In this document: positions 1-47,027 of the stretch, piece by piece
How positions within the stretch are numbered: the first letter of the stretch is position 1
Layout: each line of letters opens with the position of its first letter
NCBI GenBank assembly: GCA_905234855.1
Contig: CAJOIU010000012.1
Location: 1 to 47,027 of the forward strand
Length of the DNA stretch: 47,027 bases
Direction of reading: 5' to 3'
DNA from: an uncultured Oscillospiraceae bacterium
GTDB taxonomy: Bacteria; Bacillota; Clostridia; Oscillospirales; Oscillospiraceae
The notes under the pieces: generated by a model
Seen by the model: only the letters and a program-made list of their open reading frames with translations
Databases searched by the model: none
What the model was told of the DNA's origin: nothing
Position numbers and translations under genes: made by a program

Positions 1-33
1 GAGGGCTTTGCCGAGGACAGCGCCGCCGATTGA
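1..33 (+). CDS. 3' end of an upstream gene (partial)
   Basis: The first 33 bases read in frame 1 as EGFAEDSAAD followed by TGA, acidic and compatible with the C-terminus of a protein that starts before the window. The stop lies 45 bases before the next start. Two other frames are also open here, so the frame is a guess; nothing can be said about function. Confidence 0.35.
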   Translation, partial: EGFAEDSAAD

Positions 34-78
34 CGGACGCCCCGCCCAACTCACCGCACCCCGGAGGTACCATCCACC

Positions 79-312
79 ATGTCCACCTTGATAACCACCC
101 TGCTTTTATCGGCTGTTTCCGCCATTCTGATGGCGCTCGGCTGCTTTGTGCGCCGACTGGCGCGGGTCTGCGGCATCCTTACGCTCGTGTGGCTCGCCGC
201 CGCCCTGCCGATCCTGTTTTTTCTGAATATCGGCTCGGAATTCGTCCTGCTGTTTTACCTCATCTCCGCCGTGTGCGGTCTTATGTGCAATTTCGGAGGT
301 AGACCGACATGA
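79..312 (+). CDS. small two-helix membrane protein, first gene of the O-acylation cassette
   Basis: A 77-residue protein with a ribosome binding site (GGAGGT) ten bases upstream. It has two hydrophobic segments (about residues 3-22 and 32-65, the latter probably two short helices) separated by a basic stretch (RRLAR). Its stop overlaps the start of the MBOAT gene by four bases (ATGA), so the two are translationally coupled. I do not recognise the family. By position it may be an accessory membrane subunit of the acyltransferase, as small membrane proteins often accompany DltB/AlgI-type systems; that role is inference. Confidence 0.7.
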   Translation: MSTLITTLLLSAVSAILMALGCFVRRLARVCGILTLVWLAAALPILFFLNIGSEFVLLFYLISAVCGLMCNFGGRPT

Positions 313-1826
313 CGTTCAATTCCCTTGCGTTTCTCATTTTCTTTCCGACGGTAACGCTCCTGTATTTCCTTCTGCCGAACCGTTTCCGCTGGATGCTGCT
401 GCTCGTCGCGAGCTATTATTTCTATATGAGCTGGAACCCCTCGCTGGTGTTCCTTATCCTGTTCACCACCGTCGTGTCCTACGGCGCGGCGCTGCTCCTT
501 GAAAAGACGGAAAGCAAAAAGCTGCGCAAGGCGTGTCTTATCATCACCCTGTGCGCGTGCCTTGGCGTTCTGTTTTTCTTTAAGTATTTTAACTTCCTCT
601 CCTCCACTGTCACCGGCCTTCTACGGCTGTTCCGGCTGCCGGTGAAGGATCATCTGCTCGATCTCATCCTGCCGGTTGGCATCTCCTTCTATACCTTCCA
701 GACGCTTTCCTACGTCATCGATGTATACCGCGGCACCATCCCGGCGGAGCGGCATTTCGGCTATTACGCGCTGTTCGTATCCTTTTTCCCGCAGCTCGTG
801 GCCGGTCCCATCGAGCGTCCTCAGAACCTGCTGCCCCAGCTCAAGGCCGAGCATCGCTTCGACCAGGACAACTTCCGCATCGGCATCAAGATCATGCTGG
901 CGGGCTTTTTCAAAAAGGTCGTCATTGCCGACCAGTTCGCCGCCTATGTGGTGCAGATCTATTCCCACCCCGAAACCGCCACCGCCCCGGCTATCATCAT
1001 CGCCACGGTCATGTTCACCTTTCAGGTATACTGCGACTTCTCCGGCTATACGGATATCGCCGTGGGCTGCGCGCGGATTATGGGCATCCGGCTGATGCAG
1101 AACTTCAACCTGCCCTATATGTCCCGCAGCATCCATGAATTTTGGCAGCGCTGGCATATCAGCCTCACAAGCTGGTTCCAAGACTATGTGTTCTATCCCC
1201 TCGCCATGAACAAGAAGCTCTCCCGCTTTGCCCGCAAGCTCGGCAAAAAAACCGGCAACCGGCAGATCGGCACGATGCTTCCCCAATGCGTGGCGCTGTT
1301 CATCACCTTCCTGCTGTCCGGCCTGTGGCACGGCGCTGCATGGACCTTCGTCCTCTGGGGCGCGATCCACGGGGCGTATCAGGTCATCGAGCGGCTGACG
1401 GACAAGCGCCGCAAAGCTCTGCGCCAGAAGCTCCATATCCCGGAGGAGAGCAAGCTTCTTGCCTGCTGGCAGGTCTTCATCGTGTTCTGGCTGGGCGTGT
1501 TCGCGCTGATTTTCTTCCGCGCCAACTCCGTATCCGACCTTGGCATCCTGCTGAAGAACCTCTTTACGAATTGGCGCTTCCTCGGCACCTTCGATCTGCT
1601 GGGGCTTGACGAAGTGGGCGTCCTCACCTGCCTCGTGAGTCTGCTGGCCATGAGCCTTATCGACCGCATGCTGGTGCAGGGCTGGCCAACACGCCGCCTT
1701 GCGGAAAACGGCGGTACGCTGCTGCGAACCGAGCTTGCCGCCTATCTCGTCATGACCATCGCCGTGGCGTGGCTCATGCTGCTGGCCGGAGACGGCGCCG
1801 CCGCCTTCATCTATTTCCAGTTCTGA
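309..1826 (+). CDS. MBOAT family membrane-bound O-acyltransferase (AlgI/DltB type)
   Basis: A 505-residue polytopic membrane protein of the AlgI/DltB group of the MBOAT superfamily, which moves acyl groups (usually acetyl or D-alanyl) across the membrane for attachment to surface polymers. Diagnostic stretches are LPVGISFYTFQTLSYVIDVY (residues 121-140), FPQLVAGPIERP (160-171), CDFSGYTDIAVG, FWQRWHISLTSWFQDYVFYPL, and the SGLWHGAAW motif with the invariant histidine at about residue 341. A second conserved histidine is at about 283. Length matches the family. It is coupled by overlap to the small membrane protein before it and is followed 12 bases later by an SGNH-like partner, the usual arrangement for alginate or peptidoglycan O-acetylation systems. 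The acceptor polymer cannot be told from sequence. Confidence 0.93.
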   Translation: MTFNSLAFLIFFPTVTLLYFLLPNRFRWMLLLVASYYFYMSWNPSLVFLILFTTVVSYGAALLLEKTESKKLRKACLIITLCACLGVLFFFKYFNFLSSTVTGLLRLFRLPVKDHLLDLILPVGISFYTFQTLSYVIDVYRGTIPAERHFGYYALFVSFFPQLVAGPIERPQNLLPQLKAEHRFDQDNFRIGIKIMLAGFFKKVVIADQFAAYVVQIYSHPETATAPAIIIATVMFTFQVYCDFSGYTDIAVGCARIMGIRLMQNFNLPYMSRSIHEFWQRWHISLTSWFQDYVFYPLAMNKKLSRFARKLGKKTGNRQIGTMLPQCVALFITFLLSGLWHGAAWTFVLWGAIHGAYQVIERLTDKRRKALRQKLHIPEESKLLACWQVFIVFWLGVFALIFFRANSVSDLGILLKNLFTNWRFLGTFDLLGLDEVGVLTCLVSLLAMSLIDRMLVQGWPTRRLAENGGTLLRTELAAYLVMTIAVAWLMLLAGDGAAAFIYFQF

Positions 1827-1838
1827 GGAGGGTGCAGC

Positions 1839-3431
1839 ATGAATAAAACCCTAAAATCCGTGATCGCCGTGTTCCTCGCACTGGTCATCAGTCTGCTCAT
1901 CGTGGTATCCACCGTGCTGATCCTTCCGCCGCAGTTCAGCCATCTGTATCTGGGCGAGCTGGCGGACAAATATGCCCGTCTGCGCAGCTTCGACGAGCAG
2001 AACAAGATCGTCATCATCGGCGGCAGCAGCGTCGCCTTCGGCATCAACTCCCAGATGATCGAGGAGACCCTCGGCATCCCCGCAGTGAATTTCGGCCTCT
2101 ATGGCCCCCTCGGCACCGCCATCATGATGGATCTCACCCGCGGTCATATAAACGAGGGCGATATCGTTATCCTCGCGCCGGAGACAGACCATCAGACCAT
2201 GTCGATGTACTTCAACGGCGAGGGCATGTGGAACTGCTGCGACAGCGATTTCACCATGCTATTCAAGATCCGCGCCCACGACTGGGGCGAGATGCTGGGC
2301 AGCTTCTGGACATATGCCCAGAAAAAATACCAGTTCTTCCTCTACGGCAAGCCCCATCCCGACGGCGTGTATGACCACGACTCCTTCAACGAATACGGCG
2401 ATATCATCTTCACCCGCACGGCGCCGGTCATGGAGGACTGGTACGATACGGAGGTGCTGGTGGATCTCGATCCCTCCATCATCGACGACGATTACCTCGA
2501 TTATATCAACGACTATATCGCCTACTGCAAACGGCAGGGCGCCACGGTCTATTTCTCATGGCCGCCCATGAACGCGCTGGCCGTGCAGCAGGATCTTTCC
2601 GGCATCCTCGCCTATGCCACCTATGTGCGGGAGCGGGTGGATTGTCAGGTCATATCCAATATCACCGACTATATCATGGCTCCCGGGTATTTCTACGACA
2701 CGAACTACCATGTCACCGACCGGGGCGTGATCGACCATACCGCCCGGCTCATTCAGGATCTGCAGAACTTCATGGGCGACGGCTCTCGGGTCGATATCGT
2801 CATCCCCGCGCCGCCCATCGCAGAGAACCCCGGCTTCAGCGGCGAGCCCATGCGTACCCCCGGCGGTATGCCCATGCCGCAGGGCCGCAACAGCGCCAAC
2901 GCCGCCCAGTTCAGCCCCCCGGCAGCGCATGGCGGGATTGACGCCGAAACCGAAGCCGAGCCCGAAACAGCGGCTGAGCCCACGCCCACCCCGGTTCCCA
3001 CGCCGGAGGTCGTCGGGTCGAGCCGGGACGCGGAATACTTCCTCACGGATTCCTTTACCGAAGGCCTCATGATCGTCGGTGTCACCGACGAGGGCAAAGC
3101 CCAGACCTCCCTCGAGGTGCCTTGGCTCATCGGCGGCGAGAAGGTCGTGGCCATCGGTGAGAACGCCTTTGAGGACTGCGACAGCCTGCGGAGCATCTAT
3201 ATCCAGAAAAACATTAACCGCATCATGCAGGGCGCCTTCGACAACTGCCCGCGCCTGACGGAGATCCATATCGACAACGATTCCGGCGCGAACATCCTCG
3301 TTCCCGGCGCCGGCCTGTTCGATAACGTCCCCTCCCGCGTGAAGGTCTATGTCCCCGCCAGCAGCTACGGTATGTTCCTCGCGGACTATTTCTGGGGCAA
3401 CTATATGGATCGCCTCGAACGGGAGAGCTGA
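1839..3431 (+). CDS. membrane-anchored SGNH/DltD-like protein with C-terminal leucine-rich repeat domain
   Basis: A 530-residue protein with an N-terminal signal anchor (about residues 7-30). The next part resembles the SGNH-fold partner proteins (DltD/AlgX/AlgJ) of MBOAT systems: a GGSSVAFGIN motif with the putative nucleophile at Ser63 and a D-x-x-Y-H-V-T-D stretch near residues 285-293 that would supply Asp and His. After a Pro/Thr-rich linker (TPTPVPTPEV, about 380-390) comes a BspA-like LRR_5 segment (about 395-525) with the typical IGENAFEDC...L..I.I...I..I..GAF..C pattern. The gene has a good AGGAGG site and follows the MBOAT gene by 12 bases. The C-terminal LRR module on an acylation partner is unusual and may bind the polymer or a surface protein. 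Transferase or esterase direction is not decidable. Confidence 0.8.
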   Translation: MNKTLKSVIAVFLALVISLLIVVSTVLILPPQFSHLYLGELADKYARLRSFDEQNKIVIIGGSSVAFGINSQMIEETLGIPAVNFGLYGPLGTAIMMDLTRGHINEGDIVILAPETDHQTMSMYFNGEGMWNCCDSDFTMLFKIRAHDWGEMLGSFWTYAQKKYQFFLYGKPHPDGVYDHDSFNEYGDIIFTRTAPVMEDWYDTEVLVDLDPSIIDDDYLDYINDYIAYCKRQGATVYFSWPPMNALAVQQDLSGILAYATYVRERVDCQVISNITDYIMAPGYFYDTNYHVTDRGVIDHTARLIQDLQNFMGDGSRVDIVIPAPPIAENPGFSGEPMRTPGGMPMPQGRNSANAAQFSPPAAHGGIDAETEAEPETAAEPTPTPVPTPEVVGSSRDAEYFLTDSFTEGLMIVGVTDEGKAQTSLEVPWLIGGEKVVAIGENAFEDCDSLRSIYIQKNINRIMQGAFDNCPRLTEIHIDNDSGANILVPGAGLFDNVPSRVKVYVPASSYGMFLADYFWGNYMDRLERES

Positions 3432-3458
3432 CCGCCCCTTGCCGAGCATAAAAAAAGA

Positions 3459-3487
3459 TTGACATTTCCCTCGAATGACTATATAAT
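3459..3487 (+). promoter_or_regulatory. SigA promoter of the aromatic operon
   Basis: TTGACA at 3459-3464 and TATAAT at 3482-3487 with exactly 17 bases between them: a perfect consensus promoter. Transcription should start near 3494, about 27 bases before the leader peptide start, leaving a leader of roughly 200 bases before aroF. Confidence 0.92.
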
Positions 3488-3520
3488 TCTTTCGTAATTT
3501 AAATTAAAGGGGATTTCAAC

Positions 3521-3577
3521 GTGAATCGCTTCTTCTTCGGCAGCTATGATTCCTACTATTACTTCCGTCAAAAGTAA
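3521..3577 (+). CDS. Phe/Tyr-rich leader peptide of the aromatic operon
   Basis: A short frame starting with GTG, eight bases after an AAAGGGG ribosome binding site (3507-3512), encodes MNRFFFGSYDSYYYFRQK and ends at TAA. Of 18 residues 4 are Phe and 4 are Tyr, with runs FFF (residues 4-6) and YYYF (12-15); there is no Trp. The gene downstream is DAHP synthase, whose isoenzymes are commonly controlled by Phe and Tyr. The layout matches the leader peptides of trp, phe and his operons: ribosomes starved for charged tRNA-Phe or tRNA-Tyr would stall on these codons. The peptide itself is probably without function after synthesis. Confidence 0.88.
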   Translation: MNRFFFGSYDSYYYFRQK

Positions 3578-3640
3578 TAGCGTTTTTGTGTTGCCGAAAA
3601 AGCGATCCGTCCAAGCCAATCAACCACCGCCGTGCAGCAC
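3525..3640 (+). promoter_or_regulatory. attenuator pause hairpin and antiterminator segments
   Basis: Hairpin 1:2 pairs TTCGGCAGC (3536-3544, in the leader peptide) with GTTGCCGAA (3590-3598) and ATCGCTT (3525-3531) with AAGCGAT (3600-3606), 16 pairs around a small internal loop. The alternative hairpin 2:3 pairs GTGTTGC (3588-3594) with GCAGCAC (3634-3640), which is the left arm of the terminator. Stalling at the Phe or Tyr codons would mask segment 1, free segment 2 and block the terminator; a ribosome at the stop codon (3575-3577) would reach into segment 2 and allow termination. Pairings were read by eye; the 7-pair antiterminator is the weakest part. Confidence 0.75.
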
Positions 3641-3661
3641 CGCCCGCTGCACGGCTTTTTT
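3629..3661 (+). terminator. intrinsic terminator of the aromatic leader (attenuator)
   Basis: A perfect 10-base-pair stem, GCCGTGCAGC (3629-3638) with GCTGCACGGC (3646-3655), a 7-base loop, and six T (3656-3661). It lies between the leader peptide and aroF with no gene of its own to end, so it must act as a conditional terminator. Confidence 0.92.
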
Positions 3662-3701
3662 ATTCCGTGTCCCCGATGCGAGAAAAGGAGTGTTCCGTCT
3701 C

Positions 3702-4706
3702 ATGATCACCGTATTGAAATCCAGCGCTACCGCCGAGCAGCGCGATCAGCTCATCCGCTGGCTGGAAGGCCAGAACGTGCAGGTCCATATCTCCGAGGGC
3801 AGCGAGTATACCGTCCTCGGCCTCGTGGGCGATACCGCCCATATCGACATGGAGCTTCTGGAAAGCCTCGACATCGTCGATTCCGTCAAGCGGGTGAGCG
3901 AGCCCTTCAAAAAGGTCAACCGCAAGTTCCACCCCGACGATTCCGTGATCGACGCGGGAGGCGTTCTCATCGGCGGCGGACATTTCGCCGTGATCGCCGG
4001 TCCCTGCTCCGTGGAGACCCGGGAGCAGATCATCGGCGTGGCGCATGCCGTCAAAGCCAGCGGCGCGGCGCTTTTGCGCGGCGGCGCGTTCAAGCCCCGC
4101 ACCTCGCCCTACGATTTTCAAGGCCTCCACGGTGAGGGACTGACGCTCCTCCTCGAGGCGAAAAAAGCCACCGGCCTTCCCATCGTCACCGAGCTCATGG
4201 ACATGCAGGACTTCGATCTGTTCGAAGATGTGGACGTGATCCAAGTCGGCGCGCGGAACATGCAGAACTTCGGCATGCTCAAAAAGCTCGGCCGCACCGA
4301 TAAAACGATCCTGCTCAAGCGGGGTCTTGCCAACTCCATCAAGGAGCTGCTCATGAGCGCCGAATACATCATGGCTGGGGGCAACGAAAACGTGATCCTC
4401 TGCGAGCGGGGCATCCGCACCTTCGAGACCTATACCCGCAACACGCTGGATATCTCCGCCGTGCCCGTGCTGCATGAGCTGACGCACCTCCCGGTCATCA
4501 TCGACCCGAGCCACGCCACAGGACACGCGAGCCTCGTTCCCTCCATGGCGCTTGCCGCCGCCGCCTGCGGCGCGGACGGCCTCATGATCGAGGTGCACAA
4601 CGACCCCATCCACGCCCTGTGCGACGGCGCGCAGTCCCTCACCCCCGCGCAGTTTGACGAGCTGATGGGGCAGGTGCGCCGCATTCTGGAGGTCGTTCGG
4701 TCATGA
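3702..4706 (+). CDS. aroF: 3-deoxy-7-phosphoheptulonate (DAHP) synthase, type I-beta with N-terminal regulatory domain
   Basis: Condenses phosphoenolpyruvate with erythrose 4-phosphate, the first step of aromatic biosynthesis. The start is ATG at 3702, eleven bases after AAAAGGAG (3683-3690); upstream in-frame codons run through the terminator hairpin and are not coding. The 334-residue product has an N-terminal ferredoxin-like domain (about residues 1-75), as in the Thermotoga maritima enzyme where it mediates feedback inhibition by Tyr and Phe, followed by the catalytic barrel. Visible family motifs are FAVIAGPCSVE, LLRGGAFKPRTSPYDFQG, VDVIQVGARNMQNF, ILLKRG and HLPVIIDPSHATGH. Thus both transcription (leader) and enzyme activity appear tuned to Phe/Tyr. 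It overlaps tyrA by four bases. Confidence 0.95.
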   Translation: MITVLKSSATAEQRDQLIRWLEGQNVQVHISEGSEYTVLGLVGDTAHIDMELLESLDIVDSVKRVSEPFKKVNRKFHPDDSVIDAGGVLIGGGHFAVIAGPCSVETREQIIGVAHAVKASGAALLRGGAFKPRTSPYDFQGLHGEGLTLLLEAKKATGLPIVTELMDMQDFDLFEDVDVIQVGARNMQNFGMLKKLGRTDKTILLKRGLANSIKELLMSAEYIMAGGNENVILCERGIRTFETYTRNTLDISAVPVLHELTHLPVIIDPSHATGHASLVPSMALAAAACGADGLMIEVHNDPIHALCDGAQSLTPAQFDELMGQVRRILEVVRS

Positions 4707-5536
4707 CGGTCGGTATCGTTGGCCTCGGCCTCATCGGCGGCTCGCTCGCCAAGGCGTATCAGCGGGACGGGAGCGTCACCGTCCTCGGCTGCGCCCGCAC
4801 GGAAAAGACGGAGCAATTCGCCCTGCTCGCGGAGGATATCGACGGCATCCTGACCCCGGATCGGCTGGCGGAATGCGACCTCGTGCTGCTGGCTGCCTAT
4901 CCGGAGGCATGCATCGAGTATATGCGCCAAAACGCCGACCGTTTCTCCAAAACCGGCATCGTGATGGACTGCTGCGGCACGAAAAAAGCCATATGCGAGA
5001 TCGCCTTCCCACTCGCGTCAGAGCATGGCTTCACCTTTGTGGGCGGGCATCCCATGGCGGGAACGCAGTTTTCCGGCCTCAAATACGCCAAGGCGACGCT
5101 TTTCGACCGCGCGCCCATGGTCATCGTGCCGCCCGCCTTTGACGATATCGCGTTCCTCGCCCGGGTCAAGGCGCTTTTGAAGCCCGCGGGCTTCGGGCGC
5201 ATCAGCGTGACTACCGCCGAGCAGCACGACGAGATGATCGCCTTCACCTCGCAGATGTGTCATGTGGTTTCGAACGCCTATATCAAGAGTCCCACCGCCG
5301 GACGGCATAAGGGCTTCTCCGCCGGCAGCTACCGCGACCTCACCCGCGTGGCATGGCTGAACCCCGATATGTGGGCGGAGCTCATCATGGAGAACCGCCG
5401 GAACATGCTGGAGGAGCTGGACTGCCTCATTGGCAATCTCATGCAATACCGGGACGCCATCGAGGAAGGCGACCGAGAGGGACTGCGGCAGCTTCTCGAC
5501 GAGGGCAGGCGCAGAAAGGAGCAGATCGACGGATGA
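4703..5536 (+). CDS. tyrA: prephenate dehydrogenase
   Basis: Oxidatively decarboxylates prephenate to 4-hydroxyphenylpyruvate, the tyrosine branch. The 277-residue protein opens with the nucleotide-binding VGIVGLGLIGGSLAKAY and shows the family stretch FVGGHPMAGTQFSGLKYA and later QMCHVVSNAY. The length corresponds to a catalytic domain without a C-terminal ACT domain, so direct allosteric control is not obvious. ATGA overlaps join it to aroF before and aroB after. It sits as second gene, ahead of the pathway common to all aromatics; no prephenate dehydratase for the Phe branch is in the window. Confidence 0.93.
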   Translation: MTVGIVGLGLIGGSLAKAYQRDGSVTVLGCARTEKTEQFALLAEDIDGILTPDRLAECDLVLLAAYPEACIEYMRQNADRFSKTGIVMDCCGTKKAICEIAFPLASEHGFTFVGGHPMAGTQFSGLKYAKATLFDRAPMVIVPPAFDDIAFLARVKALLKPAGFGRISVTTAEQHDEMIAFTSQMCHVVSNAYIKSPTAGRHKGFSAGSYRDLTRVAWLNPDMWAELIMENRRNMLEELDCLIGNLMQYRDAIEEGDREGLRQLLDEGRRRKEQIDG

Positions 5537-6594
5537 AGATCATCCATGTTCCCACCTCGACGCCGTATGACGTGGAGATCGGCGCGGACGCTCTTTCGCT
5601 GGCGGGCAAGCGTATCCGCCGTCTCTGCCCCAAGGCGGAGCGGATCGCCGTCGTTTCGGACGACATCGTGTTCCCTCTGCACGGCGAAAAGCTCATGGCA
5701 AGCCTCGCCGCCGCGGGACTCGACGCGGAAAGCTATATCCTGCCCCACGGCGAGGCGTCCAAGAACGCCCAGACGCTCATTGGGCTTCTGAATTATCTGA
5801 CGGAACGGCATATCACCCGCTCCGATGCGCTCATCGCCCTCGGCGGCGGCGTCGTTGGCGATCTGACCGGCTTTGCCGCCGCGGTTTATATGCGCGGCAT
5901 CGCCTATATCCAATGCCCTACCACGCTTCTGTCCGCCGTGGATTCCTCCGTCGGCGGCAAGACCGCCGTGGATCTTCCCGCCGGGAAGAATCTCATGGGC
6001 GCATTCTGGCAGCCGCGCTGCGTCCTGTGCGACACGGACGCGCTGGAAACGCTGCCGGGGAGCATCCTCGAGGACGGCTGCGCGGAGGTCGTCAAGACCG
6101 CGCTGCTGTTCGATCCGCCCCTCTTCGGTCTGCTCGGACGGGAGGGAAAGAACTTTGACCGGGAGCATGTCATCGCCCGCTGTGTTTCCCATAAGCGGGA
6201 TATCGTCGCGGAGGACGAATACGACACCGGGCGGCGGGGGCTTCTGAACCTCGGCCATACCCTCGGCCATGCGCTGGAGGCGTGCAGCGATTTTGCCCTC
6301 TCCCACGGCCGCGCCGTCGCCATCGGCACCGCAGCCGTATGCCGCGCCTCGGCCAAGGCCGGCTTCTGCGATCCATGGCTTCCGGCGGAGATAAGCCGCG
6401 TCCTGTCGCTGTTCGGTCTGCCGACGGAAACGGATATGCCCATCGATCGGCTCATGCCCGCCATGCTCAGCGACAAAAAGCGCGCGGGCTCTCTTGTGAA
6501 CGTCGTGGTGCCGGAGCGCGTGGGCAAAAGCTCGCTGCGTCCCATGGACGCGGCGCAGCTCAAGGAATTTATGGAATCGGGACTGAAATCATGA
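5533..6594 (+). CDS. aroB: 3-dehydroquinate synthase
   Basis: Cyclises DAHP to 3-dehydroquinate using NAD and a divalent metal. The start at 5533 (ATGA overlap with tyrA) gives 353 residues, normal for AroB; longer upstream frames only read through tyrA. Family motifs include LPHGEASKNAQTL, ALGGGVVGDLTGFAAAVYMRGI, CPTTLLSAVDSSVGGKTAVDLP-type sequence, DGCAEVVKTALL, and GLLNLGHTLGHALE, the last with metal-binding histidines. It overlaps aroA by four bases. Confidence 0.95.
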   Translation: MKIIHVPTSTPYDVEIGADALSLAGKRIRRLCPKAERIAVVSDDIVFPLHGEKLMASLAAAGLDAESYILPHGEASKNAQTLIGLLNYLTERHITRSDALIALGGGVVGDLTGFAAAVYMRGIAYIQCPTTLLSAVDSSVGGKTAVDLPAGKNLMGAFWQPRCVLCDTDALETLPGSILEDGCAEVVKTALLFDPPLFGLLGREGKNFDREHVIARCVSHKRDIVAEDEYDTGRRGLLNLGHTLGHALEACSDFALSHGRAVAIGTAAVCRASAKAGFCDPWLPAEISRVLSLFGLPTETDMPIDRLMPAMLSDKKRAGSLVNVVVPERVGKSSLRPMDAAQLKEFMESGLKS

Positions 6595-7811
6595 AAGCGA
6601 CGATCTATCCCGCCGCCCTCTCGGGCGACATACCGGCCATCGCCTCGAAATCACAGGCGCATCGGCTGCTCATCTGCGCCGCGCTGGCGGACACAGATAC
6701 CGTTGTGCGCTGCGCCACGCTATCGGCAGATATCGAGGCCACGGCGGATTGCCTCCGCGCCCTCGGCGCAAAGATCGCGCGGACGGACGACGCTTTTTTC
6801 GTGGAACCGATCCGCTCTCTGCCTGAAAAGGCCGTCATCGACTGCGGCGAAAGCGGCTCTACCCTGCGCTTTCTGCTGCCCGTGCTCTGCGCCCTCGGCG
6901 TGGACACGACCTTCGTCATGCATGGGCGGCTGCCGGAGCGCCCTCTCTCTCCCCTTTGGGAGGAGCTGGAGCGCCACGGCGCGAGGCTTTCCCGTCCGAC
7001 GCGGGACACCATCGCCGTATCCGGCAGTATCACCGGCGGCGGTTATACGCTGGCGGCGGACGTTTCCTCGCAATTCATCAGCGGATTGCTGTTTTCCCTG
7101 CCCCTCGTGGGCGGCGGGCATATCGCGCTCACCGGCACGCTTGAATCGGCCTCTTATATCGAAATGACCGTGCGGGCGCTGGCTCGCTTCGGCGTGGCCG
7201 CCCGCTTTACGGAGGGCGCGTATGATATCCCCGCCCAAGCGGGCTATGTCTCTCCCGGGGATGTGACCGTGGAGGGCGACTGGTCGAACGCCGCCTTCTG
7301 GATCGCGGCCGACCGCATTCTCGGCGGCACGCTCAATATCACCGGCCTCGACCCGGACTCACCGCAGGGTGACCGCGCGGTCGAAAAAGCCTCGCTGCGG
7401 ATCGCGGCGGGCAGCGCCGTGATCGACTGCCGCGATATCCCCGATCTTGTGCCGGTTTTGAGCGTGCTGGCCGCCGTCAGTCCCGGGCAGACACGGTTCA
7501 TAAACGCAGGCCGCCTGCGCATTAAGGAAAGCGACCGCCTCGCCACCACCGCAGCGCTGCTGACCGCCCTCGGCGGGCAGGTCGAGGAGCTGCCGGAGGG
7601 ATTGAACGTTACAGGCGTTTCCCGTCTTTCCGGCGGCGAGGTAGACAGCGCCAACGACCACCGCATCGCCATGAGCGCCGCCGTCGCCGCGCTGGCATGC
7701 GACGCGCCTGTCATACTGCACGGGGCGCAGGCCGTGAATAAATCCTATCCCGCCTTCTGGACGGATTATCGGCGTCTGGGCGGTCGGGTCGTATTGGAGG
7801 AGGAGCCATGA
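6591..7811 (+). CDS. aroA: 3-phosphoshikimate 1-carboxyvinyltransferase (EPSP synthase)
   Basis: Transfers the enolpyruvyl group of PEP to shikimate 3-phosphate. The start at 6591 overlaps the aroB stop. The 406-residue product is slightly shorter than many homologues (about 425). Visible signatures are SKSQAHRLLICAAL near the N-terminus, DCGESGSTLRFLLPVLCALG (substrate-binding region), FISGLLFSLPL, EGDWSNAAFW, and RLRIKESDRLATTAALL near the C-terminus. Part of the tightly overlapping aromatic operon. Confidence 0.95.
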   Translation: MKATIYPAALSGDIPAIASKSQAHRLLICAALADTDTVVRCATLSADIEATADCLRALGAKIARTDDAFFVEPIRSLPEKAVIDCGESGSTLRFLLPVLCALGVDTTFVMHGRLPERPLSPLWEELERHGARLSRPTRDTIAVSGSITGGGYTLAADVSSQFISGLLFSLPLVGGGHIALTGTLESASYIEMTVRALARFGVAARFTEGAYDIPAQAGYVSPGDVTVEGDWSNAAFWIAADRILGGTLNITGLDPDSPQGDRAVEKASLRIAAGSAVIDCRDIPDLVPVLSVLAAVSPGQTRFINAGRLRIKESDRLATTAALLTALGGQVEELPEGLNVTGVSRLSGGEVDSANDHRIAMSAAVAALACDAPVILHGAQAVNKSYPAFWTDYRRLGGRVVLEEEP

Positions 7812-8812
7812 GCAACACCATCGGCACCCGATACCGCTTCACGATCTGGGGTCAATCCCATGCCCCCGCCATCGGAGTGACCATAGAAGGACTTCCCGCG
7901 GGCTTTGAGCCGGACATGGACGCCCTTGCCGCCTTTCTCCAGCGCCGCGCGCCGGGAAACGGCCCGTTTTCCACGCCCCGCAAGGAGGCGGACGCGCCGG
8001 AGTTCATCGCCGGCCTCGTGGACGGGCATACCTGCGGCGCTCCCGTGACCGCTCTTATCCGAAACACCAACATACGCTCGGCTGATTACGACGCGCTGCG
8101 CCGCATCCCCCGTCCCGGTCACGCGGATTATCCCGCGTATGTGAAATACGGGGACGCCCGTGACGTAGCGGGCGGCGGGCAGTTTTCCGGACGTCTCACC
8201 GCGCCGCTGTGCATCGCGGGCGGACTGGCACTCCAGCTTCTCGCAAAAGAGGACGTATCCATCCGCGCCCGGATCGTCTCCATCGGCGGCGAGAGCGAGC
8301 CGGAGGCCATGCAGCGCCGCATGGCAGAGGCCAAGGCTGCGGGCGATTCCGTCGGAGGCGTGATCGAATGCATATGCGAGGGCGTCCCCGCCGGTCTCGG
8401 CGAGCCGATGTTCGGCGGCATGGAAAACCGCATCGCCCAAACCGTTTTCGGAATCCCCGCCGTGAAGGGGATCGAGTTCGGCGCGGGCTTTGCCGCGGCC
8501 GCGATGCGCGGAAGTGAAAACAACGACCCCTACTATTACGACGCGGAGGGCACCGTCCGCACCCGGACAAACCACGCCGGCGGCATTCTGGGCGGCATCA
8601 CCACGGGCATGCCCATCGTGTTCCGCGCCGCCGTGAAGCCGACGCCGTCTATCTCCGCTGAGCAGGACAGCGTTGATCTCCTGTCTGTGCGGAACGCCAA
8701 GCTCTCGGTGCAGGGGCGGCATGACCCGTGCATCGTCCCGCGTGCCGTTCCCTGCATGGAGGCGGCCGCCGCCGCCGCTGTTTACGACGCATTGCTGGAA
8801 AGTCGAGGATAA
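7808..8812 (+). CDS. aroC: chorismate synthase
   Basis: Eliminates phosphate from EPSP to form chorismate, with reduced FMN. The 334-residue product carries the family signatures GTRYRFTIWGQSHAPAIGV at the start, RPGHADYPAYVKYG and the C-terminal RHDPCIVPRAVPCMEAA. It is a little shorter than typical (about 350-390 residues) but keeps all recognisable blocks. Overlaps aroA by four bases; the chorismate mutase gene begins two bases after its stop. Confidence 0.95.
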   Translation: MSNTIGTRYRFTIWGQSHAPAIGVTIEGLPAGFEPDMDALAAFLQRRAPGNGPFSTPRKEADAPEFIAGLVDGHTCGAPVTALIRNTNIRSADYDALRRIPRPGHADYPAYVKYGDARDVAGGGQFSGRLTAPLCIAGGLALQLLAKEDVSIRARIVSIGGESEPEAMQRRMAEAKAAGDSVGGVIECICEGVPAGLGEPMFGGMENRIAQTVFGIPAVKGIEFGAGFAAAAMRGSENNDPYYYDAEGTVRTRTNHAGGILGGITTGMPIVFRAAVKPTPSISAEQDSVDLLSVRNAKLSVQGRHDPCIVPRAVPCMEAAAAAAVYDALLESRG

Positions 8813-8814
8813 TT

Positions 8815-9090
8815 ATGGAACTATCGGAGCTTCGCGCGCAGATCGATACGATCGACCGACAGCTCATCGAGCTATTGGAAAAACGCATGGACGTCGCCGC
8901 GGGCGTCGCCGCCTATAAGGCCGGGCGCGGCCTGCCCGTGCTGGACGCGGCACGGGAGACGGAAAAGCTCGCCGCCGTGGAGGCGCAATGCCGCCCCGAG
9001 ACGGCCAAGCCCCTGCGGGGTGTATTCGAGGCCGTGATAGCCGCTAGCCGCGCCTATCAGGCGGCGCTCATGGAGAAAAACCATGGCTGA
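8815..9090 (+). CDS. chorismate mutase, AroQ type
   Basis: A 91-residue all-helical AroQ-class chorismate mutase that converts chorismate to prephenate. The opening LRAQIDTIDRQLIELLEKRMDVAAGVAAYKAGRGLPVLDAARE is the classical first helix and loop with the active-site Arg, Lys and Asp/Arg positions. It is free-standing, whereas many bacteria fuse it to DAHP synthase, prephenate dehydratase or dehydrogenase. It starts two bases after aroC and overlaps the next gene by eight bases. Confidence 0.92.
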   Translation: MELSELRAQIDTIDRQLIELLEKRMDVAAGVAAYKAGRGLPVLDAARETEKLAAVEAQCRPETAKPLRGVFEAVIAASRAYQAALMEKNHG

Positions 9091-10306
9091 GAGATTCGGA
9101 CTTCTGGGCCGCACTCTCGGCCATAGCTGGTCGCCGCAGATCCATACGCTCCTGTGCGGCTACCCGTATGACCTCTACGAGGTCGAGCCGGAGGCGCTGC
9201 CGCGGTTCCTCGCCGAGACGGAGCTTTCCGGGATGAATGTGACGATCCCGTATAAAAAAGCCGTCGTCCCCTTCTGTACCTCGCTTTCGGACGCGGCGCG
9301 CAGCATCGGCAGCGTGAACACCCTCGTACGCACGCCGGATGGCTGGTACGGCGACAACACCGACTATGCAGGCTTCATCGCCATGACGGAGGAATGCGGC
9401 GTTTCCGTGCGGGGAAAAAAGACGCTCGTATTCGGCTCCGGCGGCGCTTCCCTTGCCGTGATCGCCGCCCTGCGGGATCTGGGGGCGGAACCCATCGTAA
9501 ACATCTCCCGCTCCGGCGCGGACAATTATGAAAATCTTGACCGCCATGCCAACGCGAAGATCCTTGTGAACACGACGCCGCTGGGCATGGTACCGAACAC
9601 CGGCGTCTCACCGGTTTCGCTGGAGGCCTTCCCTGTATGCGAGGCCGTGCTGGACGTGGTATACAACCCTGCCCGCACCCGGCTTCTCATGGATGCGGAG
9701 GCGAGAGGTATCCCCCACGCAGGGGGGCTTACGATGCTCGTGGCACAGGCGCGGCGCAGCGCCGAACAGTTTGCCCGAACCGATATTCCCTCTTCGCGCG
9801 TGGGGGAGATCGCCGAGCTCCTGCGGCGGCAGATGCAGAATATCATCCTAATCGGCATGCCCGGATGCGGGAAAACCAGCGTAGGTCAGCGCCTTGCCCG
9901 GCTTGCCGGACGACCCTTCATCGACGTGGACGCGGTCATTACCGAGCTGGCGGGCATGACCATCCCGGAGATCTTCGCCATAGAGGGCGAGGTGGGCTTC
10001 CGCCAGCGGGAGACGGCGGTGCTTTCGGAGCTGGGCAAGGGCTCCGGCGCGGTCATCGCCACCGGCGGAGGCTGCGTCACACGGGAGGAAAATTACCCGC
10101 TGCTGCACCAAAACGGTGTGATCGTCTGGCTGCGGCGCGCGCTTTCCGCGCTTCCCACCGACGGGCGGCCTCTTTCGCAGAAAAACTCCGCCGAGTCGCT
10201 GTATGCCCAGCGGAAGGAGAAATACGCCGCCTTTGCCGATCTCACCGTGGAAAACGACGGGATCGTCGACGAGGCCGCAGCCAAGATATGGGAGGAACTG
10301 TCATGA
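9083..10306 (+). CDS. bifunctional shikimate dehydrogenase / shikimate kinase
   Basis: A 407-residue fusion of two consecutive pathway enzymes. Residues 1 to about 247 are AroE: GLLGRTLGHSWSPQIH at the N-terminus (shikimate-binding Ser residues), NVTIPYKK with catalytic Lys58, DNTDYAGF with Asp94, and the nucleotide-binding VFGSGGASLAV. Residues from about 252 are AroK: NIILIGMPGCGKTSVG (Walker A, 258-266), DVDAVITE, the FRQRE shikimate-binding Arg region and ATGGGCVTR. No stop or frameshift separates the parts. The product would reduce dehydroshikimate and phosphorylate shikimate in one chain. Overlaps neighbours on both sides (8 and 4 bases). Confidence 0.95.
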   Translation: MAERFGLLGRTLGHSWSPQIHTLLCGYPYDLYEVEPEALPRFLAETELSGMNVTIPYKKAVVPFCTSLSDAARSIGSVNTLVRTPDGWYGDNTDYAGFIAMTEECGVSVRGKKTLVFGSGGASLAVIAALRDLGAEPIVNISRSGADNYENLDRHANAKILVNTTPLGMVPNTGVSPVSLEAFPVCEAVLDVVYNPARTRLLMDAEARGIPHAGGLTMLVAQARRSAEQFARTDIPSSRVGEIAELLRRQMQNIILIGMPGCGKTSVGQRLARLAGRPFIDVDAVITELAGMTIPEIFAIEGEVGFRQRETAVLSELGKGSGAVIATGGGCVTREENYPLLHQNGVIVWLRRALSALPTDGRPLSQKNSAESLYAQRKEKYAAFADLTVENDGIVDEAAAKIWEELS

Positions 10307-10743
10307 AGCTGCTGTTTTTGAACGGCCCCAATCTCAATATGCTGAGCATCCGTGAGCCGGATATCTACGGTCGGCAGACCTATAGCGATTTGGAGAACTT
10401 CATCCGTGCCGAATGCGCAAAGCGAGGCGTGGAATGCGAGATCTATCAGTCGAACCATGAGGGCGTGCTGGTAGATATGATCCAAGCGGCCTACGGAGCG
10501 GTGGACGGCATCGTCATAAATCCCGCCGCGTATACGCATACCAGCGTTGCCATCCTCGACGCCTTGAAGGCCGTGGCGCTGCCCGCCGTGGAGGTACATC
10601 TTTCCGACGTGAGCGCCCGGGAGGCGTTTCGCCATATCTCCTACGCGGGCATGGCCTGCGAGAAGACCTACGCGGGCTTCGGCTTCGACGGCTACCGCAT
10701 GGCGATCGAATACCTCATGGAGCATCACGGCGGGCAGCTTTAA
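10303..10743 (+). CDS. aroQ: 3-dehydroquinate dehydratase, type II
   Basis: Dehydrates 3-dehydroquinate to 3-dehydroshikimate. The 146-residue length and the signatures LLFLNGPNLNMLSIREPDIYG, YQSNHEGVLVDMIQ, VINPAAYTHTSVAILDAL and VEVHLSDVSAREAFR-type sequence are those of the dodecameric type II enzyme; catalytic Tyr and His positions are present. It starts inside the aroE-aroK stop (ATGA) and is the last gene of the operon. No clear intrinsic terminator follows, so some read-through into the next gene is possible. Confidence 0.96.
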   Translation: MKLLFLNGPNLNMLSIREPDIYGRQTYSDLENFIRAECAKRGVECEIYQSNHEGVLVDMIQAAYGAVDGIVINPAAYTHTSVAILDALKAVALPAVEVHLSDVSAREAFRHISYAGMACEKTYAGFGFDGYRMAIEYLMEHHGGQL

Positions 10744-10800
10744 GTTGGTTTTAAGTCGCCGCCGTATGATGGACAAAATACAATCGGGGAGGCCTATGCC

Positions 10801-12723
10801 ATGAAATCCAAAACCCTTTCCGTATTTCTGTGCTTGGCGCTTACCGCCGCGCTGCTGAGCGGCTGCGCCGCCGAAACCGACAGCGCAGCCGATCCCGCTC
10901 CGGCGACCGCCGCTCCGCAGGCAGAGACCGTTTCCGTCACAACGGAGCAGGAGGCAGACGCCGTCATCACCTTCACCCCCGAAGGCGCAAAGATCGAAGG
11001 CGGCGGCGTGGAGATCGACGGCGACGGCGAGGTGGATGTCCAGACCGGCGGCACCTATATCGTCACCGGCGAATCCGACAGCGGACGCATCGTTGTGGAC
11101 GCCTCAGCGGGCGCGGACGTTACCGTGATCCTCGCCGGGTGTGATCTCACCTACGCTGACGATGAGGTGATCTATTTCAAATCCGCCGCCTCCGGCACGG
11201 TGCTGCTCGCAGCGGGAACGGAAAACATCCTCACGAGCGGCGAAGCCCCCGCCGAAGAAGATCCCGGCACGGCGGAGGACGCCTCCGGCGCGGCTCTGCG
11301 TGCCAAATGCCCCCTCACAATCGGGGGCGAGGGCTCTCTGACCGTCTGCGGATATATCAATAACGGCATCGCCGCCTCGGGTAATCTGACCGTAAACGGC
11401 GGCGCCATCAACATCACCGCTCAAAACGACGGACTGAAAAGCGACGGGGATATCGTCATAAATGGCGGCAGCCTCGCCATTGCCGCCGCGCAGGACGGCG
11501 TGCAGTCGGGCGGCGAGCTGACCGTAAACGGCGGAGATATCGCCGTCGTCACCGGCTCCGGCGCGGAGGAGGCAGCCATGAAGGTGAGCGACTCTCTCAT
11601 GATGGGCATGGGCGGCTCCGGGGGCGGACGCGGACGCCGTGCCAGCGGCGAAGCCAACGCAGAGGCCGAGGATGCCGATGCGAATGACACGTCCGGGACG
11701 GAGCCCCCGGCCGAGGACGAGGAAGACAGTGAAGCCGCCAGCGAAGAGATGCAGAGGATGCGCGATTTCTTCGACGCATGGGACGCGGATTCCTCCGATT
11801 CCGGCAGCCGGAAGGGCCTGAAGGCGGGGACTGCCATCGCCCTCACCGGCGGCAGCATAATCCTCGATACAGAGGATGATGCCGTTCACAGCGACGGTGA
11901 CGTGACGATCACCGGCGGTGTACTCACCGCCCGCTCGGGCGACGACGGCGTCCATGCCGACGACCGTCTCGCCATCTCCGGCGGCACAGTGGACGTGCAA
12001 TACTGCTATGAGGGTCTGGAGGCCGCCAATATTCTCATCACCGACGGCGTCGTGAGCATTGTCGCCACCGATGACGGCATGAACGTGAACGGCGGCTCCT
12101 TCGGCTTCCCCGGCGGCCCCTCAGGCGAGGCTTCCGGCGAAACGGAGAGCGAGAACGCGGAGACGGAAACCATCGAGACCGTCCTGCGCATCACAGGCGG
12201 CGTCGTGACTGTCGATTCCGGCGGCGACGGCCTCGATTCCAACGGAAGCATCTATATCGAGGGCGGCACGGTCTATGTCAGCGGCCCGTCCACCAACTGG
12301 GACGCCGCCATAGACTATGGCGAGGGCAGCAGTGAATTTGTCATCACCGGCGGCACCATCATCGCGACAGGCTATTCCGGCATGGCCGAAGCCCCCGACG
12401 CCGCGGAAAATGCCCAGCCCTCCATCTATTACGCCGCTGACGAATACGCATCGGACGGCGCAGCCGTCACGCTGAAGGACGCCGCAGGAAATGTGATCGC
12501 GGAGGGCAGCTTTGCCCACAGCTTCAACTGCGTCGTCATCTCCTCCCCCGATCTCGCCGTGGGCGAGACGTATACCTTGACAATGGACGACGCGGAATAT
12601 ACCATAGAGCTGACAGACACGAACTATTCCAACCGCGCTCGCGGCGGCATGGGCGGCTTCCCCGGCGGGGGCAGCCGCGAGGCCTCCGGCGAAGCGGAGC
12701 AGCAGGTTTCAACAGGAGAGTGA
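10801..12723 (+). CDS. lipoprotein of the Cthe_2159 carbohydrate-binding (beta-helix) family
   Basis: A 640-residue secreted lipoprotein: lipobox LLSGC with Cys22, then a long series of short beta-strand turns rich in Gly/Asn/Asp/Ser (for example ITAQNDGLKSDGDIVINGG, DDAVHSDGDVTITGG, DGMNVNGGSF, GGDGLDSNGSIYIEGG). This pattern is that of the DUF4353/Cthe_2159 family, calcium-binding parallel beta-helix proteins reported to bind cellulose or polygalacturonate. Acidic low-complexity inserts with GEA and ASGE units interrupt it (about residues 270-330, 440-460, 620-640). GGGGAGG (10786-10792) is the ribosome binding site. Four bases separate it from the molybdoenzyme gene, an unexplained pairing. 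The ligand is unknown. Confidence 0.82.
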   Translation: MKSKTLSVFLCLALTAALLSGCAAETDSAADPAPATAAPQAETVSVTTEQEADAVITFTPEGAKIEGGGVEIDGDGEVDVQTGGTYIVTGESDSGRIVVDASAGADVTVILAGCDLTYADDEVIYFKSAASGTVLLAAGTENILTSGEAPAEEDPGTAEDASGAALRAKCPLTIGGEGSLTVCGYINNGIAASGNLTVNGGAINITAQNDGLKSDGDIVINGGSLAIAAAQDGVQSGGELTVNGGDIAVVTGSGAEEAAMKVSDSLMMGMGGSGGGRGRRASGEANAEAEDADANDTSGTEPPAEDEEDSEAASEEMQRMRDFFDAWDADSSDSGSRKGLKAGTAIALTGGSIILDTEDDAVHSDGDVTITGGVLTARSGDDGVHADDRLAISGGTVDVQYCYEGLEAANILITDGVVSIVATDDGMNVNGGSFGFPGGPSGEASGETESENAETETIETVLRITGGVVTVDSGGDGLDSNGSIYIEGGTVYVSGPSTNWDAAIDYGEGSSEFVITGGTIIATGYSGMAEAPDAAENAQPSIYYAADEYASDGAAVTLKDAAGNVIAEGSFAHSFNCVVISSPDLAVGETYTLTMDDAEYTIELTDTNYSNRARGGMGGFPGGGSREASGEAEQQVSTGE

Positions 12724-12727
12724 TCCC

Positions 12728-14896
12728 ATGCCCGAATATAAGGCTGCGTGCCGCGGCTGCCATGGCGGCTGTATGCACATCCTCACCGTGGAGGACGGGC
12801 GCGTCGTCCGCGTCCGCCCCGACCCGGACGGGCCGCTCAATCGCGGCCGCGCCTGCGTGAAGGGCATGAGCATAATCGAGCAGATGTACCATCCCGACCG
12901 CCTGACTCACCCCCTGCGCCGTATCGGTGCGAGGGGCGACGGGCGCTGGGAGCGCATCACATGGGAAGAGGCGTTCGGCGAGATGGCCGAGCGCCTCGGC
13001 ACGCTTCGGCAGAAGCATGGGCCGGAGTCCATCGCGCTCATCACCGGCACGGGACGGCATCATCTTCCCCAGTTCTGGCGGTTTGCCAACGTCCTCGGAA
13101 CACCGAATGCCACCTCCTCCGGCGCTCTGATCTGCCTCGGTCCGCGCAAAAATGCGGGCGACCTCACCGCCGGGCATTTCGCCGGCGTCGATTATTACGG
13201 CGAGACCCGTCCCGGCGGCATCCTCGTATGGGGCGCGAATCCGGCCATTTCCGGCGCGGACGGGGAGCTTACCTTCCATATGAAGGACGCGGTGCGGGAG
13301 GGCATCCCGCTCATCGTAGTCGATCCCAAGCCGAATGAGCTGACCCGGGCAGCCAAGCTGTGGCTCCCGCTGCGTCCGGGAACGGACGGTGCGCTGGCGC
13401 TGGGCATCCTGAACCTGCTGATCTCCGAGAAGCTGTACGACCGGGATTTTGTGGAAAACTACACCCATGGCTTCGATGCGCTGACCGCCCGCTGCAAGGA
13501 ATATGACCTTGACCGCGCGGCGAAGATCACCGATCTCGACCCCGCGCTCATCCGCGAGGCCGCGCGGCTCATCGCGGAGACAAAGCCCCTCGCGCTCGAA
13601 TGGGGCTGCGCCATCGAGCAAAGCACCAACGCCGTGCAGACCTGCCGGGCGATCTTCATGATCCCGGCGCTGACGGGTAATTACGACGTACCCGGCGGCT
13701 TCGTGGAAAGCATGGAGATCGCGCCGACGGCGGATATCCTGCTCGACCGACTTTCGCCGGAGATGATCCGAAAATGCGTCAGCGGCGGCTATCCGCTGTG
13801 TGACGGCCGCGCCTCGCCGAAGCTCTTCGCCCATCCGTGGCTCACCATGGAGGCCATGAAGACCGGCGAGCCATACAAGATCCGCGCGCTCATCTCGAGC
13901 GCGAACAACACTCTCATCTCCGCGCCGGACAGCCGCCACACCTATGAATGCCTGCAGGCGCTGGAATACTTCGTGTATATGGACTTTTTCCGCACGCCGA
14001 CGGCGGAGCTTGCCGATCTCATCCTCCCCGCCGCTCTCTGGCCGGAGGTGGACAGCGTTTTCTGCATGCCGGAATTCGGCGATGTGGCCGCGTTGTGCAT
14101 GCAGAAGGTCGTACAGGTGGGCGAATGTATGGCGGATGAGGATGTGTTTCTGGAGCTCTCCCGCCGCATGGGACTCGACTACGGCGCCCAGAGCCAGCGG
14201 GAGATCCTCGACGGCATCCTCGCCGAGCTGGGACGCCGCCGCCCCGAATACGCGGGCATCGACTTCGAGGCCTTCAAAAAGCGCGGATGGATCGCGCCGA
14301 AACGGGAATATTACGGCTATAAGCGCCGGGGCTTCCAAACGCCCACCGGGAAATTCGAGCTGTATTCCACCGTTCTGGAGCGTTCCGGCGCCGATCCCCT
14401 CCCCGCGTGGCAGGAGGTTCCGGAAAGCCCCGTCAGCCGCCCGGACATGCGGGAGGAATATCCGCTCATCCTCACCACCGGCAGCCGCACGACGCCCTTT
14501 TTCATCTCAAACAACCGGCAGATCAAGTCCCTGCGCCGCCGCCATCCCTTCCCTCTCGTGTCCATGCATCCCGAGACCGGCGTGAAATACGGCATCCGGG
14601 AGGGCGACTGGGTGTTTATCGAAACGGCGCGTGGGCGCATCACCCAGAAGGCCGTGTTCCTCGAAGAAATGCGCCGGGACACCGTGAGCTGCGAGATGGG
14701 CTGGTGGTATCCCGAGGCGGGCGCGCCCTGCTACGGCTGGGACGAGTCGAATGCCAATATCCTCACCGTGGGGCGGCCGCCCCACGACCCCGTGGGCGGG
14801 GCATACCAGCTCCGCGCCCTGCTGTGCCGCATCTATCCGAACCCGGACTGCGGTATCGAGGCCCGCTATGAGGCGTGGATGAGCGGCAAAGCGTAA
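12728..14896 (+). CDS. molybdopterin (Mo/W) oxidoreductase of the DMSO-reductase superfamily, acetylene-hydratase-like branch
   Basis: A 722-residue enzyme with an N-terminal 4Fe-4S motif C8-x2-C11-x3-C15-x27-C43 and the family features RWERITWEEAF, ILVWGANP, IVVDPKPNELTRAAKLWLPLRPGTDGALALGILN, and a C-terminal molybdopterin dinucleotide-binding domain (PLILTTGSRTTPF ... CEMGWWYPEAGAP). Cys136 (ALICLG) lies where the metal-ligating Cys of acetylene hydratase and related enzymes sits. The residue after the second cluster Cys is His12, where acetylene hydratase has its catalytic Asp, so that exact reaction is not supported. No Tat signal, iron-sulfur subunit or membrane anchor is present: a single-subunit cytoplasmic enzyme is likely. 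Substrate unknown. Confidence 0.88.
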   Translation: MPEYKAACRGCHGGCMHILTVEDGRVVRVRPDPDGPLNRGRACVKGMSIIEQMYHPDRLTHPLRRIGARGDGRWERITWEEAFGEMAERLGTLRQKHGPESIALITGTGRHHLPQFWRFANVLGTPNATSSGALICLGPRKNAGDLTAGHFAGVDYYGETRPGGILVWGANPAISGADGELTFHMKDAVREGIPLIVVDPKPNELTRAAKLWLPLRPGTDGALALGILNLLISEKLYDRDFVENYTHGFDALTARCKEYDLDRAAKITDLDPALIREAARLIAETKPLALEWGCAIEQSTNAVQTCRAIFMIPALTGNYDVPGGFVESMEIAPTADILLDRLSPEMIRKCVSGGYPLCDGRASPKLFAHPWLTMEAMKTGEPYKIRALISSANNTLISAPDSRHTYECLQALEYFVYMDFFRTPTAELADLILPAALWPEVDSVFCMPEFGDVAALCMQKVVQVGECMADEDVFLELSRRMGLDYGAQSQREILDGILAELGRRRPEYAGIDFEAFKKRGWIAPKREYYGYKRRGFQTPTGKFELYSTVLERSGADPLPAWQEVPESPVSRPDMREEYPLILTTGSRTTPFFISNNRQIKSLRRRHPFPLVSMHPETGVKYGIREGDWVFIETARGRITQKAVFLEEMRRDTVSCEMGWWYPEAGAPCYGWDESNANILTVGRPPHDPVGGAYQLRALLCRIYPNPDCGIEARYEAWMSGKA

Positions 14897-14904
14897 ATTT
14901 TCTG

Positions 14905-14933
14905 TTGTTTTTTACCTGCCTTTCCCGTATAAT
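14905..14933 (+). promoter_or_regulatory. probable promoter of the DUF4430-ECF-UPF0340 genes
   Basis: TTGTTT (14905-14910), 17 bases, TATAAT (14928-14933). It lies just after the molybdoenzyme stop and about 65 bases before the DUF4430 start, with a GGCGCC inverted repeat in the intervening leader. Confidence 0.6.
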
Positions 14934-14999
14934 GTCGCATTGGACATCGGCGCCTGTCCCATCGACCGGCGCCAATACAAAGAAAGGAAGTATAAAACA

Positions 15000-15407
15000 A
15001 TGAGTAGTATGTCCAAACAGAAAAAGACAACCATCATTATCGTCGCTGTGGCTGTCGTTCTGGTCATCGCCGCGCTCGTCTGCTGGGCAGCCTTCCGGCC
15101 CAGAGCCTTAGAGGGCGTCAAGGAGATCACCGTGAACATCACCCATACCGACGGCACCGTCCGTTCCGAGGAGATCGAAACGACGGCGGAGTATCTAGCG
15201 GAGGCCTTGGAGCCTTATGAACTGCTGGAGGGCGAGGATTCCGAGTACGGACTGTTCGTCACGAGCGTGGACGGCGAGTATGCCGACGATACGCAGGGCG
15301 CCTACTGGATGTATGACGTGAACGGCTCTTGGGCGGAATACGGCGTCGATACCCAGCCCATCGCGGACGGCGATGTCTACGACTTCTACATCTCTGTCTT
15401 CGAGTAA
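15000..15407 (+). CDS. membrane-anchored DUF4430 protein
   Basis: A 135-residue protein with an N-terminal transmembrane anchor (about residues 9-31) followed by a DUF4430 domain, which is related to the C-terminal domain of transcobalamin-type proteins; the signature is the C-terminal block YWMYDVNGSWAEYGVDTQPIADGDVYDFYIS. Start chosen at 15000, nine bases after AAAGGAAG; a second ATG nine bases on is possible. The next gene, an ECF transporter S component, begins inside its 3' end. DUF4430 proteins commonly sit beside ECF S components, suggesting an extracytoplasmic ligand-capture role, perhaps for a corrinoid; the ligand is inference. Confidence 0.8.
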   Translation: MSSMSKQKKTTIIIVAVAVVLVIAALVCWAAFRPRALEGVKEITVNITHTDGTVRSEEIETTAEYLAEALEPYELLEGEDSEYGLFVTSVDGEYADDTQGAYWMYDVNGSWAEYGVDTQPIADGDVYDFYISVFE

Positions 15408-15930
15408 CGGAAACGCCCGTCTCACGCTGCGTGAGCTGGTCAGCCTGAGCCTTCTGTCGGCGATCATTATCGCCGCGAAGGAGGCCATGTCCCTCCTGCC
15501 GAACATCGAGCCGGTGACGCTGCTTCTTATCTGCATCACCATCGTATACGGCGCGAAAGCCTTTTATCCCTGCGCGATCTTCGTTCTTGCGGAGGGACTC
15601 ATCTACGGCTTCGGCTGGTATTTTTTCGTGTATGTGTACATTTGGCCGATCCTCGTCGCAGCCGTCCTGCTGATCCGGCGGGTCAACACGTCCTATGTGA
15701 TCTGGACGGTCGTCGGCGCGCTGTACGGTCTGCTGTTCGGTCCGCTGTGCTGCATCGAGGCCTTCGTCGTCAGCGGCTGGCAGATGGCGTTTTCTTACTG
15801 GATCTCCGGCATCCCCTATGATATCATCCACTTCGTCGGCAACGCGGTGCTGTGCGGCGTGCTCTTAAAGCCGCTGACGCAGCTCCTGCAAAGGCTGGCT
15901 TACCCCGAAAAAGGAGCATCCGCATCATGA
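15373..15930 (+). CDS. ECF transporter S component (substrate-specific subunit)
   Basis: A 185-residue protein with about five hydrophobic helices, a short hydrophilic N-terminus, and length typical of S components of energy-coupling-factor vitamin transporters. It lacks its own ATPase or EcfT gene nearby, which fits group II ECF systems that share a common energising module encoded elsewhere. The first ATG (15373) overlaps the DUF4430 gene by 35 bases and has a poor ribosome binding site; a later non-ATG start is possible. With the DUF4430 neighbour, a cobalamin-like substrate is a reasonable guess only. Confidence 0.78.
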   Translation: MSTTSTSLSSSNGNARLTLRELVSLSLLSAIIIAAKEAMSLLPNIEPVTLLLICITIVYGAKAFYPCAIFVLAEGLIYGFGWYFFVYVYIWPILVAAVLLIRRVNTSYVIWTVVGALYGLLFGPLCCIEAFVVSGWQMAFSYWISGIPYDIIHFVGNAVLCGVLLKPLTQLLQRLAYPEKGASAS

Positions 15931-16478
15931 CTGACATCAAACAATACCGATCCGAGGCACAGGCCGCCATGGAGGAGCTGATCGAGGCCGCGCATCTGCG
16001 CGAAGGCCAGCTCGTCGTCGTCGGCTGCAGCACGAGCGAGGTAACCGGCCACCGTATCGGAAGCTATTCCGCGCCGGAGATCGGCGAGGCGCTCTTCGAG
16101 GGCGTCATGGCCGCGCTGAAGCCGCGGGGGCTGTATCTCGCCGCGCAATGCTGCGAGCATCTCAACCGCGCCGTCATCACCGAGGCGGAGGCCGTCCCGC
16201 ACGCGGACATCGTGAATGTCGTGCCGCAGCCAAAGGCAGGCGGCTCGTTCGCCACCGCGGCGTATCACGGCTTTGCCCATCCCGTTGCCTTGGAGCATAT
16301 CCGGGCGGACGCGGGTCTGGACATCGGCGGCACCCTCATCGGGATGCACCTGAAGGAGGTCGCCGTCCCCGTGCGGCTCGTTCACGACCGCATCGGCGAG
16401 GCGCATCTGCTCGCCGCGCGCGTCCGGCCGAAATTCATCGGCGGCAGCCGCGCCGTTTATGACGACGATCTGAAATGA
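15927..16478 (+). CDS. UPF0340 / TIGR01440 family protein
   Basis: A 183-residue protein of the UPF0340 (YwlG-like) family. Characteristic stretches are QLVVVGCSTSEVTGHRIGSYS, GLYLAAQCCEHLNRAVITE, VNVVPQPKAGGSFATAAYHGF and IGGTLIGMHLKEVAVPVRL. The family is conserved in Bacillota and its biochemical role is not established; the conserved Cys/His content suggests an enzyme or metal site. Start at 15927 with AAAGGAG (15909-15915), overlapping the ECF gene stop by four bases. A strong terminator follows. Confidence 0.88.
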   Translation: MTDIKQYRSEAQAAMEELIEAAHLREGQLVVVGCSTSEVTGHRIGSYSAPEIGEALFEGVMAALKPRGLYLAAQCCEHLNRAVITEAEAVPHADIVNVVPQPKAGGSFATAAYHGFAHPVALEHIRADAGLDIGGTLIGMHLKEVAVPVRLVHDRIGEAHLLAARVRPKFIGGSRAVYDDDLK

Positions 16479-16482
16479 CCGA

Positions 16483-16514
16483 AACCGAGCCTGCCATAAG
16501 CGGGCTCGGTTTTT
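16483..16514 (+). terminator. intrinsic terminator after the UPF0340 gene
   Basis: AACCGAGCC (16483-16491) pairs with GGCTCGGTT (16503-16511), extendable by a T-G and a G-C pair, followed by a T run to 16514. It closes the molybdoenzyme/ECF cluster. Confidence 0.9.
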
Positions 16515-16527
16515 GTCATTTGAGGGC

Positions 16528-16557
16528 TTGTGCTGCCGTCCGTCGGTATGCTATAAT
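16528..16557 (+). promoter_or_regulatory. probable promoter of the superoxide reductase gene
   Basis: TTGTGC (16528-16533), 18 bases, TATAAT (16552-16557) with an extended -10 TG one base before it. The start codon is about 40 bases downstream. Confidence 0.6.
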
Positions 16558-16597
16558 CAAATCGACAGAGAAATAACGATCTAGGAGGTACATGAGA

Positions 16598-16966
16598 ATG
16601 AAATTCTATATCTGCGAGCACTGCGGCAACATCATCGCCATGGTGCGGGACAAGGGCGTGCCCGTCATGTGCTGCGGTCAGAAGATGACCGAGATCATCC
16701 CCGGCACCACAGACGCCGCCGTGGAGAAGCACGTCCCCGTCTATGAGGTAAAGGACAACAAGGTCTATGTCACCGTCGGCGCTGTGGAGCATCCGATGCT
16801 GCCCGAGCATTACATCGAGTGGATCGCCCTGCAAACCACCGGCGGCAACCAGCGCAAGCAGCTCAAGCCCGGCGACGCGCCGAAGGCCGTTTTCGCTCTG
16901 TGCGATGGCGAAGAGGTGGAGGCCGTCTACGCCTACTGCAACCTGCACAGCCTTTGGAAGGCATAA
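16598..16966 (+). CDS. dfx: desulfoferrodoxin (superoxide reductase, two-iron type)
   Basis: Reduces superoxide to hydrogen peroxide without making oxygen, a typical defence of anaerobes. The 122-residue protein has the desulforedoxin-like Fe(Cys)4 site C6, C9, C25, C26 and the catalytic His4Cys site H45, H65, H71, C114, H117, with the Glu-Lys pair (EKHVP) before H45. Of two in-frame ATG codons six bases apart, the second (16598) is preferred because AGGAGG (16583-16588) is nine bases upstream; the first would leave only three. Single-gene transcript between two terminators. Confidence 0.96.
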   Translation: MKFYICEHCGNIIAMVRDKGVPVMCCGQKMTEIIPGTTDAAVEKHVPVYEVKDNKVYVTVGAVEHPMLPEHYIEWIALQTTGGNQRKQLKPGDAPKAVFALCDGEEVEAVYAYCNLHSLWKA

Positions 16967-16984
16967 GAAGCCGAAAAAACAAAC

Positions 16985-17019
16985 ATCCGCTGCCCGCATG
17001 GTCTTCCCGGGCGGCGGAT
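16985..17019. terminator. bidirectional terminator between dfx and queA
   Basis: A 12-pair stem (16985-16996 with 17008-17019, one G-U pair) with an A run (16974-16979) on its left, which is a T run for the minus-strand queA transcript, and a weaker T-rich tail on the right for dfx. Convergent genes end on either side. Confidence 0.8.
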
Positions 17020-17022
17020 CTG

Positions 17023-18042
17023 TTATTGTATGAACATCGCATCACCGAAGCTGAAAAAACGGTAGCGCTCGCGGACGGCTTCTTCATAGGCATGGAGGAT
17101 GTTCTCCCGCCCGGCGAGGGCAGACACCAGCATCACCAGCGTGGAGCCGGGCAGATGGAAATTCGTCACCAGCGCGTCGATGCATTTGAATCGATAGCCG
17201 GGATAGATGAAAATATTCGTCCAGCCGCCCGCGGCCCCGATGGAGCCGTCGGGCCGGGCAAAGCTCTCCAGCGTGCGGCAGGAGGTAGTGCCGACGGCAA
17301 TGACACGCCCGCCGTTCCGCTTCGTCCGCATAATGGCCTCTGCCGTTTCCGCCGGCACGGTGCAGTATTCGGAGTGCATCTCATGCTCCTCAACGTTTTC
17401 CGCCTTCACCGGGCGGAAGGTGCCGAGGCCGACATGGAGCGTTACAAACCGCACATCCACGCCCATGGCGCGGATACGGTCGAGCAGCTCGTTTGTGAAA
17501 TGCAGACCCGCCGTCGGCGCTGCGGCGCTGCCCGGCTCCCGGGCGTATACGGTCTGATACCGCTCAGGGTCGTCAAGCTGCGCCTTGATATACGGTGGCA
17601 GCGGCATCCGGCCGAGACGTTCCAGAATTTCGAGAAAGATCCCCTTGTATCGGAAACGCAGGACGCGGTTGCCGTCCGGCATGACCTCCTCCACGACGGC
17701 GGAAAGCTCCTCCCCGAAGCGCGCCTCTGTGCCGGGGCGCATTTTTTTGCCCGGGCGGGTCAGACATTCCCAGCACCCGCCGCCTAGGTCCCGCAGCAGC
17801 ACGACCTCCACCGCGCCTCCGCTGGGGCGCGTGCCGAACAGTCGGGCGGGGATCACCCGCGAGTCGTTCAGAACGAGGCAGTCCCCCGCCCGGAGGTATT
17901 CCGGCAGATCATAAAAGTGCCGGTGAGCGATCGCGCCCGTGGCTTTATCCAGCACCAGCAGCCGGGAGCCGTCGCGCCGCTCCAGCGGCGTCTGGGCGAT
18001 CAGCTCCTCCGGCAGGTCATACATAAAATCCGATGTTTTCAA
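17023..18042 (-). CDS. queA: S-adenosylmethionine:tRNA ribosyltransferase-isomerase
   Basis: Makes epoxyqueuosine in tRNA by transferring and rearranging the ribose of SAM. The N-terminus (M)[28 protein letters not shown] and motifs [31 protein letters not shown]-like and TTSCRTLES identify it. I place the start at a TTG (18042-18040), preceded by GGAG at ten bases; this gives 339 residues and the canonical N-terminus, whereas the upstream ATG region belongs to the SpoIID-like gene. Five bases separate it from that gene's stop, so the two are co-transcribed, an odd pairing functionally. Confidence 0.94.
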
Positions 18043-18047
18043 GTCGT

Positions 18048-20192
18048 TTAAGCTCCGTATTGCAGATGGGTCCCGTCGTAATAGAACCCCAGTATATCCT
18101 GATAGCTCTTGCCATGGTACTGCGCCATGGAATACGCGCCCCATTGGCTTAGGCCGACATTATGGCCGTTTCCGCGGCGCGTGCAGGTGAATGTGTCCGC
18201 CGCGGCGTCGTAGGTCACGGTATAGCGGTAGCTCACGCCGGAGATGCCGAAATCGGACAGAAAGCTCCAGCGGCCATAGCTCGTGGAGCCGTCAACGGTG
18301 ACGGTGCGTCCGTTCTCACCCGTGAGAGTGATGCTCTTCACGTTCCCGGTGGCGGGGTACGTCTCGATCCGAATGCCGTCCCGGGCAATGGCCGTATCGC
18401 CCAGTCCCGCGCTTGCCGCCATCCGGCGCAGCGCCGAGCCGGTTCGGCTCAAGGTGGACGATGCCGAATAATTGCCGACATAGTCGGCGATATCCTTCTC
18501 ATAGGGGTCGGGCTTTCCCACGAGATAGCTGACGCTGCCGCCCCATACATGAGCCGCGTCCTCCGTTGCGCCGCCGTCGCTGGAGCAGTAATACGTCGTG
18601 CAGAGCCTGTTCTCCCCGCCGGAGGCATAGGTCAGATACACGCCCTTCGTTTCGTCCGCCGCGGCGTCCGTGGCGGCAAAATGACTATCGCCATAGCTTG
18701 TCCCGCGCCCAAGATAGAGCTGGAAGCCTGCTTTCCCGATCACATCGAAGCCATAGGCGCTGTAGGTGCCGAAATCCGCCGTCATGACGAAATTGCGCAC
18801 CGCCACGGCGCCCGCCTTGAGCGCCTCCGTCGGCCAGTCGCTGCCGTATTCATAGGGCAAGACGCCCTTCACATAGTCCTCGATATCCACATAGTTTATG
18901 AGGCTGATACGACCCGCGGCGTTATATGCCTGCCGCAGCTCGAACGCGCCGAAATAACGTGTTTCCCCGTTCACGCGGGTCAGCGCCTTGCCGCCGGACA
19001 CGGGACGAAGCGCGAGGCTCCCGCCCGTCGAATAGACCGTTTTTCCGCCGCTGTCCTTCAAATACAGGCTGCCGCCGTCCGATGTGACGGAAACGCTTGC
19101 GGAGGAGAGGGAGCCCGCGGAACGGAAGCTGCGGTCCGAGGCAAATTCGCCGTATTCGAAACCCGTGCCGTTCGTTACCTCCAGCGTCACCCGCTCCACC
19201 GCGTCCTGATAGCTTTTCGTATTGACCAGCAGGCCGACCCGGATCGTGGAGTCGCGTACAGCGACCGTTTCGCTCAAGAACGATGCGGGACGGGACAGAT
19301 CGTCCGTCTCCCCGGCGGGCAGAGGCGCGGGCGTTGCGGCGTCCGTCGCCGTCGCGGGTGCGACAGCCGCACGTTCAAAGCGCCGGAAAATCGCCGCCGC
19401 CTCCGCGCGGGTGGCGCTGTTTTTCGGTTTGAAGTAATATGCGCCGCCGGATTCCGAGCCGGTCACCACGCCTGCCTTCCGCATCACTTCCACGCCGTCC
19501 TGCGCCCAGCCGCTGATGCTGCTCTGATCGGCGAAGCTCACATCGTCTGCTTCGGTCAGCTCGATCCCGGCGGACGCAGCATAGCCCGCCAGCAGCTTGC
19601 AGATCTGCTCACGGGTGACGTTATCGTTCGGCGCGAAGGCCGCGTCCGAAACACCGGAAACGATCCCTTTCTCATAGCCCCAGATCACATATCCCGCGTA
19701 ATACGAGCTATAGTCCACATCGGAGAAGCGATGATACTTCGGCGAAAGATAATCGCCGTGGATATACCCCGTCCGGCTGCCGTAACGAACCTGATACCAC
19801 ACGCCGGATACGCCGAGGATCGTGACGGACGCGCCGCGTTCGAGATAGGTCAGCGCCTCATAGTTCGTCCCGGGGCCGCTGCGGAGATTCACCGCGGAGC
19901 CCGTGACCGTTCCCGCACGCCAAGCATCGGGGTCTACGCCCGCGTACCGGCCGAGGACGGTGAGGAACATGCCCCGCGTCATCGTACCCTTCGGCGCGAA
20001 TGTCGTGCTGTTCATGCCGTTGAAAAGTCCCTTGGAAACCACATACGAGACTGCATCATAATACCACGCGCCGGAAGAAACGTCCGCAAAATCCGAAGCG
20101 CTCACCGCCACCGCGGGAAGCACGCAGGCCGCCGCGATCACCAGCGCCAGCAGAAGCGCCGGGACGGCGCGCATATATCCGCGATTGGGCAT
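18048..20192 (-). CDS. secreted SpoIID/LytB-domain protein with SLH and SH3 domains
   Basis: A 714-residue cell-wall protein. Signal peptide about residues 1-32; S-layer homology domains at about 34-85, 155-206 and 216-273; a bacterial SH3 domain between the first two (about 96-150, [14 protein letters not shown]); a Pro/Thr linker; and a SpoIID domain from about 405 to the end. The SpoIID block shows [14 protein letters not shown] with Glu448 at the expected lytic transglycosylase position, [29 protein letters not shown] and the C-terminal [18 protein letters not shown] domains would hold it to secondary wall polymers. It probably trims peptidoglycan during sporulation or growth. GGAGG sits nine bases before the ATG; queA follows in the same transcript. 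Confidence 0.93.
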
Positions 20193-20226
20193 GGCCTTGA
20201 TCCTCCTCTCCGCCGCAGGATTTTTA

Positions 20227-20255
20227 TTGACTACATCAGTAAAGTATGCTATACT
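20227..20255 (+). promoter_or_regulatory. promoter of asd-dapA
   Basis: TTGACT (20227-20232), 17 bases, TATACT (20250-20255) with an extended -10 TG. It starts an approximately 110-base leader that passes through the opposing promoter of the SpoIID-like gene. Confidence 0.75.
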
Positions 20256-20283
20256 TCAACAAATTGCCGCAAAGGCTCTATAA

Positions 20284-20312
20284 AATATATACAATCAGAG
20301 CAAAAATGTCAA
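20284..20312 (-). promoter_or_regulatory. promoter of the SpoIID/SLH gene and queA
   Basis: On the minus strand TTGACA (20312-20307), 17 bases, TATATT (20289-20284). Transcription would start near 20277 and run leftward over the asd promoter, so the two promoters face each other. Confidence 0.8.
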
Positions 20313-20373
20313 TCATGCGCGCCTTTCACCACAGCAGAGCGGCGCCCATATACTGTATCAGGAGGTCAGAAGT

Positions 20374-21459
20374 ATGAAGAAGCTGAAGGTCGGTGTCATT
20401 GGCGGCACCGGTATGGTCGGCCAGAGATTCGTTTCCCTGCTCGCGGAGCATCCTTGGTTTGAGCTGACGGTCATCGCAGCCAGCGCCCGCAGCGCGGGCA
20501 AGACCTATGAGGAGGCCATCGGCGCCCGCTGGGCCATCGACGTTCCCATGCCGGAGAGCGCCAAGTCCATCGTCGTGAAGGACGCCGTCGGCGATATGGC
20601 ATCCATCGCCGCGGAGGTCGATTTCGTATTCTCCGCCGTCGATATGAAGAAGGAAGAGATCGTCGCCTTCGAGGAGGCTTATGCCAAGCTCGAATGCCCC
20701 GTCGTTTCCAATAACAGCGCCCATCGCTGGACACCGGACGTCCCCATGGTGGTGCCGGAGATCAATCCCGAGCATCTTGCGGTCATCGAGGCGCAGCGCA
20801 AGCGCCTCGGCACCAAGCGCGGCTTTATCGCCGTCAAGTCGAACTGCTCTCTGCAGAGCTATGTTCCCGCGCTCCATCCGCTAAAGGATGAGTTTGGCCT
20901 CGAAAAGGTTCTCGTATGCACCTATCAGGCCATTTCCGGCGCGGGCAAAACCTTTGAGAGCTGGCCGGAGATGATCGACAATGTCATCCCCTACATCGGC
21001 GGCGAGGAGGAGAAATCCGAGCAGGAGCCGCTGAAGCTGTGGGGCAAGGTCGAGGACGGCGTCATCAAGACCGCCACGACCCCCGCCATTACCGCCCAAT
21101 GCCTGCGTGTTCCCTGCTCCAACGGCCATATGGCCGCGGTGTTCGCCAGCTTCGCCAAGAAGCCGTCGAAGGAGGAGATCCTTGCCCGCTGGGCAGATTT
21201 CAAGGGTCGTCCGCAGGAGTTGGAGCTTCCCTCCGCACCGAAGCAGTTCGTCCAGTATTTTGAAGAAGACAATCGCCCCCAGACGAGGCTGGATCGCATG
21301 CGCGAGGGCGGCATGGGCGTTTCCGTCGGCCGTCTGCGTCCCGATACGCAGTATGATTATAAATTCGTCTGCCTGAGCCACAACACGCTCCGCGGCGCTG
21401 CCGGCGGCGCGGTGCTGCTGGCGGAGCTTCTCTGTGCCGAGGGCTATTTTCAGCGCTGA
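20374..21459 (+). CDS. asd: aspartate-semialdehyde dehydrogenase
   Basis: Reduces aspartyl phosphate to aspartate semialdehyde, the branch point to lysine/diaminopimelate, threonine and methionine. The 361-residue protein has the NADP-binding [18 protein letters not shown], the catalytic SNCSLQSY with Cys158, and [18 protein letters not shown]. Its length and motifs resemble the archaeal/fungal-type subgroup rather than the E. coli one, which is seen in several Clostridia. AGGAGG (20360-20365) lies eight bases upstream. dapA follows 71 bases later. Confidence 0.95.
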
Positions 21460-21480
21460 TCTCCTGCCGAATCAACAAAG

Positions 21481-21508
21481 GATGCCGTGAGCGAACGCCC
21501 GCGGCATC
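21481..21508 (+). other. hairpin between asd and dapA
   Basis: GATGCCG (21481-21487) pairs with CGGCATC (21502-21508), with an inner GCG/CGC. The tail is T-rich (TTCTATTT) but not a good T run, and the dapA ribosome binding site starts nine bases on. It may reduce read-through or process the message; a weak call. Confidence 0.4.
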
Positions 21509-21530
21509 TTCTATTTGGGAGGAATCTTTT

Positions 21531-22418
21531 TTGAAAGCACCCCTGTTCACCGGCGCGGCCACGGCCATCGTCACGCCGTTCCGGGAGGAACGCTTGGATC
21601 TGAACGCCTTCGGGCGTCTTTTGGAAATGCAGTACGCGGGCGGCGTCTCCGCCGTCGTCGTATGCGGCACCACAGGCGAGGCCGCCACGCTCACGCCGAA
21701 AGAGCATGAAGCGCTATTCCGCACCGCGGCGGAGCGGATCGCCGGACGCATGAAGCTAATCGCCGGGATCGGCTCCAACGACACGCAGAAGGCGCTCGCC
21801 ATGGCGCGGCGCGCCGAGGAAGCCGGCGCGGACGGCGTTCTTATGGTCACACCCTATTACAACAAAAGCACGCAGGCGGGTCTCATCCGCCATTTCGCCT
21901 ATGTCGCCGACCGCTCCGGCCTGCCGGTCATCGTATACAACGTGCCGTCCCGCACCGGCGTCGGCATCGAACCGGAAACCTATGCCGTCCTCGCGGAGCA
22001 TCCGAACATAAACGGCGTAAAGGAGGCATCCGGCAACATCGCCGCCTTCGCCAAGACGAAGGCGCTGTGCGGCGAGGAGCTGAACTTCTGGAGCGGCAAC
22101 GATTCCGATACCGTGGCCATGATGTCCCTCGGCGCGAAGGGCGTCATCTCCGTGGCCTCGAACCTCGTGCCGGACGCGATCTCGCGGCTGTGCCGCCTGT
22201 GCGCCGAGGGCGACTATGCCGCCGCTTCCGCGCTGAACGAGCGGTATATGGATCTCTTCTCCCTGCTTTTCTGCGAGGTAAACCCCATCCCCGTCAAAAC
22301 CGCCATGGGTCTGCTCGGACGGTGCAGCGGACGGATGCGGCTGCCCCTCGTCCCCATGCAGCCCGAGCATGAGGCAGCGCTCATTGCCTGTCTTTCGCGC
22401 CACGGTCTGATCCTGTAA
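21531..22418 (+). CDS. dapA: 4-hydroxy-tetrahydrodipicolinate synthase
   Basis: Condenses aspartate semialdehyde with pyruvate, the first committed step to diaminopimelate and lysine. The 295-residue protein begins with TTG, eight bases after GGGAGG (21517-21522), and reads MKAPLFTGAATAIVTPF. Family motifs are VVCGTTGEAATLT, VTPYYNKSTQAG, VIVYNVPSRTGVG with the catalytic Tyr, and INGVKEASGN with the Schiff-base Lys164. It directly follows asd, the enzyme that makes its substrate. Confidence 0.96.
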   Translation: MKAPLFTGAATAIVTPFREERLDLNAFGRLLEMQYAGGVSAVVVCGTTGEAATLTPKEHEALFRTAAERIAGRMKLIAGIGSNDTQKALAMARRAEEAGADGVLMVTPYYNKSTQAGLIRHFAYVADRSGLPVIVYNVPSRTGVGIEPETYAVLAEHPNINGVKEASGNIAAFAKTKALCGEELNFWSGNDSDTVAMMSLGAKGVISVASNLVPDAISRLCRLCAEGDYAAASALNERYMDLFSLLFCEVNPIPVKTAMGLLGRCSGRMRLPLVPMQPEHEAALIACLSRHGLIL

Positions 22419-22440
22419 ACCATCGGCCTGACCCGCCCTG

Positions 22441-22472
22441 TCGGCGCTCCCCCGGGAGCGCCGATGTTTTTT
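22441..22472 (+). terminator. intrinsic terminator after dapA
   Basis: TCGGCGCTCC (22441-22450) pairs perfectly with GGAGCGCCGA (22455-22464) around a four-base loop; TG and six T follow. Confidence 0.93.
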
Positions 22473-22481
22473 ATGTGTCAA

Positions 22482-23312
22482 TCAATTAGGGTGGATGGTT
22501 TCAACATACCGGCAATGCGGGTATGCTGAGCAGCCATAAAACGACTCTCCCGCATGTTCTCCCCTTTTTGCCGTGCGAATCACAAGAGGCGCACCGCAAT
22601 GGGGACATGCTCTTTCCTCTGCGGTCGGCGCTGCGTTGGATTCTGGCTCTTCTGGCATCTTTGCAGAACTCATTTGACTACTTTTGTTCTTCCCTGTGTA
22701 TTTCTGTTGGATTTCATCAATATGCTTCTTCTTTACTGCCGCATCGACATTGCACAGCGAGACTAGTTGCGCATATAGGTTTTCAACCTGCTCTGTTGTT
22801 AGCTTATTGGGATTCGCATCCCAAATCGTTTTGACGGTGTAATACAGCCTGTCACGTTTGATCACCTTAACGTCATCAGATGCCAGCACAACTTTCTTTA
22901 ACTCACAGCGCTCCGAAAAAACAATGACCGAAAACATGGGGATTTCTGACCCAGCAGCATTTCTTAACCACCGAATATGAGAAGCGTTTTGCCGAATTGG
23001 ATTATAAAACCGATTTTTTTGCCCATTGGCAAGGGATACCGTCCAGAAAGCAGATGATTCGTCTCCAAATACCCAACCAGAATAGTTCTTGCTTTCAAAG
23101 ACGAAAATGCCCTTAACCGTGATGAACAGCACATCGATTTCCGAGGTCGTACCGTCTGCTTTGGGAACATACACATTTCTTAGGATCTTTCCGTCTCTCC
23201 CAAAGAGTTTAATAAGCTTCAGCTCCCGCTCTGTCAGCTTTTCACCCCGCCGCCCGATGTATTTTTCGTCAAAGATTCTATCAAGCAGTTTGTCAACAAG
23301 ACCTTTCGCCAT
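22482..23312 (-). CDS. NERD-domain protein with C-terminal topoisomerase-type zinc finger
   Basis: A 276-residue protein. The first half carries a NERD (nuclease-related) domain: YVPKADGTTSEIDVLFITVKG and FVFESKNYSGWVFGDE give the acidic and E-x-K residues of the PD-(D/E)XK-like core. The C-terminus (about 235-270) is a zinc-finger of the topoisomerase I type, with CPHC and later Cys residues (GCSAYPHCRY). Such proteins are thought to act on DNA but have no fixed role. GGAGG lies ten bases before the ATG. A 60-base sample inside it (22681-22740) is 22/60 G+C, against 42/60 in dapA (22141-22200), so it was probably acquired. It has its own promoter. Confidence 0.88.
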   Translation of the reverse strand: MAKGLVDKLLDRIFDEKYIGRRGEKLTERELKLIKLFGRDGKILRNVYVPKADGTTSEIDVLFITVKGIFVFESKNYSGWVFGDESSAFWTVSLANGQKNRFYNPIRQNASHIRWLRNAAGSEIPMFSVIVFSERCELKKVVLASDDVKVIKRDRLYYTVKTIWDANPNKLTTEQVENLYAQLVSLCNVDAAVKKKHIDEIQQKYTGKNKSSQMSSAKMPEEPESNAAPTAEERACPHCGAPLVIRTAKRGEHAGESFYGCSAYPHCRYVETIHPN

Positions 23313-23343
23313 AATACCTTATCCTCCAAATAAACACATTTGC

Positions 23344-23372
23344 ATTATACCATTATGCGAAACACCTGTAAA
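23344..23372 (-). promoter_or_regulatory. promoter of the NERD gene
   Basis: On the minus strand TTTACA (23372-23367), 17 bases, TATAAT (23349-23344), about 32 bases before the start codon. Confidence 0.75.
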
Positions 23373-23444
23373 CGAACGCTCCATACGCTTCTCGCACTCG
23401 ATAAGTGCCTAATTCGATCATCTTGAAATCGCGCGGATGAACAG

Positions 23445-23473
23445 TTGATTTTTCCCGCCTGATATACTATAAT
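23445..23473 (+). promoter_or_regulatory. promoter of the purB operon
   Basis: TTGATT (23445-23450), 17 bases, TATAAT (23468-23473). Transcription should begin near 23480, giving an 80-base leader. Confidence 0.82.
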
Positions 23474-23495
23474 TTTATGTTGTTCTGACCATTTT

Positions 23496-23533
23496 CGGAA
23501 ACCGGCTCCTCCGCAGGGCGAGCGTCGTTTCCG
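23496..23533 (+). other. leader hairpin upstream of purB
   Basis: CGGAAAC (23496-23502) pairs with GTTTCCG (23527-23533), with a possible inner GCTC/GAGC stem. There is no T run and the sequence does not look like a purine riboswitch core. Function unknown; it may only protect the message. Confidence 0.35.
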
Positions 23534-23559
23534 CCACATCACAAAGGGAGCTTCCGCAG

Positions 23560-24993
23560 ATGAACAAGCCGATCTATGAAAACCCCCTGTGCGCCCGTTA
23601 TGCCTCGCGCACGATGCAGCACATCTTCTCCCCCGATTTCAAGTTCTCAACTTGGCGCCGCCTCTGGGTCGCGCTGGCGGAGAGCGAGCAGGAGCTGGGT
23701 CTTCCCATTACCGATGCGCAGCTCGATGAGATGCGCGCCCATATCGACGACATCGACTATGCCAAAGCCGCCGAATACGAAAGCCGTCTGCGGCATGATG
23801 TGATGGCGCATATCCGCACCTACGGTGAGCTTTGCCCCACCGCGAAGCCCATTATCCATCTCGGCGCGACGAGCTGTTATGTGGGCGACAATACCGACAT
23901 CATCCAGCTCCGGGAGGGTCTTTTGCAGATCCGCCGGCTTCTCGTGAACGCCATCGCCGCGCTGGGCGATTTCGCGCGGCAGTATAAGGACGTCCCCACG
24001 CTGGCCTATACGCATTATCAAGCTGCCCAGCCCACCACTGTCGGCAAGCGTGCCTGCCTGTGGCTCCAAGACCTCGTGATGGACCTTGACCGACTGGAAT
24101 TTGAGCTTTCTCACCTGCGGCTGCTGGGCTGCAAGGGCACCACCGGCACCGGCGCGAGCTTTTTGGAGCTATTCGGCGGCGACGCCGCCAAGGTCGCCGC
24201 GCTGGAGGATAAGATCGCCGCGAAAATGGGCTTCGAGGCATGCATGCCCGTTTCCGGCCAGACCTATTCCCGCAAGGTGGACGCCTATGTGCTGAACGTG
24301 CTGGCCGATATCGCGCAAAGCACCTGCAAAATGGCCACCGATATCCGCCTGCTGGCGCATATGAAGGAGTTCGACGAGCCGTTTGAGACGGAGCAGGTCG
24401 GCTCGTCCGCCATGGCTTATAAACGCAACCCCATGCGCTCGGAGCGGGTATGCTCCCTGTCGCGGTACGTCATCAACGTTGCCCGCAACACGGCGGACAC
24501 CGCCTCCACCCAATGGCTTGAACGTACGCTTGACGACTCCGCCAACCGCCGCATCACGCTGCCGGAGGCATTTCTCGCCACGGACGGCGCCCTTACGCTC
24601 ATCATCAACGTCATTCGCGGCGGGCGCATCTATCCGAAGGTCATGGAAAAGCACCTCAACGAAGAGATGCCCTTCATGGCGACGGAAAACATCCTCATGC
24701 ACGCCGTCACCCTCGGCGGCGACCGGCAGGAGCTGCACGAGGCCATCCGGCAGCATTCGCAGGCCGCGGCCGCGAAGGTCAAGCTCGAGGGCGGCGAAAA
24801 CGATCTGCTCGACCGTCTGCTGGCCGATCCCATGTTCCGATTGACGAAGGACGATCTTGCGGGCGTTCTCGACGTGCGCAAATTCATCGGACTCGCCCCG
24901 CAGCAGACGGAGAAATTCCTGAATGATCATGTGACCCCAATCATGGAAAAATACGCCGCCGAGCTGGGCATTGAAGCCACGACGAACGTATAA
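23560..24993 (+). CDS. purB: adenylosuccinate lyase
   Basis: Cleaves SAICAR and adenylosuccinate to release fumarate in purine synthesis. The 477-residue protein has the superfamily signature SSAMAYKRNPMRSE (GSSxMPxKxNP type), IHLGATSCYVGDNTDI and THYQAAQPTTVGKRACLW. The length and motifs match the Bacillota/animal-type enzyme. AAAGGGAG precedes the ATG. It opens a six-gene cluster in which fumarase, fumarate's consumer, also occurs. Confidence 0.95.
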   Translation: MNKPIYENPLCARYASRTMQHIFSPDFKFSTWRRLWVALAESEQELGLPITDAQLDEMRAHIDDIDYAKAAEYESRLRHDVMAHIRTYGELCPTAKPIIHLGATSCYVGDNTDIIQLREGLLQIRRLLVNAIAALGDFARQYKDVPTLAYTHYQAAQPTTVGKRACLWLQDLVMDLDRLEFELSHLRLLGCKGTTGTGASFLELFGGDAAKVAALEDKIAAKMGFEACMPVSGQTYSRKVDAYVLNVLADIAQSTCKMATDIRLLAHMKEFDEPFETEQVGSSAMAYKRNPMRSERVCSLSRYVINVARNTADTASTQWLERTLDDSANRRITLPEAFLATDGALTLIINVIRGGRIYPKVMEKHLNEEMPFMATENILMHAVTLGGDRQELHEAIRQHSQAAAAKVKLEGGENDLLDRLLADPMFRLTKDDLAGVLDVRKFIGLAPQQTEKFLNDHVTPIMEKYAAELGIEATTNV

Positions 24994-25087
24994 ACAGGCA
25001 TCCACCGATATAGAATCGGCGAGGGTTTTTTCGCAGGATGACGCCATGCAGAAAAAGACTCGCCGCCCACAAAAAGGAGTAGAAAGT

Positions 25088-26362
25088 ATGATAACTGCTG
25101 TTGTCGGTATTAACTGGGGTGATGAGGGGAAGGGCCGGATGGTCGATCTCCTCGCTAGCCAATATGACATCGTCGCCCGCTATCAGGGCGGCAACAACGC
25201 CGGTCACACCGTGGTGAATGAACGGGGAAAATTTATTCTGAATCTGCTGCCCTCCGGCATCCTCCGTCCCGAGACGGTGAACGTCATGGGTCCCGGCATG
25301 GTCATCGATCTTGAACATCTGGGCGGCGAGCTTGCGTCCCTGCGGGAAAAGGGCGTGGAGGTCGGTGCGGATCACCTCAAGATCAGCGACCGCGCCACCG
25401 TCTGCATGCCGTATCATCCCCTGCTCGACGGGCTCGAAGAAGATCGTATGGGCGAAAAGAAGCAGGGCTCGACCCGCCGCGGCATCGGCCCTGTGTATTC
25501 GGATAAGTATATGCGCAAGTCCGTCCGCGTGGGCGATCTGCTGTTCCGGGACGTTTTGAAGGAGCGGCTGGCCGATATTGTGGAGTGGAAAAACCTCACG
25601 GTGGAAAAGGGCTACGGCCACGAGCCTCTGAACGCCACGGCGATGTATGACTGGCTGATGCGCTTCGGCGATCCCATCATGGACAATATCTGCGACACGA
25701 CGGCGCTTCTCACCGAGGCGGACGACAGCGGCAAATCCATCCTGCTCGAAGCTCAGCTTGGCGCGCTGCGCGATCTCGATTTCGGCATCTTCCCGTATAC
25801 GTCGTCCTCCTGCACGCTGGCCGCCTATGCCCCGCTGGGCGCGGGCATCCCCGCCAAGCGGCTCGACAATATCGTCGGCATCATGAAGGCATATTCCTCC
25901 GCCGTCGGCGGCGGTCCCTTCGTATGCGAGTTCTCCGGCGAGGCTGCCCATGAGCTGCGGGAGGCCGGCGGCGAATACGGCGCCGCCACAGGCCGTCCCC
26001 GCCGCGTGGGCGGGTTTGACGTGGTCGCCTCCCGCTACGGCGTGCAGCTCCAAGGCGCGACGGAGCTTGCCGTCACGAAGCTCGACGTGCTTTCCGGCAT
26101 GGCGCAGATCCCCGTATGCACCGCCTATGAGCTGGACGGCGAGCGCATCGACCGCTTCCCGCTCGAGCCGGCGCTGGAAAAATGCACCCCTGTGTATGAA
26201 TACCTGCCCGGTTTCACCGGCGATATCACCGGCTGCCGCAAATTCTCCGAGCTGCCGCAGGCGGCGCAGGATTACGTCCGCTATCTGGAGGACGCGGTGG
26301 GCTGCCACATCCGCTATGTCTCCGTCGGCGCGGATCGGGATCAGTATATCGACAGGAACTGA
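25088..26362 (+). CDS. purA: adenylosuccinate synthetase
   Basis: Joins IMP and aspartate with GTP to form adenylosuccinate, the step before PurB in AMP synthesis. Start at 25088 after AAAGGAG, giving 424 residues; upstream in-frame codons lack a ribosome binding site. Motifs: VVGINWGDEGKGRMVDLLA (GTP-binding), RYQGGNNAGHTVV with the catalytic His, GSTRRGIGPVYSDKYMR, and VGGGPFVCEF. The 94-base gap from purB contains only a 5-pair CCGAT/ATCGG hairpin before a T run, too weak to call a terminator. Confidence 0.96.
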   Translation: MITAVVGINWGDEGKGRMVDLLASQYDIVARYQGGNNAGHTVVNERGKFILNLLPSGILRPETVNVMGPGMVIDLEHLGGELASLREKGVEVGADHLKISDRATVCMPYHPLLDGLEEDRMGEKKQGSTRRGIGPVYSDKYMRKSVRVGDLLFRDVLKERLADIVEWKNLTVEKGYGHEPLNATAMYDWLMRFGDPIMDNICDTTALLTEADDSGKSILLEAQLGALRDLDFGIFPYTSSSCTLAAYAPLGAGIPAKRLDNIVGIMKAYSSAVGGGPFVCEFSGEAAHELREAGGEYGAATGRPRRVGGFDVVASRYGVQLQGATELAVTKLDVLSGMAQIPVCTAYELDGERIDRFPLEPALEKCTPVYEYLPGFTGDITGCRKFSELPQAAQDYVRYLEDAVGCHIRYVSVGADRDQYIDRN

Positions 26363-26418
26363 ATTGGAGCAAAGTGCCGGACGCCGTCCGGCGCTTTCCC
26401 CTGTCTATGGAGGCATTT

Positions 26419-27147
26419 ATGAGAGATTATCAGAAGGAATTTGACGGACGTGTGGCCTTTATCCGCGAGCTGGTAGCCGCCAGCGGTGTGAAGGGCATCG
26501 TTTTCGGAAACTCCGGCGGCAAGGATTCCGCCCTCGTCGGCATTCTGTGCAAGGCCGCATGTGACGATACCGTGGGCGTCCTCATGCCTTGCTCTTCCAA
26601 GCGCAATTTCGGCGTCGACCTCGATGACGGCAGGGAGCTTGCCGAGCAGTACGGCATCGAAACGCGAATGGTCGACCTCACCCCGGTGCGGGAGGCCGCC
26701 GCCGAAGCAATTTCCAGCGCCTGCGAGATCACCCCCGCGTCTCTTGCGAACATCGCCCCGCGTCTGCGCATGACAACGCTCTATACGATCGCCGGGAGCG
26801 AGGGGCGGCTCGTGGCCGGAACGGGCAACCGCAGCGAGGCTTATATGGGCTATTTCACCAAATGGGGAGACGGCGCATATGATTTCAACCCCATCGCCGA
26901 TTTGACCGCCACGGAGGTATTCGAGTTCCTTGACTGGCTGGACGCACCGAAGTCCATCCGCACCAAGGAGCCCTCCGCCGGTCTTTTCGAGGGACAGACC
27001 GACGAGAAGGAAATGGGCATCACCTATGCCGCCATCGACCGTTTCCTGCAAACCGGCGAGGCGTCGGAGGAAGATAAGCGCATCCTCGACCGCTTCCATA
27101 ACGGCAGCGAGCATAAGCGCCGCCCCGCGGCGACTTATCCGGGGTAA
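26419..27147 (+). CDS. nadE: NAD synthase, ammonia-dependent
   Basis: Amidates deamido-NAD to NAD with ATP. At 242 residues it consists only of the synthetase domain, without the glutaminase domain of longer NadE proteins, so it should use ammonia. The ATP pyrophosphatase P-loop FGNSGGKDSALVG is near residues 34-45, followed by LVAGTGNRSEAYMGYFTKWGDGAYDFNPIADL, the typical active-site block. GGAGG (26409-26413) is five bases before the ATG. A GCCGGAC/GTCCGGC hairpin sits in the gap from purA without a good T run. Confidence 0.94.
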   Translation: MRDYQKEFDGRVAFIRELVAASGVKGIVFGNSGGKDSALVGILCKAACDDTVGVLMPCSSKRNFGVDLDDGRELAEQYGIETRMVDLTPVREAAAEAISSACEITPASLANIAPRLRMTTLYTIAGSEGRLVAGTGNRSEAYMGYFTKWGDGAYDFNPIADLTATEVFEFLDWLDAPKSIRTKEPSAGLFEGQTDEKEMGITYAAIDRFLQTGEASEEDKRILDRFHNGSEHKRRPAATYPG

Positions 27148-27151
27148 AGCC

Positions 27152-27913
27152 ATGAGAGAATACGCCGCCAGCCAGCTCACGGACGCCGTGGCACGCCTGT
27201 ATGTGGATGCCTGCCTGCATCTGCCGGAGCATGTGAAGGAAAAGCTATACGCCTTCGGCAATCCCTATATCATAGAGAATTTTGAGAAAAACGGCATCAT
27301 CCCGCTCTGTCAGGATACGGGGCTTGCCGCCGTGTATTTGGAGATCGGGCAGGACGCGCATATCACCGGCTCGATCCCGGAGGCCATCGACGAGGGCGTG
27401 CGCCGCGCCGTAAAAAACGGCTACCTTCGCTCCTCCATCGTGGCCGATCCCATCCGCCGCACGAACACCGGGGACAATACCCCCGCATTCGTCTATACCG
27501 ATATCGTCCCCGGCGACGCCGTCAAGGTCACCGTAGCGCCGCGTGGCTTCGGCTGCGAGAACAAGGCTCGCGTCGCCATGCTCGCCCCCGCGGACGGCTT
27601 GGAGGGCGTCAAGCAGTTCGTTCTGGAAACAGCGCGGCTCGCCGTGCCGGACGCCTGCCCGCCCGTCATGATCGGCGTCGGCCTCGGTGGAAACTTCGAC
27701 CGGGCGGCCTATCTCTCCAAAAAAGCAGTACTGCGCGTCGGCGCGAATCCCGACCCGTTTTACGCGGCTTTGGAGCAGGAGCTGTTCGATGAGGTGAAAA
27801 AATTCGCCATCGGCGTGAACATTGCGCAGGCGCCGACCCATATCGCCGGGCTGCCATGCGCCGTATCCATCGGCTGCCACAGCCTGCGCTATGCCTCGGA
27901 GGTGCTGTCATGA
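27152..27913 (+). CDS. class I fumarate hydratase, alpha (N-terminal) subunit
   Basis: The alpha part of an oxygen-sensitive 4Fe-4S fumarase, or of the closely related L-tartrate dehydratase; the two cannot be told apart safely from sequence. The 253-residue protein has IIPLCQDTGLAAVYLEIG with cluster-ligand candidate Cys53, RRTNTGDNTPAFVYTDIVPGD, an ACPPVMIGVGLGGNFD block (Cys169) and a C-terminal IGCHSLRYASEVL. GFGCENKAR replaces the more usual GGGSEN-type stretch. Four bases separate it from nadE, and it overlaps the beta gene (ATGA). It is somewhat shorter than the usual 280 residues. Confidence 0.88.
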   Translation: MREYAASQLTDAVARLYVDACLHLPEHVKEKLYAFGNPYIIENFEKNGIIPLCQDTGLAAVYLEIGQDAHITGSIPEAIDEGVRRAVKNGYLRSSIVADPIRRTNTGDNTPAFVYTDIVPGDAVKVTVAPRGFGCENKARVAMLAPADGLEGVKQFVLETARLAVPDACPPVMIGVGLGGNFDRAAYLSKKAVLRVGANPDPFYAALEQELFDEVKKFAIGVNIAQAPTHIAGLPCAVSIGCHSLRYASEVLS

Positions 27914-28440
27914 CCCAACATATCACCGCGCCTCTGACCGCCGAGGCCGTGAAAAAACTCCGCGCGGGCGACGAAATCCGCATCACAGGCGTCATCTATA
28001 CCGCGCGGGACGCAGCGCATAAAAAGCTATGCGAGCTGCTGGACGCGGGCGAGTCGCTGCCTGTCGATCTGCGGGATCAGATCATCTACTACACCGGCCC
28101 CGCGCCTACGCCGCCGGGCTATGCCATCGGCTCCTGCGGCCCCACCACCTCCTATCGCATGGATCGCTACACCCCGGCGCTGCTGCGCCTCGGCCTGCGG
28201 GGAATGATCGGCAAAGGCCGCCGCGGCCAGGCCGTCATCGACGCCATCGTGGAAAACACCGCCGTATATTTTTCCGCCGAGGGCGGCTGCGGCGCGCTTT
28301 TGGCAAATTATGTAAAAGCCTGCGAGGTCGTGGCCTTCCCGGAGCTGGGGACGGAGGCCATTCACCGCCTCGAAGTGGAAGATTTCCCGGTTTCTGTCTT
28401 TTGCGACTGTACCGGCGCGATATATTCACCATATCTGTAA
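27910..28440 (+). CDS. class I fumarate hydratase, beta (C-terminal) subunit
   Basis: The 176-residue partner of the alpha subunit; together they interconvert fumarate and malate (or dehydrate tartrate). The family features are LRAGDEIRITGVIYTARDAAHKK, IIYYTGPAPTPPGYAIGSCGPTTSYRMD and a late AVYFSAEGGCGALLA. Translational coupling with the alpha gene supports a complex. With purB (fumarate producer) before and malic enzyme (malate consumer) after, the cluster would route fumarate through malate to pyruvate. Confidence 0.9.
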   Translation: MTQHITAPLTAEAVKKLRAGDEIRITGVIYTARDAAHKKLCELLDAGESLPVDLRDQIIYYTGPAPTPPGYAIGSCGPTTSYRMDRYTPALLRLGLRGMIGKGRRGQAVIDAIVENTAVYFSAEGGCGALLANYVKACEVVAFPELGTEAIHRLEVEDFPVSVFCDCTGAIYSPYL

Positions 28441-28458
28441 GAAAGAGGACGAAAAAGC

Positions 28459-29631
28459 ATGGACTATCTGAAGGAATCCCTCAAAGCCCACTACGCATGG
28501 AAGGGCAAGCTGAACATCGAATCGAAGACCCGCGTCGACAACGCAGAAGCACTTTCACTGGCATATACCCCCGGCGTCGCCGCGCCGTGCCTTGAGATCC
28601 AAAAGGACGTGTCGAAGAGCTATGAGCTGACCGGCCGCTGGAACACCGTCGCCGTCGTGACGGACGGCACCGCCGTCCTCGGCCTCGGCGATATCGGGCC
28701 GGAGGCGGGCATGCCTGTCATGGAGGGCAAATGCGTCCTCTTCAAGGAATTCGGCGGGGTAGACGCCATCCCTCTGTGTGTTCGTTCGAAGGACGTGGAC
28801 GATATCGTAAAAACCGTGGCGCTGCTCGCGGGCAGCTTCGGCGGCGTGAATCTGGAGGATATCGCCGCGCCCCGCTGCTTTGAGATCGAGCGCAGGCTCA
28901 AGGAGATCTGCGATATCCCCATTTTCCACGACGATCAGCACGGCACCGCTATCATCGCCCTTGCGGGCATCGTGAACGCGCTGAAGGTCGTCGGCAAAAA
29001 GCTCGGCGATATCCGCATCGTGATTAACGGTGCGGGCGCGGCCGGCACCGCCATCGCGCGGCTGCTCGTCTCCGCGGGCGCGGGCGATGTGATCGTATGC
29101 GACCGCAAGGGCGCCATCGCCCGCGGCCGCGACGGCCTTAATCCCGCAAAGGAGGAGCTTGCCGCCGTTACGAACAAGGAAAACAGAACCGGCACTCTTT
29201 CCGACGTGCTGCGCGGCGCGGACATTTTCATCGGCGTATCGAGCCCCGGCGCCGTCACGGGCGCGATGGTGCAGACCATGGCAAAGGACGCGGTCATCTT
29301 CGCCTGCGCCAATCCCATGCCGGAGATCTTCCCGGACGAGGCGCTCGCAAACGGCGCGGCCATCGCCGCCACCGGGCGAAGCGACCTGCCGAACCAGCTC
29401 AACAACGTTCTCGCCTTCCCCGGCGTCTTCCGCGGCGCGCTGGATGTGCGCGCGTCCGATATCAACGACGCCATGAAGGAGGCCGCGGCCTACGCGCTGG
29501 CCGGACTCGTGAGCGACGGGGAGCTTTCTCCCGAATACATCATCCCCAAGCCCTTCGATCCCCGCGTGAAGGACGCGGTCGCAGCCGCCGTGGCGGACGC
29601 CGCCCGCAGATCCGGCGTCGCAAGGATCTGA
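28459..29631 (+). CDS. malic enzyme, NAD(P)-dependent
   Basis: Oxidatively decarboxylates malate to pyruvate. The 390-residue length is that of the short bacterial malic enzymes. Visible blocks are YTPGVAAPCLEIQKD, VVTDGTAVLGLGDIGPEAGMPVMEGK, CFEIERRLKE..DIPIFHDDQHGTAII (metal and malate binding), and the dinucleotide-binding INGAGAAGTAIARLL. It follows the fumarase beta gene by 18 bases and is the last gene before a strong hairpin. Confidence 0.95.
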   Translation: MDYLKESLKAHYAWKGKLNIESKTRVDNAEALSLAYTPGVAAPCLEIQKDVSKSYELTGRWNTVAVVTDGTAVLGLGDIGPEAGMPVMEGKCVLFKEFGGVDAIPLCVRSKDVDDIVKTVALLAGSFGGVNLEDIAAPRCFEIERRLKEICDIPIFHDDQHGTAIIALAGIVNALKVVGKKLGDIRIVINGAGAAGTAIARLLVSAGAGDVIVCDRKGAIARGRDGLNPAKEELAAVTNKENRTGTLSDVLRGADIFIGVSSPGAVTGAMVQTMAKDAVIFACANPMPEIFPDEALANGAAIAATGRSDLPNQLNNVLAFPGVFRGALDVRASDINDAMKEAAAYALAGLVSDGELSPEYIIPKPFDPRVKDAVAAAVADAARRSGVARI

Positions 29632-29657
29632 TCGGTGTCTTTGCATATCCTGTACCT

Positions 29658-29693
29658 GCAGAGAGCCGCCTCTCCAACGAGGCGGCTCTCTGC
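29658..29693 (+). terminator. terminator after malic enzyme
   Basis: A perfect 15-pair stem (29658-29672 with 29679-29693) with a 6-base loop. The tail is T-rich but interrupted (TTATATATCTTCTGTTGTTTTTT). It stands between converging transcripts; the minus-strand gene ends 22 bases further on. Confidence 0.82.
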
Positions 29694-29714
29694 TTATATA
29701 TCTTCTGTTGTTTT

Positions 29715-31637
29715 TTACTTCGCTGTGATATGCACAACCGTGCTGTAGGCAGAATTGGCGTAGCTCGTGCTGCCGTTTGCGATCACCTTATAGTAGTACG
29801 TCGCGCCGCTGACCGCCGATACATTGGTGCAATGCAGGTTCGTCGTTGTAAAGATGCGCGTATAGGTTCCGCCGCTGCTCGCTGCGCGATACACGCTGTA
29901 GGATTTCGCCCCGTCAACGGCGTTCCAGCTCAGATAGGGCTTGCCGCTTCCGGTGCGCGTAATGCTCACCGTTGGCCGCGCACAGTCACAGGTGACATAT
30001 TTCACATCGCTGTAAGCCGAATTGGCATATTTCGTTTCCCCGTTTGCGATCACCTTATAGTAGTATGTCGTCCCCGGCTCTGCCGACACGTTCGTACAAT
30101 GCAGTTTCGTCGTTGTGAGGATCCGAGTATATGTCCCTCCCGTGGAGCGATATACGCTGTAGGATTTCGCGCCGTCCACAGCCTTCCAGCTTATATATGG
30201 CTTGCCGCTGGACGAGAGCGTGGTGACCTTGATCGCAGGCTGTGCGCAGTCGCAGGTGATGTATTTCACCGCGCTGTAGGCCGAGTTGGCGTAGCTCGTG
30301 CCACCGTTGGCAACGACTTTATAGTAATAGGTCACACCCGGCTCTGCCGATACGTTTGTGCAATGCAGATTCGTTGTCGTGAGGATCCGCGTGTACGAGC
30401 CGCCCGTGGAGCGATACACGCTGTAGGACACCGCACCGTCCACCGCTTTCCAGCTTATGTAGGGCTTGCCGCTGGACGCCAGCGTGGTGACCGTAACCGT
30501 CGGCCGCGCGCAGTCGCAGATACGGTATTTCACCCCGCTGAAATCGGAGGCGTTTCCGTTTGCGTCCACGGCGCGGACGATGTAATAATACTTCACGCCG
30601 GATTCGGCGGCAGTATGCGTGAGGCTCGTCCCGATCGTCGTATCGGCGAGGGTGAAACCGTCCGTGGCGCTGCGGCTGCGATACAGCTCGTAATACTTTG
30701 CGCCGTCAACCTTGCTCCAAGCGACGATCGGCTTGCCAGTCGCCGCGTCGTTCGTGACCGAAGATATCTGCGGCGCCGAAATACTGACGGTAACGGACGA
30801 GAAGCCGCCCGGATAGCGCGTCACCAGATAATCCGCAGCCATAACCTCCGCCCGCGTCATCGTCCGTCCCCAATAGACCCCATACGGACTGCCTGCATAA
30901 GAGAGATTGCCCTCCGCGAGGACGACATGATCCTCGAACACCTGCGTTATGATAACGCTGTGTGAGTTGCCGTCCACACGCAGGTAATCCCCGACGCGGA
31001 TCTCATCATAGGAAAAATTGACCTTCTTCCAAATAGGAAGATCCCCGAACGCCCGGTCGCTCAGCAGCATGGCAAAGGCCAAGCAGCCGTTTCCGGTATA
31101 TCCTATCTCAGCGCCGTCACCGTAGCCGAAGCCATAGGAAACATAGGTGTTCGAATATGTCCTCGCGCTCGTCCATGAGGTTCCCGTAGGATACTCATCC
31201 TGCACAGCCATCAGCCTCGCATAGACCGCCGCCTCGGAGAAATCCGAAAATCCGTCGAGCTGCGGCGCGAAGGCAGCTGCTTCCTCCGTCACGACGACAT
31301 AGGAAGCCTCGCCAATGATTATCCCTTCATCCTCGATGGGTTCTTCGACCTCAGCGGGTTCCTCGACCTCGGCAGGTTCCTCGACCTCGGCAGGTTCCTC
31401 GACCTCAGCGGGTTCCTCAACCTCGGAGGGTTCCTCAACCTCGGAGGGTTCCTCGACCTCAGCGGGTTCCTTGACCTCGGCAGGTTCCTCGACCTCCGTT
31501 ATTTCTTCTGTCTCTACAAGCTCCTCGATCCCTTCCGCCGGAATATCCGGCTCATCGCTCGCCAAGGCGGCCATGGGCAGCAGCGAAATACACAGCGCCA
31601 AAACCATCAGGCTCGCCCATAAACGCTTCCAATGCAT
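29715..31637 (-). CDS. large secreted NlpC/P60- or CHAP-like protein with acidic repeat and four FN3-like domains
   Basis: A 640-residue exported protein. Signal peptide residues 1-27 (cleavage after ALA). Residues 48-101 are nine tandem six-residue units of the type EVEEPA. Residues about 115-275 resemble a papain-fold amidase: Cys185 in GNGCLAFAM, His226 in NSHSVIITQV and Glu242 in VVLAEGNLSY form a plausible catalytic set, though I cannot fix the exact family. From about 291 to the end are four FN3-like repeats of about 88 residues (PYISWKAVDGAKSYSVYRS...YYYKV), each after the first preceded by a C-D-C-A turn that may form disulfides or bind metal. AGGAGG lies eight bases before the ATG. 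Probably cell-wall remodelling or adhesion. Confidence 0.82.
   Translation of the reverse strand: MHWKRLWASLMVLALCISLLPMAALASDEPDIPAEGIEELVETEEITEVEEPAEVKEPAEVEEPSEVEEPSEVEEPAEVEEPAEVEEPAEVEEPAEVEEPIEDEGIIIGEASYVVVTEEAAAFAPQLDGFSDFSEAAVYARLMAVQDEYPTGTSWTSARTYSNTYVSYGFGYGDGAEIGYTGNGCLAFAMLLSDRAFGDLPIWKKVNFSYDEIRVGDYLRVDGNSHSVIITQVFEDHVVLAEGNLSYAGSPYGVYWGRTMTRAEVMAADYLVTRYPGGFSSVTVSISAPQISSVTNDAATGKPIVAWSKVDGAKYYELYRSRSATDGFTLADTTIGTSLTHTAAESGVKYYYIVRAVDANGNASDFSGVKYRICDCARPTVTVTTLASSGKPYISWKAVDGAVSYSVYRSTGGSYTRILTTTNLHCTNVSAEPGVTYYYKVVANGGTSYANSAYSAVKYITCDCAQPAIKVTTLSSSGKPYISWKAVDGAKSYSVYRSTGGTYTRILTTTKLHCTNVSAEPGTTYYYKVIANGETKYANSAYSDVKYVTCDCARPTVSITRTGSGKPYLSWNAVDGAKSYSVYRAASSGGTYTRIFTTTNLHCTNVSAVSGATYYYKVIANGSTSYANSAYSTVVHITAK
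29718..30785 (-). repeat. four tandem FN3-like coding repeats of about 260 bases
   Basis: The 3' part of the secreted protein gene consists of four in-frame units of about 88 codons. Units 2-4 are near-copies at DNA level, sharing stretches such as the CTTCCAGCT..TATATGGCTTGCCGCT region and the GTGCAATGCAG region. Recent duplication or recombination between units is likely. Confidence 0.85.
31335..31496 (-). repeat. nine 18-base units encoding EVEEPA
   Basis: Tandem 18-base units coding for E-V-E/K-E-P-A/S, with synonymous variation between copies. The product is an acidic, proline-spaced stalk. The opposite strand is also open and Ser/Gly-rich here, which is a by-product of the repeat. Confidence 0.9.
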
Positions 31638-31728
31638 AAACGCAACCTCCTTCGCAGGATAAACGCCGTCGGATATCCGAACGCAGGGCGTCCCGATATC
31701 CCGGAATATTTGTACATCTTACATGGAC

Positions 31729-31757
31729 AGTATAACACGCTTCGTCATGCGCCGCAA
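31729..31757 (-). promoter_or_regulatory. promoter of the secreted FN3 protein gene
   Basis: On the minus strand TTGCGG (31757-31752), 17 bases, TATACT (31734-31729), about 92 bases before the start codon. Confidence 0.6.
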
Positions 31758-31777
31758 TAAAAACCGGTGCGGTCTGC

Positions 31778-31806
31778 TTTGCAAACCCGCGGCGGCGTGC
31801 TATAAT
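31778..31806 (+). promoter_or_regulatory. promoter of the aminotransferase gene
   Basis: TTTGCA (31778-31783), 17 bases, TATAAT (31801-31806) with an extended -10 TG. It is divergent from the promoter of the secreted protein, about 20 bases apart. Confidence 0.7.
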
Positions 31807-31838
31807 AGCCGCATTCAGGAAACGAAAAGAGGGGTATC

Positions 31839-33023
31839 ATGGTAAACGAAAAAATGCTCGCGCTCGGCACCAGCCGTTCCGTTATCCGCGAGCTGTTTGA
31901 ATACGGACGGAAGCGCGCCGCCATTGTGGGCGCGGAGAATGTTTTTGATTTTTCTCTGGGCAACCCCAGCGTCCCCGCGCCTGCTTCCGTGAACGAGGAG
32001 GCCATCCGTCTCCTGCGGGAGAGCGATCCCGTCACCCTCCACGGCTACACGAGCGCCGCCGGCGATCCCGCCGTGAAAAACACGCTGGCCGCCGCGCTGA
32101 ACCGCCGCTTCGGTATGGATTACACCGGCGAGAATCTCTATTGCACCGTGGGCGCGGCCGCCGCGCTTTGCTGCTGTCTCCGCGGTCTGTGCTGTTCCGA
32201 AGACGAGTTTATCGTATTTGCGCCGTATTTCCCCGAATATAAGGTCTTCATCGAAGGCGCGGGGGGGAAAATGGCTCTTGTGCCGCCGGAGATCGAGAGC
32301 TTCCAGATCGACTTTGACGCGCTGGAAAAGCTCCTGAATCCCCGCACGAAAGCCGTCATCGTGAACTCTCCGAACAACCCATCCGGCGTCGTCTATTCCA
32401 CCGGGACGATCACGAAGCTCGCCGCCCTGCTGAACGCCAAGAGCACAGAATACGGCCATCCCATCTATATCATCGCGGACGAGCCTTACCGCGAGATCGT
32501 ATACGACGACGCGGAGGTGCCGTATATCCCGCACTTCTATAAAAACACGCTCGTTTGCTATTCGTGGTCAAAGTCGCTGTCCATTCCCGGCGAACGCATC
32601 GGCTATGTCGCCGTGCCGAAGGCCGTGGACGAATGGGAGAGGGTCTTTGCCGCCATTGCGGGGGCAGGCCGTTCCCTCGGCTATGTGAACGCCTCGTCGC
32701 TGTTCCAGCGCGTCGCCGCCGCCTGCGTGAACGACACCGCCGATCTCTCCGTTTACGCCGAAAACCGCCGTCTCCTGCTGGACGGCCTGCTCTCCATGGG
32801 CTTTACCTGCGTGGAGCCGGGCGGCACATTCTATCTCTTCCCCCGCTCGCTGGAGCCGGACGACATCGCTTTCAGCGAACGAGCTAAGGCGCATGATCTG
32901 CTGCTCGTCCCCGGATCGGGCTTCGGCGCGCCCGGACACGTGCGCATCTCCTATTGCGTCCCCACCGAGCGCATTCGCCGCGCCCTCCCGGTTTTCGAGG
33001 CGCTGGCGCGGGATTATCGATGA
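31839..33023 (+). CDS. pyridoxal phosphate-dependent aminotransferase, class I/II
   Basis: A 394-residue fold-type I aminotransferase of the aspartate aminotransferase superfamily. The substrate Asn-Pro block VNSPNNPSGVVYS, the cofactor-binding IIADEPYREIVYDD, the lysine site YSWSKSLSIPGERIGYVAV with Lys245, and the late Arg in GHVRISYC are all present. The substrate is uncertain: aspartate, or an aromatic or branched 2-oxo acid. It could serve as the missing last step to Tyr and Phe, but it is unlinked to the aromatic operon. Monocistronic between its own promoter and a terminator. Confidence 0.9.
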   Translation: MVNEKMLALGTSRSVIRELFEYGRKRAAIVGAENVFDFSLGNPSVPAPASVNEEAIRLLRESDPVTLHGYTSAAGDPAVKNTLAAALNRRFGMDYTGENLYCTVGAAAALCCCLRGLCCSEDEFIVFAPYFPEYKVFIEGAGGKMALVPPEIESFQIDFDALEKLLNPRTKAVIVNSPNNPSGVVYSTGTITKLAALLNAKSTEYGHPIYIIADEPYREIVYDDAEVPYIPHFYKNTLVCYSWSKSLSIPGERIGYVAVPKAVDEWERVFAAIAGAGRSLGYVNASSLFQRVAAACVNDTADLSVYAENRRLLLDGLLSMGFTCVEPGGTFYLFPRSLEPDDIAFSERAKAHDLLLVPGSGFGAPGHVRISYCVPTERIRRALPVFEALARDYR

Positions 33024-33034
33024 TCCCCTGCACG

Positions 33035-33072
33035 AAACCGCCGCACAAATTTGTTGCGGCGGTTTTCTTTTT
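33035..33072 (+). terminator. intrinsic terminator after the aminotransferase
   Basis: AAACCGCCGCA (33035-33045) pairs perfectly with TGCGGCGGTTT (33055-33065), with further CAAA/TTTG pairing inside, followed by C and five T. Confidence 0.9.
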
Positions 33073-33122
33073 GGGCAAAACATGGTATTATATGTTAATA
33101 ACACCTTGAAGGACACGATACG

Positions 33123-35762
33123 ATGAGCGAAGCGGCAAAAAAACTGATGATCCTCGATGGCAACTCCATCGTGAACCGGGCGTTTTACGGCATTCGGATG
33201 CTGAACGCGCCGGACGGCACGCCAACGAACGGCGTATACGGCTTTCTGGCGATCCTGCAGCGGCTTTTGGAACTGGAATCGCCGGACGGCGTATGCGTTA
33301 CCTTCGATGTGCACGCGCCTACCTTCCGCCATGAGATGAGCGAAGCGTATAAGGCGCAGCGTAAGCCTATGCCGGAGGAGCTGCGCGTACAGATGCCGAT
33401 CCTCAAGGACGTACTCGACGCCATGGGCATCCGCCGCTACGAGCTGGCAGGCTGGGAGGCGGACGATCTGCTCGGCACCTTCGCCCGTATCTGCGAGGAG
33501 ATCGGCTGGGACTGCCGCCTCGTCACGGGCGACAAGGATTCCTTCCAGCTCATCACCGACGCGACCCATGTCGTCCATATCAAATCCCGCATGGGACAGA
33601 CGGAGACCATCGAATACGATCCCGCCCGATTCCGTGAGGAATACGGCTTCGAGCCGATCAAAATGATCGACCTTAAGTCCCTCATGGGCGACAGCTCGGA
33701 TAATATCCCCGGCGTGCCGGGCATCGGCGAGAAGACCGCCCTCGATCTGCTGCACCGCTTCGGCTCGCTCGACGGGGTATACGAGAACCTCGACGATCCC
33801 GCCGTGAAGCCCGGCCAGCGCAAGAAGCTCCAAGAGGGCGAGGCCAGCGCGCGGGAATCCTTCGTCCTTGCCACGATCCGGCGGGATGCGCCCATAGACT
33901 TCCGGCCGGAGGAGACCCTCTGGCAGCTCACGCCGAACGGTGCAACGTATGAGCTTTTCAAGCGTCTCGGCTTCGGGCGTTTTATCGAAAAATGGGGGCT
34001 GAAGCCCGACGCGCCCGAGCAGGAGCAGATTTTTGAATGCGAATGCACCTCCGCCCCCGTGACGAACGCGGGGGAAATGGACGCGGCGATCGCCGCGCTC
34101 GGCGGGAAAACCGCTTATATCTGGTGTGGTCCAGATTTGGATTATGTCACCTTTCAAGCGGAGGAAAACGCTTGGGTTCTTGACAAGCAATCTTATTCAG
34201 ATGATTATAATTCCGCATTATGTAAACTCTTCGGCGCTGCGGTGCCGAAGGCGGGGCACGATATCAAGGACATCCAGCGCCGCCTTATGGAGCGCGGGAT
34301 CGAGAGCGGGAACTGGGTGTTTGATTCGGCGCTCGCGGCCTATTTGTTGGACGCCACGGCAAGCAGCTACGAGTTGGAGCGGCTTTGCCCGAAATACTGC
34401 GGCTTCTCGCTCATGGACGCGGAGGACGACGGGCAGATGTCTCTGCTGGATGAGGACGTGAATCGGCTGGCGGAGTGTCTGCAGAAGGCAGCGTCCGTGG
34501 CGTGCCTGGAGGAGGTTTTCCGCCCGAAGCTCGCGGAGTGCGGCATAGAGCGCCTCTATTACGATATCGAGCTTCCCCTCTGCTCCGTTCTGGCAGAGAT
34601 GGAAACGAACGGCTTTCTCGTGGATCGACAGGCGCTCTATGATTTCGGTCAGAGCCTCACGGATCGCATCGCGGCGCTTCAGGCCTCCATCTGGGAACGC
34701 GCGGGTGGAGAGTTCAACATAAACTCCCCAAAGCAGCTCGGCGAGGTGCTGTTCGAGCGCTTGGCGCTGCCGGCGGGGAAAAAGACCAAGACCGGCTGGA
34801 GCACCAACGCGGATATCCTCGAGAAGCTGCGGCCAAAGCATCCCATCGTGGGGGAGATCCTCGAATATCGGGAGCTCACAAAGCTCAAAAGCACCTATGC
34901 GGATGGTCTGCTGAAAACCATCGCCGACGACGGGCGCATCCATACGACGTTCCAGATGACCGTGACGGACACGGGACGCTTGTCCTCACGCGAGCCGAAT
35001 CTGCAGAACATCCCCGTGCGGCGGGAGCTGGGCGCGGGCATCCGGCGCATGTTCGTGGCGGGGCCGGGAAATGTCCTCGTGGACGCGGACTACAGCCAGA
35101 TCGAGCTGCGTCTGCTGGCGCACATCTCGCAGGACGAGACGATGATAAACGCCTTCCTCTCCGGGGAGGATATCCATGCCGTCACCGCCAGTCAGGTCTT
35201 CGGCATCCCGCTCGCGGAGGTGACGCACGCCCAGCGCTCGCAGGCGAAGGCCGTCAACTTCGGCATCGTCTACGGCATCTCGGCCTTCTCGCTTGCGCAG
35301 GATATCGGCGTTTTCCAAAACGAGGCGAAGTCCTATATCGATACCTATATGGCCAAATACCACGGCGTGCGCGAGTATATGGCGCAGGCCATCGAGCTAG
35401 GCCGCGAGCAGGGCTATGTTTCCACGCTGTTCGGGCGGCGGCGGTATCTGCCGGAGCTGACCTCATCGAACTTCAACCTGCGCTCCTTCGGCGAGCGCGT
35501 GGCGAGGAACATGCCCATCCAAGGCACCGCGGCGGATGTGATGAAGCTCGCCATGATCCGCGTGCATGACCGGCTGCGGCGCGAGCTTCCCGATGCGAAG
35601 CTGCTTCTGCAGGTGCACGACGAGCTCATCGTGGAATGTCCGGCGGCGCAGGCGGACGACGCGGCGCGCATCCTGAAGGAAGAGATGGAAAACGCCGTGC
35701 ATTACTCCGTGCCGCTCACTGCCGACACCGGCATCGGAAAGAGCTGGGCGGACGCACACTGA
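33123..35762 (+). CDS. polA: DNA polymerase I
   Basis: An 879-residue Pol I for Okazaki-fragment maturation and repair. Residues 1 to about 290 are the 5'-3' flap exonuclease (LILDGNSIVNRAF, YELAGWEADDLLGTF, VTGDKDSFQLI, DLKSLMGDSSDNIPGVPGIGEKTA). The middle (about 305-485) is the 3'-5' exonuclease fold, but the D-x-E of motif I is replaced by IWCGPDLD, so proofreading is probably lost, as in Bacillus and Thermus enzymes. The polymerase domain shows motif A VDADYSQIELRLLAHIS (about 654), motif B RSQAKAVNFGIVYG (about 705) and motif C LLQVHDELIVE (about 828). A 90-base patch (34141-34230) in the inactive exonuclease region is only 33/90 G+C. It heads the polA-rimI-tsa cluster. Confidence 0.96.
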   Translation: MSEAAKKLMILDGNSIVNRAFYGIRMLNAPDGTPTNGVYGFLAILQRLLELESPDGVCVTFDVHAPTFRHEMSEAYKAQRKPMPEELRVQMPILKDVLDAMGIRRYELAGWEADDLLGTFARICEEIGWDCRLVTGDKDSFQLITDATHVVHIKSRMGQTETIEYDPARFREEYGFEPIKMIDLKSLMGDSSDNIPGVPGIGEKTALDLLHRFGSLDGVYENLDDPAVKPGQRKKLQEGEASARESFVLATIRRDAPIDFRPEETLWQLTPNGATYELFKRLGFGRFIEKWGLKPDAPEQEQIFECECTSAPVTNAGEMDAAIAALGGKTAYIWCGPDLDYVTFQAEENAWVLDKQSYSDDYNSALCKLFGAAVPKAGHDIKDIQRRLMERGIESGNWVFDSALAAYLLDATASSYELERLCPKYCGFSLMDAEDDGQMSLLDEDVNRLAECLQKAASVACLEEVFRPKLAECGIERLYYDIELPLCSVLAEMETNGFLVDRQALYDFGQSLTDRIAALQASIWERAGGEFNINSPKQLGEVLFERLALPAGKKTKTGWSTNADILEKLRPKHPIVGEILEYRELTKLKSTYADGLLKTIADDGRIHTTFQMTVTDTGRLSSREPNLQNIPVRRELGAGIRRMFVAGPGNVLVDADYSQIELRLLAHISQDETMINAFLSGEDIHAVTASQVFGIPLAEVTHAQRSQAKAVNFGIVYGISAFSLAQDIGVFQNEAKSYIDTYMAKYHGVREYMAQAIELGREQGYVSTLFGRRRYLPELTSSNFNLRSFGERVARNMPIQGTAADVMKLAMIRVHDRLRRELPDAKLLLQVHDELIVECPAAQADDAARILKEEMENAVHYSVPLTADTGIGKSWADAH

Positions 35763-35764
35763 TG

Positions 35765-35846
35765 CTTTTTCTTGAAAGAAAAAGTATCCAAAAAGAACTT
35801 TGCAGCCGCACCAAGCCAAGGCATTATCCCGGCGCTGCGCCCGGTA
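35765..35846 (+). repeat. intergenic repeat, copy 1 (polA-rimI)
   Basis: Begins with an AT-rich hairpin (CTTTTTCT, loop TGAA, AGAAAAAG), then CAAAAAGAACTTT, CGCACC, CATT and CGCCCGGTA in the same order as the second copy at 36287-36366. It starts three bases after the polA stop and ends before rimI. Confidence 0.75.
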
Positions 35847-35873
35847 ACCAAAGCGCGGCGAAGACGAAGCGAC

Positions 35874-36299
35874 ATGATAATAGAACCAGCAAAACCTGAA
35901 CACATCGATGGCATCGCCGCGCTGGAGGCGGCATGCTTTTCCGATCCGTGGCCGCGGGAGCTGATCGCGCGGATGCTCGACCGCTTCTCCGTCGCCGTGG
36001 AGGACGGCGCCGTGGCTGGCTACGCCGTTTTGTCCTCCGTGCTGGACGAGGGGAGCCTCGATAACATTGCCGTTTCCCCCGCCTATCGCCGCCGCGGGAT
36101 TGCGGACGCGCTGCTGGGAGATATCCTCCGGCAGGCGCGGGAACAGGCGCTGGCCTCCGTCACCTTGGAGGTGCGGGCATCGAACGCCCCCGCGATCGCG
36201 TTGTACCGAAAGCACGGCTTTGCCGAGGTCGGGCGGCGCAGGAATTACTATGAAAAACCGAGAGAGGACGCCATATTAATGACATCCTTTTTCTTGTAA
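35874..36299 (+). CDS. rimI: ribosomal protein alanine N-acetyltransferase (GNAT family)
   Basis: A 141-residue GNAT acetyltransferase. IEPAKPEHIDGIAALEAACFSDPWP at the start, LDNIAVSPAYRRRGIADALLGDIL (acetyl-CoA loop) and LEVRASNAPAIALYRKHGFAEVGRRRNYY are typical of RimI, which acetylates the N-terminus of ribosomal protein S18 in E. coli. Position beside tsaD, tsaE and tsaB is the usual one for RimI. The frame stays open upstream through the repeat, but the canonical N-terminus begins at 35874; the ribosome binding site there is weak. Its last codons and stop (Phe-Phe-Leu-stop) are provided by the second repeat copy. Confidence 0.9.
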   Translation: MIIEPAKPEHIDGIAALEAACFSDPWPRELIARMLDRFSVAVEDGAVAGYAVLSSVLDEGSLDNIAVSPAYRRRGIADALLGDILRQAREQALASVTLEVRASNAPAIALYRKHGFAEVGRRRNYYEKPREDAILMTSFFL

Positions 36300-36366
36300 G
36301 ATAAAGGAAGCAAAAAGAACTTTTATTCGCACCGGGCATTTGCCTTTCCGACCCTGCCGCCCGGTA
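36287..36366 (+). repeat. intergenic repeat, copy 2 (rimI-tsaD)
   Basis: Same block order as copy 1: CTTTTTCTTG, CAAAAAGAACTTT, CGCACC, CATT, CGCCCGGTA, with point changes and a small deletion. The rimI stop codon lies inside it at 36297-36299. Confidence 0.75.
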
Positions 36367-36391
36367 TCGCTTGCTGTTTGGAGACCATGCC

Positions 36392-37393
36392 ATGCTGATC
36401 CTATCCGTTGAATCCTCCTGTGACGAGACTGCCGTCGCCCTCGTAAAGGACGGCCGCTGCGTGTTGACCGACCAGATCTTTTCGCAGGCCGACCTGCACG
36501 CCGTATACGGCGGCGTCGTGCCGGAGATTGCCGCGCGCAGCCACCTCGAGGTCATCTCCCTGCTGGCGGAGCGGGCTCTGACCGCTGCGGGCATCACCCG
36601 CGCCGATGTCGACGCGGTGGCCTGCACCTATGCCCCCGGCCTCATCGGCGCGGTGCTGGTGGGTGTGAATTTTGCCAAAAGCGCCGCCCTCGCGCTGGGC
36701 GTGCCGCTGATCCCCGTGCACCATATCCGCGGACATATCGCCGCGAATTATATCGCCTATCCCGAGCTGGAGCCGCCGTTTTTATGCCTCGCTATCTCCG
36801 GCGGGAATACCATGCTGGTGGATGTGCGCGGCTATACTGATATGCACATCCTCGGCCAGACCCGGGACGACGCCGCGGGGGAGTGCTTCGATAAATCCGC
36901 CCGCGTGCTGGGGCTCGGGTACCCCGGCGGCAAGCCCATCGACGACCTCGCGAAACGAGGCGACGATACGCGCTACGAGCTGCCGCGCCCCTACGTCGGC
37001 CAGAACCCGTACGACATGAGCTTCTCCGGCCTCAAAACCGCCGTTATCAACATCGCCCACCACTGTGAACAGACCGGAGAGCCTCTGGATAAGGCGGGGC
37101 TTGCCGCCAGCCTGTGCCGTGCGGTATCGGAATCCCTCGTGGGGCGGACGATGGCCGCAGCCAAGGAGCTGGGCTATACGAAGATCGCTGTGGCAGGCGG
37201 CGTCGCCGCCAACTCCCGCATCCGTGCGGATTTCACCGCCGCCTGCGAAAAGGCGGGCTGCGCCCTGTATATCCCGCCCATGAAGCTCTGCGGCGACAAC
37301 GGCGCCATGATCGGCGCGCAGGGCTATTATGAGTATTTGGCCGGCCGCACGGCGGACAGCCGCCTGAACGCCTACGCCACCATGCCGCTGTGA
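36392..37393 (+). CDS. tsaD: tRNA N6-adenosine threonylcarbamoyltransferase
   Basis: Transfers the threonylcarbamoyl group to A37 of ANN-decoding tRNAs (t6A). The start at 36392 has GGAG eight bases upstream and gives 333 residues with the canonical MLILSVESSCDETAVALV. The metal-binding His111 and His115 lie in IPVHHIRGHIAANY; GLGYPGGKPIDDLA and VAGGVAANSRIR are further family blocks. Followed by tsaE and tsaB, with which it forms the t6A complex. Confidence 0.96.
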   Translation: MLILSVESSCDETAVALVKDGRCVLTDQIFSQADLHAVYGGVVPEIAARSHLEVISLLAERALTAAGITRADVDAVACTYAPGLIGAVLVGVNFAKSAALALGVPLIPVHHIRGHIAANYIAYPELEPPFLCLAISGGNTMLVDVRGYTDMHILGQTRDDAAGECFDKSARVLGLGYPGGKPIDDLAKRGDDTRYELPRPYVGQNPYDMSFSGLKTAVINIAHHCEQTGEPLDKAGLAASLCRAVSESLVGRTMAAAKELGYTKIAVAGGVAANSRIRADFTAACEKAGCALYIPPMKLCGDNGAMIGAQGYYEYLAGRTADSRLNAYATMPL

Positions 37394-37403
37394 GGTCGAT
37401 CCT

Positions 37404-37829
37404 ATGGTTTACATAACAAATTCCGAAGCAGAGACCGAGGCGCTGGGCGCGCGCTTTGCAAGAGAACTGCCGGACGGCAGCGTCGTGGCGTTCTACGGCG
37501 AGCTGGGCAGCGGAAAGACCGCGTTCGTGCGGGGCATGGCGCGGGGTATGGAAATCGACGCGCTGGTGAACAGCCCCACCTTCACCATCGTGAATGAATA
37601 TATCGGCGAACGCTGCCTGTTCCATTTCGATATGTATCGCCTCGGCAGCGCGGACGAGCTCTACGACATCGGCTGGGAGGATTACCTCTCCCGCGGCGGC
37701 GTATGCGCCGTGGAATGGAGCGAAAATGTCGCCGAGGCCTTTGAGGGCGACGAAACTACGGTCACCTTCCGCAAGCTGTCGGAAAGCGCGCGGGAGATCA
37801 CCGTCGAGGGAGGGAACAGATCATGCTGA
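37404..37829 (+). CDS. tsaE: tRNA t6A biosynthesis ATPase
   Basis: The ATPase of the TsaB-TsaD-TsaE complex. A 141-residue protein with Walker A GELGSGKTAFVRG (residues 32-39) and the family segments NSPTFTIVNEY, LFHFDMYRLGSADELYDIGWEDYL and VCAVEWSENV. It starts ten bases after tsaD and overlaps tsaB by seven bases. Confidence 0.95.
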   Translation: MVYITNSEAETEALGARFARELPDGSVVAFYGELGSGKTAFVRGMARGMEIDALVNSPTFTIVNEYIGERCLFHFDMYRLGSADELYDIGWEDYLSRGGVCAVEWSENVAEAFEGDETTVTFRKLSESAREITVEGGNRSC

Positions 37830-38512
37830 TGCTGGCGCTGGAAAGCTCCGCGAAGGCCGCGTCCGCGGCGCTCTTTGAGGACGAAAAGCTTCTGGCCGTG
37901 TCCGTATCGAACGCAGGCCTCACCCACAGCCGGACGCTCCTTCCGATGGCGGAGGATCTTCTCCGCAATCTCGATAAAAGCGTGCGGGACGTCGGCCTTG
38001 TGGCCGTCGCCCACGGCCCCGGCTCCTTCACCGGCCTGCGGATCGGCATGGCCGAGGCCAAGGGACTGTGCTGGGCGCTGCAGATCCCGGTGATCGGCGT
38101 TTCCACGCTGGAGGCCATGGCCTTCGGCGGCCCGGATATGGACAGTTCGATGCTCTGCTGCGCGATGGACGCGCGGCGCGGGCAGGTGTATAACGCCCTC
38201 TTCACCGTGCGGGACGGCAGACCCGTCCGCCTGACGGACGATCGCGCCATCTCTCTGGCGGAGCTGGAGCCGGAGCTCAATTCTTACGGAAAGCCGTGGA
38301 TTTTACTTGGAGACGGCGCGGAGCTGTGCTATAATACATTGGATAAGGACAAGCTCTCGCTGCATCTTGCGCCGGAACCACTGCGCCTCCAGAACGCCCG
38401 GGGCGTCGGCCTCGCGGCGATGGGCAAAGCGCCCCAGCCGGTGGATGCGCTGCTGCCGGTATACCTGCGCCTGTCGCAGGCCGAGCGGGAGCGGCAGGCA
38501 AAGCTGTCATAA
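37823..38512 (+). CDS. tsaB: tRNA t6A biosynthesis protein, inactive TsaD-like partner
   Basis: A 229-residue ASKHA-fold protein that pairs with TsaD. Markers are MLALESSAKAASAALFEDEKL, GLVAVAHGPGSFTGLRIGMAEAKGLCWAL and VSTLEAMAFG. It lacks the TsaD metal-binding histidines, as expected. A likely promoter for the genes downstream lies inside it (38307-38335). Confidence 0.94.
   Translation: MLMLALESSAKAASAALFEDEKLLAVSVSNAGLTHSRTLLPMAEDLLRNLDKSVRDVGLVAVAHGPGSFTGLRIGMAEAKGLCWALQIPVIGVSTLEAMAFGGPDMDSSMLCCAMDARRGQVYNALFTVRDGRPVRLTDDRAISLAELEPELNSYGKPWILLGDGAELCYNTLDKDKLSLHLAPEPLRLQNARGVGLAAMGKAPQPVDALLPVYLRLSQAERERQAKLS
38307..38335 (+). promoter_or_regulatory. internal promoter within tsaB, for upp-glnS
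   Basis: TTGGAG (38307-38312), 17 bases, TATAAT (38330-38335) with an extended -10 TG. It would produce a leader of about 225 bases before upp. Confidence 0.55.
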
Positions 38513-38566
38513 TCGCCTCCCTGCGCAACCCAACCGTAATCAACTTCACACAAAGGAGCGAACGAT

Positions 38567-39196
38567 ATGAGCAAAGTCATGGTATTCACCCATCCTCTCA
38601 TCCAGCACAAGCTGTCCATCCTGCGGGATGAAAACACCTCCGTCAAGGAGTTCCGCGAGCTCGTGAGTGAGATCGCGCAGCTCATGTGCTACGAAGCCAC
38701 CCGGGATCTTCCGCTGGAGGAGGTCGATGTCCAGACCCCCGTGGCGCTGGCGAAATGCCACCGCATCGCCGGAAAGAAGCTGGCCATCGTTCCCATTCTG
38801 CGAGCCGGTCTCGGCATGGTGGACGGCATGGTCGCCATGATGCCGAACGTCAAGGTAGGCCATGTCGGTCTGTTCCGCGATCCCGAGACACTGGAGCCGG
38901 TGAAGTATTACTTCAAAATGCCCCCCGATATCGCGGAGCGGGACGTGATCATCGTCGATCCGATGCTCGCCACCGGCGGCAGCGCCGCGGCGGCGGCCAC
39001 CTTCCTCAAGGAGGTGGGTGTCAAGAACATCAAGCTCATGAGCATCATCGGCGCTCCCGAGGGCGTGGAGGCCATGCAGGCCGCTCATCCCGATGTGGAT
39101 ATCTTCGTCGCCGCGCTTGACGATCATCTGAACGATCACGGCTATATCGTCCCCGGCCTCGGCGACGCGGGCGACCGCATTTTCGGAACGAAATAA
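38567..39196 (+). CDS. upp: uracil phosphoribosyltransferase
   Basis: Salvages uracil to UMP with PRPP. The 209-residue protein has the family signatures [39 protein letters not shown], and the PRPP loop [21 protein letters not shown], ending with [17 protein letters not shown] is eleven bases upstream. It follows tsaB by 54 bases in the same direction. Confidence 0.97.
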
Positions 39197-39219
39197 ACCG
39201 CACTGGGAGCGACGATTTT

Positions 39220-40884
39220 ATGGACGAGAACGCGAAAAACTTTATTCTGGATTTTGTAGCGGAGGATATTGCCCCCGGCGGACGGTTCGAGGGGATGCAG
39301 GTGCATACCCGCTTCCCGCCGGAGCCGAACGGCTATCTGCACATCGGCCATTGCAAGGCGCTGTGCATCGATTTCGGCACCGCGGAGCGCTTCGGCGGCA
39401 TCACGAATCTCCGCATGGACGATACGAACCCCGCCAAGGAGGATACCGAATATGTCGACGCCATCCAAGAGGATATCCATTGGCTGGGCTTCGACTGGGG
39501 CGACCGCTTCTTTTACGGCAGCGATTATTTTGAAAAGACCTATGAGCTGGCCGTCGGCCTCATCCGGAAGGGGCTGGCCTATGTATGCGAGCTGACGCCG
39601 GAGCAGTTCCGGGAATACCGGGGCGATGTCGGCACCCCCGCCCGCAGCCCATGGCGCGACCGTCCCATTGAGGAGAGCCTTGACCTCTTCCGCCGCATGC
39701 GCGAGGGCGAGTTCCCCGAGGGCAAGTATACCCTGCGCGCAAAGATCGACCTTGCCTCCGGCAACTTCAACATGCGCGACCCGGTGCTGTACCGCATCCG
39801 CTATATCGAGCATCACCGGCAGGGAACGAAATGGTGCGTCTTCCCGATGTACGACTTCGCTCATCCCATCCAAGACGCCTTGGAGGGCATCACCCACTCC
39901 CTCTGCTCGTTGGAATACGAGGATCACCGTCCGCTGTACGACTGGGTCATCGAGCATACCGACGTACCCTCCAAGCCGCGGCAGATCGAATTTTCCCGCC
40001 TCGGCATCAACCACACCGTCATGTCGAAACGCAAGCTGCGCCGCCTCGTGGAGGAGCATTATGTCTCCGGCTGGGACGATCCGCGGATGCCGACCCTGTG
40101 CGGCCTGCGCCGCCGGGGCTATACGCCGACCGCCGTGCGTTCATTCATCAGCCGCATCGGCGTATCGAAGGTCAGCAGCACGGTGGAATACGCCTTCTTG
40201 GAGCATTGCCTGCGGGAGGAGCTGAACCAGACCGCGCCCCGCCGCATGGCCGTGCTGCATCCCATTAAGCTCATCATTACGAATTATCCCGCGGGCGCGA
40301 GCGAGTCCTTCGAGATCGAGAACAACAACCTTGACGAGACCGCCGGTTTCCGTCCCGTCACCTTCTCCCGGGAGCTGTGGATCGAGACCGAGGACTTCAT
40401 GGAGGAGCCTCCGAAAAAATATAACCGCCTCTTCCCCGGCAACGAGGTTCGGCTCAAAGGGGCGTATATCGTCAAATGCACCGGCTTTGAGAAGGACGCC
40501 GACGGGAATATCACCGCTGTCCTGTGCGAATACGACCCCGCTACCCGCGGCGGCGACACGCCGGACGGACGCAAGGTTCGCGGTACGATCCATTGGGTGA
40601 ACGCCGCCGACTGCGCCGACGCGGAGATCCGTCTGTATGACAACCTGTTTTCCGATCCCGAGCCGGACGCGGCCGAGGATTTCCTCACCTGCCTCAATCC
40701 CGATTCGCTCGAGATCCTCACCGGCTGCAAGGTCGAGCGGGCGCTGGAGAGCGCCGCCGCACCGCAGAGCTTCCAGTTTCTTCGCACCGGTTATTTCGCG
40801 GTGGATAATAAGGACTCGGCTCCCGGCCATCTCGTATTCAACCGCGCTGTCGCACTCAAGGACAGCTTCAAACCCAAGGCATGA
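39220..40884 (+). CDS. glnS: glutaminyl-tRNA synthetase
   Basis: Charges tRNA-Gln with glutamine. The 554-residue class I synthetase has FPPEPNGYLHIGHCKAL (HIGH at residues 41-44), the GlnRS-type RMDDTNPAKEDTEYVDAIQEDIHWLGFDWG, and VMSKRKL (about 267-273) as KMSKS-like loop, plus a two-part anticodon-binding beta-barrel. Most Bacillota make Gln-tRNA by amidation (GatCAB) and lack GlnRS, so this gene reflects an old transfer shared by some Clostridia. GGGAG precedes the ATG; a strong terminator follows. Confidence 0.96.
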   Translation: MDENAKNFILDFVAEDIAPGGRFEGMQVHTRFPPEPNGYLHIGHCKALCIDFGTAERFGGITNLRMDDTNPAKEDTEYVDAIQEDIHWLGFDWGDRFFYGSDYFEKTYELAVGLIRKGLAYVCELTPEQFREYRGDVGTPARSPWRDRPIEESLDLFRRMREGEFPEGKYTLRAKIDLASGNFNMRDPVLYRIRYIEHHRQGTKWCVFPMYDFAHPIQDALEGITHSLCSLEYEDHRPLYDWVIEHTDVPSKPRQIEFSRLGINHTVMSKRKLRRLVEEHYVSGWDDPRMPTLCGLRRRGYTPTAVRSFISRIGVSKVSSTVEYAFLEHCLREELNQTAPRRMAVLHPIKLIITNYPAGASESFEIENNNLDETAGFRPVTFSRELWIETEDFMEEPPKKYNRLFPGNEVRLKGAYIVKCTGFEKDADGNITAVLCEYDPATRGGDTPDGRKVRGTIHWVNAADCADAEIRLYDNLFSDPEPDAAEDFLTCLNPDSLEILTGCKVERALESAAAPQSFQFLRTGYFAVDNKDSAPGHLVFNRAVALKDSFKPKA

Positions 40885-40890
40885 AATCAT

Positions 40891-40934
40891 GGGCGTTCCG
40901 CCGCCGTTTTTCGGTGCGGAACGCCCGCCTTTTT
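40891..40934 (+). terminator. intrinsic terminator after glnS
   Basis: GGGCGTTCCGC (40891-40901) pairs perfectly with GCGGAACGCCC (40916-40926), followed by GCC and five T. Confidence 0.9.
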
Positions 40935-40947
40935 GGCCATAATCTAT

Positions 40948-40976
40948 TTGACAAGTGTTTCACGCGCGAATATAAT
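40948..40976 (+). promoter_or_regulatory. perfect consensus promoter of the secreted protein gene
   Basis: TTGACA (40948-40953), 17 bases, TATAAT (40971-40976). With the near-perfect ribosome binding site of the next gene it predicts strong expression. Confidence 0.9.
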
Positions 40977-41006
40977 TAAACCATCATGAATGAGGAGGTC
41001 ACACCC

Positions 41007-42230
41007 ATGAAAAAATTCCTTGCTTTGATATTGGCTGTCGCGTTCGTGCTGTGCTTCGGCGCGTCCGCCCTCGCCGCCGGAACCTACACCGTCACCGTCA
41101 TCAACGGCATGGACGGCTCCGTAGCGGAAACCTTTACGGTTGCAGACGGTGAGGATCTCGTTTTCACCATCTCCTGCTCCGCTCCCTGCGATATGGGTCC
41201 CATTGCGGCGGGCGAGGCCGGCTCCGGTGTCATCACCACGGCAGGCTCCATCGTGTATTCCAACGTCACCCTCGGCGGCCCGAACCAGTATCCCACCGCA
41301 GAGACCGTCACCATCTCCGGCATCAATGCCGACGCCACCGTGACCGTCACCCCGAACCCGGACGAGGTCGGTTCCGTATTCCCCGTCATCTCTGAAGGCG
41401 CAGGCTCCGGCAGCGCCTCCGGCGAGGCCTCGGGCGATGCTTCCGACGCTTCGGGCGAGGCCTCCGGCGCCTCGGGCGAGCCTTCCGAAGAGGCTTATCC
41501 CCTGTTTGACGAATACAAAGAGTACCTTTATGAAACCATGATGCAGGATCCCTTCTGGCAGGGCAACGAGGCAAATCTCCGCGCCGGTCTGGACGCGGCG
41601 CAGTCCCCGCTGGATGAATCCATCCAAAACTTCACCGGCTCAGGCGCGGTAGATCAGGCGCCAGCGGGCGTGGTGTTCCCCATGACCTATGACGCTTGGT
41701 ACGCCGAAAACGGCGGCGGCGCTGTCGTCTCCGTGGAGGACGCCTTCATCGAGTACATCCACGAGTGGCTGATCGCGGAAGACGAGATCAACGACACCAT
41801 GACCGAGGAGATCCGCGAAAATGAGTTCATGCCGCTCGTGTATGCCATGGACTTTGAGAGTTTCCCCGCGGAAATGATCTATAGCGGCATGCTGGAGCAG
41901 GGCGTTCCCATGACCTTTGAGGAATTTGCCGCCCAGTATGTCCCTGCGGCGGGCGGCGCTTCCGGCGAGGCCGGCACGGTCGCGCCCGGCACCTACACCG
42001 ACGGCGAGCATACCCTCGTGATCGCAGACGATATGACCTTCTCCATGGAGAAGACCGGCCAGAACCTTGAGGGCGCGGAATTTGTCCTGCTGGTGACCGG
42101 CACCGTCTCCCCGGAGGGCGAGTTCACCATCACCGGCCTGTTTGACGGCGATATCAACCTCATCGAGGTCGCCTCCGCCGATCAAGTCGCCGCTGATCTT
42201 GCCTCCGTGCAGGCAGCCTTCAACGGCTGA
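41007..42230 (+). CDS. secreted protein of unknown function with Ser/Gly/Glu linker
   Basis: A 407-residue exported protein I do not recognise. Start at 41007, seven bases after AGGAGGT (an ATG 21 bases earlier is upstream of that site). Signal peptide residues 1-23 (ALA-AG cleavage). Residues about 24-125 are Thr/Val-rich beta strands with two Cys (SCSAPC). A low-complexity linker of ASGE/GEAS units spans about 130-160. The middle (about 165-325) looks helical and acidic; a second short ASGEAG linker precedes a C-terminal beta domain (about 330-405, GTYTDGEHTLVIADDMTFSM). It has its own consensus promoter and terminator. Surface or extracellular matrix role is possible. Confidence 0.8.
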   Translation: MKKFLALILAVAFVLCFGASALAAGTYTVTVINGMDGSVAETFTVADGEDLVFTISCSAPCDMGPIAAGEAGSGVITTAGSIVYSNVTLGGPNQYPTAETVTISGINADATVTVTPNPDEVGSVFPVISEGAGSGSASGEASGDASDASGEASGASGEPSEEAYPLFDEYKEYLYETMMQDPFWQGNEANLRAGLDAAQSPLDESIQNFTGSGAVDQAPAGVVFPMTYDAWYAENGGGAVVSVEDAFIEYIHEWLIAEDEINDTMTEEIRENEFMPLVYAMDFESFPAEMIYSGMLEQGVPMTFEEFAAQYVPAAGGASGEAGTVAPGTYTDGEHTLVIADDMTFSMEKTGQNLEGAEFVLLVTGTVSPEGEFTITGLFDGDINLIEVASADQVAADLASVQAAFNG

Positions 42231-42255
42231 TCGCGCCGACATAATACGATACAGC

Positions 42256-42285
42256 GACCCCCCTACTTCGGCAGGGGGGTCTTTT
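42256..42285 (+). terminator. intrinsic terminator after the secreted protein gene
   Basis: GACCCCCCT (42256-42264) pairs perfectly with AGGGGGGTC (42273-42281), followed by four T. Confidence 0.9.
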
Positions 42286-42304
42286 GCTCATGCGTCTGTC
42301 GGGA

Positions 42305-43099
42305 TCACTCGGTCAGGTCGATCATGTAGCTCGCGTCCGAGCCCAGCACCGTGCTGGGCAGCACGCCCGTCCATTGCTTGATCCAATAGTAATCGATGAG
42401 CCCGTCGGTCAGAGATTCCGAAATGCGCTTGTTCATCTCGGCCTCTTTTTCACCGGCATACAGGGAGGCCTCGGCTTGGATCTTGACGACCTCCAGCTCG
42501 GCGTTCGCGGCAATGACCGCCTTTTCCGCCTCTGCGTTGGCGGCGATGACGGCGCGCTTGGCGGTGGCCTCTTCCTCCATGGTCTTCTGCGCCTGCTCCG
42601 TCTCGGCCGTCAGCTTATTCTGAGCGGCGACCTGCTTGGCCTCGACGGCCGTGGTGAAGGCGTCGGTGAAGTCGATGTCCTCGATGGCGATGGACACGAT
42701 CGTGATGCCGTACATCTTCATGTCGTTTGCGGTGTTTTCGGCGATCACATCGGAAAGGGAATTACGCTTGGCAATCAAATTTTCCGCCGAATACTGGGAA
42801 AACACCGCCTTGGTATTCTCGAGGATGCGGGGATACATCACGTTCTCATAGTAATGGATGCCAACTGTGCGGTACAGCTCCTGCGCGGTGCTTTGGTCGA
42901 TGCAGTAGTTCACCGAGAGGGCAAGATCCACCTGCTGGATATCGCTGGAGAACGCCGAGGTAGTGATCTGCACCTTCTGCGTGCGGTTGTCCATCTTCAC
43001 CACATTCTGCCACGGCAGGATAAGATGCGCGCCTGCGCCGATGGTACGCTCCTCCACCCGCCCGAAGGTGGTGAGGATGCCGGTATAGCCCGTTGGCAA
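42305..43099 (-). pseudogene. SPFH/prohibitin-type membrane protein gene, 5' end removed by element insertion
   Basis: The 264 remaining residues are a prohibitin/band-7 domain (PTGYTGILTTFGRVEERTIGAGAHLILPWQNVVKMDNRTQKV, VNYCIDQSTAQELY) followed by a long Ala/Glu-rich coiled coil (about 160-225) and a short C-terminal domain. Intact relatives begin with a transmembrane anchor of about 25-30 residues before this PTGYTG; here the frame instead runs into AT-rich sequence of the mobile element with no ribosome binding site. The only start candidate at the edge is TTG (43099). The body is otherwise undamaged, which suggests a recent or reversible insertion. The missing 5' part should lie at the far end of the element. 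Confidence 0.85.
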
Positions 43100-43121
43100 G
43101 TTATAATTAGTACACAGATAA
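43095..43121. other. junction (att site) between chromosome and mobile element
   Basis: Homology to the SPFH gene stops at about 43095-43100 and composition changes abruptly to AT-rich bases; the recombinase gene stop is at 43122-43124. The crossover core should lie here. Its exact bases need the other end or an empty site. Confidence 0.7.
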
Positions 43122-43127
43122 TTATAA
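43101..43127. repeat. 9-base inverted repeat at the element edge
   Basis: TTATAATTA (43101-43109) and TAATTATAA (43119-43127) are perfect reverse complements around nine bases, overlapping the recombinase stop codon. It may be a recombinase-binding arm; a termination role is unlikely as the stem is all A-T. Confidence 0.65.
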
Positions 43128-44507
43128 AAAATTCAGGTCGATCGTTCCGTCGGCGTGAACGACGGCGGATTGGAGGATGGAGCGCCAAAAACGCGCCTTT
43201 TCTTCGGGGTTGAACGTCTGGTATACCTCTTCCCAAGGACGCGCGAGGAAATCCCGCAGAGCGGAAACGTCTTTCTTTGGGACGGAGATTGCGGCCTGTG
43301 CCTCTTCCAGCTGGGCGCGCAGCTTGTCGTATTCGATGCGGTACATGCTTTTTTCGATCAGGTCGTCCATGAATAAATCATACAGCTTCTTCATCTTGGC
43401 CTTGATGCGCGCGGCGTCGGCTTCCGGCCTGCGTTCCGACGCGCTGTTCTTGACTTCATATTCTGCGATGTAGTCAGCGAGAGCGGGACGGATGCGTTCT
43501 AAAAGGTATTTTTCAATGTAGACTTCCGAAAAGGAACCATTCCGCGGGCATGTATGAGACTGATAATGTGTTTTACAGCGGTAACGGGGAAACTTTTTTG
43601 TTATTCCGTCTATGGACTTGTATTGTGATGTAAGTCCCGCCATGCGGCACATACAGTCAGAGCATATCAGTAGGCCGGAAAAAATGTATGTGATTCCCGA
43701 ACCACGTTGACGGGCATCATGCTTTCCGGCGATTAAAAGACGATCAAAGCGTTCCGGCGCTATGAGCGGTTCGCAAAATTCGGGATCGTCGCGATATTGG
43801 CCTTTATATAGAGGGTTGCGCAAGCTGTTCGCGATTATTTCATAGGTGAGACGAAGACCGTATTTTTCATTCAGCAGAACAACCGTTTTACGCTTACTGT
43901 TCGTCGCTTCAAAGATGTCGAACATGTCAAGCGCGAGCTGCTTCCATTCGGGATCATGGACAACGTGTTTTTTGTCATCCAGCATTAGACCGCGCGGAAG
44001 TTTCCCGGTAATATACGACTTGTTCCGCAGCTTATACGCGAAGACATCCTTGATCCTGTCGCTGTCCCGGTCACATTCATCTTGTGCAACGGAAAGGCGG
44101 ATATTGATGTGCAGGCGTCCGTTTGTGGTCGTCGTGTCATAGGATTCTGTCACGGCCTTCCATTGCACATTGTTCGCTTCTAAAATTTCCTGTATTTTGT
44201 GATAGTCACCTATATTGCGGAACCACCTGTCCAATTTGGTAAACAGAATAATGTCGAAGTCGTGACGGCGGACGCCTTCGAGCAGGCGCACAAATTCTTT
44301 GCGCTGCGTGAAGCGTTTCCGCGCGGTCAAGGCTTCATCGACGAACGTGTCCACAAGGACAAGTTTGTTCTTTTTAATGAAGTCGTCCAGTATTTCGTCC
44401 TGCGCTTCCAGCGTGTCGCCGTGCTGAACTTGATCTTCATGGGAACAGCGAATATATTTCACGCAGCGCATCCCGTACAATTCCGGCGACGATTGTGTGT
44501 AATACAT
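43122..44507 (-). CDS. large serine recombinase (integrase of the element)
   Basis: A 461-residue site-specific recombinase. The N-terminal resolvase domain has KYIRCSHEDQ with catalytic Ser22, LEAQ, and FDIILFTKLDRWFRN with the conserved Arg residues. A recombinase domain follows, then a zinc ribbon (CSDCMCRMAG ... YRCKTHYQSHTC) and a coiled-coil region (about 355-410). AAGGTGG lies eight bases before the ATG. The gene ends about 20 bases from the junction, the normal place for an integrase next to its attachment site. A 60-base sample inside it (43861-43920) is 24/60 G+C, lower than the flanking chromosome. It should catalyse integration and, with a directionality factor not seen here, excision. 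Confidence 0.95.
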   Translation of the reverse strand: MYYTQSSPELYGMRCVKYIRCSHEDQVQHGDTLEAQDEILDDFIKKNKLVLVDTFVDEALTARKRFTQRKEFVRLLEGVRRHDFDIILFTKLDRWFRNIGDYHKIQEILEANNVQWKAVTESYDTTTTNGRLHINIRLSVAQDECDRDSDRIKDVFAYKLRNKSYITGKLPRGLMLDDKKHVVHDPEWKQLALDMFDIFEATNSKRKTVVLLNEKYGLRLTYEIIANSLRNPLYKGQYRDDPEFCEPLIAPERFDRLLIAGKHDARQRGSGITYIFSGLLICSDCMCRMAGLTSQYKSIDGITKKFPRYRCKTHYQSHTCPRNGSFSEVYIEKYLLERIRPALADYIAEYEVKNSASERRPEADAARIKAKMKKLYDLFMDDLIEKSMYRIEYDKLRAQLEEAQAAISVPKKDVSALRDFLARPWEEVYQTFNPEEKARFWRSILQSAVVHADGTIDLNFL

Positions 44508-44627
44508 GGATCATTCCACCTTGAAAAAGATATGAAAAGAAAGCCTATGCAAACGCACGGCTTTTGTGATAGAATGATGAGCGGGAACGGATCATCTATC
44601 GCGTGTCGTGCGCGGTATAGGTTCGGG

Positions 44628-44659
44628 AAAGACGTCTGTTTGCGGCAGGCGTCTTTTTT
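44628..44659 (+). terminator. terminator-like hairpin between exonuclease and recombinase genes
   Basis: AAAGACGTCTG (44628-44638) pairs with CAGGCGTCTTT (44646-44656, one G-T pair) and six T follow on the plus strand. No plus-strand gene ends here; on the minus strand it lies directly after the exonuclease stop but with only three T. It may serve the minus-strand gene or end an antisense or small RNA. Confidence 0.6.
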
Positions 44660-44660
44660 A

Positions 44661-45596
44661 TTACTGCCTTGCGGCACGTCTTGCGGCGAGTTCTGCTTCC
44701 TTCTGGGATAGCAATTCCGCCAGACAGATTTCAAACAGCTTTTTTGTGCATTCGGCGTCATCTGTGGCGCGATGCTGTTGATCGTGTTCTGCGAGAGACA
44801 GCGCCGGGATCAATGTTTCCAGTTTGTGATTTGGGAGATCAGGAAAAGCGCGCCTTGCCATATCAAGCGTATCATAAGCAGTAAATTCGGCGGGAACCTT
44901 CGCCGCGTCCAGCGCTGCACAAAGAAACTTCATGTCGAAATTCGCGTTATGCGCCACAAGCGCGCCGCCGTCAATGAACAATAAGATTTCATCAAGGCGA
45001 TCTTCGATGAATGGAGCGTCCAGAAGATCATCGTCTGTTATGCCTGTGATCCGGGTAATCTTTGGCGAAAGTCCGCGCCGCGGATTGAACAGCGAATGAT
45101 AACGCTGCTCGTTTCCGTTTTGAAAATGACGGATCATAGCTATTTCAATAATAGCGTCGGCGTTCGGGGACAGTCCCGTCGTTTCAACATCGAAGACGAT
45201 ATAGTCCTGCTTTGAAATATCGGCTAGCGCCTTTTTCGATTTAGGCTTAATAATCGAATACGAAGCATAAGCGCGAACGGGCGCGGCGGGCGCACGGACG
45301 GTTTGAACTGGCGCGACATCCGACGAAATAACAGCAGGCGGTGAAGTTGGGGCGGGGTCTGGTGCGGAGCGGGACGCGCCGGGAATCGTATAATCCGGCG
45401 CGGGCGCGGCGGGTTCGTGCGTGATTTGCTGCGCATTATCTTGTCCGGCCTTGTATGCCTTATTCCGCCGAATACCAAAAAACAGGAGCGGTACGGCAAT
45501 AATGAGCGCGCCGAACTGTCGAGAGATAACACACGCTGCCGCGAGTAATGCGCCAATGATTATCATTCCGCGCCCGGTTTTCTTATTCTCTTTCAT
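44661..45596 (-). CDS. membrane-anchored DnaQ-like 3'-5' exonuclease
   Basis: A 311-residue protein. Two hydrophobic segments at the N-terminus (about residues 11-25 and 28-42) are followed by a Pro/Ala-rich linker (60-110) and a DEDDh exonuclease domain (about 130-290): DVETTG with Asp136 and Glu138, HNANFD with Asp221, and HRATDD with His275 and Asp280, so all catalytic residues are present. The domain is as in the PolC/DnaQ epsilon proofreading exonuclease. A membrane anchor on it is unusual. The gene lies in the mobile element, 43 bases downstream of the repressor gene and probably co-transcribed with it, which would make it active in the integrated state. Role unknown; defence against incoming DNA is one possibility. 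Confidence 0.85.
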   Translation of the reverse strand: MKENKKTGRGMIIIGALLAAACVISRQFGALIIAVPLLFFGIRRNKAYKAGQDNAQQITHEPAAPAPDYTIPGASRSAPDPAPTSPPAVISSDVAPVQTVRAPAAPVRAYASYSIIKPKSKKALADISKQDYIVFDVETTGLSPNADAIIEIAMIRHFQNGNEQRYHSLFNPRRGLSPKITRITGITDDDLLDAPFIEDRLDEILLFIDGGALVAHNANFDMKFLCAALDAAKVPAEFTAYDTLDMARRAFPDLPNHKLETLIPALSLAEHDQQHRATDDAECTKKLFEICLAELLSQKEAELAARRAARQ

Positions 45597-45639
45597 AATG
45601 CAACCGCTTTCTGCGCTGCCTTCGGGCGGCGCTATTTTT

Positions 45640-46116
45640 TTATGCCAACTTTTCGACGGATTCGCCGGAAGCTGACGATTTCGCCGCCTGACTTGCTTCT
45701 AATTCAAGCTCGCGGCGATAGGCTTCGACTTCCCTGTCGATCCGCGCCTGCGTGTCGTCCGCCGGAAGAAGAACGCTTCGGATGTAGTCTTTCAGGACTT
45801 GCCGATCCCGTGCATCCAGCTTCAAATATTCGGCAATCAAAGAGCGGTCGAGATCGTCGAGATCATACTGCCGACATAATTCGTCAAGCACGGTCGCCGG
45901 AAGATCGGTGAACATGGGTTCGACGCCGGATGTCAGGTAATCATAGCTGACGTTAAATTCCCGGCAGATCGCCCGCGCCATTTGGTCGGTGAGGTTATTC
46001 ACGCCGTTTTCGAGCTTGCTAATAGTCTGTTTTGTGACGCCTAATTTCGCGCCGAATCCTTCAAGCGTGAGCGAAAGAGCCTTGCGGACTTCCTTGATGC
46101 GTTCGCCTTGTGTCAT
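45640..46116 (-). CDS. CI-like HTH (XRE family) repressor of the element
   Basis: A 158-residue regulator. Residues 6-60 form a Cro/CI-type helix-turn-helix (ERIKEVRKALSLTLEGFGAKLGVTKQTISKLENGVNNLT); the rest is helical and acidic (DELCRQYDLDDLDRSLIAEYLKLD), with no peptidase motif for self-cleavage. AAAGGTGG is nine bases before the ATG. Its promoter faces left and lies back to back with a rightward promoter overlapped by GGTGAC repeats, so it is the likely master repressor of the rightward genes. Confidence 0.92.
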   Translation of the reverse strand: MTQGERIKEVRKALSLTLEGFGAKLGVTKQTISKLENGVNNLTDQMARAICREFNVSYDYLTSGVEPMFTDLPATVLDELCRQYDLDDLDRSLIAEYLKLDARDRQVLKDYIRSVLLPADDTQARIDREVEAYRRELELEASQAAKSSASGESVEKLA

Positions 46117-46140
46117 GGGATTTCACCACCTTTCACATAG

Positions 46141-46169
46141 AGAATACCACCGTCCGCCGCGTCTGTCAA
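46141..46169 (-). promoter_or_regulatory. leftward repressor promoter (PRM-like)
   Basis: On the minus strand TTGACA (46169-46164), 17 bases, TATTCT (46146-46141). The start codon is about 25 bases beyond the -10 region, so the leader is very short. Confidence 0.82.
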
Positions 46170-46185
46170 TAAAAAAGTCGCCTGC

Positions 46186-46244
46186 GGTGACAAAAAGGGG
46201 TTGACAAAGTATATTGCGGTGACTATAATGTAACCATAGGTGAC
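46186..46244 (+). promoter_or_regulatory. operator region with GGTGAC repeats
   Basis: Direct GGTGAC copies at 46186-46191, 46218-46223 and 46239-46244, plus an inverted GTAACC at 46230-46235. The second copy and the inverted one flank the TATAAT of the rightward promoter. Starts are 32 and 21 bases apart, about three and two helical turns. Confidence 0.75.
46201..46229 (+). promoter_or_regulatory. rightward early promoter (PR-like)
   Basis: TTGACA (46201-46206), 17 bases, TATAAT (46224-46229): perfect consensus, with a GGTGAC operator abutting the -10 element. Confidence 0.92.
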
Positions 46245-46267
46245 AACGACAAGAAATGACAAAGATC

Positions 46268-46287
46268 ATCACACATCACAGAAAGGA
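46268..46287 (+). repeat. leader repeat copy 1 (before the 110-residue gene)
   Basis: ATCACACATCA followed by GAAAGGA, nearly repeated at 46671-46692. It carries the ribosome binding site of the next gene. Confidence 0.6.
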
Positions 46288-46297
46288 CGATCGGGAC

Positions 46298-46630
46298 ATG
46301 AAGTTCTATTACGAAGGAAAGCTGATGCGGACATCGAAAACGCACGAATACAAATTTGCGCTGCTGAACGGGGCCGGGACGTGTCTTTCCTGTTCAGGGA
46401 CGCGGGACGGGATCGAAAGAGAACGTCAGCGCCGCGTGAGCGAAAGCCGCGGATGGTTGGAAATATACGAAGGGACGCTTGCGGGGACGTGGAAGCCGAA
46501 AACACGCGGCGGCTGGAAGATGTCAGACATCCGTCGGATGTACAAGACGGACGACGATCTGCGCGAGATCATCGGAAAGACGCGGGCCTATATCGACGGC
46601 CTGAAGATTGTCCCGCTGGAAATGCGGTGA
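46298..46630 (+). CDS. small element protein of unknown function
   Basis: A 110-residue basic protein, start at 46298 ten bases after GAAAGGA (an earlier in-frame ATG at 46256 lacks a site). It reads MKFYYEGKLMRTSKTHEYKF and contains CLSCSGTRDG and KPKTRGGWKMSDIRRMY. I do not recognise a family. First gene under the rightward promoter, so an early replication or regulatory function is possible. Confidence 0.78.
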   Translation: MKFYYEGKLMRTSKTHEYKFALLNGAGTCLSCSGTRDGIERERQRRVSESRGWLEIYEGTLAGTWKPKTRGGWKMSDIRRMYKTDDDLREIIGKTRAYIDGLKIVPLEMR

Positions 46631-46638
46631 ATGAAAGA

Positions 46639-46662
46639 GCGGGCGGCATCACCGCCGCCCGC
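46639..46662 (+). other. GC-rich hairpin between the two small element genes
   Basis: GCGGGCGGC (46639-46647) pairs perfectly with GCCGCCCGC (46654-46662). No T run follows, so it is more likely an mRNA stability or spacing element than a terminator. Confidence 0.6.
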
Positions 46663-46670
46663 CGCCAAAA

Positions 46671-46692
46671 ATCACACATCATCGAAAGGGAG
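46671..46692 (+). repeat. leader repeat copy 2 (before the 95-residue gene)
   Basis: ATCACACATCATC followed by GAAAGGGAG, close to the leader at 46268-46287, and again containing the ribosome binding site. Confidence 0.6.
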
Positions 46693-46700
46693 AAAGAACA

Positions 46701-46988
46701 ATGAAAAGGATCATGAACAAAGTCGCGGTTGACACGATATGCTTCACGGTGAATCCGAAACATCACATCCGAATCATGGATTATCCGACATCGTGGGCGC
46801 TGCGCAGCGACGAAACGGCAGACTGGCACGAAGGAAACGTCGTGTTCGACGGAGATCTGATGAAGCGCAATTACGATTGCGCGAAAATCTTCGCTTCGGA
46901 GGTTTACGGCGTAAAGGCTTTTTACAGCGCGCCGCTTCAGGAAAACATACTGCTTTTCAAAATCTGTATGGCGGAAGATCGGTATTGA
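46701..46988 (+). CDS. small element protein of unknown function
   Basis: A 95-residue protein starting MKRIMNKVAVDTICFTVNPKHHIRIMDYPTSWALRSDE. Ribosome binding site GAAAGGGAG upstream. No family recognised; mixed alpha/beta composition, no signal or membrane segment. Second gene of the rightward early operon of the mobile element. Confidence 0.75.
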   Translation: MKRIMNKVAVDTICFTVNPKHHIRIMDYPTSWALRSDETADWHEGNVVFDGDLMKRNYDCAKIFASEVYGVKAFYSAPLQENILLFKICMAEDRY

Positions 46989-47002
46989 AGGGAGCGGGAC
47001 GG

Positions 47003-47027
47003 ATGACAGATCAGAAACACATTGACC
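47003..47027 (+). CDS. start of the next element gene (partial)
   Basis: ATG at 47003 after GGGAGCGGGACGG reads MTDQKHID and runs off the window. It continues the early operon with a 14-base gap. Nothing more can be said. Confidence 0.6.

Follow-up and report, generated by a model that had tools for sequence, protein, structure and literature searches.

A conserved Phe/Tyr leader peptide, very probably part of a ribosome-mediated attenuator, precedes the shikimate operon of an uncultured Oscillospiraceae bacterium and its relatives in Clostridia

In enterobacteria, the pheL and trpL attenuators consist of a leader ORF rich in codons for the product amino acid, mutually exclusive 1:2, 2:3 and 3:4 hairpins, and a terminator placed before the biosynthetic operon. 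The textbook control of the aromatic genes of Bacillota is a different one, by TRAP or by T-boxes, which bind the uncharged tRNA directly and need no ORF. Leader peptides have also been described in this phylum, as a His leader of hisS*/hisZ in bacilli (PMC2965389) and as a Leu-rich attenuator in S. aureus (PMC5794164). A further motif, uORFC-13-1, lies upstream of aroF and has a uORF with Phe codons and an adjacent terminator, so that attenuation has been proposed for it; in the section devoted to the motif, its 24 representatives, with at least one Phe, come only from Acholeplasma and environmental sequences (PMC8632094).

In this work, we have analysed the region in front of aroF in a stretch of 47,027 nucleotides (the window) from an uncultured Oscillospiraceae bacterium. 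Our results show that the aroF leader is real and conserved, and that it is very probably a working ribosome-mediated attenuator. Its elements and the genes that follow are collected in Table 1. As the first-pass annotation of this DNA had claimed, the promoter agrees with the consensus at all 12 positions, and the GTG-started leader ORF (VNRFFFGSYDSYYYFRQK) has 4 Phe and 4 Tyr in 18 codons, including FFF and YYYF runs; a second stop, TAG (3578-3580), follows it directly. Only one promoter-like site turned up in a scan of positions 3000-4200, where 0.4 would be expected from shuffles. The unaided fold of 3494-3664 (-54.9 kcal/mol, z -5.6, with none of 200 shuffles as stable) contains both the 1:2 hairpin, in which 3523-3544 pair with 3590-3607, and the intrinsic terminator, a 10-bp stem followed by T6 between the leader ORF and aroF. 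The competing 2:3 antiterminator is formed by 7 bp, GTGTTGC with GCAGCAC. These pairings and the terminator had likewise been proposed from the letters of the window, and they are borne out; what had been overlooked is an inner hairpin of 9 bp, without mismatch, that joins the Tyr-Tyr-Phe codons to the Lys codon and the two stops.

Table 1. Elements of the aroF leader and genes of the downstream operon, in coordinates of the window
Feature	Position	Strand	Basis
Sigma-70-type promoter, TTGACA-17-TATAAT	3459..3487	+	12/12 consensus matches
Leader ribosome binding site, AAAGGGG	3506..3512	+	sequence
Leader peptide ORF VNRFFFGSYDSYYYFRQK, GTG start	3521..3577	+	sequence; conservation in the genus
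Segment 1, left arm of the 1:2 hairpin, codons Asn to Ser8	3523..3544	+	fold; permutation and recoding controls
Inner hairpin, left arm CTATTACTT, Tyr-Tyr-Phe codons	3556..3564	+	fold; paired in 29/29 genus rows
Inner hairpin, right arm AAGTAATAG, Lys-stop-stop	3572..3580	+	fold; genus alignment
Segment 2, antiterminator arm GTGTTGC (3588-3594) and adjoining stretch; 3590-3607 pairs with segment 1	3588..3607	+	fold
Segment 3, terminator left arm (3629-3638), overlapping the antiterminator partner GCAGCAC (3634-3640)	3629..3640	+	fold, alignment
Segment 4, terminator right arm (3646-3655) and T6 tail (3656-3661)	3646..3661	+	sequence, terminator scan
aroF, DAHP synthase (PRK08673 type)	3702..4706	+	profile match over curated cut-off
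tyrA, prephenate dehydrogenase	4703..5536	+	all listed families are such dehydrogenases, each below its cut-off
aroB, 3-dehydroquinate synthase, start inferred	5533..6594	+	over cut-off
aroA, EPSP synthase, start inferred	6591..7811	+	over cut-off
aroC, chorismate synthase	7808..8812	+	over cut-off
Chorismate mutase, start inferred	8815..9090	+	below curated cut-offs
aroE-aroK fusion, shikimate dehydrogenase and shikimate kinase	9083..10306	+	below curated cut-offs
aroQ, type II 3-dehydroquinate dehydratase, start inferred	10303..10743	+	over cut-off

The eight genes listed, aroF, tyrA, aroB, aroA, aroC, the chorismate mutase gene, aroE-aroK and aroQ, form a predicted operon in which neighbours overlap, with the exception of aroC and the mutase gene, 2 bases apart. 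Shikimate dehydrogenase and shikimate kinase are joined in one ORF. The complete pathway had been placed under the leader by the first-pass annotation; this is correct for chorismate and the Tyr branch but not for the Phe branch, as pheA of this genome is found at another place (G000:C6). An ORF in frame with aroF (3546-4706), which would give the protein an N-terminal extension, looks incidental; the length of this open frame runs from 335 to 429 aa across the full-length loci of the genus.

Given the textbook picture, the leader could be of the T-box or TRAP type and its ORF fortuitous, and T-boxes are indeed present in this genus, upstream of trpE. TRAP-regulated leaders carry about eleven closely spaced KAG repeats; in the 211 nt here KAG occurs only 3 times. 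The aroF leader has no T-box core, and none of the 4227 models of Rfam release 15 matches the window at its gathering threshold; over 3400-3800 four weak matches appear at E up to 1, far below their cut-offs, and none of them is a T-box. The chance that such a leader operates at aroF is, in our view, close to nil. The best of the weak matches on the right strand, the trpB motif RF04312, reaches 26 of 59 bits (E 0.14), mainly from the terminator.

Of 35 genomes of the genus, counting that of the window, 33 have an aroF match, and a Phe/Tyr leader precedes aroF in all 30 loci fetched from them, that of the window among them, so the arrangement in the window is more than chance. The genus leader can be written approximately as M-x-R-F-F-x-[G/A]-x-Y-Y-x-Y-Y-F-F-x-K, and across the 30 loci its ORF ends 91-150 nt upstream of aroF. 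From one leader to the next, Phe and Tyr change in place, number and order while the composition stays, and a promoter-like pattern lies upstream of 27 of the 29 leaders aligned (L013, near-identical to L012, was dropped). The covariance model R1, built from these 29 aroF leaders, matches the aroF leader in 32/32 genus genomes whose aroF N-terminus is assembled; 29 of these are its training rows and one more, G016, is near-identical to one of them. R1 has no match in G008, with only a C-terminal fragment of aroF, nor in G010, with no aroF match; in G012, also with no aroF match, its sole match is before pheA, and one further match in the genus is the antisense of an aroF leader. Among the relatives, the runs of aromatic codons are kept, as are the alternative pairings, and the pattern that would speak against the attenuator, a terminator retained after loss of the codon runs, was not seen in the genus. 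The window leader starts with GTG, the other 28 aligned leaders with ATG, and its basal termination may differ. In L002, inspection by eye revealed a strong inverted repeat that separates AAAGGGG, which resembles a ribosome binding site, from the leader ATG.

Across the 29 genus rows, pairing is kept in 99.5% of cells for the 2:3 arms (GTGYTGC:GCRGCAC) and in 100% for the inner hairpin, versus 26-66% for slid versions. Changes in 2:3 are one-sided only, and a control shuffling the 3' letters scored as high in 500/500 cases, so this comparison does not discriminate. The terminator is paired in 97.6% of cells, with three pairs changed on both sides, and its covariation score was reached by 0/500 shuffles. 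Segments 1 and 2 vary within the genus; cognate 1:2 duplexes average -17.7 kcal/mol against -14.9 for permuted ones (sd 0.49, 0/1000, with kinship between rows ignored). When the peptide was kept and segment 1 was recoded with random synonyms, drawn evenly and not by codon usage, the ribosome-free RNA formed 2:3 (P > 0.2) in 49% of the 870 variants versus 0/29 real leaders, and in 147 of the 870 the 1:2 pairing was no less stable than in the real leader. Codon choice therefore maintains 1:2 beyond what the peptide requires. Both synonyms are used at the free Phe/Tyr codons (49/42, 38/34), and TAT-TAC within the inner hairpin is fixed in 29/29 leaders; amino acid content and pairing both seem to constrain the leader codons.

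The effect of a ribosome was modelled by folding the RNA downstream of it at each codon, with transcription halted just past segment 3, at equilibrium and not as kinetics. The mean P(2:3), 0.01 without a ribosome, is 0.96 with the ribosome at the early Phe codons (n=54), 0.91 at Tyr (n=130), 0.93 at the late Phe codons (n=66) and 0.98 at the last codon, and the pooled Phe/Tyr value is stable at 0.92-0.93 over the seven footprints tried. The two folding states that the first-pass annotation had called for are thus recovered, 1:2 plus terminator in the free RNA and 2:3 with a ribosome on Phe or Tyr codons. A low P(2:3) throughout was obtained for one exception, L010, a locus with a damaged terminator, in which terminator and antiterminator partner are mutated (TTCAGCAC). 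In the fold model, 2:3 forms almost wherever the ribosome stalls between the third codon and the last, so that specificity has to come from codon content alone. For a ribosome at the stop, P(2:3) is footprint-dependent and ranges from 0.98 to 0.01 over the seven footprints (0.98, 0.59 and 0.09 with the first free base 11-12, 14 and 15 nt past the A-site start). The first stop base lies 12 nt from segment 2 in 28 of 29 genus leaders and 13 nt in the window, which puts a stop-codon ribosome at the edge of covering segment 2. Since 2:3 is shorter than the terminator, antitermination must be kinetic.

We propose, with high confidence, that the aroF leader is a ribosome-mediated transcription attenuator, and that what it senses is charged tRNA-Phe and charged tRNA-Tyr. 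Transcription would start near 3494. Where no ribosome is present, or once one has been released normally at the stop codon, segment 1 would pair with segment 2, the 3:4 terminator would be free to form, and transcription would end near 3661. When Phe-tRNA or Tyr-tRNA is short, the ribosome would stall in the Phe run or in the Tyr-Tyr-Tyr-Phe run and keep segment 1 unpaired; segment 2 could then pair with segment 3, GTGTTGC with GCAGCAC, the terminator would not form, and the eight-gene operon would be transcribed. The inner hairpin is probably a polymerase pause hairpin, by which ribosome and polymerase would be kept in step.

Does the codon content follow the product at other genes? Of the 14 pheA loci of the genus that were read, 7 show a Tyr-free leader with 6-7 Phe; L220 has a weaker one (4 F), and 6, including that of the window's own genome, have none. 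Among the secondary matches of R1, 17 of 18 lie 349-373 nt before the pheA domain, and the ORF itself was read in 6 of these 17. The leader codons thus match the product both at aroF (Phe and Tyr) and at pheA (Phe only). This bears on the idea that the leader has no amino-acid response at all, being a constitutive terminator or a translation-coupling leader whose ORF aids aroF translation or is a by-product. Readthrough could be constant, as such a leader would have it; against it stand the fit of codon content to product at the two genes and a codon choice that keeps 1:2 beyond the needs of the peptide, and coupling would have to act across the 124 nt that separate the leader stop from aroF, with the terminator in between, which is probably too far. 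We consider this explanation extremely unlikely.

A trpE gene was recovered from 15 of the 35 genus genomes, and not from the assembly of the window's own genome, which is 82.6% complete. Of the 14 trpE loci scanned (L247 was left out for size), 12 have a T-box upstream of the gene, all below Rfam gathering with E 7.5e-9 or better. T-boxes occur in 34/35 genus genomes, with at most 4 matches each and over the cut-off in 20; the one found in the window's genome, just below gathering, precedes an ABC-transporter ATPase gene that appears to resemble metN. A leader-like ORF rich in Ile, Leu or Val is missing from 9 of 10 ilvB-type loci (best score 4), and a His-rich ORF from 7/7 hisG loci; the 10 of these 17 loci scanned have no Rfam match. 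Both ilvB and hisG may be internal to operons, and the absence of leaders is thus weak evidence. An ORF scoring 6 at the second ilvB-type copy of the window's genome (L317) looks like a membrane peptide. Phe/Tyr synthesis is kept in the genus while other pathways are patchy (aroF in 33/35 genomes, but trpE in 15/35, hisG in 7/21 and ilvB over its cut-off in 7/21), all in incomplete assemblies.

Such leaders are not confined to this genus. Sporobacter, Angelakisella, Yanshouia, Aminicella and Emergencia are represented among the best 80 aroF relatives on named contigs, and 54 of the 75 scorable rows derived from them (L035-L110) have a leader, among them Sporobacter termitidis DSM 10068, Angelakisella massiliensis, Yanshouia hominis and Aminicella lysinilytica. 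For the class, 391 genomes were surveyed, 276 of them with aroF at E up to 1e-60, and 99 upstream regions were hand-picked for family spread (45 families) from the better-scoring matches listed. With a leader score threshold of 6, set post hoc, a Phe/Tyr leader is present in 53/99 of these loci and in 31/45 families, versus 20/1980 dinucleotide shuffles (1%), and 46 of the 99 are without one by the score criterion, all counts being among the matches listed. Pooling gave 173 partly redundant loci (L092 and L172, too short, were dropped), of which 107 have a leader (105 distinct leaders; L126 repeats L051). A terminator lies within 140 nt of aroF in 97 of these 107, versus 12 of 48 loci scoring 3 or less; the 18 loci scoring 4-5 stand outside this comparison. 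A terminator arm pairs slightly more stably with the upstream segment of its own locus (-8.56) than with those of others (-7.85, sd 0.21, 0/300, kinship ignored). Between leader and aroF, GTGYTGC occurs in 29/107 leader loci versus 25/2140 shuffles, and TGYTGC in 49/107 versus 181/2140. R1 reaches 9 of 196 class genomes with 10 matches, 8 of them before aroF (the window's own included); of the other two, one lies before a phenylacetate-CoA ligase-like gene and one is without a leader (at L254, an R1 match, no leader ORF is found on the matched strand).

At gathering, Rfam returned nothing in 39 class aroF loci, 20 leaderless and 19 with a leader. Because the T-boxes of the genus often fall below gathering, and the T-box of L206 itself was missed there, a second scan was made of the 20 leaderless loci, at E up to 0.01; it gave no T-box and one doubtful sRNA match. 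Three contigs labelled Treponema, Victivallales and Oligosphaeraceae (L043, L092 and L094) carry an aroF 67-73% identical to that of the window, by misbinning or by transfer; L043 also has a Phe/Tyr leader.

A second leader type with a longer motif, like SWGYFYFSAGYF or GYFCC and sometimes with Trp, was seen in other families of Clostridia, at L179, L180, L187, L188, L192 and L197; the longer motif could mean a constraint on the RNA or peptide arrest. Arrest might be thought of for the aroF leaders in general, in the manner of TnaC: the nascent peptide, with free Phe or Tyr as ligand, and not a lack of charged tRNA, would stall the ribosome. A motif that goes beyond composition, SWGYFYFSAGYF or GYFCC, is common to part of the class (L179, L187 and L192, for example) and would suit it. 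Such an arrest would also turn biosynthesis on when the amino acid is in excess, an inverted logic; the drift of Phe and Tyr positions described above does not suit it either, and the pheA leaders read hold Phe without Tyr, as codon sensing predicts. Arrest is therefore very unlikely, and codon sensing by way of charged tRNA remains the preferred reading.

Leaders also occur before genes of arylacetate metabolism. A Phe-rich leader ORF, with 6 F in 12 codons and no Tyr, precedes paaK at L288 (G087:C53). At L257 (positions 1493-2988, G142:C158), a Phe(/Tyr)-rich ORF, together with a GTGCTGC arm and a terminator, stands before a phenylacetate-CoA ligase-like gene (best match TIGR02155, below its cut-off). 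L288 is one of 20 further paaK loci fetched; of the others, two score 4 and the remainder score 2 or less or have no ORF, so that leaders were found in 2 of the 21 loci looked at (L257 and L288). Salvage of arylacetates into Phe and Tyr may share the attenuator in the genus concerned.

All these leaders could descend from one ancestral Clostridia aromatic-leader family, with Phe/Tyr-rich ORFs and a GTGYTGC-like arm, a small regulon made of the aroF operon, pheA and occasionally phenylacetate-CoA ligase, codons tuned to each product, and Trp left to T-boxes. We put this forward tentatively, as a possibility that falls somewhat short of an even chance; a single origin is weakened by the fact that R1 reaches few other genera and that GTGYTGC is present in only 29 of the 107 leader loci. 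If it were true, ribosome stalling and not the T-box would be the main and ancient control of Phe and Tyr synthesis in Clostridia.

The mechanism that we propose is of a known kind; the Clostridia leaders are a new family, and similar leaders are unexpectedly widespread in the class. A leader-peptide attenuator would here stand before a whole shikimate operon, where a T-box or TRAP is expected for aromatic genes of Bacillota. One genus holds three matched devices, a leader with Phe and Tyr for the common pathway, a Phe-only leader at pheA in part of the species and a T-box at trpE, which makes ribosome stalling and direct tRNA sensing testable against each other within one lineage. The finding also bears on the aromatic metabolism of uncultured relatives, mostly known from gut metagenomes, and the aroF leader is a candidate for a new Rfam family.

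The first-pass annotation had likened the locus to the enteric trp and phe attenuators, and this likeness is well founded, as leader ORF, exclusive 1:2, 2:3 and 3:4 pairings and terminator are all present and kept. What the aroF leader has in common with pheL and trpL is thus an ORF rich in codons for the products, exclusive hairpins and an intrinsic terminator. It differs from them in that two amino acids would be sensed, that the whole shikimate operon lies downstream, that the phylum is another, that the inner hairpin pairs Tyr codons with stop codons, and that the window holds no Rfam match at the cut-off. The T-box (RF00230) also reads tRNA charging before aromatic genes, as at trpE in this genus, but is absent at the aroF leader. 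By its text description, on which our comparison is based, uORFC-13-1 shares the aroF target, the Phe uORF and the terminator with our leader; in contrast, the section on it mentions no Tyr run, and the words Clostridia and Oscillospir- are absent from the main text of that paper (PMC8632094). The device had been thought notable and possibly undescribed in this lineage. Its novelty has to be narrowed in that Bacillota already have ribosome attenuation, reported for the His leader of bacilli (PMC2965389) and proposed for the Phe uORF before aroF in Acholeplasma (PMC8632094). For Clostridia, the literature matches listed, with subscription papers mostly outside their scope, hold no report of Phe/Tyr leader attenuation. 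With the His leader of bacilli and the Leu attenuator of S. aureus, the aroF leader shares leader-peptide attenuation within Bacillota, although those two concern other amino acids, other genes and other lineages (PMC2965389, PMC5794164).
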